Shown: positions 1 through 41,879 of the stretch, piece by piece
Layout: each line of letters begins with the position of its first letter
How positions within the stretch are numbered: position 1 is the first letter of the stretch
Assembly (NCBI GenBank): GCA_903847315.1
Contig: CAINDG010000029.1
Coordinates: 1 to 41,879 of the forward strand
Direction of reading: 5' to 3'
From: an uncultured Planctomycetota bacterium
GTDB lineage: Bacteria; Planctomycetota; Phycisphaerae; Sedimentisphaerales; UBA12454
DNA: 41,879 nt
Made by a program: the position numbers and the translations under genes
Notes under the pieces: generated by a model
The model's input: only the letters and a program-made list of their open reading frames with translations
The model's database searches: none
Told to the model about the DNA's origin: nothing

Positions 1-159
1 ACAAAAACCTTCCTCGATAATATTAGTATAGTCGAGAGATACTGTTATTCGGCAGAAGACCTTAACGGTGACTGCCTGCTGGATCTGTTGGATGCCCGCG
101 TACTGGCAGAACAATGGCTGTCATGCAATAGAACTCCGTCAAGTGAGTGCTGGAAATAA
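1..159 (+). CDS. C-terminal end of a secreted protein with a dockerin-like repeat (partial)
   Basis: The first reading frame is open from base 1 to a TAA at 157-159, so only the last 52 residues are present. They contain a calcium-binding loop of the dockerin type I / EF-hand kind (EDLNGDCLLDLLDARVLAEQ), followed by a short Cys- and Trp-containing tail. Single dockerin-like C-termini of this form are common on secreted enzymes and LamG proteins of Phycisphaerae. Their function there is uncertain, and calcium-dependent surface attachment is a guess. Only one of the two repeats of a classical dockerin is seen. The catalytic or binding part lies upstream of the window. A 14-bp inverted repeat follows the stop. 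Confidence 0.75.
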   Translation, partial: TKTFLDNISIVERYCYSAEDLNGDCLLDLLDARVLAEQWLSCNRTPSSECWK

Positions 160-193
160 ACAGACCGGCCGGCCACAAAATTTTATAAATTTA

Positions 194-233
194 TTATTAG
201 CCACAGAGAACATAGCCGCTCTGTGGCTAATAA
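194..233. repeat. Perfect 14-bp inverted repeat, possible terminator
   Basis: TTATTAGCCACAGA (194-207) and its exact reverse complement (220-233) flank a 12-nt loop. The hairpin sits 35 bases after the stop of the dockerin-tail gene and is followed by AT-rich sequence rather than a clean T-run. It could end transcription of that gene. A partial further copy of the right arm, TCTGTGGCTA, lies at 253-262 immediately before pgpA. This suggests a dispersed CCACAGAG-type intergenic repeat rather than a dedicated terminator. Confidence 0.6.
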
Positions 234-260
234 AATATATCTTTATTATTCGTCTGTGGC

Positions 261-266
261 TATAAT
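261..266 (+). promoter_or_regulatory. Candidate -10 box for a leaderless pgpA mRNA
   Basis: A perfect TATAAT lies with six bases between it and the ATG of pgpA at 273, so transcription would start at or next to the start codon. No Shine-Dalgarno sequence is visible before this ATG, unlike most neighbours. No convincing -35 hexamer is seen; the expected position, about 238-243, reads TATCTT. The call rests on the -10 match and spacing only. Confidence 0.4.
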
Positions 267-272
267 ACTTTT

Positions 273-758
273 ATGAATATCAAAAAACTCGTACTTTCCT
301 GTTTTGGCATTGGATTTTCTCCGATGGCGCCCGGCACATTAGCCAGTTTGCTGACGCTGCTTATTTTTCTGGCTGTTCATCATTTTTATCCTGCAGCTGC
401 TGTTGGCGGAGCGGTTGTTGTCGTTATGATGATTTTAGCATCTGTTCTTTGCCTGCTTTTTGCCGGCCAGGCTGAAAAACAATACGACACAAAAGACCCC
501 GGCTGGATTGTTATCGATGAAGTCGCCGGTCAGGCGATAGCGCTTCTGCCCGCCGCCATAACAAGCGGAAAAGTTTTGGTCTATGCCATTGCCGCGTTTG
601 TGCTTTTCAGGATTTTAGACATTCTAAAGCCGCCGCCGATACGTGAAATGCAGCAGATTGAAGGCGGACTTGGCATCCTTATCGACGATTTAGTCGCCGG
701 CATTATGGCTGGAACCGTGATTTGTATAATTTCATTCCTTTTTACATTTATTCAATAA
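273..758 (+). CDS. pgpA: Phosphatidylglycerophosphatase A
   Basis: This 161-residue membrane protein matches the PgpA family, which removes the phosphate from phosphatidylglycerophosphate to give phosphatidylglycerol in the inner membrane. Visible family features are the N-terminal GFSPMAPGTLASL segment, the acidic DPGWIVIDEVAGQ motif around residues 73-85, and the IEGGLGILIDDLVAG motif near the C-terminus that holds the conserved Asp pair. About four hydrophobic segments are present. The length is normal for the family. The start is the ATG at 273, which lacks a Shine-Dalgarno sequence and may begin a leaderless transcript. It heads a run of envelope-lipid genes that includes cdsA, the enzyme two steps upstream in the same pathway. 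Confidence 0.93.
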   Translation: MNIKKLVLSCFGIGFSPMAPGTLASLLTLLIFLAVHHFYPAAAVGGAVVVVMMILASVLCLLFAGQAEKQYDTKDPGWIVIDEVAGQAIALLPAAITSGKVLVYAIAAFVLFRILDILKPPPIREMQQIEGGLGILIDDLVAGIMAGTVICIISFLFTFIQ

Positions 759-824
759 GTAGTTGAAAATTCATCTCTTACGGAGTATCATTTCGTAAAT
801 CTTTGAAGATTTTTAAAGGATTTT

Positions 825-3278
825 ATGGCTGCGGGATATTGCGCGGAATTTTGCAAAAGTTTAAATTCTCGTTACGAGCAGTTGGGTCTGTTTCGGCCGG
901 TCAAACCGAGCCGTTACGAACCTCAGACGGAGCTTATTTATGATTTTGAGCCGGCAGACGCCGGCGAAAAAATTAAAGTTAAACTGGTTGTCGAGCATTT
1001 TGTCGGCGGCGGTTTCGCAGGCCAGGTTTACAAAATAAAAATTCTTGAAATAGACAAGCCGCAGCTTTGTACGGATTTGACGGTCGACAAAATCTGCGCG
1101 ATGAAAATTCTCGTCCCGCCTTCAGGCTTCAGCAGGTTGTTCCGCAATACTCTTTACTGGATTGGTTTCGGCGCTCCGTTCCAGCTCCAGGTCAATCCCG
1201 CGGCGGCAAAGGCGGGGGCGTTATGGCAGAAATTTATCCGCAGGGCGGCGAAAATAAAATTCGGCGATGAAAAATCCGTCGTCGATATCTTCGGCACATT
1301 CGTTGATGAAAATATCGGCAGCTGCGGCGAGCTGAGCGAGTGGATTAATGGCCGAACGTGGCGGCTCGAAGTGGACGACCATATCAATTTGCTGAAAAAA
1401 TGGCGAAAAGGAAAACTCGACGCCGGCAAAGTAGGCTCGCCTGAATACCGCGCAAAATATGTCTTTATGCGCGAATTTGTAGAACTGCTTCACGAAGTCG
1501 GGGCGCACGAATTTGCCCGCCAGTACGAATGGACGACCTGCAAAAGCCAGCCGAATTGCCTCAAACGTCTTGATACTCAATCTGTGCCGGACAAAGGACT
1601 TGTAGCGGTTGATTTCAGGGCGGGTTTAGCTTTGCTGCCGTTTTTGCCGATGAGTCCGGGCGATTTTAAACTTATCTGGCAGGGTGCAAAACGCGGCTCC
1701 CTGGTGCAGTTCGACAGGGGCGATTTGAATAAATTAAAAAGTTTCATCGATAGCCACAAAGAAAATTTCAGCGATATGCAGGGATTATTTGACAGGCTTG
1801 TTCAGGCTGACGATATTTATCGCAATTCAATGCCAGATATTACGCACAATCATATTCGTCTTTTATCCAGCGGCAAATTGTGGGCGACGATATTCGATAG
1901 TGCCGTCGTCGGATGGAAAGTAAAAAATATTGTTGATGAGGATGGTTTTGAAAAACTGAAGAACAGCAGGTTCAAAACATTTATTTTCTTTTTGATTGGC
2001 CTGCTGCCGATTTTGGGCGCGGTCTTGCGGAAATTCTGGTGCCATAAAAATTGGCGCAAACACTATATCAGCATTTTGACAAGTGCGGAATATTTCAAAA
2101 AGGCTTTCAAGGGCAAATTTATCGAGTTACTCGAAAACTGGCATCGGGCAGGCAGAATTTCGCAGGCGAAAGCGGAAATGCTTTTGCGTCAGCCCTGGCG
2201 GATTTTATATCATTTGCCTTTTTTGCTTTTGATTTTTCCATCCTTGCACAGGCTTTTAACCGATTGGCAGTTCGCCAAAGAAAAATTATATTCCATAACG
2301 ATAAGGCCTGTTAAGCTGTATTTTGATGCCGAACTTCGGCGGCAATGGCTGCTGGACATGATTAAGCAGGGTCAGCACAAGCATATTCTCGCCGATGAAG
2401 ATGCACAGACGATTTTATCGCAGGTTAACGAGCCTTTCATCGATAAATACCTCAAAAGTCTTGCCGTTCATATCTGCTGCCTGCCGGTAACACACGTTGT
2501 AGCCTTGATAGTTGCTGTTATATATGTTATGAAACATCCCAACTTGTCATGGAAAGAATGTGTCGCCTCGGCCGGCGCCATTTTGCTGTTTTTCCAGATA
2601 ATTCCTGTTTCGCCCGGCTCGCTTGTCCGCGGCCTGTATGTTGTCTATGTGGCTATCAGGGACAGAAGTTTTAAAGACTACAATATCGCCATCTTTTTAG
2701 GCTTTTTCAAATATGTCGGCTATCTTGCCTTTCCGATACAGATGACTTATCGCTATCCTGCGCTGGCGAGATTTATGGCGGCACACTGGGCGACCGATGC
2801 CGTGCATATCGTTCCGGTCTTCGGAGAAAGAGGAGCATTGTTTGAGCATTCGATATTTTGTATTTTCTACAACTGGCCGCTGACCATTCGCAGACGGATG
2901 CAGGCAAGAACGGCCTGGCGCGAAAAATTAACTCCGCGATATTGGCATATACTGCCGATAGCTGTCGCGACTTCGCTTGTACTGAAATTTTTTGTGCAGT
3001 GGCATTTCAATACCGCTGTCGTTTTAATTTCTATTATTTGCGGCGCTCTTACTACGATTTACTGCGGCAGGGCGGCGATGTTAAAAAGAATTGCCGCTTC
3101 GGCGATGACAGGTTTTCTGGCTGCTGTTTTTTATACTTCTTTGAGTATTTTGCTGAGCGGCGGAGCAGCCGAAAATCCCGTAATTTCCGCGTTTTGGCGG
3201 TGTTTTAGCTTTACGATAATATCAGTAATTGGAGCGATTTTGACGGAAATATTACTGCCGGACGTCGAAAACCGTTAA
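825..3278 (+). CDS. Large membrane protein with degenerate kinase-like N-terminal domain
   Basis: An 817-residue protein that I do not recognise as a named family. Residues about 57-270 resemble a worn protein-kinase fold. There is a glycine-rich loop (GGGFAGQVYK, 61-70), an AMK segment with a candidate nucleotide-binding Lys94, a region around 228-245 (HEF...CKSQPNCL) where the HRD catalytic loop would lie, and DFRAG at 263-267 in place of DFG. The HRD aspartate is not evident, so it may be a pseudokinase. After about residue 380 the protein is polytopic, with hydrophobic segments near 385-400, 465-480, 550-570, 580-600, 620-640 and four toward the C-terminus. The start has a good ribosome-binding site (AAAGGA, 4 bases before ATG). 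It lies between pgpA and other envelope genes. The kinase assignment is inference from motifs. Confidence 0.7.
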   Translation: MAAGYCAEFCKSLNSRYEQLGLFRPVKPSRYEPQTELIYDFEPADAGEKIKVKLVVEHFVGGGFAGQVYKIKILEIDKPQLCTDLTVDKICAMKILVPPSGFSRLFRNTLYWIGFGAPFQLQVNPAAAKAGALWQKFIRRAAKIKFGDEKSVVDIFGTFVDENIGSCGELSEWINGRTWRLEVDDHINLLKKWRKGKLDAGKVGSPEYRAKYVFMREFVELLHEVGAHEFARQYEWTTCKSQPNCLKRLDTQSVPDKGLVAVDFRAGLALLPFLPMSPGDFKLIWQGAKRGSLVQFDRGDLNKLKSFIDSHKENFSDMQGLFDRLVQADDIYRNSMPDITHNHIRLLSSGKLWATIFDSAVVGWKVKNIVDEDGFEKLKNSRFKTFIFFLIGLLPILGAVLRKFWCHKNWRKHYISILTSAEYFKKAFKGKFIELLENWHRAGRISQAKAEMLLRQPWRILYHLPFLLLIFPSLHRLLTDWQFAKEKLYSITIRPVKLYFDAELRRQWLLDMIKQGQHKHILADEDAQTILSQVNEPFIDKYLKSLAVHICCLPVTHVVALIVAVIYVMKHPNLSWKECVASAGAILLFFQIIPVSPGSLVRGLYVVYVAIRDRSFKDYNIAIFLGFFKYVGYLAFPIQMTYRYPALARFMAAHWATDAVHIVPVFGERGALFEHSIFCIFYNWPLTIRRRMQARTAWREKLTPRYWHILPIAVATSLVLKFFVQWHFNTAVVLISIICGALTTIYCGRAAMLKRIAASAMTGFLAAVFYTSLSILLSGGAAENPVISAFWRCFSFTIISVIGAILTEILLPDVENR

Positions 3279-3366
3279 GGATAAGGATTTTACGGATTTT
3301 TTATTTGTTTTTATCGGGCTTTTATGCGAAAATATTGCTGTAACTGGTTTTATGGAGTGAGGCTTT

Positions 3367-4116
3367 ATGTCGATTAGTTACAACTCGTTTTGTGACGATT
3401 TTTACGTTGATATGTATATAAATACACGCTTTGACCTGCCTTCGGACAGAGACATCCTGCTAGCCTTTTTTGAAAGAATTAAAAAGCAGTTTCCCACGAT
3501 GACGGCTCTCAACAGGGACGGTACGGAATTTTGTCTTGAAGAGGCTCCCGGCGCCGGACAGAGCCGATGGGTCAGTGTCGATATTGACCGTCTCGGCGCA
3601 GGCTGCGTCAACCCCGCATCTTTTCAGCAGGCCTTTGAGCTGCAGAAATTCGTAATCGGACTTGTTCCTTATATGCTCGGCATCCGAAGTCTTGATATCG
3701 AATCTCTCGATTTGACTTTCGGAATGGATTTCGATTATGCCGGCAATCATAACGAGATAATTGCCGAGGCTCTTTTCGGCGGTTCGGCTTTTTCGAAAAT
3801 TTTCGATAATACCGGCGCAGGGCCATTGAATCTTTCACCTTCGGTCATACTTGCACTTGACGATGATTGCTCGACAAGAGCGAGACTTGCGGTTGAAGCC
3901 AGGACTGACGAGACTGAGATGCGGAGCGGAAAGTTTGATTCCGACAAACCCATCAGTCTTTATCTGACCGTCAGGCAGTATCCGCGGTCGGGACAGGATT
4001 TCGAGATGGAATCTGTTTTTAACAAACTCTGCGGACTGGTGGTTGAATTTATGGACGACAAAGTTGTGCCCAATATTGTGATGCCGCTTACTAATGCGAT
4101 AGCGCACAGGAGATAA
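3367..4116 (+). CDS. Conserved-looking protein of unknown function
   Basis: A 249-residue soluble protein with no signal peptide or membrane segment, preceded by a plausible GGAGTGAGG ribosome-binding site. I do not recognise the family. It is acidic and well balanced in composition, with a DLTFGMDFDYAGNHNE stretch near residues 118-133 and a C-terminal helix-like region. It lies 88 bases after the kinase-like membrane gene and 40 bases before a small membrane protein, so the three may be co-transcribed. Codon use matches its neighbours and the frame is intact, so it is very likely a real gene. No function can be assigned. Confidence 0.75.
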   Translation: MSISYNSFCDDFYVDMYINTRFDLPSDRDILLAFFERIKKQFPTMTALNRDGTEFCLEEAPGAGQSRWVSVDIDRLGAGCVNPASFQQAFELQKFVIGLVPYMLGIRSLDIESLDLTFGMDFDYAGNHNEIIAEALFGGSAFSKIFDNTGAGPLNLSPSVILALDDDCSTRARLAVEARTDETEMRSGKFDSDKPISLYLTVRQYPRSGQDFEMESVFNKLCGLVVEFMDDKVVPNIVMPLTNAIAHRR

Positions 4117-4156
4117 AAGGATTTAAAAATTTAAGGGATTTTCCGGAGACTAAAAA

Positions 4157-4621
4157 ATGGCTGTTGTCGCACCGTTCTGTCAGTACAAAAAAACAAATTT
4201 CAAAATATACATCGGTCTTCTGCTGATTTTCGCGGCGTATTTTGCTTATGACGGCTATTACAACAAAAACTTTGCCAGCAAACATACATCGCTTGAAGGA
4301 AAACAGGACCCGACGCTTGTCTTTAATCGAAAATCTCCGCCTTATCTGTTGGCGGCAGCGGTAGCTGTGGCGATTTATGCCGGATTGCTATGGGGCAAAA
4401 AAATCATCGCCGACGACCAGCAGCTTATCCTAAGTGAAAAGGAAAAAATATCGTACAGATCTATTGAGAGCATTAACAAAACCGATTACGATTCAAAAGG
4501 TTATTTTGTAGTTGTTTACAAAGACAGTACCGGCCAAATGCTGCAGAAAAAGATAAGCAACCGAACTTTTGATAATCTCGATGCTGTTCTCCAGCTGCTT
4601 GTATCTAAAATCACCGGTTAA
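4157..4621 (+). CDS. Small two-TM protein with PH-like C-terminal domain
   Basis: A 154-residue protein with two hydrophobic helices (about residues 16-36 and 62-79), an intervening polar stretch, and a C-terminal segment of about 70 residues. That segment (IIADDQQLILSEKEKISY onward) has the pattern of a bacterial PH-like domain as found after paired TM helices in small membrane proteins. The start ATG is preceded by CCGGAG at good spacing. It sits 56 bases upstream of purA across a dispersed repeat. The PH-like reading is from pattern only and its role is unknown. Confidence 0.7.
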   Translation: MAVVAPFCQYKKTNFKIYIGLLLIFAAYFAYDGYYNKNFASKHTSLEGKQDPTLVFNRKSPPYLLAAAVAVAIYAGLLWGKKIIADDQQLILSEKEKISYRSIESINKTDYDSKGYFVVVYKDSTGQMLQKKISNRTFDNLDAVLQLLVSKITG

Positions 4622-4630
4622 TCAGAATAG

Positions 4631-4663
4631 TTTGTGTCCATTCGTATTAGTTCGTGGTTTTTT
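4631..4663. repeat. Dispersed intergenic repeat (TTCGTG-rich)
   Basis: The sequence GTTTGTGTCCATTCGTATTAG followed by TTCGTGGTTT looks like the GTGTCcATTCGTGttaaTTCGTGGTT intergenic repeat that I recall from many planctomycete and other genomes. A related stretch (CTTCGTGTCTTGGTGTCTTAG) lies at 39340-39360 in this window. It occupies most of the gap before purA, directly upstream of the purA ribosome-binding site. Function unknown. Confidence 0.4.
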
Positions 4664-4677
4664 TATAAGGAATCAAT

Positions 4678-5955
4678 GTGAATACCTGCGTTGTTGGTTT
4701 GCAGTGGGGCGATGAGGGCAAGGGCAAGGTTGTTGACATCCTCGCCGAGAAAAGCGATATCGTAGTCCGCTACGGCGGCGGCGCAAACGCCGGCCATACC
4801 GTTGTTATCGGCGATGAGAAATTCGCCCTGCATCTTCTGCCGAGCGGCTCTATCAGGCCCAAAACCGTCTGCGTTATCGCCAACGGCGTTGTCGTTGACC
4901 CGGAAGTCCTTCTTGGCGAAATTGATTCGCTTGCGAAAAGGGGCATTACTCTTGACGGCAGATTACTTATCAGCGAAAGCGCCCACGTCGTTCTCGATTA
5001 CCACAAAGCTGAAGATAAATTTAGAGAAGCGTCATTGGGAGATAATAAAATCGGCACAACCGTTCGCGGCATTGGGCCGTGTTATTCCGACAAAGTCGGA
5101 AGAAGCTACGCCCTCAGGATGACCGATTTACTCGACCTTGACAATTTGAAGGAAAAACTTGATAAGATTGTAAATTATAAAAATAAAATTTTCGCTGCTC
5201 TTTATAATGCCGAGCCGATTAAAGCCGATGAGATTTTTGAAAAATGCAAATTATACTCTCAGAGACTTTCGAAATACGTCTGCAATACTACTGAATTCCT
5301 GCATCAGCAGATTGAATCCGGTAAAAATATCCTTTTTGAAGGCGCACAGGGCGCTCTTCTTGACCTTGACCACGGCACGTTTCCGTTTGTAACAAGTTCA
5401 AACGCCAGCTCTCTGGGCGTCGGGCCCGGCTGCGGTGTACCAGTCCAGATGATTGACAATTTTATCGGCGTAGTTAAGGCTTATACTACACGCGTCGGCG
5501 AAGGGCCGTTTCCGACAGAGCTTAACGATAAAATCGGCCAATACATTCGCGACAAAGGCCACGAATACGGCACAACTACCGGCAGACCTCGCCGCTGCGG
5601 CTGGTTCGATGCGATGGTTGTAAAATACGCCGCGAAAATCGGCGGCATAAATGAAATCGCGATGATGCACCTTGATACTCTCGCAGGTCTTGATGAGGTT
5701 AAAATCTGCACCGGCTACACTATCGACGGCAAAGAAGTTAAAATGTTCCCATCGAATATCGACAGACTGGCGAAAGTAAAATGCCGGTTTGAAACGCTGA
5801 AAGGATTCGGTCAGGAAATAACTAATATCGATAGTTTCGAAAAACTTCCTGCCGAAGCGAAACAGTACGTAAAAACAGTTGCCGATGCCGTTGGACTTCC
5901 TGTTAAAATCATCGGCGTTGGTCCCTCAAGGAAGCAGACTATTTTCAGGAAATAA
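4678..5955 (+). CDS. purA: Adenylosuccinate synthetase
   Basis: A 425-residue cytoplasmic enzyme that joins IMP and aspartate using GTP to form adenylosuccinate, the first committed step of AMP synthesis. The N-terminal phosphate-binding loop GLQWGDEGKGKVVD is intact. So are the GGGANAGHTV motif with the catalytic His, the KIGTTVRGIGPCYSDK segment, the FEGAQGALLDLDHGTFPFVTS block, and the TTTGRPRRCGWFD motif near residues 300-312. The length is typical. The start is GTG at 4678, preceded by AAGGA. It is unrelated in pathway to the lipid genes on either side. uppS follows within 2 to 5 bases, so the two are probably co-transcribed. Confidence 0.97.
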   Translation: MNTCVVGLQWGDEGKGKVVDILAEKSDIVVRYGGGANAGHTVVIGDEKFALHLLPSGSIRPKTVCVIANGVVVDPEVLLGEIDSLAKRGITLDGRLLISESAHVVLDYHKAEDKFREASLGDNKIGTTVRGIGPCYSDKVGRSYALRMTDLLDLDNLKEKLDKIVNYKNKIFAALYNAEPIKADEIFEKCKLYSQRLSKYVCNTTEFLHQQIESGKNILFEGAQGALLDLDHGTFPFVTSSNASSLGVGPGCGVPVQMIDNFIGVVKAYTTRVGEGPFPTELNDKIGQYIRDKGHEYGTTTGRPRRCGWFDAMVVKYAAKIGGINEIAMMHLDTLAGLDEVKICTGYTIDGKEVKMFPSNIDRLAKVKCRFETLKGFGQEITNIDSFEKLPAEAKQYVKTVADAVGLPVKIIGVGPSRKQTIFRK

Positions 5956-5957
5956 AC

Positions 5958-6743
5958 TTGGTGCCGAAAGAAATACCGGATATTGGCCAGAATCGCATCG
6001 CAACGGCGAAACGGCTCGGCATTGAGCTTGAGAGAATTCCCCATCATATCGCCATTATAATGGACGGCAACGGCAGGTGGGCGACTCAGCGGGGGCTTCC
6101 GCGTTTTCAGGGGCATCGCCAGGGCGCGCGGGTGGTGGAAAAAATCGTCGATTACTGCGTCGATTTGGGAATAGAGTGTTTGACGCTTTATTCATTCAGC
6201 CTGCAAAACTGGAAAAGACCCAAATTAGAAATCAGTTTCCTGATGCAGCTTTATACGCGTTATCTTGTCGGCATAAGAAAAACGCTCAAAGAGCACAATG
6301 TACGGCTCGTTCATCTCGGCAGGACAGAAAAACTCCCGCCCAAACTCGTCAGGGAGCTGCATAAAACCGTCGAGATATCGTCAAAATACACAGGTATGAT
6401 TCTTGCTCTTGCCTTAAACTACGGCAGCCGAGAGGAAATCATCGATGGCGTAAAAAAAATCTGCCTTGACTGCATCGACGGAAAACTGAATGTGGCAGGC
6501 ATTGATGAACAGATTGTAGCCAATAGTCTCTATACCGTTTCTCTGCCCGACCCGGATTTGCTTATCAGGACCTCCAACGAAAAAAGAATCAGCAATTTTC
6601 TTCTCTGGCAGCTTTCTTACGCCGAATTTTATATTATTGATATTCTCTGGCCGGACTTTACTCCTACTGACGTTGACAAGGCGATAATTGAATTTGCAAA
6701 ACGCGCAAGACGTATGGGCGACATTAAACCTTCTTTAATTTGA
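5958..6743 (+). CDS. uppS: Isoprenyl transferase (undecaprenyl diphosphate synthase family)
   Basis: A 261-residue cis-prenyltransferase that elongates farnesyl diphosphate with isopentenyl diphosphate to make the C55 carrier lipid for peptidoglycan and other surface polymers. Family hallmarks are IIMDGNGRWA with the catalytic Asp near residue 35, the FQGHRQGA motif, LTLYSFSLQNWKRP, ALNYGSREEI, and the C-terminal DPDLLIRTSNEKRISNFLLWQ followed by AEFYI. The start is either TTG at 5958 or GTG at 5961. Both use the AGGA inside the end of purA, and GTG is slightly further from it. It is followed by cdsA after 21 bases, the usual uppS-cdsA order in bacteria. The dxr and rseP genes that often follow are absent here. 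Confidence 0.96.
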   Translation: MVPKEIPDIGQNRIATAKRLGIELERIPHHIAIIMDGNGRWATQRGLPRFQGHRQGARVVEKIVDYCVDLGIECLTLYSFSLQNWKRPKLEISFLMQLYTRYLVGIRKTLKEHNVRLVHLGRTEKLPPKLVRELHKTVEISSKYTGMILALALNYGSREEIIDGVKKICLDCIDGKLNVAGIDEQIVANSLYTVSLPDPDLLIRTSNEKRISNFLLWQLSYAEFYIIDILWPDFTPTDVDKAIIEFAKRARRMGDIKPSLI

Positions 6744-6764
6744 AATTTTAATCGGGGATTATTA

Positions 6765-7613
6765 ATGCTCAAATACAGATTAATCTTCGGCACGCTGATG
6801 ACGATTGGTTTTATCGCTCTGATACTTTTTGACGGCTGGCTGGACGGCAGTTTAAATTCGCAAAAACCAACGGACATACAGGCGACGCTGCTGGCGATTT
6901 TTCTGGTTATTGTAGCAGTGCCGGTCAATCTTGAGTTTGCCGCTCTTGCGGCAAACGCCGGCGCGAAGATTTTTCTGCCGATTACAATTACAGCCACTAT
7001 TTTGCTTTCTACCGGCTGGTACTGGGCCCAGTTTTTTCAGACAGCCGCTTTATTTTTTACTTTCATTATTTGTTTCAGCGCTCTTGCGGTTTTTTTATGG
7101 CAGGGCGTCAAATACGCCGGTGTCGGGGCGTTTGCAAACTGCGGGGCCAATCTATTGGCTATAATTTATCTGGGGGTTTTGACCAGTTTCATAATGGCCA
7201 TAAGGGTCGAGTTTGGCCCTGTCATTTTTTTAATGTTTATTTTTGTTATAAAATGTTCTGATATAGGGGCTTACACGCTTGGCAGACTTTTCGGCAAACA
7301 CAAATTTTCGCCGGTAATAAGCCCCAAAAAAACCTGGGAGGGTATGGGCGGTGCGGTTCTTTTTGCCGCGGTTGTAGCCTCGATATTTGCTTTGGTTTTT
7401 GATATAATGCCGCTCTGGCAGGCGGTGGTTTTTGGCGTTGTCTTTGCCTTTATCGGCCAGCTCGGCGATTTGGCCGAGTCGATGTTTAAACGTGCCGCTG
7501 AGCAGAAGGATTCTTCCAATACCGTTCCGGGATTTGGCGGAATTCTCGATGTGATTGATTCGCTGCTTGGCTCCGCTGTTTTTGCTTATTTATTTTTCCG
7601 GATATTTTTATAA
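6765..7613 (+). CDS. cdsA: Phosphatidate cytidylyltransferase (CDP-diglyceride synthase)
   Basis: A 282-residue polytopic inner-membrane enzyme that makes CDP-diacylglycerol from phosphatidate and CTP, the branch point for bacterial phospholipids. The C-terminal signature is clear: SPKKTWEGMGGAV near residues 185-197, then GQLGDLAESMFKRAAEQKDS and PGFGGILDVIDSLL. Eight or so hydrophobic helices are seen. The start ATG is preceded by GGGGA. It sits directly after uppS and 9 bases before phoH, in a compact operon. Its product feeds the pathway completed by pgpA at the left of the window. Confidence 0.95.
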   Translation: MLKYRLIFGTLMTIGFIALILFDGWLDGSLNSQKPTDIQATLLAIFLVIVAVPVNLEFAALAANAGAKIFLPITITATILLSTGWYWAQFFQTAALFFTFIICFSALAVFLWQGVKYAGVGAFANCGANLLAIIYLGVLTSFIMAIRVEFGPVIFLMFIFVIKCSDIGAYTLGRLFGKHKFSPVISPKKTWEGMGGAVLFAAVVASIFALVFDIMPLWQAVVFGVVFAFIGQLGDLAESMFKRAAEQKDSSNTVPGFGGILDVIDSLLGSAVFAYLFFRIFL

Positions 7614-7622
7614 GGCGTTCGC

Positions 7623-8570
7623 TTGGAAGTTACTATTCAATTACTTTCGAAAAACAGGCTCGAATTATTCGGCCCTGCTGACGAGCATCTGCGGATGGTT
7701 CGCGCCCGCTGCGGCGTGAACATCACGGCGCGGGACGAATCCGTTATCATATCAGGCCAGGAGCAGGCTGTCGAAAAGGCTTCGCAGGTTGTCGAGATGA
7801 TGCAGAAATACCTGATGAAGTTCGGCAAGCTTAACGCCAATGACGTAATCGGCCTGGTGAGCAAAGTCGAGCTTTGTGTTGAGCCGGACGAAGATTTCGG
7901 CGTGTCCGTATATTCGCCGAAAAGGCTTATAAAGCCTTTCACTCGCGGACAGCGCAGGTATCTCGAGGCGATGCTGAATTTCGATTTGACTTTCTGCACG
8001 GGGCCTGCCGGTACAGGCAAAACTTATCTTGCAGTGGCCGCTGCGGTCTCGATGCTCAAGAAAAAGCAGATAAGAAAGATTGTTCTTGCCCGTCCTGCCG
8101 TTGAAGCCGGCGAAAAACTCGGCTTTCTGCCGGGCGATTTACAGGCAAAAGTAAATCCTTATCTCCGCCCGCTCTTTGACAGCCTTGAGGATATGATGGA
8201 CTTTTCTCAGATGAGAAAATTGATGGAAATGGATATTATTGAGGTTATTCCGCTGGCGTTTATGCGGGGCAGGACTCTCAACGACGCTGCGATTATCTGC
8301 GACGAGGCTCAAAATACTTCTCCGACCCAGATGCTGATGTTTCTTACCCGTATGGGCAGGGGCTCGAAGATGATTATAACAGGCGATATTACCCAGATTG
8401 ATTTGGATAAAAGCGCGAAAAGCGGTATGCTCGACGCTATGGAGACCCTTGCCGGAACAAATGGCATTTCTCTTATAGGTCTTGACGATACCGACATTGT
8501 CCGGCACAATCTGGTTCAGAATATAGTTCAGGCTTACGAAGCGAAAAAGAAAAAGCGTACACAGCAGTAA
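7623..8570 (+). CDS. phoH: PhoH-like ATPase
   Basis: A 315-residue cytoplasmic protein of the PhoH/YbeZ type. It has an N-terminal KH-like region of about 100 residues, then a RecA-fold ATPase domain starting at the KPFTRGQRRYLEAM segment. The Walker A motif is GPAGTGKTYLA, Walker B-like residues are in DAAIICDEAQNTSP, and sensor motifs occur around ITGDITQIDL. The family acts in RNA metabolism and ribosome maturation and is commonly encoded next to ybeY, as here with one gene between. The start is TTG at 7623, with AAGGCG upstream overlapping the end of cdsA. The first in-frame ATG is too far in to keep the N-terminal domain. Confidence 0.94.
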   Translation: MEVTIQLLSKNRLELFGPADEHLRMVRARCGVNITARDESVIISGQEQAVEKASQVVEMMQKYLMKFGKLNANDVIGLVSKVELCVEPDEDFGVSVYSPKRLIKPFTRGQRRYLEAMLNFDLTFCTGPAGTGKTYLAVAAAVSMLKKKQIRKIVLARPAVEAGEKLGFLPGDLQAKVNPYLRPLFDSLEDMMDFSQMRKLMEMDIIEVIPLAFMRGRTLNDAAIICDEAQNTSPTQMLMFLTRMGRGSKMIITGDITQIDLDKSAKSGMLDAMETLAGTNGISLIGLDDTDIVRHNLVQNIVQAYEAKKKKRTQQ

Positions 8571-8573
8571 TAT

Positions 8574-10121
8574 ATGACGATTCTGAAAAAAAACTTAGGT
8601 TCCAGACACCAACAACTCAAGGATACCATTGCCGCTGAGAGGTTTGCGAAGTTTACCGAGATTGTCAATAGCGGTCTGCCGACTGTAGCGTTAATACTTC
8701 TGGTTTTTGCCGCCGCCTGTTCGCTGCTGCTGAGTCTTCAGACCGACAGAAACGTTTTTGGCTACAGGCCTGTGCATCAGATAATTTCGATTATTATTTT
8801 TGTTGCGGTCTTGTCTTTCGCCGCTGCCGTATATATTTATCGTTATAATTACAGGCTTGTTAAAAGTCCTCTTCGCGCCGTTGCGGCAGCGGGCTTGTTC
8901 TTAATCCTGCTTGCCATCACTAAATTCAGCACTTTCTTTCCCGGCAGTATGTATATAGCAGTTGCCGCTGCCGTTACCTGTTCGATAATTCTTACGATTG
9001 CTCACAGCCAGCGTTTTGCGATTGTTATGGGCATGTTTTATGCGATGCTGGCCTGTCTGGCTGCCGGTCTTGAAACGGATTTCGGTCTTTTTCTTACTAT
9101 GACCGCGGGCGTAGTATCGAGCAGTTTTCTGCTGAGGGAAATCAGGACGAGGATAAAAATTCTGCAGGTTGGAGTATTGACTGCCGCCGTGGTCTTTCTC
9201 ATAAGTCTTTCAACGGACCTTTTTGAAAGCGGTTTTACACGCAGGATTTTTTTCGATGCAGGTATGACTGCCACTGCGGTAGTGTGTGTCGGCGTAGTCA
9301 TCCAGGCGTTTTTACCCATAATCGAGAGAGTATTTCGGATAGCGACGAGTATGACGCTGCTGGATTACAGCGACGCCAACCAGCCGCTGCTTAAAAAACT
9401 TGCGATGGATGCGCCCGGCACTTACAGTCACAGTCTGCTGATAGGTTCTGTCGCCGAGGCCGCCGCCGAGTCGATTGGCGCAAACGGCCTTTTGGCGCGT
9501 GTCGGCGCCTATTATCATGATATCGGAAAAATCGGCAAGCCTCGCTATTTTGTTGAAAACCAGATGGGCACGGCAAGCCGGCACGACCAGCTTTCTCCTA
9601 TGATGAGTCAGTTGATTATCGTCGGCCACGTCAGGGACGGTATGGAATTGGCGGAGGAATATGGATTGCCGGCGGTGATAAGACAATTCATCGAGACTCA
9701 TCACGGTACGACTTTGATTGAATATTTTTATGAAGAGGCTCGAAAAAAAGCCAACGGTACAGGTACTCTGCCGCCCGAGTCGGAGTTCAGGTATCCCGGC
9801 CCGCGTCCTCAGACAAAAGAGGCTGCCATAGTTATGCTTGCCGATTCCGTTGAGGGTGCGGTGAGGTCTCTTACTGAAATCACGCCCACTAAAATCGAAA
9901 CGACGGTGCACAATATGGCGATGAAACGCCTTCAGGACAGTCAGTTCGACGAGTGCGAGCTTACCCTGAAGGAATTAAGCCGAGTAGAGGAAGCGGTTTC
10001 AAAAAGTTTTACAGCGCATTATCACGGCAGGGTAGCTTATCCATCTGCCTCTGCCGGCAAACCTCAGCATCAGCAACAGCATCAGCAGTACACTGCCGAA
10101 AACGAGACTGAAAATGCCTAA
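8574..10121 (+). CDS. 7TM-HD phosphohydrolase (PgpH/YqfF-like, short form)
   Basis: A 515-residue membrane protein with a 7-TM region (about residues 35-250) and a C-terminal HD domain (about 270-475). HD metal-binding residues are visible: H in GTYSHSLLIG, HDIGK in YYHDIGKIGKP, H in ETHHGTTLIEYFY, and D in MLADSVEGAVRS. The family includes PgpH, a phosphodiesterase for cyclic di-AMP. B. subtilis YqfF is about 700 residues because it carries a large extracellular 7TMR-HDED domain after the first helix. That domain is absent here. The gene lies between phoH and ybeY, the usual place for this family, and overlaps ybeY by 8 bases. The C-terminus has a His/Gln-rich tail. Substrate is inferred from the family. 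Confidence 0.9.
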   Translation: MTILKKNLGSRHQQLKDTIAAERFAKFTEIVNSGLPTVALILLVFAAACSLLLSLQTDRNVFGYRPVHQIISIIIFVAVLSFAAAVYIYRYNYRLVKSPLRAVAAAGLFLILLAITKFSTFFPGSMYIAVAAAVTCSIILTIAHSQRFAIVMGMFYAMLACLAAGLETDFGLFLTMTAGVVSSSFLLREIRTRIKILQVGVLTAAVVFLISLSTDLFESGFTRRIFFDAGMTATAVVCVGVVIQAFLPIIERVFRIATSMTLLDYSDANQPLLKKLAMDAPGTYSHSLLIGSVAEAAAESIGANGLLARVGAYYHDIGKIGKPRYFVENQMGTASRHDQLSPMMSQLIIVGHVRDGMELAEEYGLPAVIRQFIETHHGTTLIEYFYEEARKKANGTGTLPPESEFRYPGPRPQTKEAAIVMLADSVEGAVRSLTEITPTKIETTVHNMAMKRLQDSQFDECELTLKELSRVEEAVSKSFTAHYHGRVAYPSASAGKPQHQQQHQQYTAENETENA

Positions 10122-10593
10122 AAAAAATATCGCCTCATCAGGTATTAAGGTAAATATCTGCATAGGTTGCAAAGCGGTTGCTTTCAATGATAAACATATT
10201 ATCGACCTCATCCGGCAGACAGCGGAGCATTTCGGCACAAGAAAAGCTCAGATAAATATCGCTGTCCTCGGCGACGAGCAGATTGCCGGCATAAATCGCC
10301 GCTTTCTCGATAAGGACGGCGTCACGGATGTTATCAGCTTCGATGTTTCCGATGACCGGAGCGAAGAAAAATTTTTCGATATTGCCGTAAACGCTCAAAT
10401 GGCTAAAAGACAGGCCAAGTCTCTCGCTCATACTGCCGAGGCTGAGCTTGCCCTTTATATTCTGCACGGCCTGCTGCACAATTTCAGCTTTGACGATGCG
10501 ACAGTCCGCCAGGCCGCCAAAATGCATCGCGAGGAAGACGATATTCTCAAAAAATTTGGTTTCGGTGTTGTGTATGACGCTGAAAAAAGATAA
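10114..10593 (+). CDS. ybeY: YbeY-like rRNA maturation endonuclease with altered metal site
   Basis: A 159-residue protein matching the YbeY family, a single-strand RNA endonuclease involved in 16S rRNA 3' processing and ribosome quality control. The middle holds FLDKDGVTDVISFDVSDD and DIAVNAQMA, typical of the family. The metal motif is normally HGxLHLxGYDH with three His ligands. Here it reads HGLLHNFSFDD (about residues 117-127): the first two His are present and the third ligand position is Asp. The GYDH signature is also lost. It overlaps the preceding 7TM-HD gene by 8 bases and the following recO by 20 bases, so it is clearly part of the operon. Confidence 0.88.
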   Translation: MPKKNIASSGIKVNICIGCKAVAFNDKHIIDLIRQTAEHFGTRKAQINIAVLGDEQIAGINRRFLDKDGVTDVISFDVSDDRSEEKFFDIAVNAQMAKRQAKSLAHTAEAELALYILHGLLHNFSFDDATVRQAAKMHREEDDILKKFGFGVVYDAEKR

Positions 10594-11323
10594 AGGCTTA
10601 TGCATCCGCGCGACGGATTATTCCGAGAGTTCGCAGGTACTGACTTTTTTTACCAGGGCCGGCGGCAAAATCGGCGTAATCGCAAAAGGCTCCCGGAGAC
10701 CCAAGTCGTCTTTTTCCGGTGCAATTGAAGTTTGTACCGTCGGCGATATGGTTTTTTCACTCAAAGACAATGACAAATTAGGTACGCTGACCGAGTTTAA
10801 CCCGATTTTCTTTGGCCTTGAGATTCGCAAAAAACTTTTCGCCCTTAACTGCGGTTTTTTCGCCGCTGAGCTTCTGAACTTATTTACAAAAGAGCACGAC
10901 CCGCACCCTGCGCTTTTTGATGATGCCGTATTGTTTTTGCACAAGCTCGACGAAAATCCGGATAATAAGGTTCTTCCGTTTCTGATACTTTTCGAATTTT
11001 CCCTGCTCGAAAATACAGGTTCGCAGCCCGCCTGCGGCAGTTGCGCAAACTGCAAAAGAAAATTCGATGCGGATTGGAAACAGTTTTATTTCAGCCCGTC
11101 CGCCAGCGGTTTTATCTGCCGGGATTGCGAAGCCGCTTTCACCGACAAAAAGATAATGACTTTTGAATGCGCCTGCTGTTTGAATCAGCCGTCGAAAGTT
11201 TTGAATGCTCAGACCGCGGCTCTTGTCGCCGTTGAGGAGATTCTAATTGATTATATTACAGCGGTTCTTGAAAGACGGCCGAAAATGGCTGATATGGTTT
11301 TAGGACTTATTAAAAAGCTTTAA
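10574..11323 (+). CDS. recO: DNA repair protein RecO
   Basis: A 249-residue protein of the RecO family, which with RecR loads RecA onto SSB-coated single-stranded DNA and anneals strands. The N-terminal OB fold begins LCIRATDYSESSQVLTFFTR. The GKIGVIAKGSRRPKSSF segment is the usual DNA-binding patch. A zinc finger is formed by CGSCANC and the later ICRDC (about residues 156-190). I chose ATG at 10574 because it gives exactly the normal N-terminus. The frame is open further upstream to 10448, but that stretch is the ybeY shadow. The gene is convergent with efp, with 3 bases between stops. Confidence 0.95.
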   Translation: MTLKKDKGLCIRATDYSESSQVLTFFTRAGGKIGVIAKGSRRPKSSFSGAIEVCTVGDMVFSLKDNDKLGTLTEFNPIFFGLEIRKKLFALNCGFFAAELLNLFTKEHDPHPALFDDAVLFLHKLDENPDNKVLPFLILFEFSLLENTGSQPACGSCANCKRKFDADWKQFYFSPSASGFICRDCEAAFTDKKIMTFECACCLNQPSKVLNAQTAALVAVEEILIDYITAVLERRPKMADMVLGLIKKL

Positions 11324-11326
11324 AAA

Positions 11327-11884
11327 CTATTTCGCCTTGCTCAAATATTCGCCGGTTTCCGTACTGATTCTTACGACCTCGCCGACTTCTATGAATGGCG
11401 GAACACGGGTATTCAGGCCCGTTTCCAGCGTAGCGTCTTTCATCTGATTTGTCGCCGTCGCCCCTTTCGGCTGCGGCGTGGTTTCGGTAACGGTCAGTTC
11501 GACCACATTTGGCAGTTCTATTGACACCACATTTCCATCGTGCAAAAGAGCGTCAACTTTCGTATCCGGCTTTAAGTATTTCACCGCGTCTTCAACCATA
11601 TCTTTTGGCACCGTAGTCTGGTCGAAGCTTTCAGTGTCCATAAGTACAAGTCCGTGCGCGTCGGCGTACAGGTATTGCATTTGGCGTCTGTCCAGAAATG
11701 CCTGCTCGATATCTTCAGTTGCGCGCAGCCTTTTTTCGAACATAACTCCGTCTTTAACGCCTCGCAGTTTTGCCTGCACAAACGCGCGCAGATTGCCCGG
11801 CGTTACGTGTACCGACTTGGAGCAGATACAAAGTTTGCCTTCAAATACAACGCCCATTCCGGGCCTTAATTCGCTTGCCTTCAC
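11327..11884 (-). CDS. efp: Translation elongation factor P with Asn at the loop tip
   Basis: A 185-residue EF-P, which binds between the P and E sites of the ribosome to relieve stalling at polyproline. All three beta-barrel domains are present: KOW-like N-domain, the OB domain, and the C-terminal domain ending NTRVPPFIEVGEVVRISTETGEYLSK. The loop that reaches the peptidyl transferase centre reads VTPGNLRAF, so residue 31, equivalent to the modified Lys34 of E. coli or Arg32 of Pseudomonas, is Asn. The start is GTG at 11884, with CAGGA upstream. No epmA, epmB or earP-type modification gene is nearby. It is the last gene of this cluster and is transcribed toward recO. Confidence 0.95.
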   Translation of the reverse strand: MKASELRPGMGVVFEGKLCICSKSVHVTPGNLRAFVQAKLRGVKDGVMFEKRLRATEDIEQAFLDRRQMQYLYADAHGLVLMDTESFDQTTVPKDMVEDAVKYLKPDTKVDALLHDGNVVSIELPNVVELTVTETTPQPKGATATNQMKDATLETGLNTRVPPFIEVGEVVRISTETGEYLSKAK

Positions 11885-12119
11885 TATTGTTTCCTGGATT
11901 AAACCTTAATTTTCAACAAAAACAGGAGCGGGGAATATACCTTCTGCACCGCCTTTTAGTCAAGTATAATTTATAATTGCCGATTCTGCGGTTTTCTGTT
12001 TTTAAGGATTAAAAATATTATGAAATATTTATTCACCGGCTTCATTTTTCTTCCACTTTTATCATTATACCATATTTTAATCGACTTTTTGTGATGTTTT
12101 TTTATAATTACTGCGGAAA

Positions 12120-12821
12120 ATGAAAAACGACTCAAATAAAACCCGGCTTTCGTACCCTGTAATGCTGATAAGGATGTATGCTGGCTTTTTGGTGTTATCC
12201 GCGTCCATTTTTGTAATAGCAGGAAGGCTCACTTACTGGCAGGGCTGGCTGTTTTGCGGAATAATCCTTATTTCATTTGTGATTATATCGGTAAAATTTG
12301 CATCCAGAAAAGACCTTTTGCAGGAAAGGTTTAAGCCCGGCCCCGGCGTCAAATGGTGGGACAGAATATTTTTTATCTTTCATATAGTTTTTATTATCGC
12401 TCTCTTTGAGGTTTCGATTTATGACGGCGGCAGGTTCCACTGGTCGCCGAAATTGCCGATTGTTGTTTACATAGTCGCCTACATCATAATACTGTCTTCT
12501 TATTATTTTATTCTTTGGGCTATGTGGATTAACAATTTTTTTTCCCGCAACGCCCGCATCCAGACCGACAGGGGCCATTATGTTGTGCAGAATGGTCCTT
12601 ACAGTTTCGTTCGTCACCCCGGCTATTTGGGTATGATTCTCTCTTTTCTGTGTATGCCCCTTGTTTTCGGTTCGCTTTGGGGCCTGATTCCCGCGGTATT
12701 GGATGCGATTGCTCTTATCACAAGAACATATCTTGAAGATAGGATGCTGCAAAATGAACTGGCCGGCTATTCCGATTACGCCAAAAAAGTTCGTTTCCGT
12801 TTAATCCCCGGCCTCTGGTAA
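12120..12821 (+). CDS. Isoprenylcysteine carboxyl methyltransferase-like membrane protein
   Basis: A 233-residue polytopic membrane protein of the ICMT / phospholipid methyltransferase superfamily. The C-terminal SAM-binding signature is clear: GPYSFVRHPGYLGMILSF (about residues 160-177), then a helical hairpin, then RTYLEDRMLQNELAGYSDYAKKVRFRLIPGLW. At least five hydrophobic helices are seen. In bacteria these proteins are of mostly unknown substrate; lipid, isoprenoid or thiol methylation are options. Only GCGGAAA precedes the ATG, a weak ribosome-binding site. It appears to stand alone, convergent with an unrelated membrane protein gene. Confidence 0.85.
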   Translation: MKNDSNKTRLSYPVMLIRMYAGFLVLSASIFVIAGRLTYWQGWLFCGIILISFVIISVKFASRKDLLQERFKPGPGVKWWDRIFFIFHIVFIIALFEVSIYDGGRFHWSPKLPIVVYIVAYIIILSSYYFILWAMWINNFFSRNARIQTDRGHYVVQNGPYSFVRHPGYLGMILSFLCMPLVFGSLWGLIPAVLDAIALITRTYLEDRMLQNELAGYSDYAKKVRFRLIPGLW

Positions 12822-12858
12822 AAGAATAAAACAGCGATTTTCTTTTCGCTCACCTGTT

Positions 12859-13857
12859 CTATTGTTCAACTGTTCTGTTAGTTTCTTGCCGGCCGCTTAC
12901 AAAATATTTTCTTATACACAAAAGATACGCTATAGTAACCGCAGCCCACAGACCACAGAACCAACTCATATTAGACATATTAAACCGCTTCATAGACTCA
13001 AGCTGTTGGGCTGAAAAACCTATCTTGTCATAATAATCCTGCATACTCACACGCGAGAATGTAATAATTATTGATGCAGACCAGCCTATAGTTACCAGTA
13101 ATAAGACCCACCACGCTTTTATATTCATTTTGTACAAACCCCATGCCGAATATGCATACAGCAAAACCAAAACTAATATCAGGATTGCTCCGGCAGTTCC
13201 GTTCAGGATAATTCCAAAAAATGGCAGCGTCCATTTGCAGGTTCCCATCGTGAGCGTGGAAATTGCCCCAACGGCAGTCATCAGGCTTATCGCCAAAACC
13301 GGCAAAGGACATTTATCAGTCCAGCGAATTTTCGGGTCTCTGTATTCACAGGTTGCTTTCACATCCCTGCCGCTATAAAACAGAACAAGCAGGCCGGGTA
13401 TGATTACATAAAAAATTGTCATAAATGTTATCATTCCAATCATTATTCCGGTAACCATAGCCTTAGGAACCTTATCGTTTTCCGACATATTGCTGTACAT
13501 ATTTGGAATAAGCCGTGACATAATATAAATAAAGCCCAGCAATCCGCAGATAAGCCAGAACCATGATGAAATTAATATAAGCGCCCTTGCCCATCTTCTG
13601 GCCATAACTGAACCGATTCCCATCCAGATAAACCACACCGCCAGCAGAACATAAAATAAGGCACCGAAAATAATTGCTTTGACATTGGCTCCTTCAGCGG
13701 AATTATTATGAGCAGCTGCCATCATCCCGATTATCATAAGAGGTGCAAGCAGCGCGCATAAGCAGCCGAGGATTATTTGAAGGGTTCCGAATACTACAAG
13801 TCTTACTTTCCTGTCCTTAAATGCCGGACTTTGTATCATTTCTTCACACTCTGCCAT
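12859..13857 (-). CDS. Eight-TM membrane protein of unknown function
   Basis: A 332-residue protein with about eight hydrophobic helices (near residues 22-48, 60-82, 88-112, 132-160, 185-205, 212-237, 243-265 and 296-316). A polar, Cys-containing loop lies between helices 4 and 5 (CEYRDPKIRWTDKCPLPVLA). The start ATG follows a strong AGGAG. I do not recognise a named family. It has no obvious catalytic motif and no operon partner. A cluster of palindromic repeats lies just upstream. Confidence 0.75.
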   Translation of the reverse strand: MAECEEMIQSPAFKDRKVRLVVFGTLQIILGCLCALLAPLMIIGMMAAAHNNSAEGANVKAIIFGALFYVLLAVWFIWMGIGSVMARRWARALILISSWFWLICGLLGFIYIMSRLIPNMYSNMSENDKVPKAMVTGIMIGMITFMTIFYVIIPGLLVLFYSGRDVKATCEYRDPKIRWTDKCPLPVLAISLMTAVGAISTLTMGTCKWTLPFFGIILNGTAGAILILVLVLLYAYSAWGLYKMNIKAWWVLLLVTIGWSASIIITFSRVSMQDYYDKIGFSAQQLESMKRFNMSNMSWFCGLWAAVTIAYLLCIRKYFVSGRQETNRTVEQ

Positions 13858-13930
13858 TTTTTTCTCCTTTTGAAAAATGACTTATTTGCGCCTGATTATA
13901 TACCTTTTTTGATATTTGTCAAAAATTGGT

Positions 13931-14020
13931 TAGCCCCTGATTTCACTAGGGGTTGTCATTCCCGCGCAGGCGGGAATCCATAGATATTTAGCCCCCGGCT
14001 TTGCCGGGGGTTCGTCTAAC
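13931..14020. repeat. Cluster of three REP-like palindromic units
   Basis: Three short hairpins lie head to tail. Unit a (13931-13956) is TAGCCCCT...AGGGGTTGTC. Unit b (13955-13980) is GTCATTCCCGC GCAG GCGGGAATCCA, a palindrome of a type widespread in bacterial intergenic DNA. Unit c (13988-14016) is TTAGCCCCCGGC TTT GCCGGGGGTTCGTC. Units a and c share the same outer design (TAGCCCC...GGGGTT-GTC), as if b had inserted between two copies. They lie between two divergently transcribed genes, in a place where promoters would be expected. REP-like elements are usually spread by TnpA-REP transposases, none of which is in the window. Confidence 0.75.
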
Positions 14021-14118
14021 TGGGGTTTTATGCCGAAAGTGGACATTTTGCACTTGTTTTTGCATAACGAATACACTATAATTAACAAACAGGGATATCA
14101 GTTTAAGGAGGTAATGTT

Positions 14119-14757
14119 ACGGAGAAGAAGTTAGCAAAAATTCTTTTAGCAATTCTGCTGTGCGGGTTTTTGCCGGCAGTTTCCAGCGGTCAGTTAATCA
14201 CTATCGGCTTTACTGGAAATGTCTCATCAGTCTATGATCCGCACAATATTTTTGGCGGACAAACACACGGCGAAGCAACAGGAACATATACTTATGATAC
14301 TTCAACGCCTGATTCAAATCCGTCTAATTCGTCCGGCTCATACTGGCATTATAATTCACCCTGTGGCGTGTCGGTCAGTATCAATGGTTTTAATTTTCAA
14401 ACCAACCCTGATAGTGTCCAGTTTCTTTTAGGTATAAGTAATGATAATGGAGGAGATCTTTATTGGTTTCATAGTTACAGTAACTCTCCTCTTCCCAACG
14501 GTACACTGGTTGAGACTATTGCTTGGCAACTTCAGAATTATAGCGGCACAGCCATTTCGAGTGACGCCCTGCCGACAACGGCGCCAAATCTTGCCGATTG
14601 GAGCGTGAATTATGGTTTGCATATTTCCGGTCCACCCAGAACAGAGTTTGAATTTGAAATAGTTGCAAATATAACTTCTGTTGTGCTTATCCCTGAACCG
14701 GCAACGATTCTTTTACTCACTCTCGGCGGTTTGATTTTAAGAAAACACAGAAGATAA
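14119..14757 (+). CDS. PEP-CTERM exported protein with apparent ACG start
   Basis: A secreted protein that ends in a PEP-CTERM sorting signal: IPEPATILLLTLGGLIL then a basic RKHRR tail, the tag cut by exosortase/archaeosortase-type enzymes. The body (about 165 residues) is Ser/Asn/Gly-rich with no recognised domain. The only standard in-frame start is TTG at 14170, which would cut the signal peptide in half. Reading upstream, the frame gives (ACG)EKKLAKILLAILLCGFLPAVSS, a textbook signal peptide. ACG at 14119 lies 7 bases after a perfect AAGGAGG (14105-14111). The ATG at 14114 is in another frame and stops after six codons. So either ACG is used, or an ATG to ACG change has weakened the gene. 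No exosortase gene is in the window. Confidence 0.75.
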   Translation, partial: TEKKLAKILLAILLCGFLPAVSSGQLITIGFTGNVSSVYDPHNIFGGQTHGEATGTYTYDTSTPDSNPSNSSGSYWHYNSPCGVSVSINGFNFQTNPDSVQFLLGISNDNGGDLYWFHSYSNSPLPNGTLVETIAWQLQNYSGTAISSDALPTTAPNLADWSVNYGLHISGPPRTEFEFEIVANITSVVLIPEPATILLLTLGGLILRKHRR

Positions 14758-14818
14758 AATTCAGACAGCCAAAAAACCCCCACAGTAAAAATCCCTACCA
14801 TAAAAAATCCCAATGCTG

Positions 14819-14854
14819 CTATACTCGTATGCAGTATACTGCATACGAGTATAG
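14819..14854. repeat. Perfect 36-bp palindrome without a loop
   Basis: CTATACTCGTATGCAGTA is followed directly by its exact reverse complement. The flanking bases (G at 14818, T at 14855) do not pair, so the palindrome is exactly 36 bp. It is not followed by a T-run on either strand, so it is not a standard terminator. Possible roles include a dimeric protein-binding site, a recombination or resolution site, or the fused ends of a small mobile element. None can be chosen from sequence alone. Confidence 0.85.
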
Positions 14855-15036
14855 TAAAAAAACCGTGTCATCCGCGAAACTTGTCCGCCGAAATAGTTTT
14901 TGATATTTGAATTTTGGTTATTTGAATTTGTTTAGGATTTAGAAATTAGGATTTAGGATTTTACAACCTTGTTTATCTGCTTAGCAAAAACGCGCAATCG
15001 CTACTGCGCGCAAAACCCTCGGAGCCGCAGCGGAGA

Positions 15037-15081
15037 CCCCCGCGTTTAGTTTTCTCGCCGTAGCGAAGGAAACTGCGGGGG
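15037..15081. repeat. GC-rich imperfect hairpin
   Basis: CCCCCGC (15037-15043) pairs with GCGGGGG (15075-15081). Inside, AGTTTTC pairs with GGAAACT allowing one wobble. The loop contains TCGCCGTAGCGA, itself a small stem. It resembles a dispersed extragenic palindrome; the CTCGGAGCCGCAGCGGAGAC segment just upstream looks like part of the same unit. Confidence 0.5.
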
Positions 15082-15253
15082 CAAAAACCACTGCTCACAA
15101 AAGCTTAAAAACACCCAAAACCCCCGAAAAAAATCCGATTTTTTCCGATTTGTAGGCAAAATATTCGAAATCTGTGGCAAAAAATGGCCTCTTTTTTGAC
15201 CAACTTGCGCGAATTTCAAAAGAAATTGCGATTTTAGCTGAAAAAAATCACCA

Positions 15254-15288
15254 TAACCCTTTATTTTTAAAAAAATAATAAAGAGTTA
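15254..15288. repeat. AT-rich hairpin
   Basis: TAACCCTTTATT (15254-15265) and AATAAAGAGTTA (15277-15288) form a 12-bp stem with one mismatch around an A/T loop. It lies 67 bases past the end of mtaB and could help end its transcript, but there is no clear T-run after it on the - strand. Confidence 0.4.
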
Positions 15289-15354
15289 CATCAAAATATC
15301 CAACGTAAACAAACGACTTACAATCCAAAAATTTTAAATTTTAAATCTTAAATT

Positions 15355-16647
15355 TTAAATTGTTGCTGTAATCCCATCCTCATTGATTTTGCATTTTACG
15401 ATTTCGCCTTTTGGCGTTTTTTTATCGCTTTTGATTGTAATTTCATAATATCTTTCACATTTGCCTGTTTTTTTAACTTCATCTTCTATAAGGACTTCTG
15501 CCGTTTCGCCGACAAATTGTTTTCTAAAATTTCCAGCCAATTGTTTTTCCAGTTCCCGCAGTTTCAGTGTCCTTTCAGCTATAACCTGTCTATCTATATG
15601 GTCTTGCAATTTAGCCGCAGCCGTGCCGCTTCTTTTGCTGAATGGGAAAATATGAATTTTTGAAAAGCCCGCAAGTTTAGCTACTGAAAGGCTTTGCGCA
15701 AAATCCTGTATAGTTTCGCCGGGAAATCCGACGATTATATCAGTTGTTATCGCAGGCCTGTCGAGTTTTAAGTTTATGTTTTCAATGGACTTAAGAAAAT
15801 CTTTTACAGTGTACTGGCGATTCATTTTTTTAAGTATTTTTTCCGAGCCGGACTGAAGCGATAAATGCAAGTGCGGCATAATGTTATGATTATTTTTCAT
15901 TACATCGAGCAATATGTCCGTGACATCGGCAGGTTCTAATGAGCTTAATCTAATTCGTTTCAGGTCAGGTACTTGCGCAATTTTCTCAAGCAGGTTTGTG
16001 AGCATTTCATTTTTTTCTTCGGGCCAATTTTTTCGTTTTACAGTCTTTTGCCCATAAGCCCCGAGGAAAATTCCGGTAAGTACGATTTCTTTATGTCCTG
16101 CTTTTACAAGATGTTGCGCTTCATCTATAACTTTATCGAAAGGCTTGAAAGTTATATTTGGTCTGGTTTGGGGAACGATGCAATATGAGCAGAATCCATC
16201 GCAGCCGTCCTGTATTTTCAGGAACGCCCGTGTTTGGCCGTGGAATTTTTCTATAGTTTCCGATTCTTTTAAGGTATTGTTATCAAAAGACTTGCAATCC
16301 ACGCCGGCATCTGTCAATTGTTGTTTTAGGAGATTAAATAATCCTTCCAGATTGCCTGCGAACAGTAGTTTTTCATCGAGATTTTTGAATTCTGCCGGGT
16401 CTGAGTTTACCAAGCAGCTGGAAACGAAGATTTTAGCGTTTGGGTTTTGTTTTTGTGCTTTTCTGACTAATTGCCTGCTTTTTGCCGATGCTATATGCGT
16501 AACGCAGCAGGTATGAATAATTATTAAATCGGCTATTTTGAAATCCTGTACGTATAGTAAGTTACAGCTCGTCAGGAACTTTATAATCTGCTGAGCTTCG
16601 TACTGATTTACCTTACAGCCAAGAGTATTTATGGCAAAAGTTTGCAT
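15355..16647 (-). CDS. mtaB: tRNA t6A37 methylthiotransferase (MtaB type)
   Basis: A 430-residue radical-SAM enzyme of the MiaB-like family that converts t6A to ms2t6A at position 37 of ANN-decoding tRNAs. The N-terminal domain begins INTLGCKVNQYEAQQI, which is diagnostic for MtaB rather than MiaB or RimO. Its three cluster cysteines are in TLGCK, HTCCVT and SSCLVN. The radical-SAM motif is CDGFCSYC (about residue 150). A C-terminal TRAM-like stretch follows KQFVGETAEVLIED. Length is normal. It is divergent from the pilM-like gene at 16742 across a 94-base gap that must hold both promoters. Confidence 0.93.
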   Translation of the reverse strand: MQTFAINTLGCKVNQYEAQQIIKFLTSCNLLYVQDFKIADLIIIHTCCVTHIASAKSRQLVRKAQKQNPNAKIFVSSCLVNSDPAEFKNLDEKLLFAGNLEGLFNLLKQQLTDAGVDCKSFDNNTLKESETIEKFHGQTRAFLKIQDGCDGFCSYCIVPQTRPNITFKPFDKVIDEAQHLVKAGHKEIVLTGIFLGAYGQKTVKRKNWPEEKNEMLTNLLEKIAQVPDLKRIRLSSLEPADVTDILLDVMKNNHNIMPHLHLSLQSGSEKILKKMNRQYTVKDFLKSIENINLKLDRPAITTDIIVGFPGETIQDFAQSLSVAKLAGFSKIHIFPFSKRSGTAAAKLQDHIDRQVIAERTLKLRELEKQLAGNFRKQFVGETAEVLIEDEVKKTGKCERYYEITIKSDKKTPKGEIVKCKINEDGITATI

Positions 16648-16741
16648 AATCTGCGTAATCTGTTATAATCTTCTATCTTTTAGTAATATACGAAACGATA
16701 AGTAATTTTAAGCTATCCAATGTTTCAGGAGAAGCTAAAAA

Positions 16742-18907
16742 ATGGCGTCAGGCGCTCGTTCTGTATGGGCAATTGATATAGGCAATGATTCCCTGAAGGC
16801 TCTTCGTCTTCAACAGGCGGGAGACCGTGTAGAGGTAACCGGCCTCGATTACATTGAGCATCCCAAAATTCTAAGCGTTGAAGGCATCAGCGAAGAAGAA
16901 AAAACCAAGATTATCCGCGCAAGCCTTGCTACATTCGCCGGCAGAAACGAACTTGGCAAAGATGAAATAGCAGTTTCAGTTCCGGGCCAAACAAGCTTCG
17001 CAAGATTTATAAAGCTTCCGCCGGTCGAGCCTAAAAAAGTTCCCGAAATAATTAAATTCGAAGCGGTTCAGCAGATACCATTCGATATAAACGAAGTCGA
17101 ATGGGATTGGCAGCTGATGCCCAAGCCCGACAGTCCAGAGATGGAAGTCGGAATATTTGCCATAAAGAACGAACTTATAAGCAGACATCTGGAAAATTTC
17201 AGCGCCGAAAATCTGCGGGTCACACTCGTTCAAATGGCGCCAATGGCTTTGTATAACTACGCACAGTTCGACCGCAGCGAGCTCGACGATGCCGACAAGA
17301 AGGCGGTTGTGCTTCTCGATATGGGTACGGGCGATACGAATCTTGTAATATGTACAAAACTGACCGTCTGGCAAAGATGCATACCGCTGGGCGGAAATAA
17401 TTTTACCAAAACAATAGCCGAAGCTTTTAAACTCGATTTCGAAAAGGCTGAAAAACTCAAGCGAACCGCTCCGGTCAGCAAGTATGCCAGACAAATCTTT
17501 CATACGATGAAGCCTGTCTATACAGATTTCGGAGCCGAAGTACAGCGTTCTTTGGGATATTACAGCAGTAGCCATAAAGGAGTATCTTTTACAAAAATAG
17601 TGCTGCTCGGCGGCGGCTTCAAGCTGCAGGGGCTGAATAAATATGTTCAACAGACAACACAGCTTAACGTTGTCCGGCCGGATTCATTCGAAAAGCTGGT
17701 ACCTGCGGCAAATATTTCGAGCGCAAAACTGCACGACAATCTTTGCGACCTGGCGGTTCCATACGGGCTTGGGCTTCAGGCGCTCGGCATTGCAAGAATT
17801 AAAAGTAATCTTTTGCCGCGCGGAATTGCTCGCAGAATGATGTGGGAAAGAAAAAGCAAGTTTTTTATAATCGCAGCAGGCATTTTGCTTGTCGCATCAT
17901 TGCTTGCGTTTATCAAGACAAATCTGGACCTGAAGGCTTGCGTGGACAGCAAATCGCAGGCGAAGAAGCAGGAAGCAACAAATATTCTTCAGCAGGCAAA
18001 AAAGGTAGATGCAGAATTAAAGCAGCAGGAAGCAAGATATCCTACCTATGAAGAACAGATAAAAAAACAGGTGGAGGTGTTCAAATATCGTGATGTTGTT
18101 CCACTGCTCAATGAAACAATATTTAAATGTCTTCCAAACGCACAGAATAATCCTGAACAATCCGAACTTTATACGGCATATAAACAGGAAGATATTGGGA
18201 AAATAACCGCTATACCGCGCAACAAGCGCAAACAGGTTTTTATAACCAGTATTTCGCTTAACTACTACGATAGTCTGGCCTCTGCGCCGCTCGAGATGGG
18301 CAGAGCAACAGAACGGACGAACAGAACTGTTGCAGCGCAGCAGCAGGCAGGCGGAGCACTAACGGACGGAAAAGGATTTGTAGTTATCATCGAAGGTTAT
18401 ACGCCTTATGAAAAAATCGATGAACTTATGGATCCCGCAGGTGTCGGAAATGACAAGGGGAAATGGGGCGTTGTGACGCGAATGATGAATCTCAATGAGA
18501 TGTTTGACGGCAATAGCCCGTTTCAGTTGTTTTTCAAGGATAAGGTCGAACACTTCAGACGTGAAACAGGATTAGTTGATACAGCAGATGGTAGAATGCC
18601 GGCAGGCATTGGTATTCCGCAGATAAAATTAAGAGGTTCTGCAGACGAGCAGCAGTCAGAAACTGTACGCGGCGGCAGAGGTCGAGCAGATACTTCAGAA
18701 CGCGTAACAAGCGAACAAGTCCTCGTTGATCCGCTTACGAAAGAAGAAATGAGCAAAACATTTGACCTTGATGAAAAAGGCAGGAAGAAATATGACACTT
18801 TCGCTCAGCCTGTTTTTATCGAAAGAGACAGATGGTTCAGAATTAAAGCTAAATTCCTCTGGAAAGATATCGTGCAATCACAAGGTCAGCCGGCAGCAGG
18901 AAAGTAG
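16742..18907 (+). CDS. PilM-PilN fusion-like pilus assembly protein (large form)
   Basis: A 721-residue protein. Residues 1 to about 350 are a PilM-type actin-like ATPase domain: WAIDIGNDSLKALRL (phosphate 1), VVLLDMGTGDTNLVI (phosphate 2), and IVLLGGGFKLQGL (adenosine motif). Then comes a SNLLPRGIARRMMWERK segment (about 356-372), the INLLP-R signature found at the start of PilN, followed by one TM helix (about 374-392), a coiled-coil stretch and a roughly 300-residue periplasmic part larger than normal PilN. PilM binds the cytoplasmic tail of PilN in the type IV pilus alignment complex, so a fusion makes structural sense. A good AGGAG precedes the ATG. It heads a three-gene + strand module. 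A second, shorter fusion of the same design is at 26217-27749. Confidence 0.85.
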   Translation: MASGARSVWAIDIGNDSLKALRLQQAGDRVEVTGLDYIEHPKILSVEGISEEEKTKIIRASLATFAGRNELGKDEIAVSVPGQTSFARFIKLPPVEPKKVPEIIKFEAVQQIPFDINEVEWDWQLMPKPDSPEMEVGIFAIKNELISRHLENFSAENLRVTLVQMAPMALYNYAQFDRSELDDADKKAVVLLDMGTGDTNLVICTKLTVWQRCIPLGGNNFTKTIAEAFKLDFEKAEKLKRTAPVSKYARQIFHTMKPVYTDFGAEVQRSLGYYSSSHKGVSFTKIVLLGGGFKLQGLNKYVQQTTQLNVVRPDSFEKLVPAANISSAKLHDNLCDLAVPYGLGLQALGIARIKSNLLPRGIARRMMWERKSKFFIIAAGILLVASLLAFIKTNLDLKACVDSKSQAKKQEATNILQQAKKVDAELKQQEARYPTYEEQIKKQVEVFKYRDVVPLLNETIFKCLPNAQNNPEQSELYTAYKQEDIGKITAIPRNKRKQVFITSISLNYYDSLASAPLEMGRATERTNRTVAAQQQAGGALTDGKGFVVIIEGYTPYEKIDELMDPAGVGNDKGKWGVVTRMMNLNEMFDGNSPFQLFFKDKVEHFRRETGLVDTADGRMPAGIGIPQIKLRGSADEQQSETVRGGRGRADTSERVTSEQVLVDPLTKEEMSKTFDLDEKGRKKYDTFAQPVFIERDRWFRIKAKFLWKDIVQSQGQPAAGK

Positions 18908-18964
18908 GAATAGAAAATAGGGCATTTAGAATTTAGAATATAAAAGTAAAAGTTTGTTTGCGAT

Positions 18965-20245
18965 ATGAAGATAAAGATTGACATAGTAAAAATATTCAAA
19001 AAGAATACCGCGATAATCATACCGACGGCAATAGCGGTGGTAGCATTGCTGCTCTTTGTCCCGACAATTATGATGCGGGGGAAAATAAACGTCAGGCTCC
19101 AGGAAAGCGTAAAGTTGGGCAGGGAGGTTGATTCGGCGCTGAAAACCACTGTGTCCGGCAAACAATGTGAAGTCGCTAAAAAGTATCAGGATATGCATCA
19201 GGCCGATGCCAACGAAATAGACATACTTGCGCAACAGACGAGCCAGAGAGAATTACTCAGTTATAAAATATTCCCTGAACCAAACGAAACATCGGTACAG
19301 ATTTTTAATGAATTTAAAAAGACATATATTGCTGCTTTCGCAAAACTTATGAAAGATATGAATGCACTGGATGCTCCGACGGATAATGAAATCCGAAAAC
19401 AGGCCGGTGCAATCAATATCGCATCGGGGTCTGGATACGAGCAGGATAATTCTCGTGCCGAAAAGGGCGATGAGAGAATCGTGGAGCTTATTTGCCAGCG
19501 ACGCAGCGATGAAATACCGGTTTATGCCAACCCAAAGGTCTTCAGCGGATACGGATTTTGGGATAAATGGGAGTACAGCGGTACTGAAGATGCATTAAGA
19601 GGTTGCTGGTACTGTCAGCTTGCCTACTGGATTCATCAGGATATCGTTGATACTATAAATTCCATGAATTCCGGCTCTACCAGCGTAGCTAACTCATCGG
19701 TGAAAAGGCTCCTGGAAATGCGGTTTACCGGTGAGAATAATAAAGACAATGCATTCGAACTGCCTGCTTATGTTACTAATACAGGCGGCGATATAATTCA
19801 ACCGTGGACCACAAGAAAATGTAATGACAAAATAGATGTTATTCACTTTAGTCTGACCGTAATTGTCAAAGCGGATGATGTTCTTAAATTTATGGCCGAA
19901 CTATGCAGCGAAAAAGAACATTACTTTGCAGGATATAAAGGCAACCAGGAGCCAAAGAAATACAAGCATAATCAGATAACTATTCTCCGAAGCGATATTG
20001 AACCAATTAACAGAAACAGTCCGGAACAGAAAAGATACTACTATGGCCAGAAAGCGGTGGTTCTTCTTAACCTTATATGTGAATATGTTTTTGAACGTCA
20101 GGGTTATGATGCTATAAAACCAAAGGTGGTTCAGGGTAATATGGGTGCTTCATCAGGAATAGGAGCGGCGGTACAACAGCAGTCGCAACAGCAACAGCAG
20201 GCCCCGCCGCCTTCAGGACAGGGAAAAATGGGAATAGGTGAATAA
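18965..20245 (+). CDS. Single-TM protein of the + strand pilus module, unknown
   Basis: A 426-residue protein with a short cytoplasmic N-terminus, one TM helix (about residues 15-35) and a large periplasmic part. It has a PilO-like position and topology after a PilM-PilN fusion, but is twice the length of PilO and I cannot recognise the fold. A WYCQLAYWIHQDIVDTINSMN helix lies near the middle. The C-terminus is a low-complexity Gln/Pro stretch ending KMGIGE. The downstream gene ends GLGVGE, so the two tails match. No clear Shine-Dalgarno sequence is present before ATG at 18965. It is probably the structural partner of its two neighbours in the inner membrane. Confidence 0.75.
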   Translation: MKIKIDIVKIFKKNTAIIIPTAIAVVALLLFVPTIMMRGKINVRLQESVKLGREVDSALKTTVSGKQCEVAKKYQDMHQADANEIDILAQQTSQRELLSYKIFPEPNETSVQIFNEFKKTYIAAFAKLMKDMNALDAPTDNEIRKQAGAINIASGSGYEQDNSRAEKGDERIVELICQRRSDEIPVYANPKVFSGYGFWDKWEYSGTEDALRGCWYCQLAYWIHQDIVDTINSMNSGSTSVANSSVKRLLEMRFTGENNKDNAFELPAYVTNTGGDIIQPWTTRKCNDKIDVIHFSLTVIVKADDVLKFMAELCSEKEHYFAGYKGNQEPKKYKHNQITILRSDIEPINRNSPEQKRYYYGQKAVVLLNLICEYVFERQGYDAIKPKVVQGNMGASSGIGAAVQQQSQQQQQAPPPSGQGKMGIGE

Positions 20246-20361
20246 TTATTGGCATGAATAGAACTTAGAATACAAAAGATAGAGTACAGAATATAGCAGT
20301 AAAAAAAAGAAGTTGATTTGTCGGAATTCTGAAATTTTAATTTTTAATTTTTGTTAATGTT

Positions 20362-22353
20362 ATGAGCAGTAAAAAAGGAAATATAGTCGAGCTTTTCATT
20401 GATAAGGCAATATTAGCTATAGCAGGACTTATCTCTCTTGGTATACTTTTTGTCTTTGTTGTAGGCAATCCAAACTCAATCGAATATGCCGGCAAACACC
20501 TGGGCCCGACAGAGATAGATAACCTGATCAGCCAAAAGGCGGTTCAACTGCAGAACCAGATGAAAAACGAACCGAATACAAGCGAACAGTACGAGTCGAA
20601 GAAAGATAAATACCTGGAATTGCTTAAGAATTCAATCAAAGACGTTAATGTGGAAATAAGCTTTCCGCTGCCGGGGTACTCGACAGCAACTGTGGCCTCC
20701 GCTACGAATCGAGTTTATCGTATCCCGCAGGTCGGGCAGATAGAGAAACCTACTGTGGCAGTGGTAAGAATGGCGGCATTTGTGCCGACAGAAGAACTTT
20801 CAGCCACAGTTACATATGATAATATTGAAACAAAGCTTGAGGATATGGACCTTGTAACCGTGGAATCGTCGATTGATGCAAAGAAACTTTATAGCCAATT
20901 CCGAGAATCCTTTGCAGCCAAGAGTATACAACAGGAATGGCGTAAGGAACAGTACGCAAAGCCTGTTTTTGCAAAAGTTCAACTCCAGAGAAAAACTCAA
21001 CAGCCCGATGGAAGCTGGAGCGACTGGACCGAGGTGCCGCTTACAAAAATATGTCATCTTAAGAAAAATCTTGAAATACCTCAGCAAGCCAGCGAATACG
21101 GAATGGAGATGGCAATGGTTCAATTTGCCAAGGGTGAATTTCGCAATGAAATACTCCAGCCGTCCGTTTATTACAATGCGATACCCGCTGAACCGTGGAT
21201 AAGCCCGTCTTTTTATAATGAACGGCAGAAAAGAATCACCAAAGATCAGGAAGATATTCGCCGTCAGGAGATTGAGGCGGAAAAAGGAAGAAAACTTCAG
21301 GAAAAAGCAGCCCCATCTTCGCAGAAGCAACAACCGGGAAGACCATCTGCAAGACCTTCACCGTCTTCAGGCGGCCCAGGCGAAACAGGTGCTATCGAAG
21401 GTCAGGCACCGGCCAGAGGTGGAGTATCGAGACCTCAGGGTGTCAGGCAGCAGCCGGCTGTAACGAAAAAAGCTCCTGAAAAACCAGTTGTCCGTACCGA
21501 GAGGATTGTTAAAACTCAGTCTCAGGATTTCGTGAGCGAAATGAGTAAATTCAATGCTGTCGAGCTCAAGTCTGACACAAATCCCGCCGAAATAGAAAAA
21601 CTTGTTTTCTGGGCTCACGATGATACTACAAAGCCGGGAGAAAAATATCAGTATCGCATAAGAATCGGAGTATTTAATCCAATAGCGGGTACTAACTGGT
21701 TCAGCGAAGAACAACAGAATCTTCGCGATCAGGTTGTGCTCTGGAGCGATTTTGCCAATGTAGATCCAAATGAGGTTGTTGAAATTCCTCAAAGACTTTA
21801 CTTTTTTGCGACCGACAGTCGGGAAATCGTAAAAGGGGCCAGCGTCGACAAAACTGTTGATATTACGATTGCACGATACACGCTGGGCAATTGGGTAAGC
21901 CAGAAGTTTAATGTCAAAAGCGGCGACGAAATCGGCAAAACTGTCGATGCGGCAGGCACCAGGCTTGAACAGGCAGGGGTCAACAGCGATTTTATAGATT
22001 TCTCGACCGGAACTATAATGGTTGATACGCGGCGGGTAACAGAATGGAGCGGGGCGGGGTCTCTGCGGTCGCGTGAATACTATGAACTGTTGTACAGCCG
22101 CGACGGAAAAGAAATAGAAAAAATGCCTATCAAGGAAAGATACTGGCCTGCCAAAGTAGAAAAGATTTTCAAGGAAATTACAGCGGCTCTTGATGCTGCG
22201 CCGGTACAGCTTCTAACCTGGAGTGATGTATCGGGCAAAACAGGGGTGAGACAGCGCGCACCATCGCAAGAGTCTCCTTCCGGTACTGAAACTCCTCAGG
22301 GACGATCACCTGGGGCACAACGCAGCCCAGGCGGGCTTGGAGTTGGGGAATAA
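20362..22353 (+). CDS. Large single-TM protein of the + strand pilus module, unknown
   Basis: A 663-residue protein with one N-terminal TM helix (about residues 14-34), an extracytoplasmic region, a Pro/Gln/Ser/Gly-rich linker (about 310-375), then a second folded region containing KLVFWAHDDTTKPGEKYQYR. The C-terminus is again Pro/Gly-rich and ends GLGVGE. The layout (TM anchor, linker, folded domain, tail) recalls PilP or TonB-like linking proteins that span the periplasm to a secretin, but no family match is recognised. It ends 45 bases from the convergent glycosyltransferase gene. No obvious ribosome-binding site precedes the ATG, which lies in AT-rich DNA. Confidence 0.75.
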   Translation: MSSKKGNIVELFIDKAILAIAGLISLGILFVFVVGNPNSIEYAGKHLGPTEIDNLISQKAVQLQNQMKNEPNTSEQYESKKDKYLELLKNSIKDVNVEISFPLPGYSTATVASATNRVYRIPQVGQIEKPTVAVVRMAAFVPTEELSATVTYDNIETKLEDMDLVTVESSIDAKKLYSQFRESFAAKSIQQEWRKEQYAKPVFAKVQLQRKTQQPDGSWSDWTEVPLTKICHLKKNLEIPQQASEYGMEMAMVQFAKGEFRNEILQPSVYYNAIPAEPWISPSFYNERQKRITKDQEDIRRQEIEAEKGRKLQEKAAPSSQKQQPGRPSARPSPSSGGPGETGAIEGQAPARGGVSRPQGVRQQPAVTKKAPEKPVVRTERIVKTQSQDFVSEMSKFNAVELKSDTNPAEIEKLVFWAHDDTTKPGEKYQYRIRIGVFNPIAGTNWFSEEQQNLRDQVVLWSDFANVDPNEVVEIPQRLYFFATDSREIVKGASVDKTVDITIARYTLGNWVSQKFNVKSGDEIGKTVDAAGTRLEQAGVNSDFIDFSTGTIMVDTRRVTEWSGAGSLRSREYYELLYSRDGKEIEKMPIKERYWPAKVEKIFKEITAALDAAPVQLLTWSDVSGKTGVRQRAPSQESPSGTETPQGRSPGAQRSPGGLGVGE

Positions 22354-22398
22354 ATCAGTTAGTGCCTGACCATGAAAATATGCAGTGACCGTTGCGTA

Positions 22399-24186
22399 TC
22401 AGGCAACTGGAATATTTGCTTTATGGCGGGCTGTCGTTTTTGCGAAACCAGGCAGAATGTAATTTTCAACAACAACGTCCCAGCTCATTTGTTCGGCAAG
22501 ACCATAGCCGGAATTTATCATTTCGACCATTTCTTCGTCATTCTTGGGCAGTCTTGCGAATATTTCCATCGCGACTTTCTCGCTGACGTAATGTTCAAGC
22601 TGATTCCGTACGGTCATATCGATTTTGAGCATATCCTCGATGCTGTTGAATTTCAGGCCGTTAAGGTCAGTGTAATCGGCGATTATTACATTGCGGATTT
22701 CTTCGGGGCTGCAAATCTTTCTGATAAAACCTGCGCAGCCGCAAACGTTGCTTAAGACGCATATTCCGCCGAAACTTAATGCCTCAAGCTGAGCTATTCC
22801 GAATGGTTCGTAAACACTCTGGCCGAATTCAACGTCAGAGCCTTTTCGGATATCCATAAATTCCATATCTTCCGGCATTCTCTGGCCGCAATACTGCCGT
22901 TCGAACCCGAATTGATTTATGAAAATCATTTTTATATTTCTGCTTTTCGCGTTGAACTCCTGTACCGCGGAGTAAAAAGCAGCTTCACCGCCGCTGAGGT
23001 CGGGCAGTCCTTCGTGATGCACAACAGGCCAGTGATACTCGGATTCCATTCGCATAATATCGCGAGACCTTCGTGGACCGACTTCGGTGCTTAACAGAAG
23101 CATCACGGCAGTTTTGTGCAGTGGACGAAGCTCTTTTTCGATATTTTCCAGAATTCGCAGGTCACGCCACAGCCCTTTGCTTCGAACCAGTCTCGTCACA
23201 TGCGTAAAAATATAGTCGGGCGCAAAGCCCAGCAGATTCTGGCAATACTGCTGAAGTTTTGCCCTTGAACGTTTCTTTTCTTCGAGACTTATATGATAGG
23301 CTGGAATGCCGTTGTATGCCAAATCAATATTGGCTGTTGAAAATTCATGGGCGAGAAATCTGAGTTCGTCCGCGACATAATCACCGACTACAAGAATATT
23401 GTCGCAATATCTGGATGCCTCGATAAGAACGTGTTTGAAGTATCCGCTCTGGTCTCCGAAAACTTCCGGCAAAGAAGTTCCCTCTGCCTGAGCAGCCTTC
23501 ATAACATTGTAGAACATTGTGTCGTGGCCGCTTGTTTGCTCAACGATTCGTCGTACGGTCGCGACCTCATGCGCATAGAAAACTGTTTTGAAATGAGAAT
23601 CCTTGTCGATTTTTGCGGCAAGGGCGGTAGGAAGCCCCATAAATTCGTGTGCGACGACTATAGTTGACCCTTCATGAGCGGTGGTGCCTATCGCTTTTAA
23701 CGCGGCAATCGCCGGCGGGGCGAGCCTTACCCATTCTTCATACTCCCAGAGATTCTCATAAACATGACTCATAATACCGAATTCGTTGAATAATCGGCCC
23801 TTGAGTTCATTTACAGGAGCTCTGTTTATCTGACGAACATCAATCAGTATGACTTCAGGCATACTTTTTATGCCGGTACGCCTGTCTTCGAAAAGTCTTC
23901 TGCCGTAAACAATATCGACATTGAAAAACTTTTCAATGTGTTTAAAAGCGTCGGCATAGCCTGTTTTGACAAAGCCGTCCACGCTTGAATAGAGGACTTC
24001 GCCGCCGGGACCGAGACGATTTTGGACAGGACCTTCGGTGGTGAAAAGAGTACTTACAAGTATCGTTCTTCCCGTATTGTCAAGATATGCTTTGCTGGTC
24101 AGAATGCCGTCGAGGACGGCGCCGATACCGCCGATTTTGCCGATTGCCTCGTGAGTTACATGAACAATGTTGGTCTTATAATTCAT
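22399..24186 (-). CDS. Glycogen-synthase-like glycosyltransferase (GT-B fold)
   Basis: A 595-residue cytoplasmic glycosyltransferase. The N-terminus (ITHEAIGKIGGIGAVLDGI pattern, residues about 10-29) matches the sugar-nucleotide binding KxGGxG segment of glycogen/starch synthases. The C-terminal domain has the E-x7-E retaining motif SVYEPFGIAQLEALSFGG (about 480-497). Retaining GT-B enzymes of the GT3/GT4/GT5 kind use UDP- or ADP-glucose, and this one is nearest in feel to a glycogen synthase. It is transcribed in the same direction as the secretion operon and starts 41 bases after the secretin stop, so it may be read through from that operon. A role in glycosylating exported proteins is possible but not shown. 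Confidence 0.85.
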   Translation of the reverse strand: MNYKTNIVHVTHEAIGKIGGIGAVLDGILTSKAYLDNTGRTILVSTLFTTEGPVQNRLGPGGEVLYSSVDGFVKTGYADAFKHIEKFFNVDIVYGRRLFEDRRTGIKSMPEVILIDVRQINRAPVNELKGRLFNEFGIMSHVYENLWEYEEWVRLAPPAIAALKAIGTTAHEGSTIVVAHEFMGLPTALAAKIDKDSHFKTVFYAHEVATVRRIVEQTSGHDTMFYNVMKAAQAEGTSLPEVFGDQSGYFKHVLIEASRYCDNILVVGDYVADELRFLAHEFSTANIDLAYNGIPAYHISLEEKKRSRAKLQQYCQNLLGFAPDYIFTHVTRLVRSKGLWRDLRILENIEKELRPLHKTAVMLLLSTEVGPRRSRDIMRMESEYHWPVVHHEGLPDLSGGEAAFYSAVQEFNAKSRNIKMIFINQFGFERQYCGQRMPEDMEFMDIRKGSDVEFGQSVYEPFGIAQLEALSFGGICVLSNVCGCAGFIRKICSPEEIRNVIIADYTDLNGLKFNSIEDMLKIDMTVRNQLEHYVSEKVAMEIFARLPKNDEEMVEMINSGYGLAEQMSWDVVVENYILPGFAKTTARHKANIPVA

Positions 24187-24226
24187 TACGCTGTTTTCCT
24201 TGTGTAAAAACTATGCTGTCATTTCA

Positions 24227-25618
24227 TCAATTCGCTACACGGGTCTTCAGATAGCCTTTCTCGTCGAGGTAATCGGTGACTTGTTTGTCGGTATTTTTCG
24301 TTTTTTCTTTATCGGCATTGATTGAAACCGGTTTTTCTTTTTTCTCTTTGCTCAAGGTCTCTGCCTTTTCCTTTTTACTTTTTTCCTTTTCATCAGCCTC
24401 GTCTTTCGGAATCGTCAGGAGAGGTCTTTGTGTAATTTCGTTATATTTATTCATCTGCTCTTGTGTGGGTTTTTCGCCTTTGTAGATATGGGGCGAAAGA
24501 AGTACAAGCAGTTCGGAACTATTCTCGATAGTGTCCGTAGCCTTGAAAGCCAGGCCTATTAAAGGAAGATCTCCGAGAATAGGAAGTTGATTGGTCTGTT
24601 TCTGCGTTTCTTTTCGCCGCAGACCGCCGATAACAAGTATCTGGCTGTCTTTCAGCAGTAACGAGCTTTGTATTCTTCTTGTATCAACTGTCGGTACGCC
24701 GAGGAGCTTGCCTGTGTAAGCGCTCTGTTCGGTTGCGGTATCCAGGAGAATCGAGGTGTCATCCATCAGCGTTGCCGTCACATTAAGCTTTACTCCGACA
24801 TTTTTAAACTGCGTGCTTGTCAGCTGACCGCCATTGCTTGTATCGGACTGCTGCTGGTATGGTATTTCTTCAACGGATTCGATAGAAGCGGTTTTTCCGC
24901 TTGTAACCATCACGCGGGGACTTGCGAGGATTTCGATGTTATTTTTCTCCTGCAGTGCATGAATCACGTTTCTGATATCGCCGGAAATAAGCCAAAAGTC
25001 TGAGCCTGTACCGGTTGTATTGTAGGCTGTACCGTTGGCGACATTGTCTGTAGTGTCGGTTCCGATTGTTGATGATCCTACTGTGCTTTGCAGACGGTTT
25101 GAGAATCCCAAATTCTGTCTAAAAGTCGCTGTATTTTTAAGATCATTAGTAAGCATATCCCAACTGATGCCGAATTCAGTATCGTTATTGAGCTTGACAT
25201 CGACGAGAACGACCTCAATCATAATCTGCTCGGGTTTTCGGTCAACCTTGCGAATTTGCGCAATGATTCTTGCGAGATTTTCATTTGTGTCGCAGATTAT
25301 CAGCGAATTGCCTTTGGCGTCTGACACCATTTTGCCGTCTGTGGTCAACATCGGCTCAATCGAGGACTTAAGGCTCCCTGCGTCGAGAAACTTCAGCGTT
25401 ACGGTATCTACAAAGAGGTCAGGTTTTGAAACCGCAGGGCTTGCTGCTGTTGCTGCAGTAGCGGTCTGTTGTTTTGCTGCCGTAAACCGAGCAAAAGGAT
25501 TGCTCTGTGTTATTGAGTTTATATCTATTTCCTGCTCGCCAGCGGCCTGCACTATTGCGGCCAGACCCATCAGAATTACCGCTAAAAATAACTTTTTATG
25601 TTTATTTGTCTTTAACAC
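24227..25618 (-). CDS. Secretin (PilQ/GspD-like, short form)
   Basis: A 463-residue outer-membrane secretin. There is a signal peptide (cleavage near VQAAG, residue 26), one N1-type periplasmic domain (about 68-135: VTLKFLDAGSLKSSIEPML to IIAQIRKVDRKPEQIMIEVVLVDV) and the secretin core. The core includes EILASPRVMVTSGKTASI, the QSSLLLKDSQILVIGGLRR block and GDLPLIGLAFK, ending in SELLVLLSPHI. It is shorter than typical GspD or PilQ because it has few N-domains. An unusual Lys/Glu-rich tail of about 80 residues follows. It overlaps the end of the PilO-like gene by 17 bases. It is the likely exit channel for the pseudopilus or pilus encoded upstream. Confidence 0.93.
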   Translation of the reverse strand: MLKTNKHKKLFLAVILMGLAAIVQAAGEQEIDINSITQSNPFARFTAAKQQTATAATAASPAVSKPDLFVDTVTLKFLDAGSLKSSIEPMLTTDGKMVSDAKGNSLIICDTNENLARIIAQIRKVDRKPEQIMIEVVLVDVKLNNDTEFGISWDMLTNDLKNTATFRQNLGFSNRLQSTVGSSTIGTDTTDNVANGTAYNTTGTGSDFWLISGDIRNVIHALQEKNNIEILASPRVMVTSGKTASIESVEEIPYQQQSDTSNGGQLTSTQFKNVGVKLNVTATLMDDTSILLDTATEQSAYTGKLLGVPTVDTRRIQSSLLLKDSQILVIGGLRRKETQKQTNQLPILGDLPLIGLAFKATDTIENSSELLVLLSPHIYKGEKPTQEQMNKYNEITQRPLLTIPKDEADEKEKSKKEKAETLSKEKKEKPVSINADKEKTKNTDKQVTDYLDEKGYLKTRVAN

Positions 25619-26195
25619 TTGTATTCTCCTTAACCTTTAATGTGTATATACTTAAAGCAATATCGCAGCTAAGATAACCGCTTGCCGCGTTTTTCATACT
25701 GATATTTATTGAATCGACCCAGACCCTGGCAGTTCTGTTCTGGAGTGTATTTAAAAATTTCACTATGTTTCCATAATTTCCCGTAACGCTCATATTGGTC
25801 TGATACTGACGAATATCGAGCGAGTTGCTGCCCTTGACGGCAACGTCTCTTGCCGGCGAAAGTTTGAGATTTACAACAAGACAGCCGCTTTTTTCCGCTA
25901 CCGACTGAATGTCTGTAAGAAAACTTTTTGCCTGGTCGGCATTAAAAAAGGACTGTTTCTGCAATTCAAGCTGACAAGTGAGTTCCTCAAGCTTTTTCTG
26001 CTGCTTCGTCAGTTCTTTGTTTATAGATTCGCTTTTCTTTTCTATGGAATCTATGGTGGCGCGATATTCCTGGGCGGCTTTAAGATACTGTGTGTGGGGT
26101 TTAATAAACCAGTTGTACGCCGCAAAGGTGCATATAAACATTATTGCCGCCGCCATCGCGTTTCTTTTTGAACAACTTGGATATTTCAGCAACAT
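25602..26195 (-). CDS. pilO: PilO-like inner-membrane alignment protein
   Basis: A 197-residue protein with one N-terminal TM helix (about residues 13-29), a coiled coil (about 40-85, rich in Lys/Glu/Gln) and a ferredoxin-like periplasmic domain. The tail YGNIVKFLNTLQNRTARVWVDSINIS is the usual PilO / GspM signature. It sits between the PilM-PilN fusion and the secretin, exactly the position of PilO in pilMNOPQ operons. No separate PilP is seen in the - strand operon. The symbol is by family and order; GspM would also fit. Confidence 0.85.
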   Translation of the reverse strand: MLLKYPSCSKRNAMAAAIMFICTFAAYNWFIKPHTQYLKAAQEYRATIDSIEKKSESINKELTKQQKKLEELTCQLELQKQSFFNADQAKSFLTDIQSVAEKSGCLVVNLKLSPARDVAVKGSNSLDIRQYQTNMSVTGNYGNIVKFLNTLQNRTARVWVDSINISMKNAASGYLSCDIALSIYTLKVKENTSVKDK

Positions 26196-26216
26196 ATTAG
26201 TTATCCTTGTACTTTT

Positions 26217-27749
26217 TTACTTTGCAAGAGAACAAACTATCGAATAATCAATCAGACCGTTACCATATTGTGTATTCTGTTTTGTGTCCGCAAGCTGAGC
26301 GGAGCTTACGATTTTGCACGCTGTCAGCCGGTTGATGAAATCGTTGATGGAATTATAATTTATAGCCATGCCTTCAATCTGCACTGTTAGCGAATCTCTT
26401 GCCTGCAAATTCTGAATTTGTATTGTTGGGGGAGCGATTGTGCACAATTGGGCCATTACAGAAGCCCAGTTATGCCAGGTTTCTTTCTTAAATATGGTTT
26501 TAAGAGCATCTATATCCCCGACAACCTGCTGGGTTTTATCGTTGACATCAGCCCGTGCCAGAAGCAATTGCGACATATCGATATTTGATATACTCTGTTT
26601 TTCCCGGTTAATCTTACGGGTGATAGACGTGGATTTATCCAGCAAAAACGTTATATACATAAGTACAAGCAGTAAAATTACGGCGGCGATATTTGCCATA
26701 ACAAACATCTGGTTGCGGGACTTTCTGATTTCATAGATTTCATCCGGCAGCAGATTGATGTTTATGCCGGAATCATTGACATCGAGTAATTTCATTGCGA
26801 CGCCTGCCGCGACAGGGGAAAAATCGCTGTTTGTCTCATCTTCGACAATAATGTCGATATGACTCGCGTCAATAGCGGAAATTTCAATGTTCTGACGGTG
26901 TAAATGGCCTTTCAATTGCTGTGCAATTTCCTTTGCCTTTGACGAATCCGGGCTGCAGGCTATAAAGATTGGCCAGTTTTTCTGGTCCGAGACCCTTTCG
27001 AGTTCATAAAACTGTATAACAGAGTCGATCTGTTCGGCAATCGCTCCGACATGGTCGGTCGAATTGGAAATATCAAAATCAAATTTCTTTGTGCGGAGAA
27101 AATCAAACTTCTGGCTGCTGAATACACACAGGCTCATATTGTCGTCGCGCAAAAGAACGAGCATTACATTAGATTGTCTGGCCGGTTTTATAACCTTGTT
27201 GTAACAGGCCCTGATAAGGGCAACAACTGCAGGTTCTATCAGTCGAACATCAAGATAATCTTTTTCAAACTCCTTTGTTATTGTACCGAGCGGCTCGGCC
27301 GGAGAAGCTCCCACCAGTACGCGTTTCTGCTCCGAACTGCCGGCGGCCCTGAGGGCGCAATAGTCCATCTTGATATTTTTAAGCGGAAGAACGGCATATT
27401 GTTTTATCTCGTCATGGATAAATCTCATCGCAGAATCCGGCGATGAATCGGGAAGATTCAGAATCTGGAGCAGTTCAGGTGACAGAGACAGGCACATACC
27501 TGCGTCGGAATGCCGTATATAGCTTGCGAGTCCTGATTTTTTTACAGCACTGGCAATAGACTTAAGATTCTCAACTCCGTTGCCGCCGGCGGATTCTTTA
27601 ATTGCTATGCGGCTATGGCCGACAATAGAAACCTTGCCGAAGTTTCTCTCAAGACTAACAACGTTCACAAAGCCGTTGCATACGTCTATTCCGATGGCTT
27701 TTTTGTATTGGTTTAGCCCAATGGCTTTTTTATGACTTGGCTTCTTCAT
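26217..27749 (-). CDS. PilM-PilN fusion protein of the secretion operon
   Basis: A 510-residue protein. The N-terminal part is an actin-like PilM domain (AIGIDVCNGFVNVVSLER at about 18-35). At about residue 328 comes the PilN signature ININLLPDEIYEIRKSRNQ, then one TM helix (about 347-367), a coiled coil and a small periplasmic ferredoxin-like domain. The GspL protein of type II secretion has the same overall plan. The ATG overlaps the stop of the preceding PilX/GspK-like gene by 4 bases (ATGA), implying translational coupling. It is much shorter after the TM helix than the + strand fusion at 16742. The PilM phosphate motifs look worn, so ATP binding is uncertain. Confidence 0.85.
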   Translation of the reverse strand: MKKPSHKKAIGLNQYKKAIGIDVCNGFVNVVSLERNFGKVSIVGHSRIAIKESAGGNGVENLKSIASAVKKSGLASYIRHSDAGMCLSLSPELLQILNLPDSSPDSAMRFIHDEIKQYAVLPLKNIKMDYCALRAAGSSEQKRVLVGASPAEPLGTITKEFEKDYLDVRLIEPAVVALIRACYNKVIKPARQSNVMLVLLRDDNMSLCVFSSQKFDFLRTKKFDFDISNSTDHVGAIAEQIDSVIQFYELERVSDQKNWPIFIACSPDSSKAKEIAQQLKGHLHRQNIEISAIDASHIDIIVEDETNSDFSPVAAGVAMKLLDVNDSGININLLPDEIYEIRKSRNQMFVMANIAAVILLLVLMYITFLLDKSTSITRKINREKQSISNIDMSQLLLARADVNDKTQQVVGDIDALKTIFKKETWHNWASVMAQLCTIAPPTIQIQNLQARDSLTVQIEGMAINYNSINDFINRLTACKIVSSAQLADTKQNTQYGNGLIDYSIVCSLAK

Positions 27750-28144
27750 TGATTTATCCTTAATTTATCGATACGAACCACATAAGAACCTGCTGTGCCG
27801 CCAATGGTAATATCAGCCCTGACTTTGGATTTAAAACCCTGCGGCGAGGTGCCTATCGAATTAATATCCAATGGCGAGTCTGTTGCCTTAACGGTATAAG
27901 AACCGCCGCCGAAGTCACTGGTGTAAGGACCTCGCCAGGCGGAATTGGTTCGCAGTTGACTAAAGGCATAGGCAAGGCCTGCCTCGGCAATCGCACGGGC
28001 CTGGGCGGTATAAATTTCATTTCTCATAAGCTGTATCTGTTCGGAATTCATTTCGAGCATACCGACGACAAAAGCTGTCAGCAGCGCTATTGCGAAAACC
28101 GTTATAAGCAAAACCGAACCGTTATTTTTCGTCTTTATTTTCAT
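27746..28144 (-). CDS. PilX/GspK-like minor pilin-type protein
   Basis: A 132-residue protein with an N-terminal hydrophobic helix preceded by a basic leader (MKIKTKNNGSVLLITVFAIALL). This is the GSVLLxxxxxxALL pattern of PilX / GspK N-termini, which lack the usual Phe at +1. The remainder is short compared with GspK (about 300 residues), so the large GspK lectin-like domain is missing. The RAIAEAGLAYAFSQLR helix is typical of PilX-type proteins. It starts 12 bases after the beta-solenoid gene and is coupled to the PilM-PilN gene. Confidence 0.8.
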   Translation of the reverse strand: MKIKTKNNGSVLLITVFAIALLTAFVVGMLEMNSEQIQLMRNEIYTAQARAIAEAGLAYAFSQLRTNSAWRGPYTSDFGGGSYTVKATDSPLDINSIGTSPQGFKSKVRADITIGGTAGSYVVRIDKLRINQ

Positions 28145-28156
28145 AGTATCTCTGCT

Positions 28157-29683
28157 CTAAGGTTTTATCTCGTCTGCGCTGTCGGTATTGGCCGGGGCTA
28201 TTGCTATCGTAAGCATCCTCGCCGCTTTTGCGGAGAGGAGCGAGAAGTTCGAGTTCCCGCTGCTGCCGATAGCTGCCTGTTTGATATATCCTGCGCCACC
28301 CGAGACTATGCCGCCGGCAACGCCGCCACTCGCGTCCGCTGTAATTGTGGTATGGCCGGAAAGCAGGGTGGGATTATTTATGGTTATACTGTTATCGTCG
28401 AATGCTCCCAGGCGAAGTATCAGACAATTTTTGACCGTTGTTGTTACTGGAGGACTTGATGGAGTAGCAGTGCCGAAAGATTGGCCGGAGTTCGAGGTAT
28501 TAATTGGATTTGAAGCAGCTTGGCCGCTAAAACGCATTATCCAGCCATAGGCCTGCCGTACCCCTGTCCAGTTGAAAATAGGAGCTGGCTCTGATGCGAC
28601 TGCGACTTTATACCAGGCCCCCAGCGTTACTTGACCGCCATCGTCGCTGCCTTGGTTAATCGGTGTCCATCCCGAGGGTGTTGAAATGGTGGTGCTGCCG
28701 TCCGTAGTAACTGCCGCGATGAGCAGGTCGCCTGTGTTCGTGGCAGGCATTGAGGTGGTTATACTTGTTGGTATCAGTGCAATATCATTACCGCCGGTAT
28801 GACTTCCTGTGCTGGCATTATACACCTTAGTCAATATGTAATTAGTGGTGCCAACAGTAACGGTAGAATCCCATGCCGCATTATCAAAAGCGCCATATAC
28901 AGGATTGTTTCCCGTATTATTAACAAGGATAATATCACCTGCTGGAGTGCCGCTCGTTATAGAAACAGTCAGATTCGCAACCGAGGCTGATGCATTTATT
29001 GGGTCAATGTAAACATTCCCTGCCTGAATGGCAGTTACTGTGCCGTTTACAATCTGAAATTCGAGAGTACCAGTGCCGGTGTAGAATCCTGTAGGATCGC
29101 CTGTTCCAACATAAAGACTTCCCACGGAAATACTCGGGCCGTTGCCCTGGATCGTAAATGTTCCAATACCGCCGGATTCGCCACCGCTTTTACCAACGCT
29201 GCTTCCTACAGCCATACCGCCGGTGCTGCTGATAGTACCGCCGCTAATAGTGTAGATGCCGCGTCCATTAACCTTATACCCAATTTCAAGCTTTCCAGTG
29301 TTTATCATAACAACACTTCCACCTGTCTGAATAGCTTTACCGTAGGGACCTTGGCCGCCAACACCTGAATCACCAATCCTAAACTCTGTTCCTATGGTGA
29401 TGCTTCCGCCGGTTTTAATATTAAACGCTATGTTATAGGACGAGTTACCGCCTAAAATAACCTTACCATTGTTAAAAGTACCCGCCGCAACATCCAAGTC
29501 GCATGACGTCACATTATTTTTGCAAATCTTGAGGTCACCTTGAGCAGTGCTGCCATCAGGTAATCCTGAACCCCATAAGGCGCCGTTTCCCCAGGAACCT
29601 GATGGGCCAACCCAGGTATTAGTAGCAAACGCGCTACTAGCCATAAGACAGACTAACAAAATACTTACTAATTTTAATTTCAT
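28157..29683 (-). CDS. Secreted beta-solenoid protein inside the secretion operon
   Basis: A 508-residue protein with a classic Sec signal peptide (cleavage at SSAFA, residue 20) and then Gly/Thr/Ser-rich beta-strand repeats such as GIYTISGGTISSTGG and GTFTIQGNGPSISVG. This is the pattern of autotransporter-associated or pectin-lyase-like beta-solenoids. A second region (about 320-500) contains STPSGWTPINQGSDDGGQVTL and looks like a separate beta-sandwich. No prepilin motif, sorting tag or catalytic triad is recognised. It lies 42 bases after the LamG-GspJ gene and 12 bases before the GspK-like gene. It is thus translated from the same operon and is a prime candidate for substrate or surface partner of the machine. 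Confidence 0.8.
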   Translation of the reverse strand: MKLKLVSILLVCLMASSAFATNTWVGPSGSWGNGALWGSGLPDGSTAQGDLKICKNNVTSCDLDVAAGTFNNGKVILGGNSSYNIAFNIKTGGSITIGTEFRIGDSGVGGQGPYGKAIQTGGSVVMINTGKLEIGYKVNGRGIYTISGGTISSTGGMAVGSSVGKSGGESGGIGTFTIQGNGPSISVGSLYVGTGDPTGFYTGTGTLEFQIVNGTVTAIQAGNVYIDPINASASVANLTVSITSGTPAGDIILVNNTGNNPVYGAFDNAAWDSTVTVGTTNYILTKVYNASTGSHTGGNDIALIPTSITTSMPATNTGDLLIAAVTTDGSTTISTPSGWTPINQGSDDGGQVTLGAWYKVAVASEPAPIFNWTGVRQAYGWIMRFSGQAASNPINTSNSGQSFGTATPSSPPVTTTVKNCLILRLGAFDDNSITINNPTLLSGHTTITADASGGVAGGIVSGGAGYIKQAAIGSSGNSNFSLLSAKAARMLTIAIAPANTDSADEIKP

Positions 29684-29725
29684 TTTCTCTTTTTTTTTCC
29701 AAATTTCTTTAACTTTTTCTTACCT

Positions 29726-31072
29726 TTACTCGGATGCGAATTTAGTCGGTTTGTAATCCCTGTATCTAAGGACATTAGCCAGTTGTTCGATTTCCGCCGC
29801 TGTGAGAGCGCGGTCGTAGATTCGCACATCATCGATTATGGCGGCGAGATGACTTTCATCATCGCCCCAATATTCCTCCCAACCGATTGCTCTTACATTG
29901 GTTGTTATTGCGCCTCCGGCTTGTGCACCAGAACTTTTTCCCTGGGAATTTCCATCCACAAACAATTCTACTGTATTACCAGTTCTTACCACCGCCACAT
30001 GGTACCATTTGTCATCATTCACTGGCGTTTTAGATATTACACAGGCCCATTGACCACCGCTATCTTGTCTAACCAAAATCACTGCTTTACCAGGATCACT
30101 ACAACCACCACCCGCATCTCCCACTGCGAAATCTATATCAGCCCCATCGAGATCTGGATTCCTGAGAGAGACAATCAAGCCATACTCCGCTGTAGTCTTA
30201 ATCCAGGCTGCTATTGTAAAAGGTTCAGAGTCTTCAAAATTAAGTGATGAATCATCCCCTAAATCGACATAATCATTCGTTCCATCAAAACCAAGCGCGC
30301 CGCCGATTGCTCCTCCTGTGGGCATCCAATTCGGATCATTGAAGACCAGTGTCCCATTGTTGTTGTTGCCTGATGAATCAACTGCGGTTGTTCCGCTGGT
30401 CTCATCCAGCTTCCACCATCCCACGAGCCCACTCACATTTGCGTTTGTCTGCAGATAGGCAGATGTGGTAAAGGTTTTTGTTGTCCCTGAAACTGTGTTA
30501 AAATCTGTTGCCACACTTACACATCGAATCATATTGACGTCAGTTGTCGGCGCATAATTATGGTCAATTGCATAACAGCTAATCTGAAATCTGCTCACAG
30601 GTCCTGCCAGTGGTGCTCCGCCGGTGCCGTCGTTGAAATCAACATATCCGCTGTTGAACTTATATTGTTTTTTGACGCCTAAAGTATCTTTAAAAATTAT
30701 GAAGCCGGTAGTGGTGCCGCTGGGACTGACGCTGAGAATCTGTTTTGCTGAAGAAAGATTTCTGTATAAGTGCTCTTCGAGAACTCTTCCATTCTGAATG
30801 ATTGTAGAAGACTCTTCGCTGCTTGCCCAGCTGTTTCGTATGGCGCGAAACTCCGGCACTATCGCTGCGAAGATAATCGCCATTAAGGCCATAGCCACTA
30901 ACATCTCGACCAGAGTAAACCCCCACACCAATTTACACTTTGGTTGATAATTTTGAAAACTGGCCAAAATGGTTTTGGATGTTTTTTTAAGCTTTACCGC
31001 CACAATGTAAATTGGTGTGGGGGTAAAGGCCTTTCCGCCTTGGCTGATTAAGTTATGTTTTTCCATACACAT
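29726..31072 (-). CDS. GspJ-like pseudopilin with LamG domain and an insertion-extended leader
   Basis: A 448-residue pseudopilin. The prepilin motif VWG FTLVEMLVAMALM is at residues 49-63, so the cleaved leader would be 51 residues, very long. Residues 16-51 derive from an inverted-repeat element inserted in the motif; without it the leader would be 15 residues ending QGGKA before FTLVEM. After the pilin N-helix comes a GspJ-like region (EFRAIRNSWASSEESSTII) to about 215. Then follows a LamG/concanavalin-like domain (about 218-430: LVGWWKLDETSGTTAVDSS to IDDVRIYDRALTAAEIEQL). The start is the ATG at 31072 with AAGGA upstream. The LamG domain would be displayed near the pilus tip, where it could bind a glycan. 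Confidence 0.85.
   Translation of the reverse strand: MCMEKHNLISQGGKAFTPTPIYIVAVKLKKTSKTILASFQNYQPKCKLVWGFTLVEMLVAMALMAIIFAAIVPEFRAIRNSWASSEESSTIIQNGRVLEEHLYRNLSSAKQILSVSPSGTTTGFIIFKDTLGVKKQYKFNSGYVDFNDGTGGAPLAGPVSRFQISCYAIDHNYAPTTDVNMIRCVSVATDFNTVSGTTKTFTTSAYLQTNANVSGLVGWWKLDETSGTTAVDSSGNNNNGTLVFNDPNWMPTGGAIGGALGFDGTNDYVDLGDDSSLNFEDSEPFTIAAWIKTTAEYGLIVSLRNPDLDGADIDFAVGDAGGGCSDPGKAVILVRQDSGGQWACVISKTPVNDDKWYHVAVVRTGNTVELFVDGNSQGKSSGAQAGGAITTNVRAIGWEEYWGDDESHLAAIIDDVRIYDRALTAAEIEQLANVLRYRDYKPTKFASE
30920..31023. mobile_element. About 104-bp MITE-like inverted-repeat element inserted in the gspJ-like gene
   Basis: Perfect 18-bp terminal inverted repeats, CCCCCACACCAATTTACA at 30920-30937 and its reverse complement at 31006-31023, bound a 104-bp element with no gene of its own. 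On the gene strand it is flanked by a direct repeat TTTA, or TTTAC if one end G/C is counted with the target (GCC-TTTAC on one side, GGG-TTTAC on the other). This fits a 4 or 5 bp target-site duplication. Removing the element plus one copy (108 bp, 36 codons) leaves GGA AAG GCC TTT ACT CTG GTC GAG, a normal prepilin motif. Related inverted repeats occur at 36431 and 37833. No transposase is in the window. Confidence 0.75.
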
Positions 31073-31404
31073 TTATACAATTTCCTTACATTGCTGCTCT
31101 GCGAAGTAGCTTCTATTCTTCGTAGTAGTCACGCTAAAGGTGTGCCACTGCTAAGGATAAATCGCTACGTAGCACGAGTAACTCTTTTAAAATATCGGCT
31201 TATGTAACGACCTTGCTAACTTTAAAGCCTATGCCGCTGCAAAATATCAAAAGCTGCAAAAATCCTTTAACAGCGGGACAGGAATGGATTTTTATCGGAC
31301 ATTGATGATTAATTAGAAAGGATTCTTTGATTCCAACTAATAAGTCCTATAACAAAAACAAAGAAATGAGAATTCAACCGCAGATTTTCAATCTTTAATG
31401 AGTT
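31073..31404. other. 332-base gap inside the pseudopilin operon
   Basis: This stretch separates gspI from the LamG-GspJ gene on the - strand, whereas neighbouring genes in the operon overlap or nearly touch. I find no open frame with a credible start and no RNA family I recognise. The half near gspJ has imperfect repeated words (TGCAGC twice within 22 bases) and a TACTACGAAG/CTTCG-type small hairpin near 31100-31130. It may hold an internal promoter or leader RNA, or be a decayed insertion. Confidence 0.5.
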
Positions 31405-31842
31405 TTACCATCTGCGTGCGATTTGAGTCTGAAGTCTAATCTCAATCTCGTCGTCGTCAAGTACGATATCGGAGTTGTGGTGCAGGCCGACCTCGACTTT
31501 AATTGTCTTGAGGTCGCCGCTGCCGCTTACTGTCGTCTTGCCAACGTATGAGCCGCTCAAACCCAAACCCTCGACATGTGGAATGGGAGTGACGATAATG
31601 CTGTCAAAGTTATAAATGGATTGTGCCTGAAGCTGATTAATTTTTGCCTGTGCCAGGCAAAGACTTTGTGTTCTTCTTTCAATGATTACGGTATTCATAT
31701 TTGCCTGTGTAAGAGCTTGTAGTATCGGAACAAGGGCATAAGCCAGCAGGACAGAGGCGACTATAACCTCGGTCAGCGTAAAACCTTTTTGCCGCTGCCG
31801 CCTGAATATATTCAACCTGAATTTTTTTACTGTTGTGTACAT
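31405..31842 (-). CDS. gspI: GspI-like minor pseudopilin
   Basis: A 145-residue prepilin-type protein with leader MYTTVKKFRLNIFRRQRQKG followed by FTLTEVIVASVLLAYALVPIL, the class III motif with Glu5 and the GspI-style helix. The CLAQAKINQLQAQ segment matches the xxLAxxKxxxL pattern of GspI. It overlaps the end of gspH by 16 bases. Minor pseudopilins I, J and K form the tip complex that starts pseudopilus assembly. The order H-I-J here is the standard one. Confidence 0.85.
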   Translation of the reverse strand: MYTTVKKFRLNIFRRQRQKGFTLTEVIVASVLLAYALVPILQALTQANMNTVIIERRTQSLCLAQAKINQLQAQSIYNFDSIIVTPIPHVEGLGLSGSYVGKTTVSGSGDLKTIKVEVGLHHNSDIVLDDDEIEIRLQTQIARRW

Positions 31843-32333
31843 TTTACCATTCCGGTAGTAGTAACAACAGATATCGCGAAAGTTTTTCCGCCTCCGACAA
31901 CGGTGAGTCCGCCGCTGCCGCCGGTTCTATTGCCAAGCGGGCCGAACCGGAATGTGCCGGAGCCGGGACTAGTACAGGTACAGGTGACTTTCGCAGGCCC
32001 TGATTCAACAAGCGTGCCTGGTATTGTGCCTGATTCAACAACCGTGCTTGTTTGGCCATTGATTACCTGGGCTATCTCGAATTTGGTATAGCTGCCTCCT
32101 ACCGTATTTTTCATACCAAGTTCAAAACCGTCCTGATTTGTGGCTGCATTGGAAATCGCGAGGGTTCTGCATTGGCGAATTGCGGCGGCTATTCTTTCAG
32201 CTCCTGTATTCGATTTGCCCAGGGCAACGACTGCACTCACCATCCGGGGAACGGTAATGAATGTAATTACGCCGATTATCATTACGACAACAACCAGCTC
32301 GACAAGCGTAAAACCTTTTCCGATAGTCTTCAT
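31827..32333 (-). CDS. gspH: GspH-like minor pseudopilin
   Basis: A 168-residue prepilin-type protein with leader MKTIGKG and helix FTLVELVVVVMIIGVITFI, followed by a GspH/FimT-like globular domain (IAAAIRQCRTLAISNAATNQ). A 10-residue tandem duplication (VVESGTIPGT-LVESG) comes from a 30-base direct repeat near 32000-32050. Position between gspG and gspI is as expected for GspH. The ribosome-binding site is not strong. Confidence 0.85.
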   Translation of the reverse strand: MKTIGKGFTLVELVVVVMIIGVITFITVPRMVSAVVALGKSNTGAERIAAAIRQCRTLAISNAATNQDGFELGMKNTVGGSYTKFEIAQVINGQTSTVVESGTIPGTLVESGPAKVTCTCTSPGSGTFRFGPLGNRTGGSGGLTVVGGGKTFAISVVTTTGMVKCTQQ

Positions 32334-32350
32334 ATATCTTTGCCAAAATT

Positions 32351-32378
32351 AAAGGGATGGCACTCCGGCCATCCCTTT
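32351..32378 (-). terminator. Hairpin between gspG and gspH, likely attenuator
   Basis: AAAGGGATGGC and GCCATCCCTTT form a perfect 11-bp stem with a 6-base loop, followed on the - strand by AATTTT. It lies in the gap after the major pseudopilin gene and before the minor ones. A partial terminator or RNA-stabilising hairpin here would keep gspG mRNA more abundant than the rest of the operon, as the stoichiometry of a pseudopilus needs. The T-run is short, so termination would be incomplete. Confidence 0.65.
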
Positions 32379-32440
32379 ATGTTATCCACTTACGGATCCG
32401 TTTTTTTAGTACAAACTAAACCCCAGGTAAATCCTCGCCA

Positions 32441-32764
32441 TTAATTATGGCTGCATGAAACTCTGTAGCTGGCGTTCATTGTGTAGGAAGTACTTTTTTG
32501 GGAAATCGGGCATACCGGTGGGCCATCCGGGAAATATTTTAAGTTGCCTGTAACTGTAGCAAGTGTCGTCGGATAGACACTATTGTGGTCAGCCGCGTAC
32601 ATCTCAATCTGCGTATTCATCACGTCGACATTTGTATTGCAGGCGTTAGTCTTGGCCGTTTCCGCACTGGCAGTGATTCTCGGTATCGCGATAGCCGCAA
32701 GAGCTCCCAGAATCAGAATTACTATGAGTAATTCAATTAACGTAAACCCTTTTCTTGATTTCAT
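32441..32764 (-). CDS. gspG: Major pseudopilin (GspG-like)
   Basis: A 107-residue prepilin-type protein with leader MKSRKG, then FTLIELLIVILILGALAAIAIPRI, the typical type IV pilin / GspG helix. The short mature domain has a C-terminal Cys pair (PPVCPIS and RVSCSH) that may form a disulfide loop. A good AGGAG-like site precedes the ATG (AAAAGGAGATAACA). It follows gspF by 131 bases and is followed by an attenuator-like hairpin. The size is small for GspG (about 140), so it may equally be called a type IVb-like pilin. Confidence 0.87.
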   Translation of the reverse strand: MKSRKGFTLIELLIVILILGALAAIAIPRITASAETAKTNACNTNVDVMNTQIEMYAADHNSVYPTTLATVTGNLKYFPDGPPVCPISQKSTSYTMNASYRVSCSHN

Positions 32765-32895
32765 TGTTATCTCCTTTTCTAAAGCCTAAATAAAGTTTCT
32801 TATCATACTAAACCATAATAAATGTTCGGCAATAAAGCCGGGCTACTTTCTTAAAATCTTTATTTATAAAGCGTTTTTCCGCGATATGGACGCAT

Positions 32896-34092
32896 TTACT
32901 TCAAATGAGACATATAATCGAACATTGGCAGATAGACTGCCATCAGTATCAGTCCGATAACTGCACCCATTCCTGCTGTAAGTATCGGCTCAAGCTTGAC
33001 CAGCAGCAAGTTGGTTGTACGTTCCACATCCTTTTCAAGAAAATCGACACCTTTGTTCAGCATTTGTCCAAGCTGACCGGCCTGTTCGCCCGAGCCTGCC
33101 AACTGGACTATTATCGGCGGGAAAATGTCATGGTTCTCAAGTGCTTCGGCAAAGCTGACGCCCGATTGTATTGACTTTTGAATATCCCTGCTTATATAGG
33201 AAATTTTTTCGTTATTTGTCACAAAAGCAGCCACCTGAAGAGCTTTTATTATTGGTACACCCGTTACTATCAGCATGGCAAAGCTTCTGATGAAATGCGA
33301 TACGGTGACTGTTTTATTGAGTTTTCCAAGTAAAGGTATTGAGAATTTTAAATAGTCCCATTTAGATTTTATGTATGCATTTTTACGGATGTAGTTAATA
33401 CAGAACGGCATAGCAAATATAACCATAATAAGAATAGGCCAGAACTTTCTTAATATAACACTGAGTACGATAAGCGTCTGGGTGGGACCCGGCAGGGGGA
33501 CTCCGAGCTGGTGATAAATCTTTGAAAAGACAGGTACCACAAACAATACCAGTGCCGTTACTACGACCGTGCACATAACCAAAACGACTATCGGATATGT
33601 GAATGCGCTTTTCAGACGGTTTCTCAGCTCGGCCTGCTTTTCAAGATATTTTGCGCTTATCTCGAGACTTTCAGCGAGTTTGCCGCTGGATTCGCCGGCT
33701 TCTATCATTCCAAGAAAAAATGGGGAGAATGTATCGCGATACTTGCCAAAAGCGTCGGTAAGCGATGAGCCGATCTCGACATTCTTTCTTATGTCCGTGA
33801 TAATGAATTTCAGCGACAAGTTATCCGTCTGTTTTTCAAGCGTTTCAAGGCACTGTATAATAGAAAGCCCTGCGCTGCACATACCAGCCAATTTATACGC
33901 AAAAGCTACAATCTCCGGCAGTTTTATCCTGGTTGAACCGAGCTTTAAGGCTTTTTTCCTTTTCGCCCGCAGCAGACTGTAACCTATTTTCGTCAGTTCA
34001 CTGCGAAGTGCACCTGTGCCGTTTACGTTGTCATAAACGCCACTGAAAATATGCCCTGTCTCGTCGCGGGCCGTATATTCATACATTGCCAT
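32896..34092 (-). CDS. gspF: Inner-membrane platform protein (GspF/PilC)
   Basis: A 398-residue polytopic protein with the two repeated GspF domains. The first is around residues 57-180 (FAYKLAGMCSAGLSIIQCLETLE, then FFLGMIEAGESSGKLAESLE) and the second around 260-380 (FIRSFAMLIVTGVPIIKALQ, then PIIVQLAGSGEQAGQLGQML). Three TM helices are seen. The family anchors the assembly ATPase and moves pilin subunits into the fibre. Its ATG shares one base with the stop of gspE (TAATG), so the two are translationally coupled. Confidence 0.95.
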   Translation of the reverse strand: MAMYEYTARDETGHIFSGVYDNVNGTGALRSELTKIGYSLLRAKRKKALKLGSTRIKLPEIVAFAYKLAGMCSAGLSIIQCLETLEKQTDNLSLKFIITDIRKNVEIGSSLTDAFGKYRDTFSPFFLGMIEAGESSGKLAESLEISAKYLEKQAELRNRLKSAFTYPIVVLVMCTVVVTALVLFVVPVFSKIYHQLGVPLPGPTQTLIVLSVILRKFWPILIMVIFAMPFCINYIRKNAYIKSKWDYLKFSIPLLGKLNKTVTVSHFIRSFAMLIVTGVPIIKALQVAAFVTNNEKISYISRDIQKSIQSGVSFAEALENHDIFPPIIVQLAGSGEQAGQLGQMLNKGVDFLEKDVERTTNLLLVKLEPILTAGMGAVIGLILMAVYLPMFDYMSHLK

Positions 34093-35792
34093 TAGTCCAC
34101 CTGCATATCAACAACGCGATATAATTCTTCCAGTGAAGTCGAACCGGCAAGAACGTGCTGGAGTCCGCTTGTTTTTAATGTTTTCATACCCTCACTTATT
34201 GCTTTCCGTTTTATCTCGGTATCGCTTTTGCCTGCGATCATCATATCTCGAATTGCGGCTGTAACAGGCAGTATTTCGTATATTGATTTTCTTCCCATGT
34301 AACCGGTTTTGGCGCAGTTATCGCAGCCGCTGTTGCGATAAAGAACCATATCCGCCGGGGCATTGGCAAAAAACTGTTTTTTAATCTGCGGGTCGGGCGT
34401 ATAAGACTCTTTGCAGGATGAGCAGGATGTTCTGATAAGTCTTTGAGCGACGGCGCCGAGCAGAGACGAGGCAATCATAAAAGACGGTACGCCGAGATTT
34501 ATCAGACGGGATATCGCGCCTGCCGCGTCGTTGGTATGAAGGGTCGAAAGAACCAAATGACCGGTCATCGCGGCGCTGACGGCAATTTCTGCTGTCTCAA
34601 AGTCTCTGATTTCGCCAATCAGGATAACATCCGGGTCCTGTCTTAAAATGCTCCTCAACGCAGAGGCGAATGTCAGTCCTGCACGCAGGTTGGTTTGCAC
34701 CTGCGTAATGCCCGCCAATCTGTATTCGACAGGGTCTTCTACGGTTACAATATTATTTTTGCCGGTATTCAGAAGCTGCAAAAGAGAATAAAGCGTTGTG
34801 GTTTTGCCGCTTCCTGTAGGGCCGGTAAGAAGAATCATTCCATAAGGATTATCGGTAAGTTTTCTGATGCGCTGGTTGTCGAATGGGTCCGGGGCGATAT
34901 TGTTGAGGTTCCACTTGCTGCCGCTTTTGTTGAGAATTCTTATAACAAGTTTTTCGCCAACGATGGAAGGCAAAGAGGAAACTCGCAGGTCGTATTCCTT
35001 GTCGTGATGAGTTGTTGTGATATGACCGTCCTGAGGCAGACGTTTTTCGGCTATATCCATATTCGCGAGAATTTTAAGATGACTGATTATTTCCGCCTGC
35101 GCTGAAGAGGGGATATCGAGCTCTTTTCGAAGGATACCGTCGATTCTATATCTGACCGCCATATCTTTTTCCTGCGGTTCGATATGAATATCACTTGCTC
35201 GCGAGTCAATCGCGCCGCTGAGAATCGACGCTACAAGACTGCTGACAGGGTCATGACTTTCCTGAAGCTGGTCAAGAACTGCCGAGACCTGCTTTTCCTG
35301 CTCGGCATTTTTTTTGAGTCTCATCGAGGCAATCGTCTGCTTGGTTACGTTCTGAACGTTGAAATGATAACGGATAGCGCCCTTTATCGCGTTTGGCGTC
35401 GCCGCCACGGGTATGACCTTGCAGCCCGTCCGCATTTCTATCTGGTCCCGAATTGCAAGGTTCATCGGCGAACTCATCGCCACGTAAAGTTTGTCTCCTT
35501 CCATACGAATACCGATAAGATTCTGCTCGTTCGACAGTTCATAAGGAATCAAATGCGCCGCGATTGGCTCAATCATATCAGGCGAAAGATTTACAAAATC
35601 GATTTTCTGACTCAAAGCGATAAGTTTGGCCAGCTGATCGTCGGTGGCGAGATTGTTTTCCTTCAGGTACATTATAATGTTTTTGCCGCTTTGAGCGCAC
35701 TGCTCATACAATTTGGTAAGCTTTTCTTCATCTGCGATGCCCAGACGGATAATCTCGTCAAATAACGAATTGTCAGTTTGCAATTTTGTCAT
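34092..35792 (-). CDS. gspE: Assembly ATPase (GspE/PilB)
   Basis: A 566-residue hexameric ATPase that powers pilus or pseudopilus extension. The N-terminal MshEN-type domain (residues about 1-140) carries repeats such as LATDDQLAKLIALSQKIDFV; in some homologues this domain binds cyclic di-GMP. The catalytic part has Walker A GPTGSGKTTTLY, an Asp box around VTVEDPVEY, Walker B DPDVILIGEIRD, and the His box TGHLVLSTLHTNDA. A CxxC...CxxC zinc site (TSCSSC, GCDNC) is present near residues 448 and 482. I chose ATG at 35792; a GTG four codons upstream (35804) is possible. It heads the operon and is divergent from the response regulator. Confidence 0.95.
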   Translation of the reverse strand: MTKLQTDNSLFDEIIRLGIADEEKLTKLYEQCAQSGKNIIMYLKENNLATDDQLAKLIALSQKIDFVNLSPDMIEPIAAHLIPYELSNEQNLIGIRMEGDKLYVAMSSPMNLAIRDQIEMRTGCKVIPVAATPNAIKGAIRYHFNVQNVTKQTIASMRLKKNAEQEKQVSAVLDQLQESHDPVSSLVASILSGAIDSRASDIHIEPQEKDMAVRYRIDGILRKELDIPSSAQAEIISHLKILANMDIAEKRLPQDGHITTTHHDKEYDLRVSSLPSIVGEKLVIRILNKSGSKWNLNNIAPDPFDNQRIRKLTDNPYGMILLTGPTGSGKTTTLYSLLQLLNTGKNNIVTVEDPVEYRLAGITQVQTNLRAGLTFASALRSILRQDPDVILIGEIRDFETAEIAVSAAMTGHLVLSTLHTNDAAGAISRLINLGVPSFMIASSLLGAVAQRLIRTSCSSCKESYTPDPQIKKQFFANAPADMVLYRNSGCDNCAKTGYMGRKSIYEILPVTAAIRDMMIAGKSDTEIKRKAISEGMKTLKTSGLQHVLAGSTSLEELYRVVDMQVD

Positions 35793-35905
35793 AAAAAATC
35801 TCACATAATATCAACATACTTTTAGCGCATTATAAAAATCGTCATAAACCCCCTTAGGCTTAACGAAGGATTGAATAAGTTGGCTGGTTTCACAAGGACC
35901 GATAA

Positions 35906-35949
35906 TACTACGGACCCGAATAATAAACTGTCCCGTCAATGCCGTAGTA
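35906..35949. promoter_or_regulatory. Hairpin in the gspE/response-regulator divergent region
   Basis: TACTACGG (35906-35913) and CCGTAGTA (35942-35949) form an 8-bp stem with a 28-base loop. A second hairpin, CTTTTCCGA/TCGAAAAG, follows at 35979-35998, just upstream of the response-regulator ribosome-binding site. Both lie in the 238-base divergent promoter region of the secretion operon and the two-component genes. They could be operators or part of a leader RNA. I do not recognise a riboswitch class. Confidence 0.4.
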
Positions 35950-36030
35950 CTAATATATATGGTTTTTGCTTAAAATCTCTTTTCCGATGGTCGAAAAGGA
36001 ACTGGCGGAAACTTTTTATAGGAAAAAACT

Positions 36031-36429
36031 ATGCTTGGTCTATTTAAATTCAAAAAGAAAACAGCGACTATTCTCGTAGTGGACGATGAACCCGACCTTA
36101 TCAGCACGGTCAAAACCCGTCTCGAATGGAACGAGTTCAAGGTGGAAACGGCCGCTGACGGCCAGGAAGGGCTCGAAAAAGCTTCTTCTTTAAGACCTGA
36201 CCTTATACTGCTTGACTGCAATATGCCTGAAATGTCGGGACTTGAAATGCTTGATCATCTGCGGCAGAGCAGCGAATTAAAGAATATTCCTGTGATAATG
36301 TTAACAGCCGTCTTCGCTCCGAATGACATCGCGGCCGCCAAAGAGCTTGGCATATCCGACTACATTACGAAACCGTTCGATTTTTCACAACTGCTTGAAA
36401 AAATTTCGCAGATTCTCGATAAAAGATGA
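36031..36429 (+). CDS. Receiver-only response regulator
   Basis: A 132-residue CheY-like protein consisting only of a receiver domain. Conserved residues are D18/D19 (VVDDEPD), phosphoacceptor D62 (LILLDCNMPEMSG), T92 (MLTAVF) and K114 (ITKPFD). There is no output domain, so it must act by protein contact, as CheY or PilG/PilH proteins do in pilus control. The ATG follows TAGGAA at 8 bases. It is divergent from gspE and co-oriented with the histidine kinase, from which it is separated by one inverted-repeat element. Control of the pilus by this pair is inference from location. Confidence 0.93.
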   Translation: MLGLFKFKKKTATILVVDDEPDLISTVKTRLEWNEFKVETAADGQEGLEKASSLRPDLILLDCNMPEMSGLEMLDHLRQSSELKNIPVIMLTAVFAPNDIAAAKELGISDYITKPFDFSQLLEKISQILDKR

Positions 36430-36430
36430 G

Positions 36431-36539
36431 TCCCGCACCTTCTAAATATTCAATGTATTACGCCTCAGGGTATTGGTGCTGGATGTATCGTATATTTCTT
36501 TTGAATAACATAAAAAATAAGATTACAGAAGGTGCGGGA
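36431..36539 (+). repeat. Inverted-repeat element between response regulator and kinase
   Basis: TCCCGCACCTTCT (36431-36443) and its exact complement AGAAGGTGCGGGA (36527-36539) bound a 109-base segment that fills the whole gap. The left arm starts two bases after the response-regulator stop. The last base of the right arm is the A of the kinase ATG. The right arm contains AGAAGG, 6 bases before that ATG, so the repeat itself carries the kinase ribosome-binding site and pairing of the arms would hide it. The CCCGCACC core links it to the elements at 37833 and 30920. Confidence 0.7.
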
Positions 36540-37801
36540 TGAAACCCCAAGAACCAGCCAGCAACATTCCTTTTGTCCAGCCGCCCGCCGGCGAGACGCT
36601 TGAAAACCTTATAGAACACAAACGCAAAAACCTCGAAGCCATCTTCGATGCCGTTCCTGTCGGCTTGCTCCTGCTCGATGAAAACCTCACTGTCGTCAGA
36701 GTCAATGATGCAATTCGCAAAATGATAGGGAAAGATTACAGCCAAATAATCAACAGGACCATTGGCAATGCCCTGGACTGTCAAACCATAGCAATAGAGT
36801 CAAACGTATGCGGCTCAGGCCAATACTGCAAAAAATGCCCTTTAATACAGAATATTCAGAAAGTTGTTGAAACCTCACAGCCTGTTCACCAGGTTGAATT
36901 TCAAAGCCGGACCCATTTTCAGGATAGAGCCGTAAAACCGTGGTTTGCTTTAAGCGTTGAGCCGGTAACCATTGAAGGCCGCAGGCATATTGTCGTCTGC
37001 CTTAACGATATTACTGTTAGAAAACTTGCCGAAGAAAAATTAATCGAGACAATGGAGATAAAATCCCAGTTCATTTCAACTGTTTCGCACGAACTTCGAA
37101 CGCCGCTTACCGCAATCAAAGAAGGACTGAACATTGTCCTTGAAGAAGAAGCGGGAACATTAAATAAAAAACAGAAGCAGTTCCTCGAGCTTTCAAAAAG
37201 AAACGTCGAACGCCTCAATGGACTCGTTAACGATGTGCTGGATTTCCAAAAGCTCGAGTCAGGCAGTATGAAATTTGATTTTGCGCTCGGCAATATAGCC
37301 GATGCGGTAAAAGAAGCCGCCGAAATAATGTCCCCGATGGCTAAAAAGGCCGGTATCAGTATTACTGTTGAGGTTGAGCCTGATATTTTCAGGTCTGTAT
37401 TTGACCATAATAAAATAATTTATGCAGTCACCAATCTGCTCAGTAATGCGATAAAATTCACCCCGGCAGGGGGGAAAGTCTCGGCTAAAGTCCAACTGCA
37501 AAACGATGAAATTATTATCGCTATCTCCGATACTGGTATGGGAATCCCGAAAGAGGACCTGTCAAAAATCTTTGAAAGGTTCTATCGGGTAAAAAGGCCG
37601 GGAAAGGAAATCCCCGGCACTGGACTTGGCCTGCCGATTGTCGCACAGATAATCACTCACCACGGCGGGAGAATAATGGTTGAAAGCGAACTTGACAAGG
37701 GAACGACTTTCACGATTTTTCTGCCCCGAAGGCCCCCAGCCGATTTAGACCAGCTCTCCACCGCCGGCGACGAAACAATCGAAAAAACCATTACCCAATA
37801 A
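36539..37801 (+). CDS. PAS-domain sensor histidine kinase with Cys cluster
   Basis: A 420-residue cytoplasmic kinase with no TM helix. A PAS domain covers about residues 28-155 and includes C81, C91, C97 and C100 (CQTI... NVCGSGQYCKKCPL). It is followed by HisKA (H184 in FISTVSHELRTPLTAI) and HATPase_c with N box NLLSNAIKFTP, G1 ISDTGMGIP, F box FERFYR and G2 PGTGLGLPIV. The four-Cys pattern within PAS recurs in kinases of anaerobes and suggests a metal, Fe-S or redox sensor. The likely partner is the receiver-only protein just upstream. Its ribosome-binding site lies within an inverted repeat. It is followed by another hairpin element. Confidence 0.93.
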   Translation: MKPQEPASNIPFVQPPAGETLENLIEHKRKNLEAIFDAVPVGLLLLDENLTVVRVNDAIRKMIGKDYSQIINRTIGNALDCQTIAIESNVCGSGQYCKKCPLIQNIQKVVETSQPVHQVEFQSRTHFQDRAVKPWFALSVEPVTIEGRRHIVVCLNDITVRKLAEEKLIETMEIKSQFISTVSHELRTPLTAIKEGLNIVLEEEAGTLNKKQKQFLELSKRNVERLNGLVNDVLDFQKLESGSMKFDFALGNIADAVKEAAEIMSPMAKKAGISITVEVEPDIFRSVFDHNKIIYAVTNLLSNAIKFTPAGGKVSAKVQLQNDEIIIAISDTGMGIPKEDLSKIFERFYRVKRPGKEIPGTGLGLPIVAQIITHHGGRIMVESELDKGTTFTIFLPRRPPADLDQLSTAGDETIEKTITQ

Positions 37802-37832
37802 TTATTTATTATCACTGCCCTTTACTGCTTGT

Positions 37833-37894
37833 CCCGCACCAATTACCTATTCAATTATTTCTATTATCACCACGGTATAATGAATTGGTGCGGG
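37833..37894. repeat. Third CCCGCACC inverted-repeat element
   Basis: CCCGCACCAATT (37833-37844) and AATTGGTGCGGG (37883-37894) form a perfect 12-bp inverted repeat around a 38-base AT-rich centre. The core CACCAATT is shared with the element in the gspJ-like gene, and GTCCCGCACC with the element before the kinase. It lies between the 3' ends of two convergent genes, where it could be a bidirectional terminator-like structure, although no T-run follows. Confidence 0.65.
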
Positions 37895-37968
37895 GTTCAC
37901 CCTTCTCACTTTTCTTACTTTTCACACCCTTCTTACTTTATTCCATCCCCGCTTCGGCGCAGGGTTTG

Positions 37969-39213
37969 TTATTCCAATTTTAATTTTGTATAGACTATGC
38001 CTTCACTTGTTCGAAAAACAACGTGCAAATTATTATCCTCATCAAATTCGACAGAAAAATATTTTTTGAAAATAACGTCCGAAACCATAGTAGCACCGGT
38101 TAGGATGATTCTCTCATCACTCCATCTATCATCTTTTTTTGTCTTATAGACAATATTGCCATTATAATCGAGCCAGAAAACATACACATTCCCGGCAGAA
38201 TCAAGTTTGACCAAAGGGACAAATCCTTTGGCAATTTTAACAGCATTAACAGTTGAATTATTATCACACTGAAAATAATAAATATCCGACGTAATTTTTT
38301 GTATATCGTTCTGAGGAGATCCCCGGAAAGGATATTTATGAAATGAAAACACAATAAATGCATTGCTATCATTAACAGCTAATGACAAAGGACCAAATTT
38401 ATAACTGCCGGGGCCTGACTTTATTTCGTAAATATTACTGCTTCGGACAACTTGTTCCTCTTTAGGATTGTAACATGCATAATATAAAACGACGGGCGAA
38501 TTTGGTTCTAATACACCATCATGTTCTTTCGGGTGCCTAAGACCTAAACAATGAATCATTTCTACAGTACTTACATATTCCTTGATATTAAAGTCTTCGT
38601 ACTTCTTGCCTCCATATTTAATTTTCTTATATTCTGAAATTTCACCATTATTTATTTCTGCCAAATAAGGTTTTGCATAACCGGAAATATGTCCACCACC
38701 TAAACAACGTGTAAATGCCTCAACTCCCAAAAAAGTTTCCTGATTACTAAGAATATAATATTTGCCCGGCATTTGTGGAACAGGGATAAGGCGTCCGAGA
38801 GGAGTATCCTGTAGCTTTATAGGAATTTTAATGTATGCCGCTGGCTTGCCGAATCCTTTTTGAATATCGTATATGTTAATACCTGAATACCTATAACGCT
38901 CCGGAGAAATAACAAACGCAAGCATTGCATGGTCATTTTCTACAAACCCATTAAGAAATATGTTGTTTTTTCTGTCTATATCTACTGTTTTTAAATTATT
39001 CTGTGTATAGAGAAAAAGGTGTTTTAAATCATCTATTAAGATAGAAGCCTTGCCGTCTCTGGTTAGAAAAATACTAAACGAGTGAAGATAGTAAGAATCA
39101 AATCCACCTTCTGGAATGACAACCTTTCTTTCCATGACTGTGGCTCCAAAACTAAGAGTACAGATTACTAAGACAATTAATAAAACCTCTTTTCTTAATT
39201 TAATCTCAACCAT
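37969..39213 (-). CDS. Secreted protein of unknown function, possible beta-propeller
   Basis: With the ATG at 39213 this is a 414-residue protein. It begins MVEIKLRKEVLLIVLVICTLSFGAT, a signal peptide, and continues as an all-beta sequence with recurring LDSAGNVYVFWLDYNGN and FDEDNNLHVVFRTSEG segments. Such repeats are typical of beta-propeller or BNR-like blades. An upstream ATG at 39240 lacks a ribosome-binding site, whereas 39213 has AGGA 9 bases before it. The A+T content looks higher than that of the neighbouring genes. I do not recognise a family. It is not tied to the pilus genes by operon structure. Confidence 0.75.
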   Translation of the reverse strand: MVEIKLRKEVLLIVLVICTLSFGATVMERKVVIPEGGFDSYYLHSFSIFLTRDGKASILIDDLKHLFLYTQNNLKTVDIDRKNNIFLNGFVENDHAMLAFVISPERYRYSGINIYDIQKGFGKPAAYIKIPIKLQDTPLGRLIPVPQMPGKYYILSNQETFLGVEAFTRCLGGGHISGYAKPYLAEINNGEISEYKKIKYGGKKYEDFNIKEYVSTVEMIHCLGLRHPKEHDGVLEPNSPVVLYYACYNPKEEQVVRSSNIYEIKSGPGSYKFGPLSLAVNDSNAFIVFSFHKYPFRGSPQNDIQKITSDIYYFQCDNNSTVNAVKIAKGFVPLVKLDSAGNVYVFWLDYNGNIVYKTKKDDRWSDERIILTGATMVSDVIFKKYFSVEFDEDNNLHVVFRTSEGIVYTKLKLE

Positions 39214-39338
39214 TTTTCTGTATCCTAAATTAAATACCATAATAATAGGGAACGCCTGCCTATTTTTGAATTTTGCTTTGCCTGCCCTGTGAGATGTCGC
39301 AACTATCTCATCGGGGTTCGACGTTAAGTTTTAAATAT

Positions 39339-39371
39339 CTTCGTGTCTTGGTGTCTTAGTGGCTACGGTTT
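39339..39371. repeat. Dispersed GTGTC-rich intergenic repeat
   Basis: CTTCGTGTCTTGGTGTCTTAG followed by TGGC resembles a dispersed intergenic repeat I recall from many bacterial genomes and the related stretch before purA at 4631. It abuts the stop codon of the rubrerythrin-like gene. No function is known to me. Confidence 0.35.
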
Positions 39372-39848
39372 TTATTTCGACGGCTTATTTTTGCTGGCTT
39401 TGAATATCTCGTATTCGAGTTCGAACCTTATTTTATGACCTGCTTCCTCTTCAGCCAGTTCTGTTAGGACATCACGAAGTGATTGTTTGGTTACTGCGGG
39501 TATCAGGTCGATATACAATTTAAAGGATGCTTTTTCTTTTTGGATTGCCAGCATTAGCAGGCCCTCGTAGTCCAGTTGCATAACTTTTGTCATATCGACC
39601 ATATAATCGAGTGGTCTGGGGAGGGTATTGCTTTGTGCTGTATAAGGTTTTAATGTAATGCCGAGCTTCATTATTTCCAGTTCGAGTCTTGCTTTATGTT
39701 CGAGTTCTTCGACTGCGAACTCGCTGCAAAGTTCACGGAGTTGCGGATTATCCGTATATTGTGAAAGGAGGTTATAGAAGACATTAGCCTCTATTTCTCT
39801 GCCGATAGCCGCACGCAGCAGATCTTCTACGCTATCAAGATTTGTCAT
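39372..39848 (-). CDS. Rubrerythrin/ferritin-like diiron protein
   Basis: A 158-residue four-helix-bundle protein. Metal ligands are visible in pairs: E in AIGREIEANVFY, ExxH in EELEHKARLE, E in AIQKEKASFKLY, and ExxH in EEEAGHKIRFE. This is the rubrerythrin-type diiron site. No C-terminal rubredoxin domain is present, so it is the erythrin-like short form. These proteins reduce peroxide in anaerobes or handle iron. I start at ATG 39848 because GGAGGG lies 6 bases upstream; the frame is open to 39899 but the extra 17 residues are not family-like. It fits an anaerobic or microaerophilic lifestyle. Confidence 0.88.
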   Translation of the reverse strand: MTNLDSVEDLLRAAIGREIEANVFYNLLSQYTDNPQLRELCSEFAVEELEHKARLELEIMKLGITLKPYTAQSNTLPRPLDYMVDMTKVMQLDYEGLLMLAIQKEKASFKLYIDLIPAVTKQSLRDVLTELAEEEAGHKIRFELEYEIFKASKNKPSK

Positions 39849-39924
39849 TTTTTGCCCTCCCCATTGGCAGCGATAAGCTGCCTGTTTTACTTTGGGCAAT
39901 ATCTTATATTATGTGTTTTTTTGT

Positions 39925-40122
39925 CCTATCCGCGCAAGATGCATATTTTTGTTTTGAATGCGTAATATCGCCGACTTAGCGGAATATTATGCATATTTTC
40001 GTTTGGAATGCGCAGTACCGCGAAATCAGCAAGATATCATGCGTCCCATATGCGTAGTACCGCGAAATCAGCAGAATATTATACGTCTTTTTGTCTTGTC
40101 TGCACAAGGCCGCAAAATCAAC
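39925..40122. repeat. Degenerate tandem repeats on the 3' side of tRNA-Ser
   Basis: Four to five imperfect copies of a 40-50 base unit run up to the tRNA gene. The best pair is ATGCGCAGTACCGCGAAATC at 40009 and ATGCGTAGTACCGCGAAATC at 40050, each followed by AGCA-rAATATyAT. Further copies start at 39958 and about 40101, more diverged, with TTTTTGTCTTG or TTTTTGTTTTG between them. Open frames across them are repeat shadows. The array would be in the 3' trailer of the tRNA transcript. Confidence 0.65.
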
Positions 40123-40212
40123 GGAGAGGGCGAGATTCGAACTCGCGGTACGAGCATTCACCCGTACGACGGTTTAGCAAACCGTTGCCTTCAGCCTCTC
40201 GGCCACCTCTCC
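40123..40212 (-). tRNA. serT: tRNA-Ser, anticodon GCT
   Basis: The - strand reads GGAGAGGTGGCCGAGAGGCT and onward as a 90-base class II tRNA. The acceptor stem GGAGAGG pairs with CCTCTCC. The anticodon stem-loop CGGTTTGCTAAACCG gives anticodon GCT, which decodes AGC/AGU serine codons. A long variable arm (GTACGGGTGAATGCTCGTAC) marks it as serine. The T loop GTTCGAATC is standard. CCA is not encoded. The symbol is a generic label for a serine tRNA. Flanking repeats lie on both sides and no integrase is present. Confidence 0.95.
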
Positions 40213-40318
40213 AGGTTCAATTCAATCTTTATATAGTTCTACTTTACACTAGATTCAGTTCAACCCTTATCCAGCTTCAGTTCAACCTTTATTCGGTTTC
40301 ACTTTACACCCAATCAGG
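40213..40318. repeat. Degenerate repeats on the 5' side of tRNA-Ser
   Basis: Two full and one partial copy of a 38-base unit: AGGTTCAATTCAATCTTTAT... at 40213, AGATTCAGTTCAACCCTTAT at about 40251, and AGCTTCAGTTCAACCTTTAT at about 40273. The full units end in TTTACAC. They differ from the repeats on the other side of the tRNA. This is upstream of the tRNA, so promoter elements must lie within or beyond them. Confidence 0.55.
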
Positions 40319-40649
40319 CAATATTGCAAGAAGATTAAAAAAGTAGGGAATAAGGATAGATAATGAAGCGATGGCACTTTTAAGCCTTAGTTCCCATAAT
40401 ACTTATAAGAGGTAATTTCAGCTTTCCCGTCCTACCGTACTTAAGACCTATAAATTCGTAGGAATTCTCTTTTAAGGGCTATTTAATGCAGAACTTGGCG
40501 TTTCTTTGCAGTTATTTATTATATTTAAGTAATTAAGACTCCCCTAATTCATGCCGATGAAAAAATCGAAATACGGATGCCCAGAGTCTCTTGTGTAGGG
40601 GGACCATGGAAAATAATGGCTAACTAAATTCAAGTTTAAGGAGTGAAAA
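40319..40649. other. Leader and promoter region of the tandem pilin genes
   Basis: No gene is seen in these 331 bases. The start codon of the first pilin is preceded by AAGGAG at 40638-40643. Near 40490-40512 the sequence TTGGCG-TTTC-TTTGCA resembles a sigma-54 -24/-12 promoter, the type that often drives pilin genes, but the GG to GC spacing is 9 rather than 10 bases. A stretch ATAATACTTATAAGAGG at 40398-40414 loosely resembles one upstream of the response regulator (GATAATACTACGG at 35901). Confidence 0.4.
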
Positions 40650-41093
40650 ATGAAAGCGAACAAAGTAATTACAAGAGCCGGCTTCACATTAGTTGAGCTT
40701 GCGGTGGTCATTGTGATCATCGGCGTGTTGGCTGCATTTGCCGTACCGAGGTTCAAAGCTTCGGTCGAACGGTCAAAGGCCGCGGAAGCCTTCAACTACC
40801 TGTCAGCCGTACAGGCTGCCCAGGAACGTTACCATGCCAGACAGAGCACCTATGCGGACGATGTTAATAGCCTTGACATCAAGTTTACCGCACCGAAGTA
40901 TTTCACCGTTGGCACTGTTGCTGCGGGCAGAACTTCCGACCTCCAGGATTCCTGGACTTTGACTCTTGTTCGTGTTGGTGCATCAGCGGGTTATGGTGCG
41001 TACACAGTAACGTTTACCGAGGAAGGTTTCGATACCAGCCCGACAAAGAGCACAATAATGGCCCAGGACGAAATCAACCCAATGCAGACCTAA
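40650..41093 (+). CDS. Type IV pilin, first tandem copy
   Basis: A 147-residue major-pilin-type protein. The leader MKANKVITRAG is followed by mature FTLVELAVVIVIIGVLAAFA with Phe1 and Glu5. The globular part contains RYHARQSTYADDVNSLDIKF and a C-terminal region ending DEINPMQT. No Cys pair is present, so the usual D-loop disulfide is missing. The mature domain differs from the next gene at 16 of 136 positions (about 88% identity by my count). A strong AAGGAG precedes the ATG. It is the best candidate for the fibre subunit of the pilus machine encoded at 16-36 kb. Confidence 0.93.
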   Translation: MKANKVITRAGFTLVELAVVIVIIGVLAAFAVPRFKASVERSKAAEAFNYLSAVQAAQERYHARQSTYADDVNSLDIKFTAPKYFTVGTVAAGRTSDLQDSWTLTLVRVGASAGYGAYTVTFTEEGFDTSPTKSTIMAQDEINPMQT

Positions 41094-41144
41094 GATTGGT
41101 CAGAGTTTAATGTCTTAAATGGAAAGAATAATTAGGAGTAAAAA

Positions 41145-41582
41145 ATGAAAAAGGCAATTAAACAAAGTGGTTTCACACTGGTTGAGCTTGCGGTGGTCAT
41201 TGTGATCATCGGTGTGTTGGCTGCATTTGCCGTGCCGAGGTTCAAAGCTTCGGTCGAACGGTCAAAGGCCGCCGAAGCCTTCAACTACCTGTCAGCCATA
41301 CAGGCTGCCCAGGAGCGTTATCATGCCAGACAGAGCATCTATGCTGACGAAGTTAATAACCTTGACATCAAGTTTAGCGCACCGAAGTATTTCAGCGTTG
41401 GCGCTATTGCTGCCGGCCATACAAGCAGTCTCCAGGATTCCTGGACTTTGACTCTTACACGTATTGGCGCTTCTGCAGGTTATGGTGCGTACATGGTAAC
41501 GTTTACCGAGGAAGGTTTCGATACCGACCCAGCAAAGAGCACAATAATGGCTGAGGACGAAATCAACCCGATGCAGACTTAA
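41145..41582 (+). CDS. Type IV pilin, second tandem copy
   Basis: A 145-residue paralogue of the preceding pilin, with leader MKKAIKQSG and the same mature N-terminal 50 residues except one Val/Ile change. Differences cluster after residue 60 of the protein (for example YADEVNNLDIKFSAPKYFSV) and are mostly conservative. DNA identity is very high over the first 200 bases, which points to recent duplication or gene conversion. The leader sequences are unrelated in detail. It lies 51 bases after the first copy with its own GGAGT site, and a strong terminator follows, so the two form one transcription unit. Confidence 0.93.
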   Translation: MKKAIKQSGFTLVELAVVIVIIGVLAAFAVPRFKASVERSKAAEAFNYLSAIQAAQERYHARQSIYADEVNNLDIKFSAPKYFSVGAIAAGHTSSLQDSWTLTLTRIGASAGYGAYMVTFTEEGFDTDPAKSTIMAEDEINPMQT

Positions 41583-41626
41583 TCAGACATCTTGCTGTTG
41601 ACTTTGAAAGTTAATAAGATTTTTAC

Positions 41627-41669
41627 AAAAAGGGCGGCAACCTAAAAAAGGGAGCCGTCCTTTTTTGTT
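41627..41669 (+). terminator. Rho-independent terminator after the pilin pair
   Basis: AAAAAGGGCGGC (41627-41638) pairs with GCCGTCCTTTTT (41654-41665) with one G-T wobble, followed by more T residues to 41669. The A-run on the left makes it work in both directions, so it can also end the convergent partial gene at 41691. Confidence 0.88.
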
Positions 41670-41690
41670 TTTAATTTTTTATGCCAAAAT

Positions 41691-41879
41691 TTACGGCTCG
41701 TTCGGGTCGCGGATATACAGCGTTTCCTGCGAGAACGGAACGTAAGAACTATATTGACTATCCCAATCAAAAGCAAAAGCCTCGCTGTATTCCTGGTCAA
41801 TATAAACACTGACCTGACCACTATGGTAACGGAATTTGACATAACCAACCGTACCGTTTGCATCGGCAACCCATTTAAC
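41691..41879 (-). CDS. C-terminal end of an unknown protein (partial)
   Basis: The - strand frame from the window edge to TAA at 41691-41693 is open for 62 codons: GYVKFRYHSGQVSVYIDQEY and SQYSSYVPFSQETLYIRDPN are parts of it. It is beta-rich, aromatic-rich and reads like the end of a secreted or surface protein. No family is recognised and the start is outside the window. Another frame is also open over part of this stretch (41642-41869), but its Arg/Val-rich product looks like a shadow. It shares the bidirectional terminator with the pilin genes. Confidence 0.6.
   Translation of the reverse strand, partial: VKWVADANGTVGYVKFRYHSGQVSVYIDQEYSEAFAFDWDSQYSSYVPFSQETLYIRDPNEP

Follow-up and report, generated by a model that had tools for sequence, protein, structure and literature searches.

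MITE-like hairpins ending in GGG probably use the prepilin leader as a safe harbour in which prepilin peptidase would clip off the insert

How can a pilin-like gene hold a palindromic insertion within its prepilin peptidase motif and still read as an intact prepilin gene? The glycine at position -1 is needed for prepilin processing, and the leader is a hydrophilic cytoplasmic peptide that is cut off by PilD (PMC6497953). In the window, by which we mean the whole 41,879-nucleotide stretch of DNA that was analysed, the gene at 29726-31072 (minus strand) is a 448-residue open reading frame that translates as MCMEKHNLISQGGKA-FTPTPIY...KCKLVWG-FTLVEM, and its domain matches describe a pilin-like protein in the GspJ position with an N_methyl motif and a C-terminal Laminin_G_3 domain. 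This laminin-G/concanavalin-like domain gives the protein a layout comparable to that of the modular pilin PilC of Streptococcus sanguinis (PMC6497953). Upstream lie three further pilin-like genes that carry no element, in the GspI position (31405-31842, with an N_methyl match), the GspH position (31827-32333) and the GspG position (32441-32764), followed by T2SSF (32896-34092) and an MshEN/T2SSE ATPase (34092-35804); a secretin (24227-25618), PilO/T2SSM (25602-26195) and PilN (26217-27749) belong to the same system, and all are on the minus strand. Because its neighbours are a secretin, PilN, PilO, T2SSF, T2SSE and three more pilin-like proteins, we assign the host gene to the pilus or secretion system, and to judge from the domain matches it is apparently part of a complete T4P/T2SS-like one.

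The insertion, at 30920-31023 and read on the minus strand with the gene, is a MITE-like palindrome of 104 bp that belongs to type A of family 1. Its limits are CCCCCACACCAATTTACA at 30920-30937 and the exact reverse complement of this sequence at 31006-31023, and direct reading confirms the perfect 18-bp inverted repeats that the sequence-only reading had placed around a 104-bp segment. On the gene strand the upstream repeat (31006-31023) is CCCCCACACCAATTT and encodes T-P-T-P-I after the Phe, and the downstream repeat (30920-30937) is AAATTGGTGTGGGGG and supplies V-W-G; the whole element is open in the host frame and with flanking bases encodes TPTPIYIVAVKLKKTSKTILASFQNYQPKCKLVWG. The tetranucleotide TAAA (TTTA on the gene strand) adjoins both ends as a target-site duplication, one copy at 30916-30919 within the rebuilt G-FT motif and the other at 31024-31027 as a remnant of the original A-FT motif. 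The direct repeats had been given as TTTA(C); the four bases stand, and the C does not, as it opens the element at one junction and the host codon at the other. The hairpin is more stable than that of every shuffled sequence (z = -5.6 folded as DNA and -6.5 as RNA), and a search of 30500-31500 against Rfam at the gathering score gave no matches.

The consequences for the protein are as first described, in that removal of 108 bp (the element and one TTTA) yields GGKA-FTLVEM and the leader has 15 residues without the element and 51 with it. The original leader, MCMEKHNLISQGGKA (31028-31072, minus strand), matches that of an empty-site orthologue described below. The rebuilt prepilin peptidase motif is GGGTTTACTCTGGTCGAG (G-FTLVE; 30905-30922, minus strand), with the cut predicted between Gly (30920-30922) and Phe (30917-30919). 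Both TIGR02532 and Pfam N_methyl fit the downstream motif of the protein, from residue 51, and leave the upstream motif unmatched; this placement and the reading of the frame support the claim that the inserted element re-creates G-FT within a prepilin motif. The window copy keeps a Trp before the rebuilt Gly, which had been called unusual and proves to be so, since none of 44 sampled uninserted prepilins has Trp at this position and 24 have Lys or Arg (Lys, the commonest, in 23). We also considered whether the old site had acquired its Ala at -1 by decay after the insertion and reject this for the window gene, as the empty orthologue also has Ala; eight of the 44 uninserted prepilins do as well.

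Related elements are found elsewhere in the source genome and in one other genome. The 2.44-Mb assembly of the source (G000) has 11 copies of 101-106 bp with CCCCNNCACCAATTT-type ends, and a Phycisphaerae genome from another genus of the same taxonomic family (G183; LacPavin_0920_SED3_MAG_44_51, JAPLMW) has 27 clean copies. In an exact-pattern search of 161 genomes of the order, TTTA-flanked copies of family 1 were confined to these two, and in the same type of search they were absent from the other genomes of the source genus. The CCCCNNCACCAATTT-type terminal inverted repeats are conserved among copies that diverge by 12-25% from each other. Perfect 4-bp duplications, mostly TTTA/TAAA, flank 15 of the 38 copies and eight of the ten in prepilin motifs, and TTTA/TAAA is present on at least one side of 35. 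Prepilin motifs account for four of the 11 copies in G000 (the window GspJ-like gene, a PilV-like gene at C25, a GspG/DUF1559-like gene at C47, and C7) and for six of the 27 in G183. The remaining G000 copies are intergenic or at gene ends, except for one in frame within a YkgJ-like gene (C13). Of the 11 in-gene copies seen in the two genomes, ten are at prepilin motifs. The YkgJ-like copy (1502-1605) is 104 bp long, lies in a Cys-rich protein, and is read in a phase unlike that of the prepilin copies. The mature parts of the prepilin host genes are mostly non-homologous and the flanks are unrelated, and the prepilin copies fall into two sequence types, all in one orientation.

Two of the G183 contigs, C72 and C44, both break off in one GspJ gene; they have a downstream segment in common and hold differing copies of the element, and the reading frame of C72 is broken after the motif; one of the two may be an assembly chimera or other artefact, or a duplicate. 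No transposase or autonomous copy with the family ends was found in G000 or in the loci examined, in assemblies whose fragmentation may hide one, and single ends in G000 all pair at about 100 bp and none at a transposase-sized spacing. Viral contigs gave no matches to the paired-end pattern, and plasmids showed no DNA similar to the element.

Orthologues with empty sites are available for several hosts. The sequence-only reading had asked for one for the window gene, and it is found in G005, of the same genus, where a GspJ 69% identical to the window protein reads MRVKKHNIICRSRKA-ITLIELIVAM. The orthologue of the C25 gene in G183 (C26, 75% identical) is also empty and reads LKIEHLKATVKNEG-FTLAEAM, as is that of the C47 gene in G002 (70% identical; MRERIKKG-FTLVELL). 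An empty allele therefore exists, and both target duplications and the link to prepilin genes recur among the other copies. GspJ carries an element in both G000 and G183 and is empty in the closer relative G005, a pattern that could reflect independent insertion, loss or transfer.

The link to prepilin motifs is much stronger than chance would give. The density of TTTA/TAAA in the 41.9-kb window (13.9 per kb) extrapolates to about 34,000 sites per genome, some 7,300 of them intergenic, and there are about 22-24 prepilin motifs per genome. On this extrapolated count the motifs have an expected share of about 0.07% of all TTTA sites and about 0.3% of intergenic plus prepilin sites, and the observed copies exceed these expectations 310-560 fold and 70-120 fold respectively. 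The corresponding probabilities, 6e-11 (G000) and 4e-14 (G183) against all sites and 3e-8 (G000) and 4e-10 (G183) against intergenic plus prepilin sites, exaggerate independence, because the copies are related and C44 and C72 are perhaps one locus. The over-representation holds after a few copies are dropped, and the proposed link to prepilin motifs, counted against chance in both genomes, is strong at 70-560 times the TTTA expectation.

Copies in prepilin motifs also bear marks of selection at the coding level. Among the ten, nine measure exactly 104 bp, which the duplication brings to 108, and keep the frame; elsewhere nine of 28 copies keep it (p = 0.003), which is close to the one-in-three level of chance. 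These nine share one orientation and have no stops in phase 0, and the reverse orientation of the five type A prepilin copies has stops in all five. For the frame-keeping prepilin copies, type A gives a pN/pS of 0.55 and type B one of 0.46, and the predicted leader peptides encoded by the element are under purifying constraint. The codon that precedes the new Gly is TGG (Trp) in the consensus end and AGG, AGA or AAG (Lys or Arg) in seven of the ten prepilin copies; a Lys or Arg codon next to Gly is seen at none of the ten upstream ends of the same copies (p = 0.003) and at five of 56 ends elsewhere (p = 1e-4). Because three different codons are used, we conclude that several separate changes from Trp to Lys or Arg have occurred. 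The tenth prepilin copy (G183 C11:4404; 4404-4509, 106 bp) breaks the frame; it provides an ATG start of its own, with MKSLSKKKYLRINTLVWG-FTIME as the resulting basic leader.

Hairpins of a second family, with CCCGTTAGAGA ends (CCCGTTAGA(G/A)A), lie at the F-T codons also used by family 1 in at least eight prepilin genes of other genera, all in frame, with copies seen in G183, G181, G004, G044, G052 and G088. The inserts of this family encode F(T/I)PLE...(S/F)LTG-FT, and the seven translated loci have elements of 65, 65, 68, 68, 74, 77 and 98 bp, each of which gives a multiple of three when the 4-bp duplication is added. At G183 C65 (around 103391) the two families are stacked in a single prepilin leader. 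The hairpin families have end sequences CCCCCACACCAAT or CCCGTTAGA and share a terminal GGG and a TTYA target, and because these two features suffice, the Gly before Phe-Thr is rebuilt by either. Leaders can hold other sequences as well: a diverged 98-bp palindrome in G005 (C17) lies at the same prepilin position with the frame kept (leader ..PPHQ..KLASG-FTLVE), and, within the same taxonomic family, prepilin leaders in G006 (GYRVQGTGYR) and G179 (CFATLAMTRC) hold unrelated repeat-like sequence. As far as can be read from such leaders, this suggests that prepilin leaders tolerate many insertions. We also note that CCCCCACACCAA ends are present on hairpins of 27 to 303 bp in genomes of Patescibacteria, Omnitrophota, Cloacimonadota and KSB1, and that in several of these, including those of Omnitrophota, the symmetry continues into the flanks (GAATTTGA...TCAAATTC).

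We consider it probable that these are MITE-like hairpins, ended by GGG and targeting TTTA, for which the prepilin leader serves as a safe harbour at the protein level, with the insert clipped off by prepilin peptidase. A non-autonomous palindromic element with CCCCCACACCAATTT ends inserts at TTTA with a 4-bp duplication, as its many copies indicate and presumably through the action of an enzyme, and the prepilin G-F-T codons (GGN TTT ACN) contain such a target. Insertion at this point keeps F-T, adds 36 codons and places a new Gly directly before the second F-T, because the element ends in GGG beside the duplicated TTTA. Ribosomes would then read through the element, the insert of 35 residues would become part of the cytoplasmic leader, and cutting by prepilin peptidase at the rebuilt G-F would leave the mature pilin unchanged and the insertion nearly harmless. 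After insertion, to judge from the statistics above, selection holds the frame, the orientation and the absence of stops and often replaces the Trp codon by one for Lys or Arg. The second family, with CCCGTTAGAGA ends, would take the same route.

There are several alternatives to consider, and they differ in how the prepilin excess and the constraint on the insert are to be explained. Survivorship could in principle suffice, the element having entered any TTTA and been lost from nearly all other coding sequences, with no preference for prepilins; targets are nearly all TTTA-like (35 of 38), the non-prepilin copies are mostly intergenic, and an in-frame copy does persist in the YkgJ-like gene. 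However, the excess is about 70-120 fold even relative to intergenic TTTA, where insertion should be tolerated, and although slower decay of constrained copies could account for part of this, we give survivorship by itself slightly less than an even chance. Enrichment over intergenic sites is what would be expected of an active tropism, in which the machinery recognizes a longer target that resembles the prepilin motif (G[GC]NTTTAC or the conserved DNA coding for GFTLVE); the entry of two hairpin families at the same 4 bp, and the presence of elements in GspJ and one DUF1559-like gene in two genera with close relatives empty, also fit with this. Nevertheless, TTTA(C) is all that the non-prepilin copies have in common, selection or retention could give the same pattern, and no enzyme was found in the loci searched, and we regard tropism as rather unlikely.

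The intact frames bear on the remaining alternatives. Translation could re-initiate inside the element at TTG or GTG (..AAA TTG GTG AGG GGG TTT AC..), three to four codons ahead of the new Phe, giving a short leader M-V-R-G-FTLVE with the upstream part untranslated, and the 106-bp copy with its internal ATG is an instance of what this would look like. But nine of the ten copies are in frame without stops, with the upstream start and leader intact and pN/pS in the insert below one, and because an internal start would need none of these constraints, re-initiation seems improbable as a general account. We think it similarly improbable that the prepilin copies stem from a single ancestral insertion, carried to other loci by duplication, gene conversion or horizontal transfer of prepilin genes and not by transposition; the two sequence types in one orientation, and the homologous pairs across genera formed by GspJ and by the DUF1559-like genes of C47 and C65, are in keeping with such an origin, although most host genes are unrelated in their mature parts and differ in their flanks, orthologues at 69-75% identity are empty, and the non-prepilin copies interleave with the others by similarity. 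Least probable by far is that the window gene is merely decayed or misassembled, with a junk insertion. The assemblies are MAG-like and fragmented, the element is repeated and C72 has its frame break, but the window frame is intact at 448 residues with recognizable domains in an apparently complete operon, the divergence of 12-25% lets assemblers separate the copies, and two assemblies agree.

The prepilin safe harbour is the reading that we prefer, and we lean, somewhat less firmly, towards a general form of it, in which different hairpin families with GGG ends and a TTYA target recurrently enter a hot spot at G-F-T codons and are healed by proteolysis, the strongest form being that their machinery has evolved a preference for prepilins. 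Multi-copy, duplicated-target and empty-site comparisons support the earlier proposal that the inverted-repeat element is mobile, insofar as sequences alone can speak to movement. Two further suggestions fare less well. The element need not be tuned to land in prepilin genes, as the rebuilt site needs only GGG and TTTA, which the second family has as well, and the bias is due at least in part to survivorship; and diversification of pilin leaders is a doubtful function for peptides that are constrained and predicted to be discarded. The mechanism would give a mobile element low-cost entry to an expressed gene, by insertion at a point where the protein is cut and delivery of a new cut site, and it predicts which genes and which four bases can host such elements. 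It would explain the unusually long pilin leaders of some Planctomycetota, and those with F(T/I)P(T/L).. and ..(K/R)G-F or LTG-F repeats may, as a caution for annotation, be derived from elements.

In the open-access literature, the coverage of which is incomplete, we came across no previous account of MITEs resident in prepilin genes, although several known systems offer likenesses. As in bacterial MITEs, there are terminal inverted repeats, a short target duplication, many diverged copies and no capacity to encode a transposase, but the prepilin element is tied strongly to one protein motif, shows coding selection, and has no autonomous partner with the same ends in the genome and loci searched, and we call it MITE-like on structural criteria, not a proven MITE. 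REP and BIME sequences, mobilized by RAYT (Y1) proteins, are likewise short hairpin-shaped repeats with conserved tips and many copies; they differ from the prepilin element in that the latter lies in genes and shows direct duplications of 4 bp and complete terminal repeats, and no GTAG-type tetranucleotide was noticed in the copies read. Inteins are similar in that an insert is tolerated and the product healed after translation, but the prepilin insert has no self-splicing, and the host's prepilin peptidase would remove it only because it is in the leader. A closer parallel is with the Rickettsia palindromic elements (RPEs), reportedly described by Ogata et al. in 2000 and 2002. RPEs are short, palindromic, non-autonomous repeats that interrupt protein genes without breaking the frame and add a conserved peptide to the translation product (PMC10969869), and the prepilin element is also an in-frame palindrome in protein genes that encodes a peptide. 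As described in PMC10969869, RPEs are set apart by phylum, ends and length (about 150 bp versus 104 bp). They are hosted by numerous unrelated proteins, metabolic ones for the most part, and stay in the product, whereas the prepilin element is at the cleavage motif, rebuilds the processing site, and encodes a peptide predicted to be removed. By analogy, the prepilin element would work most like RPEs, except that host processing should remove the insert.
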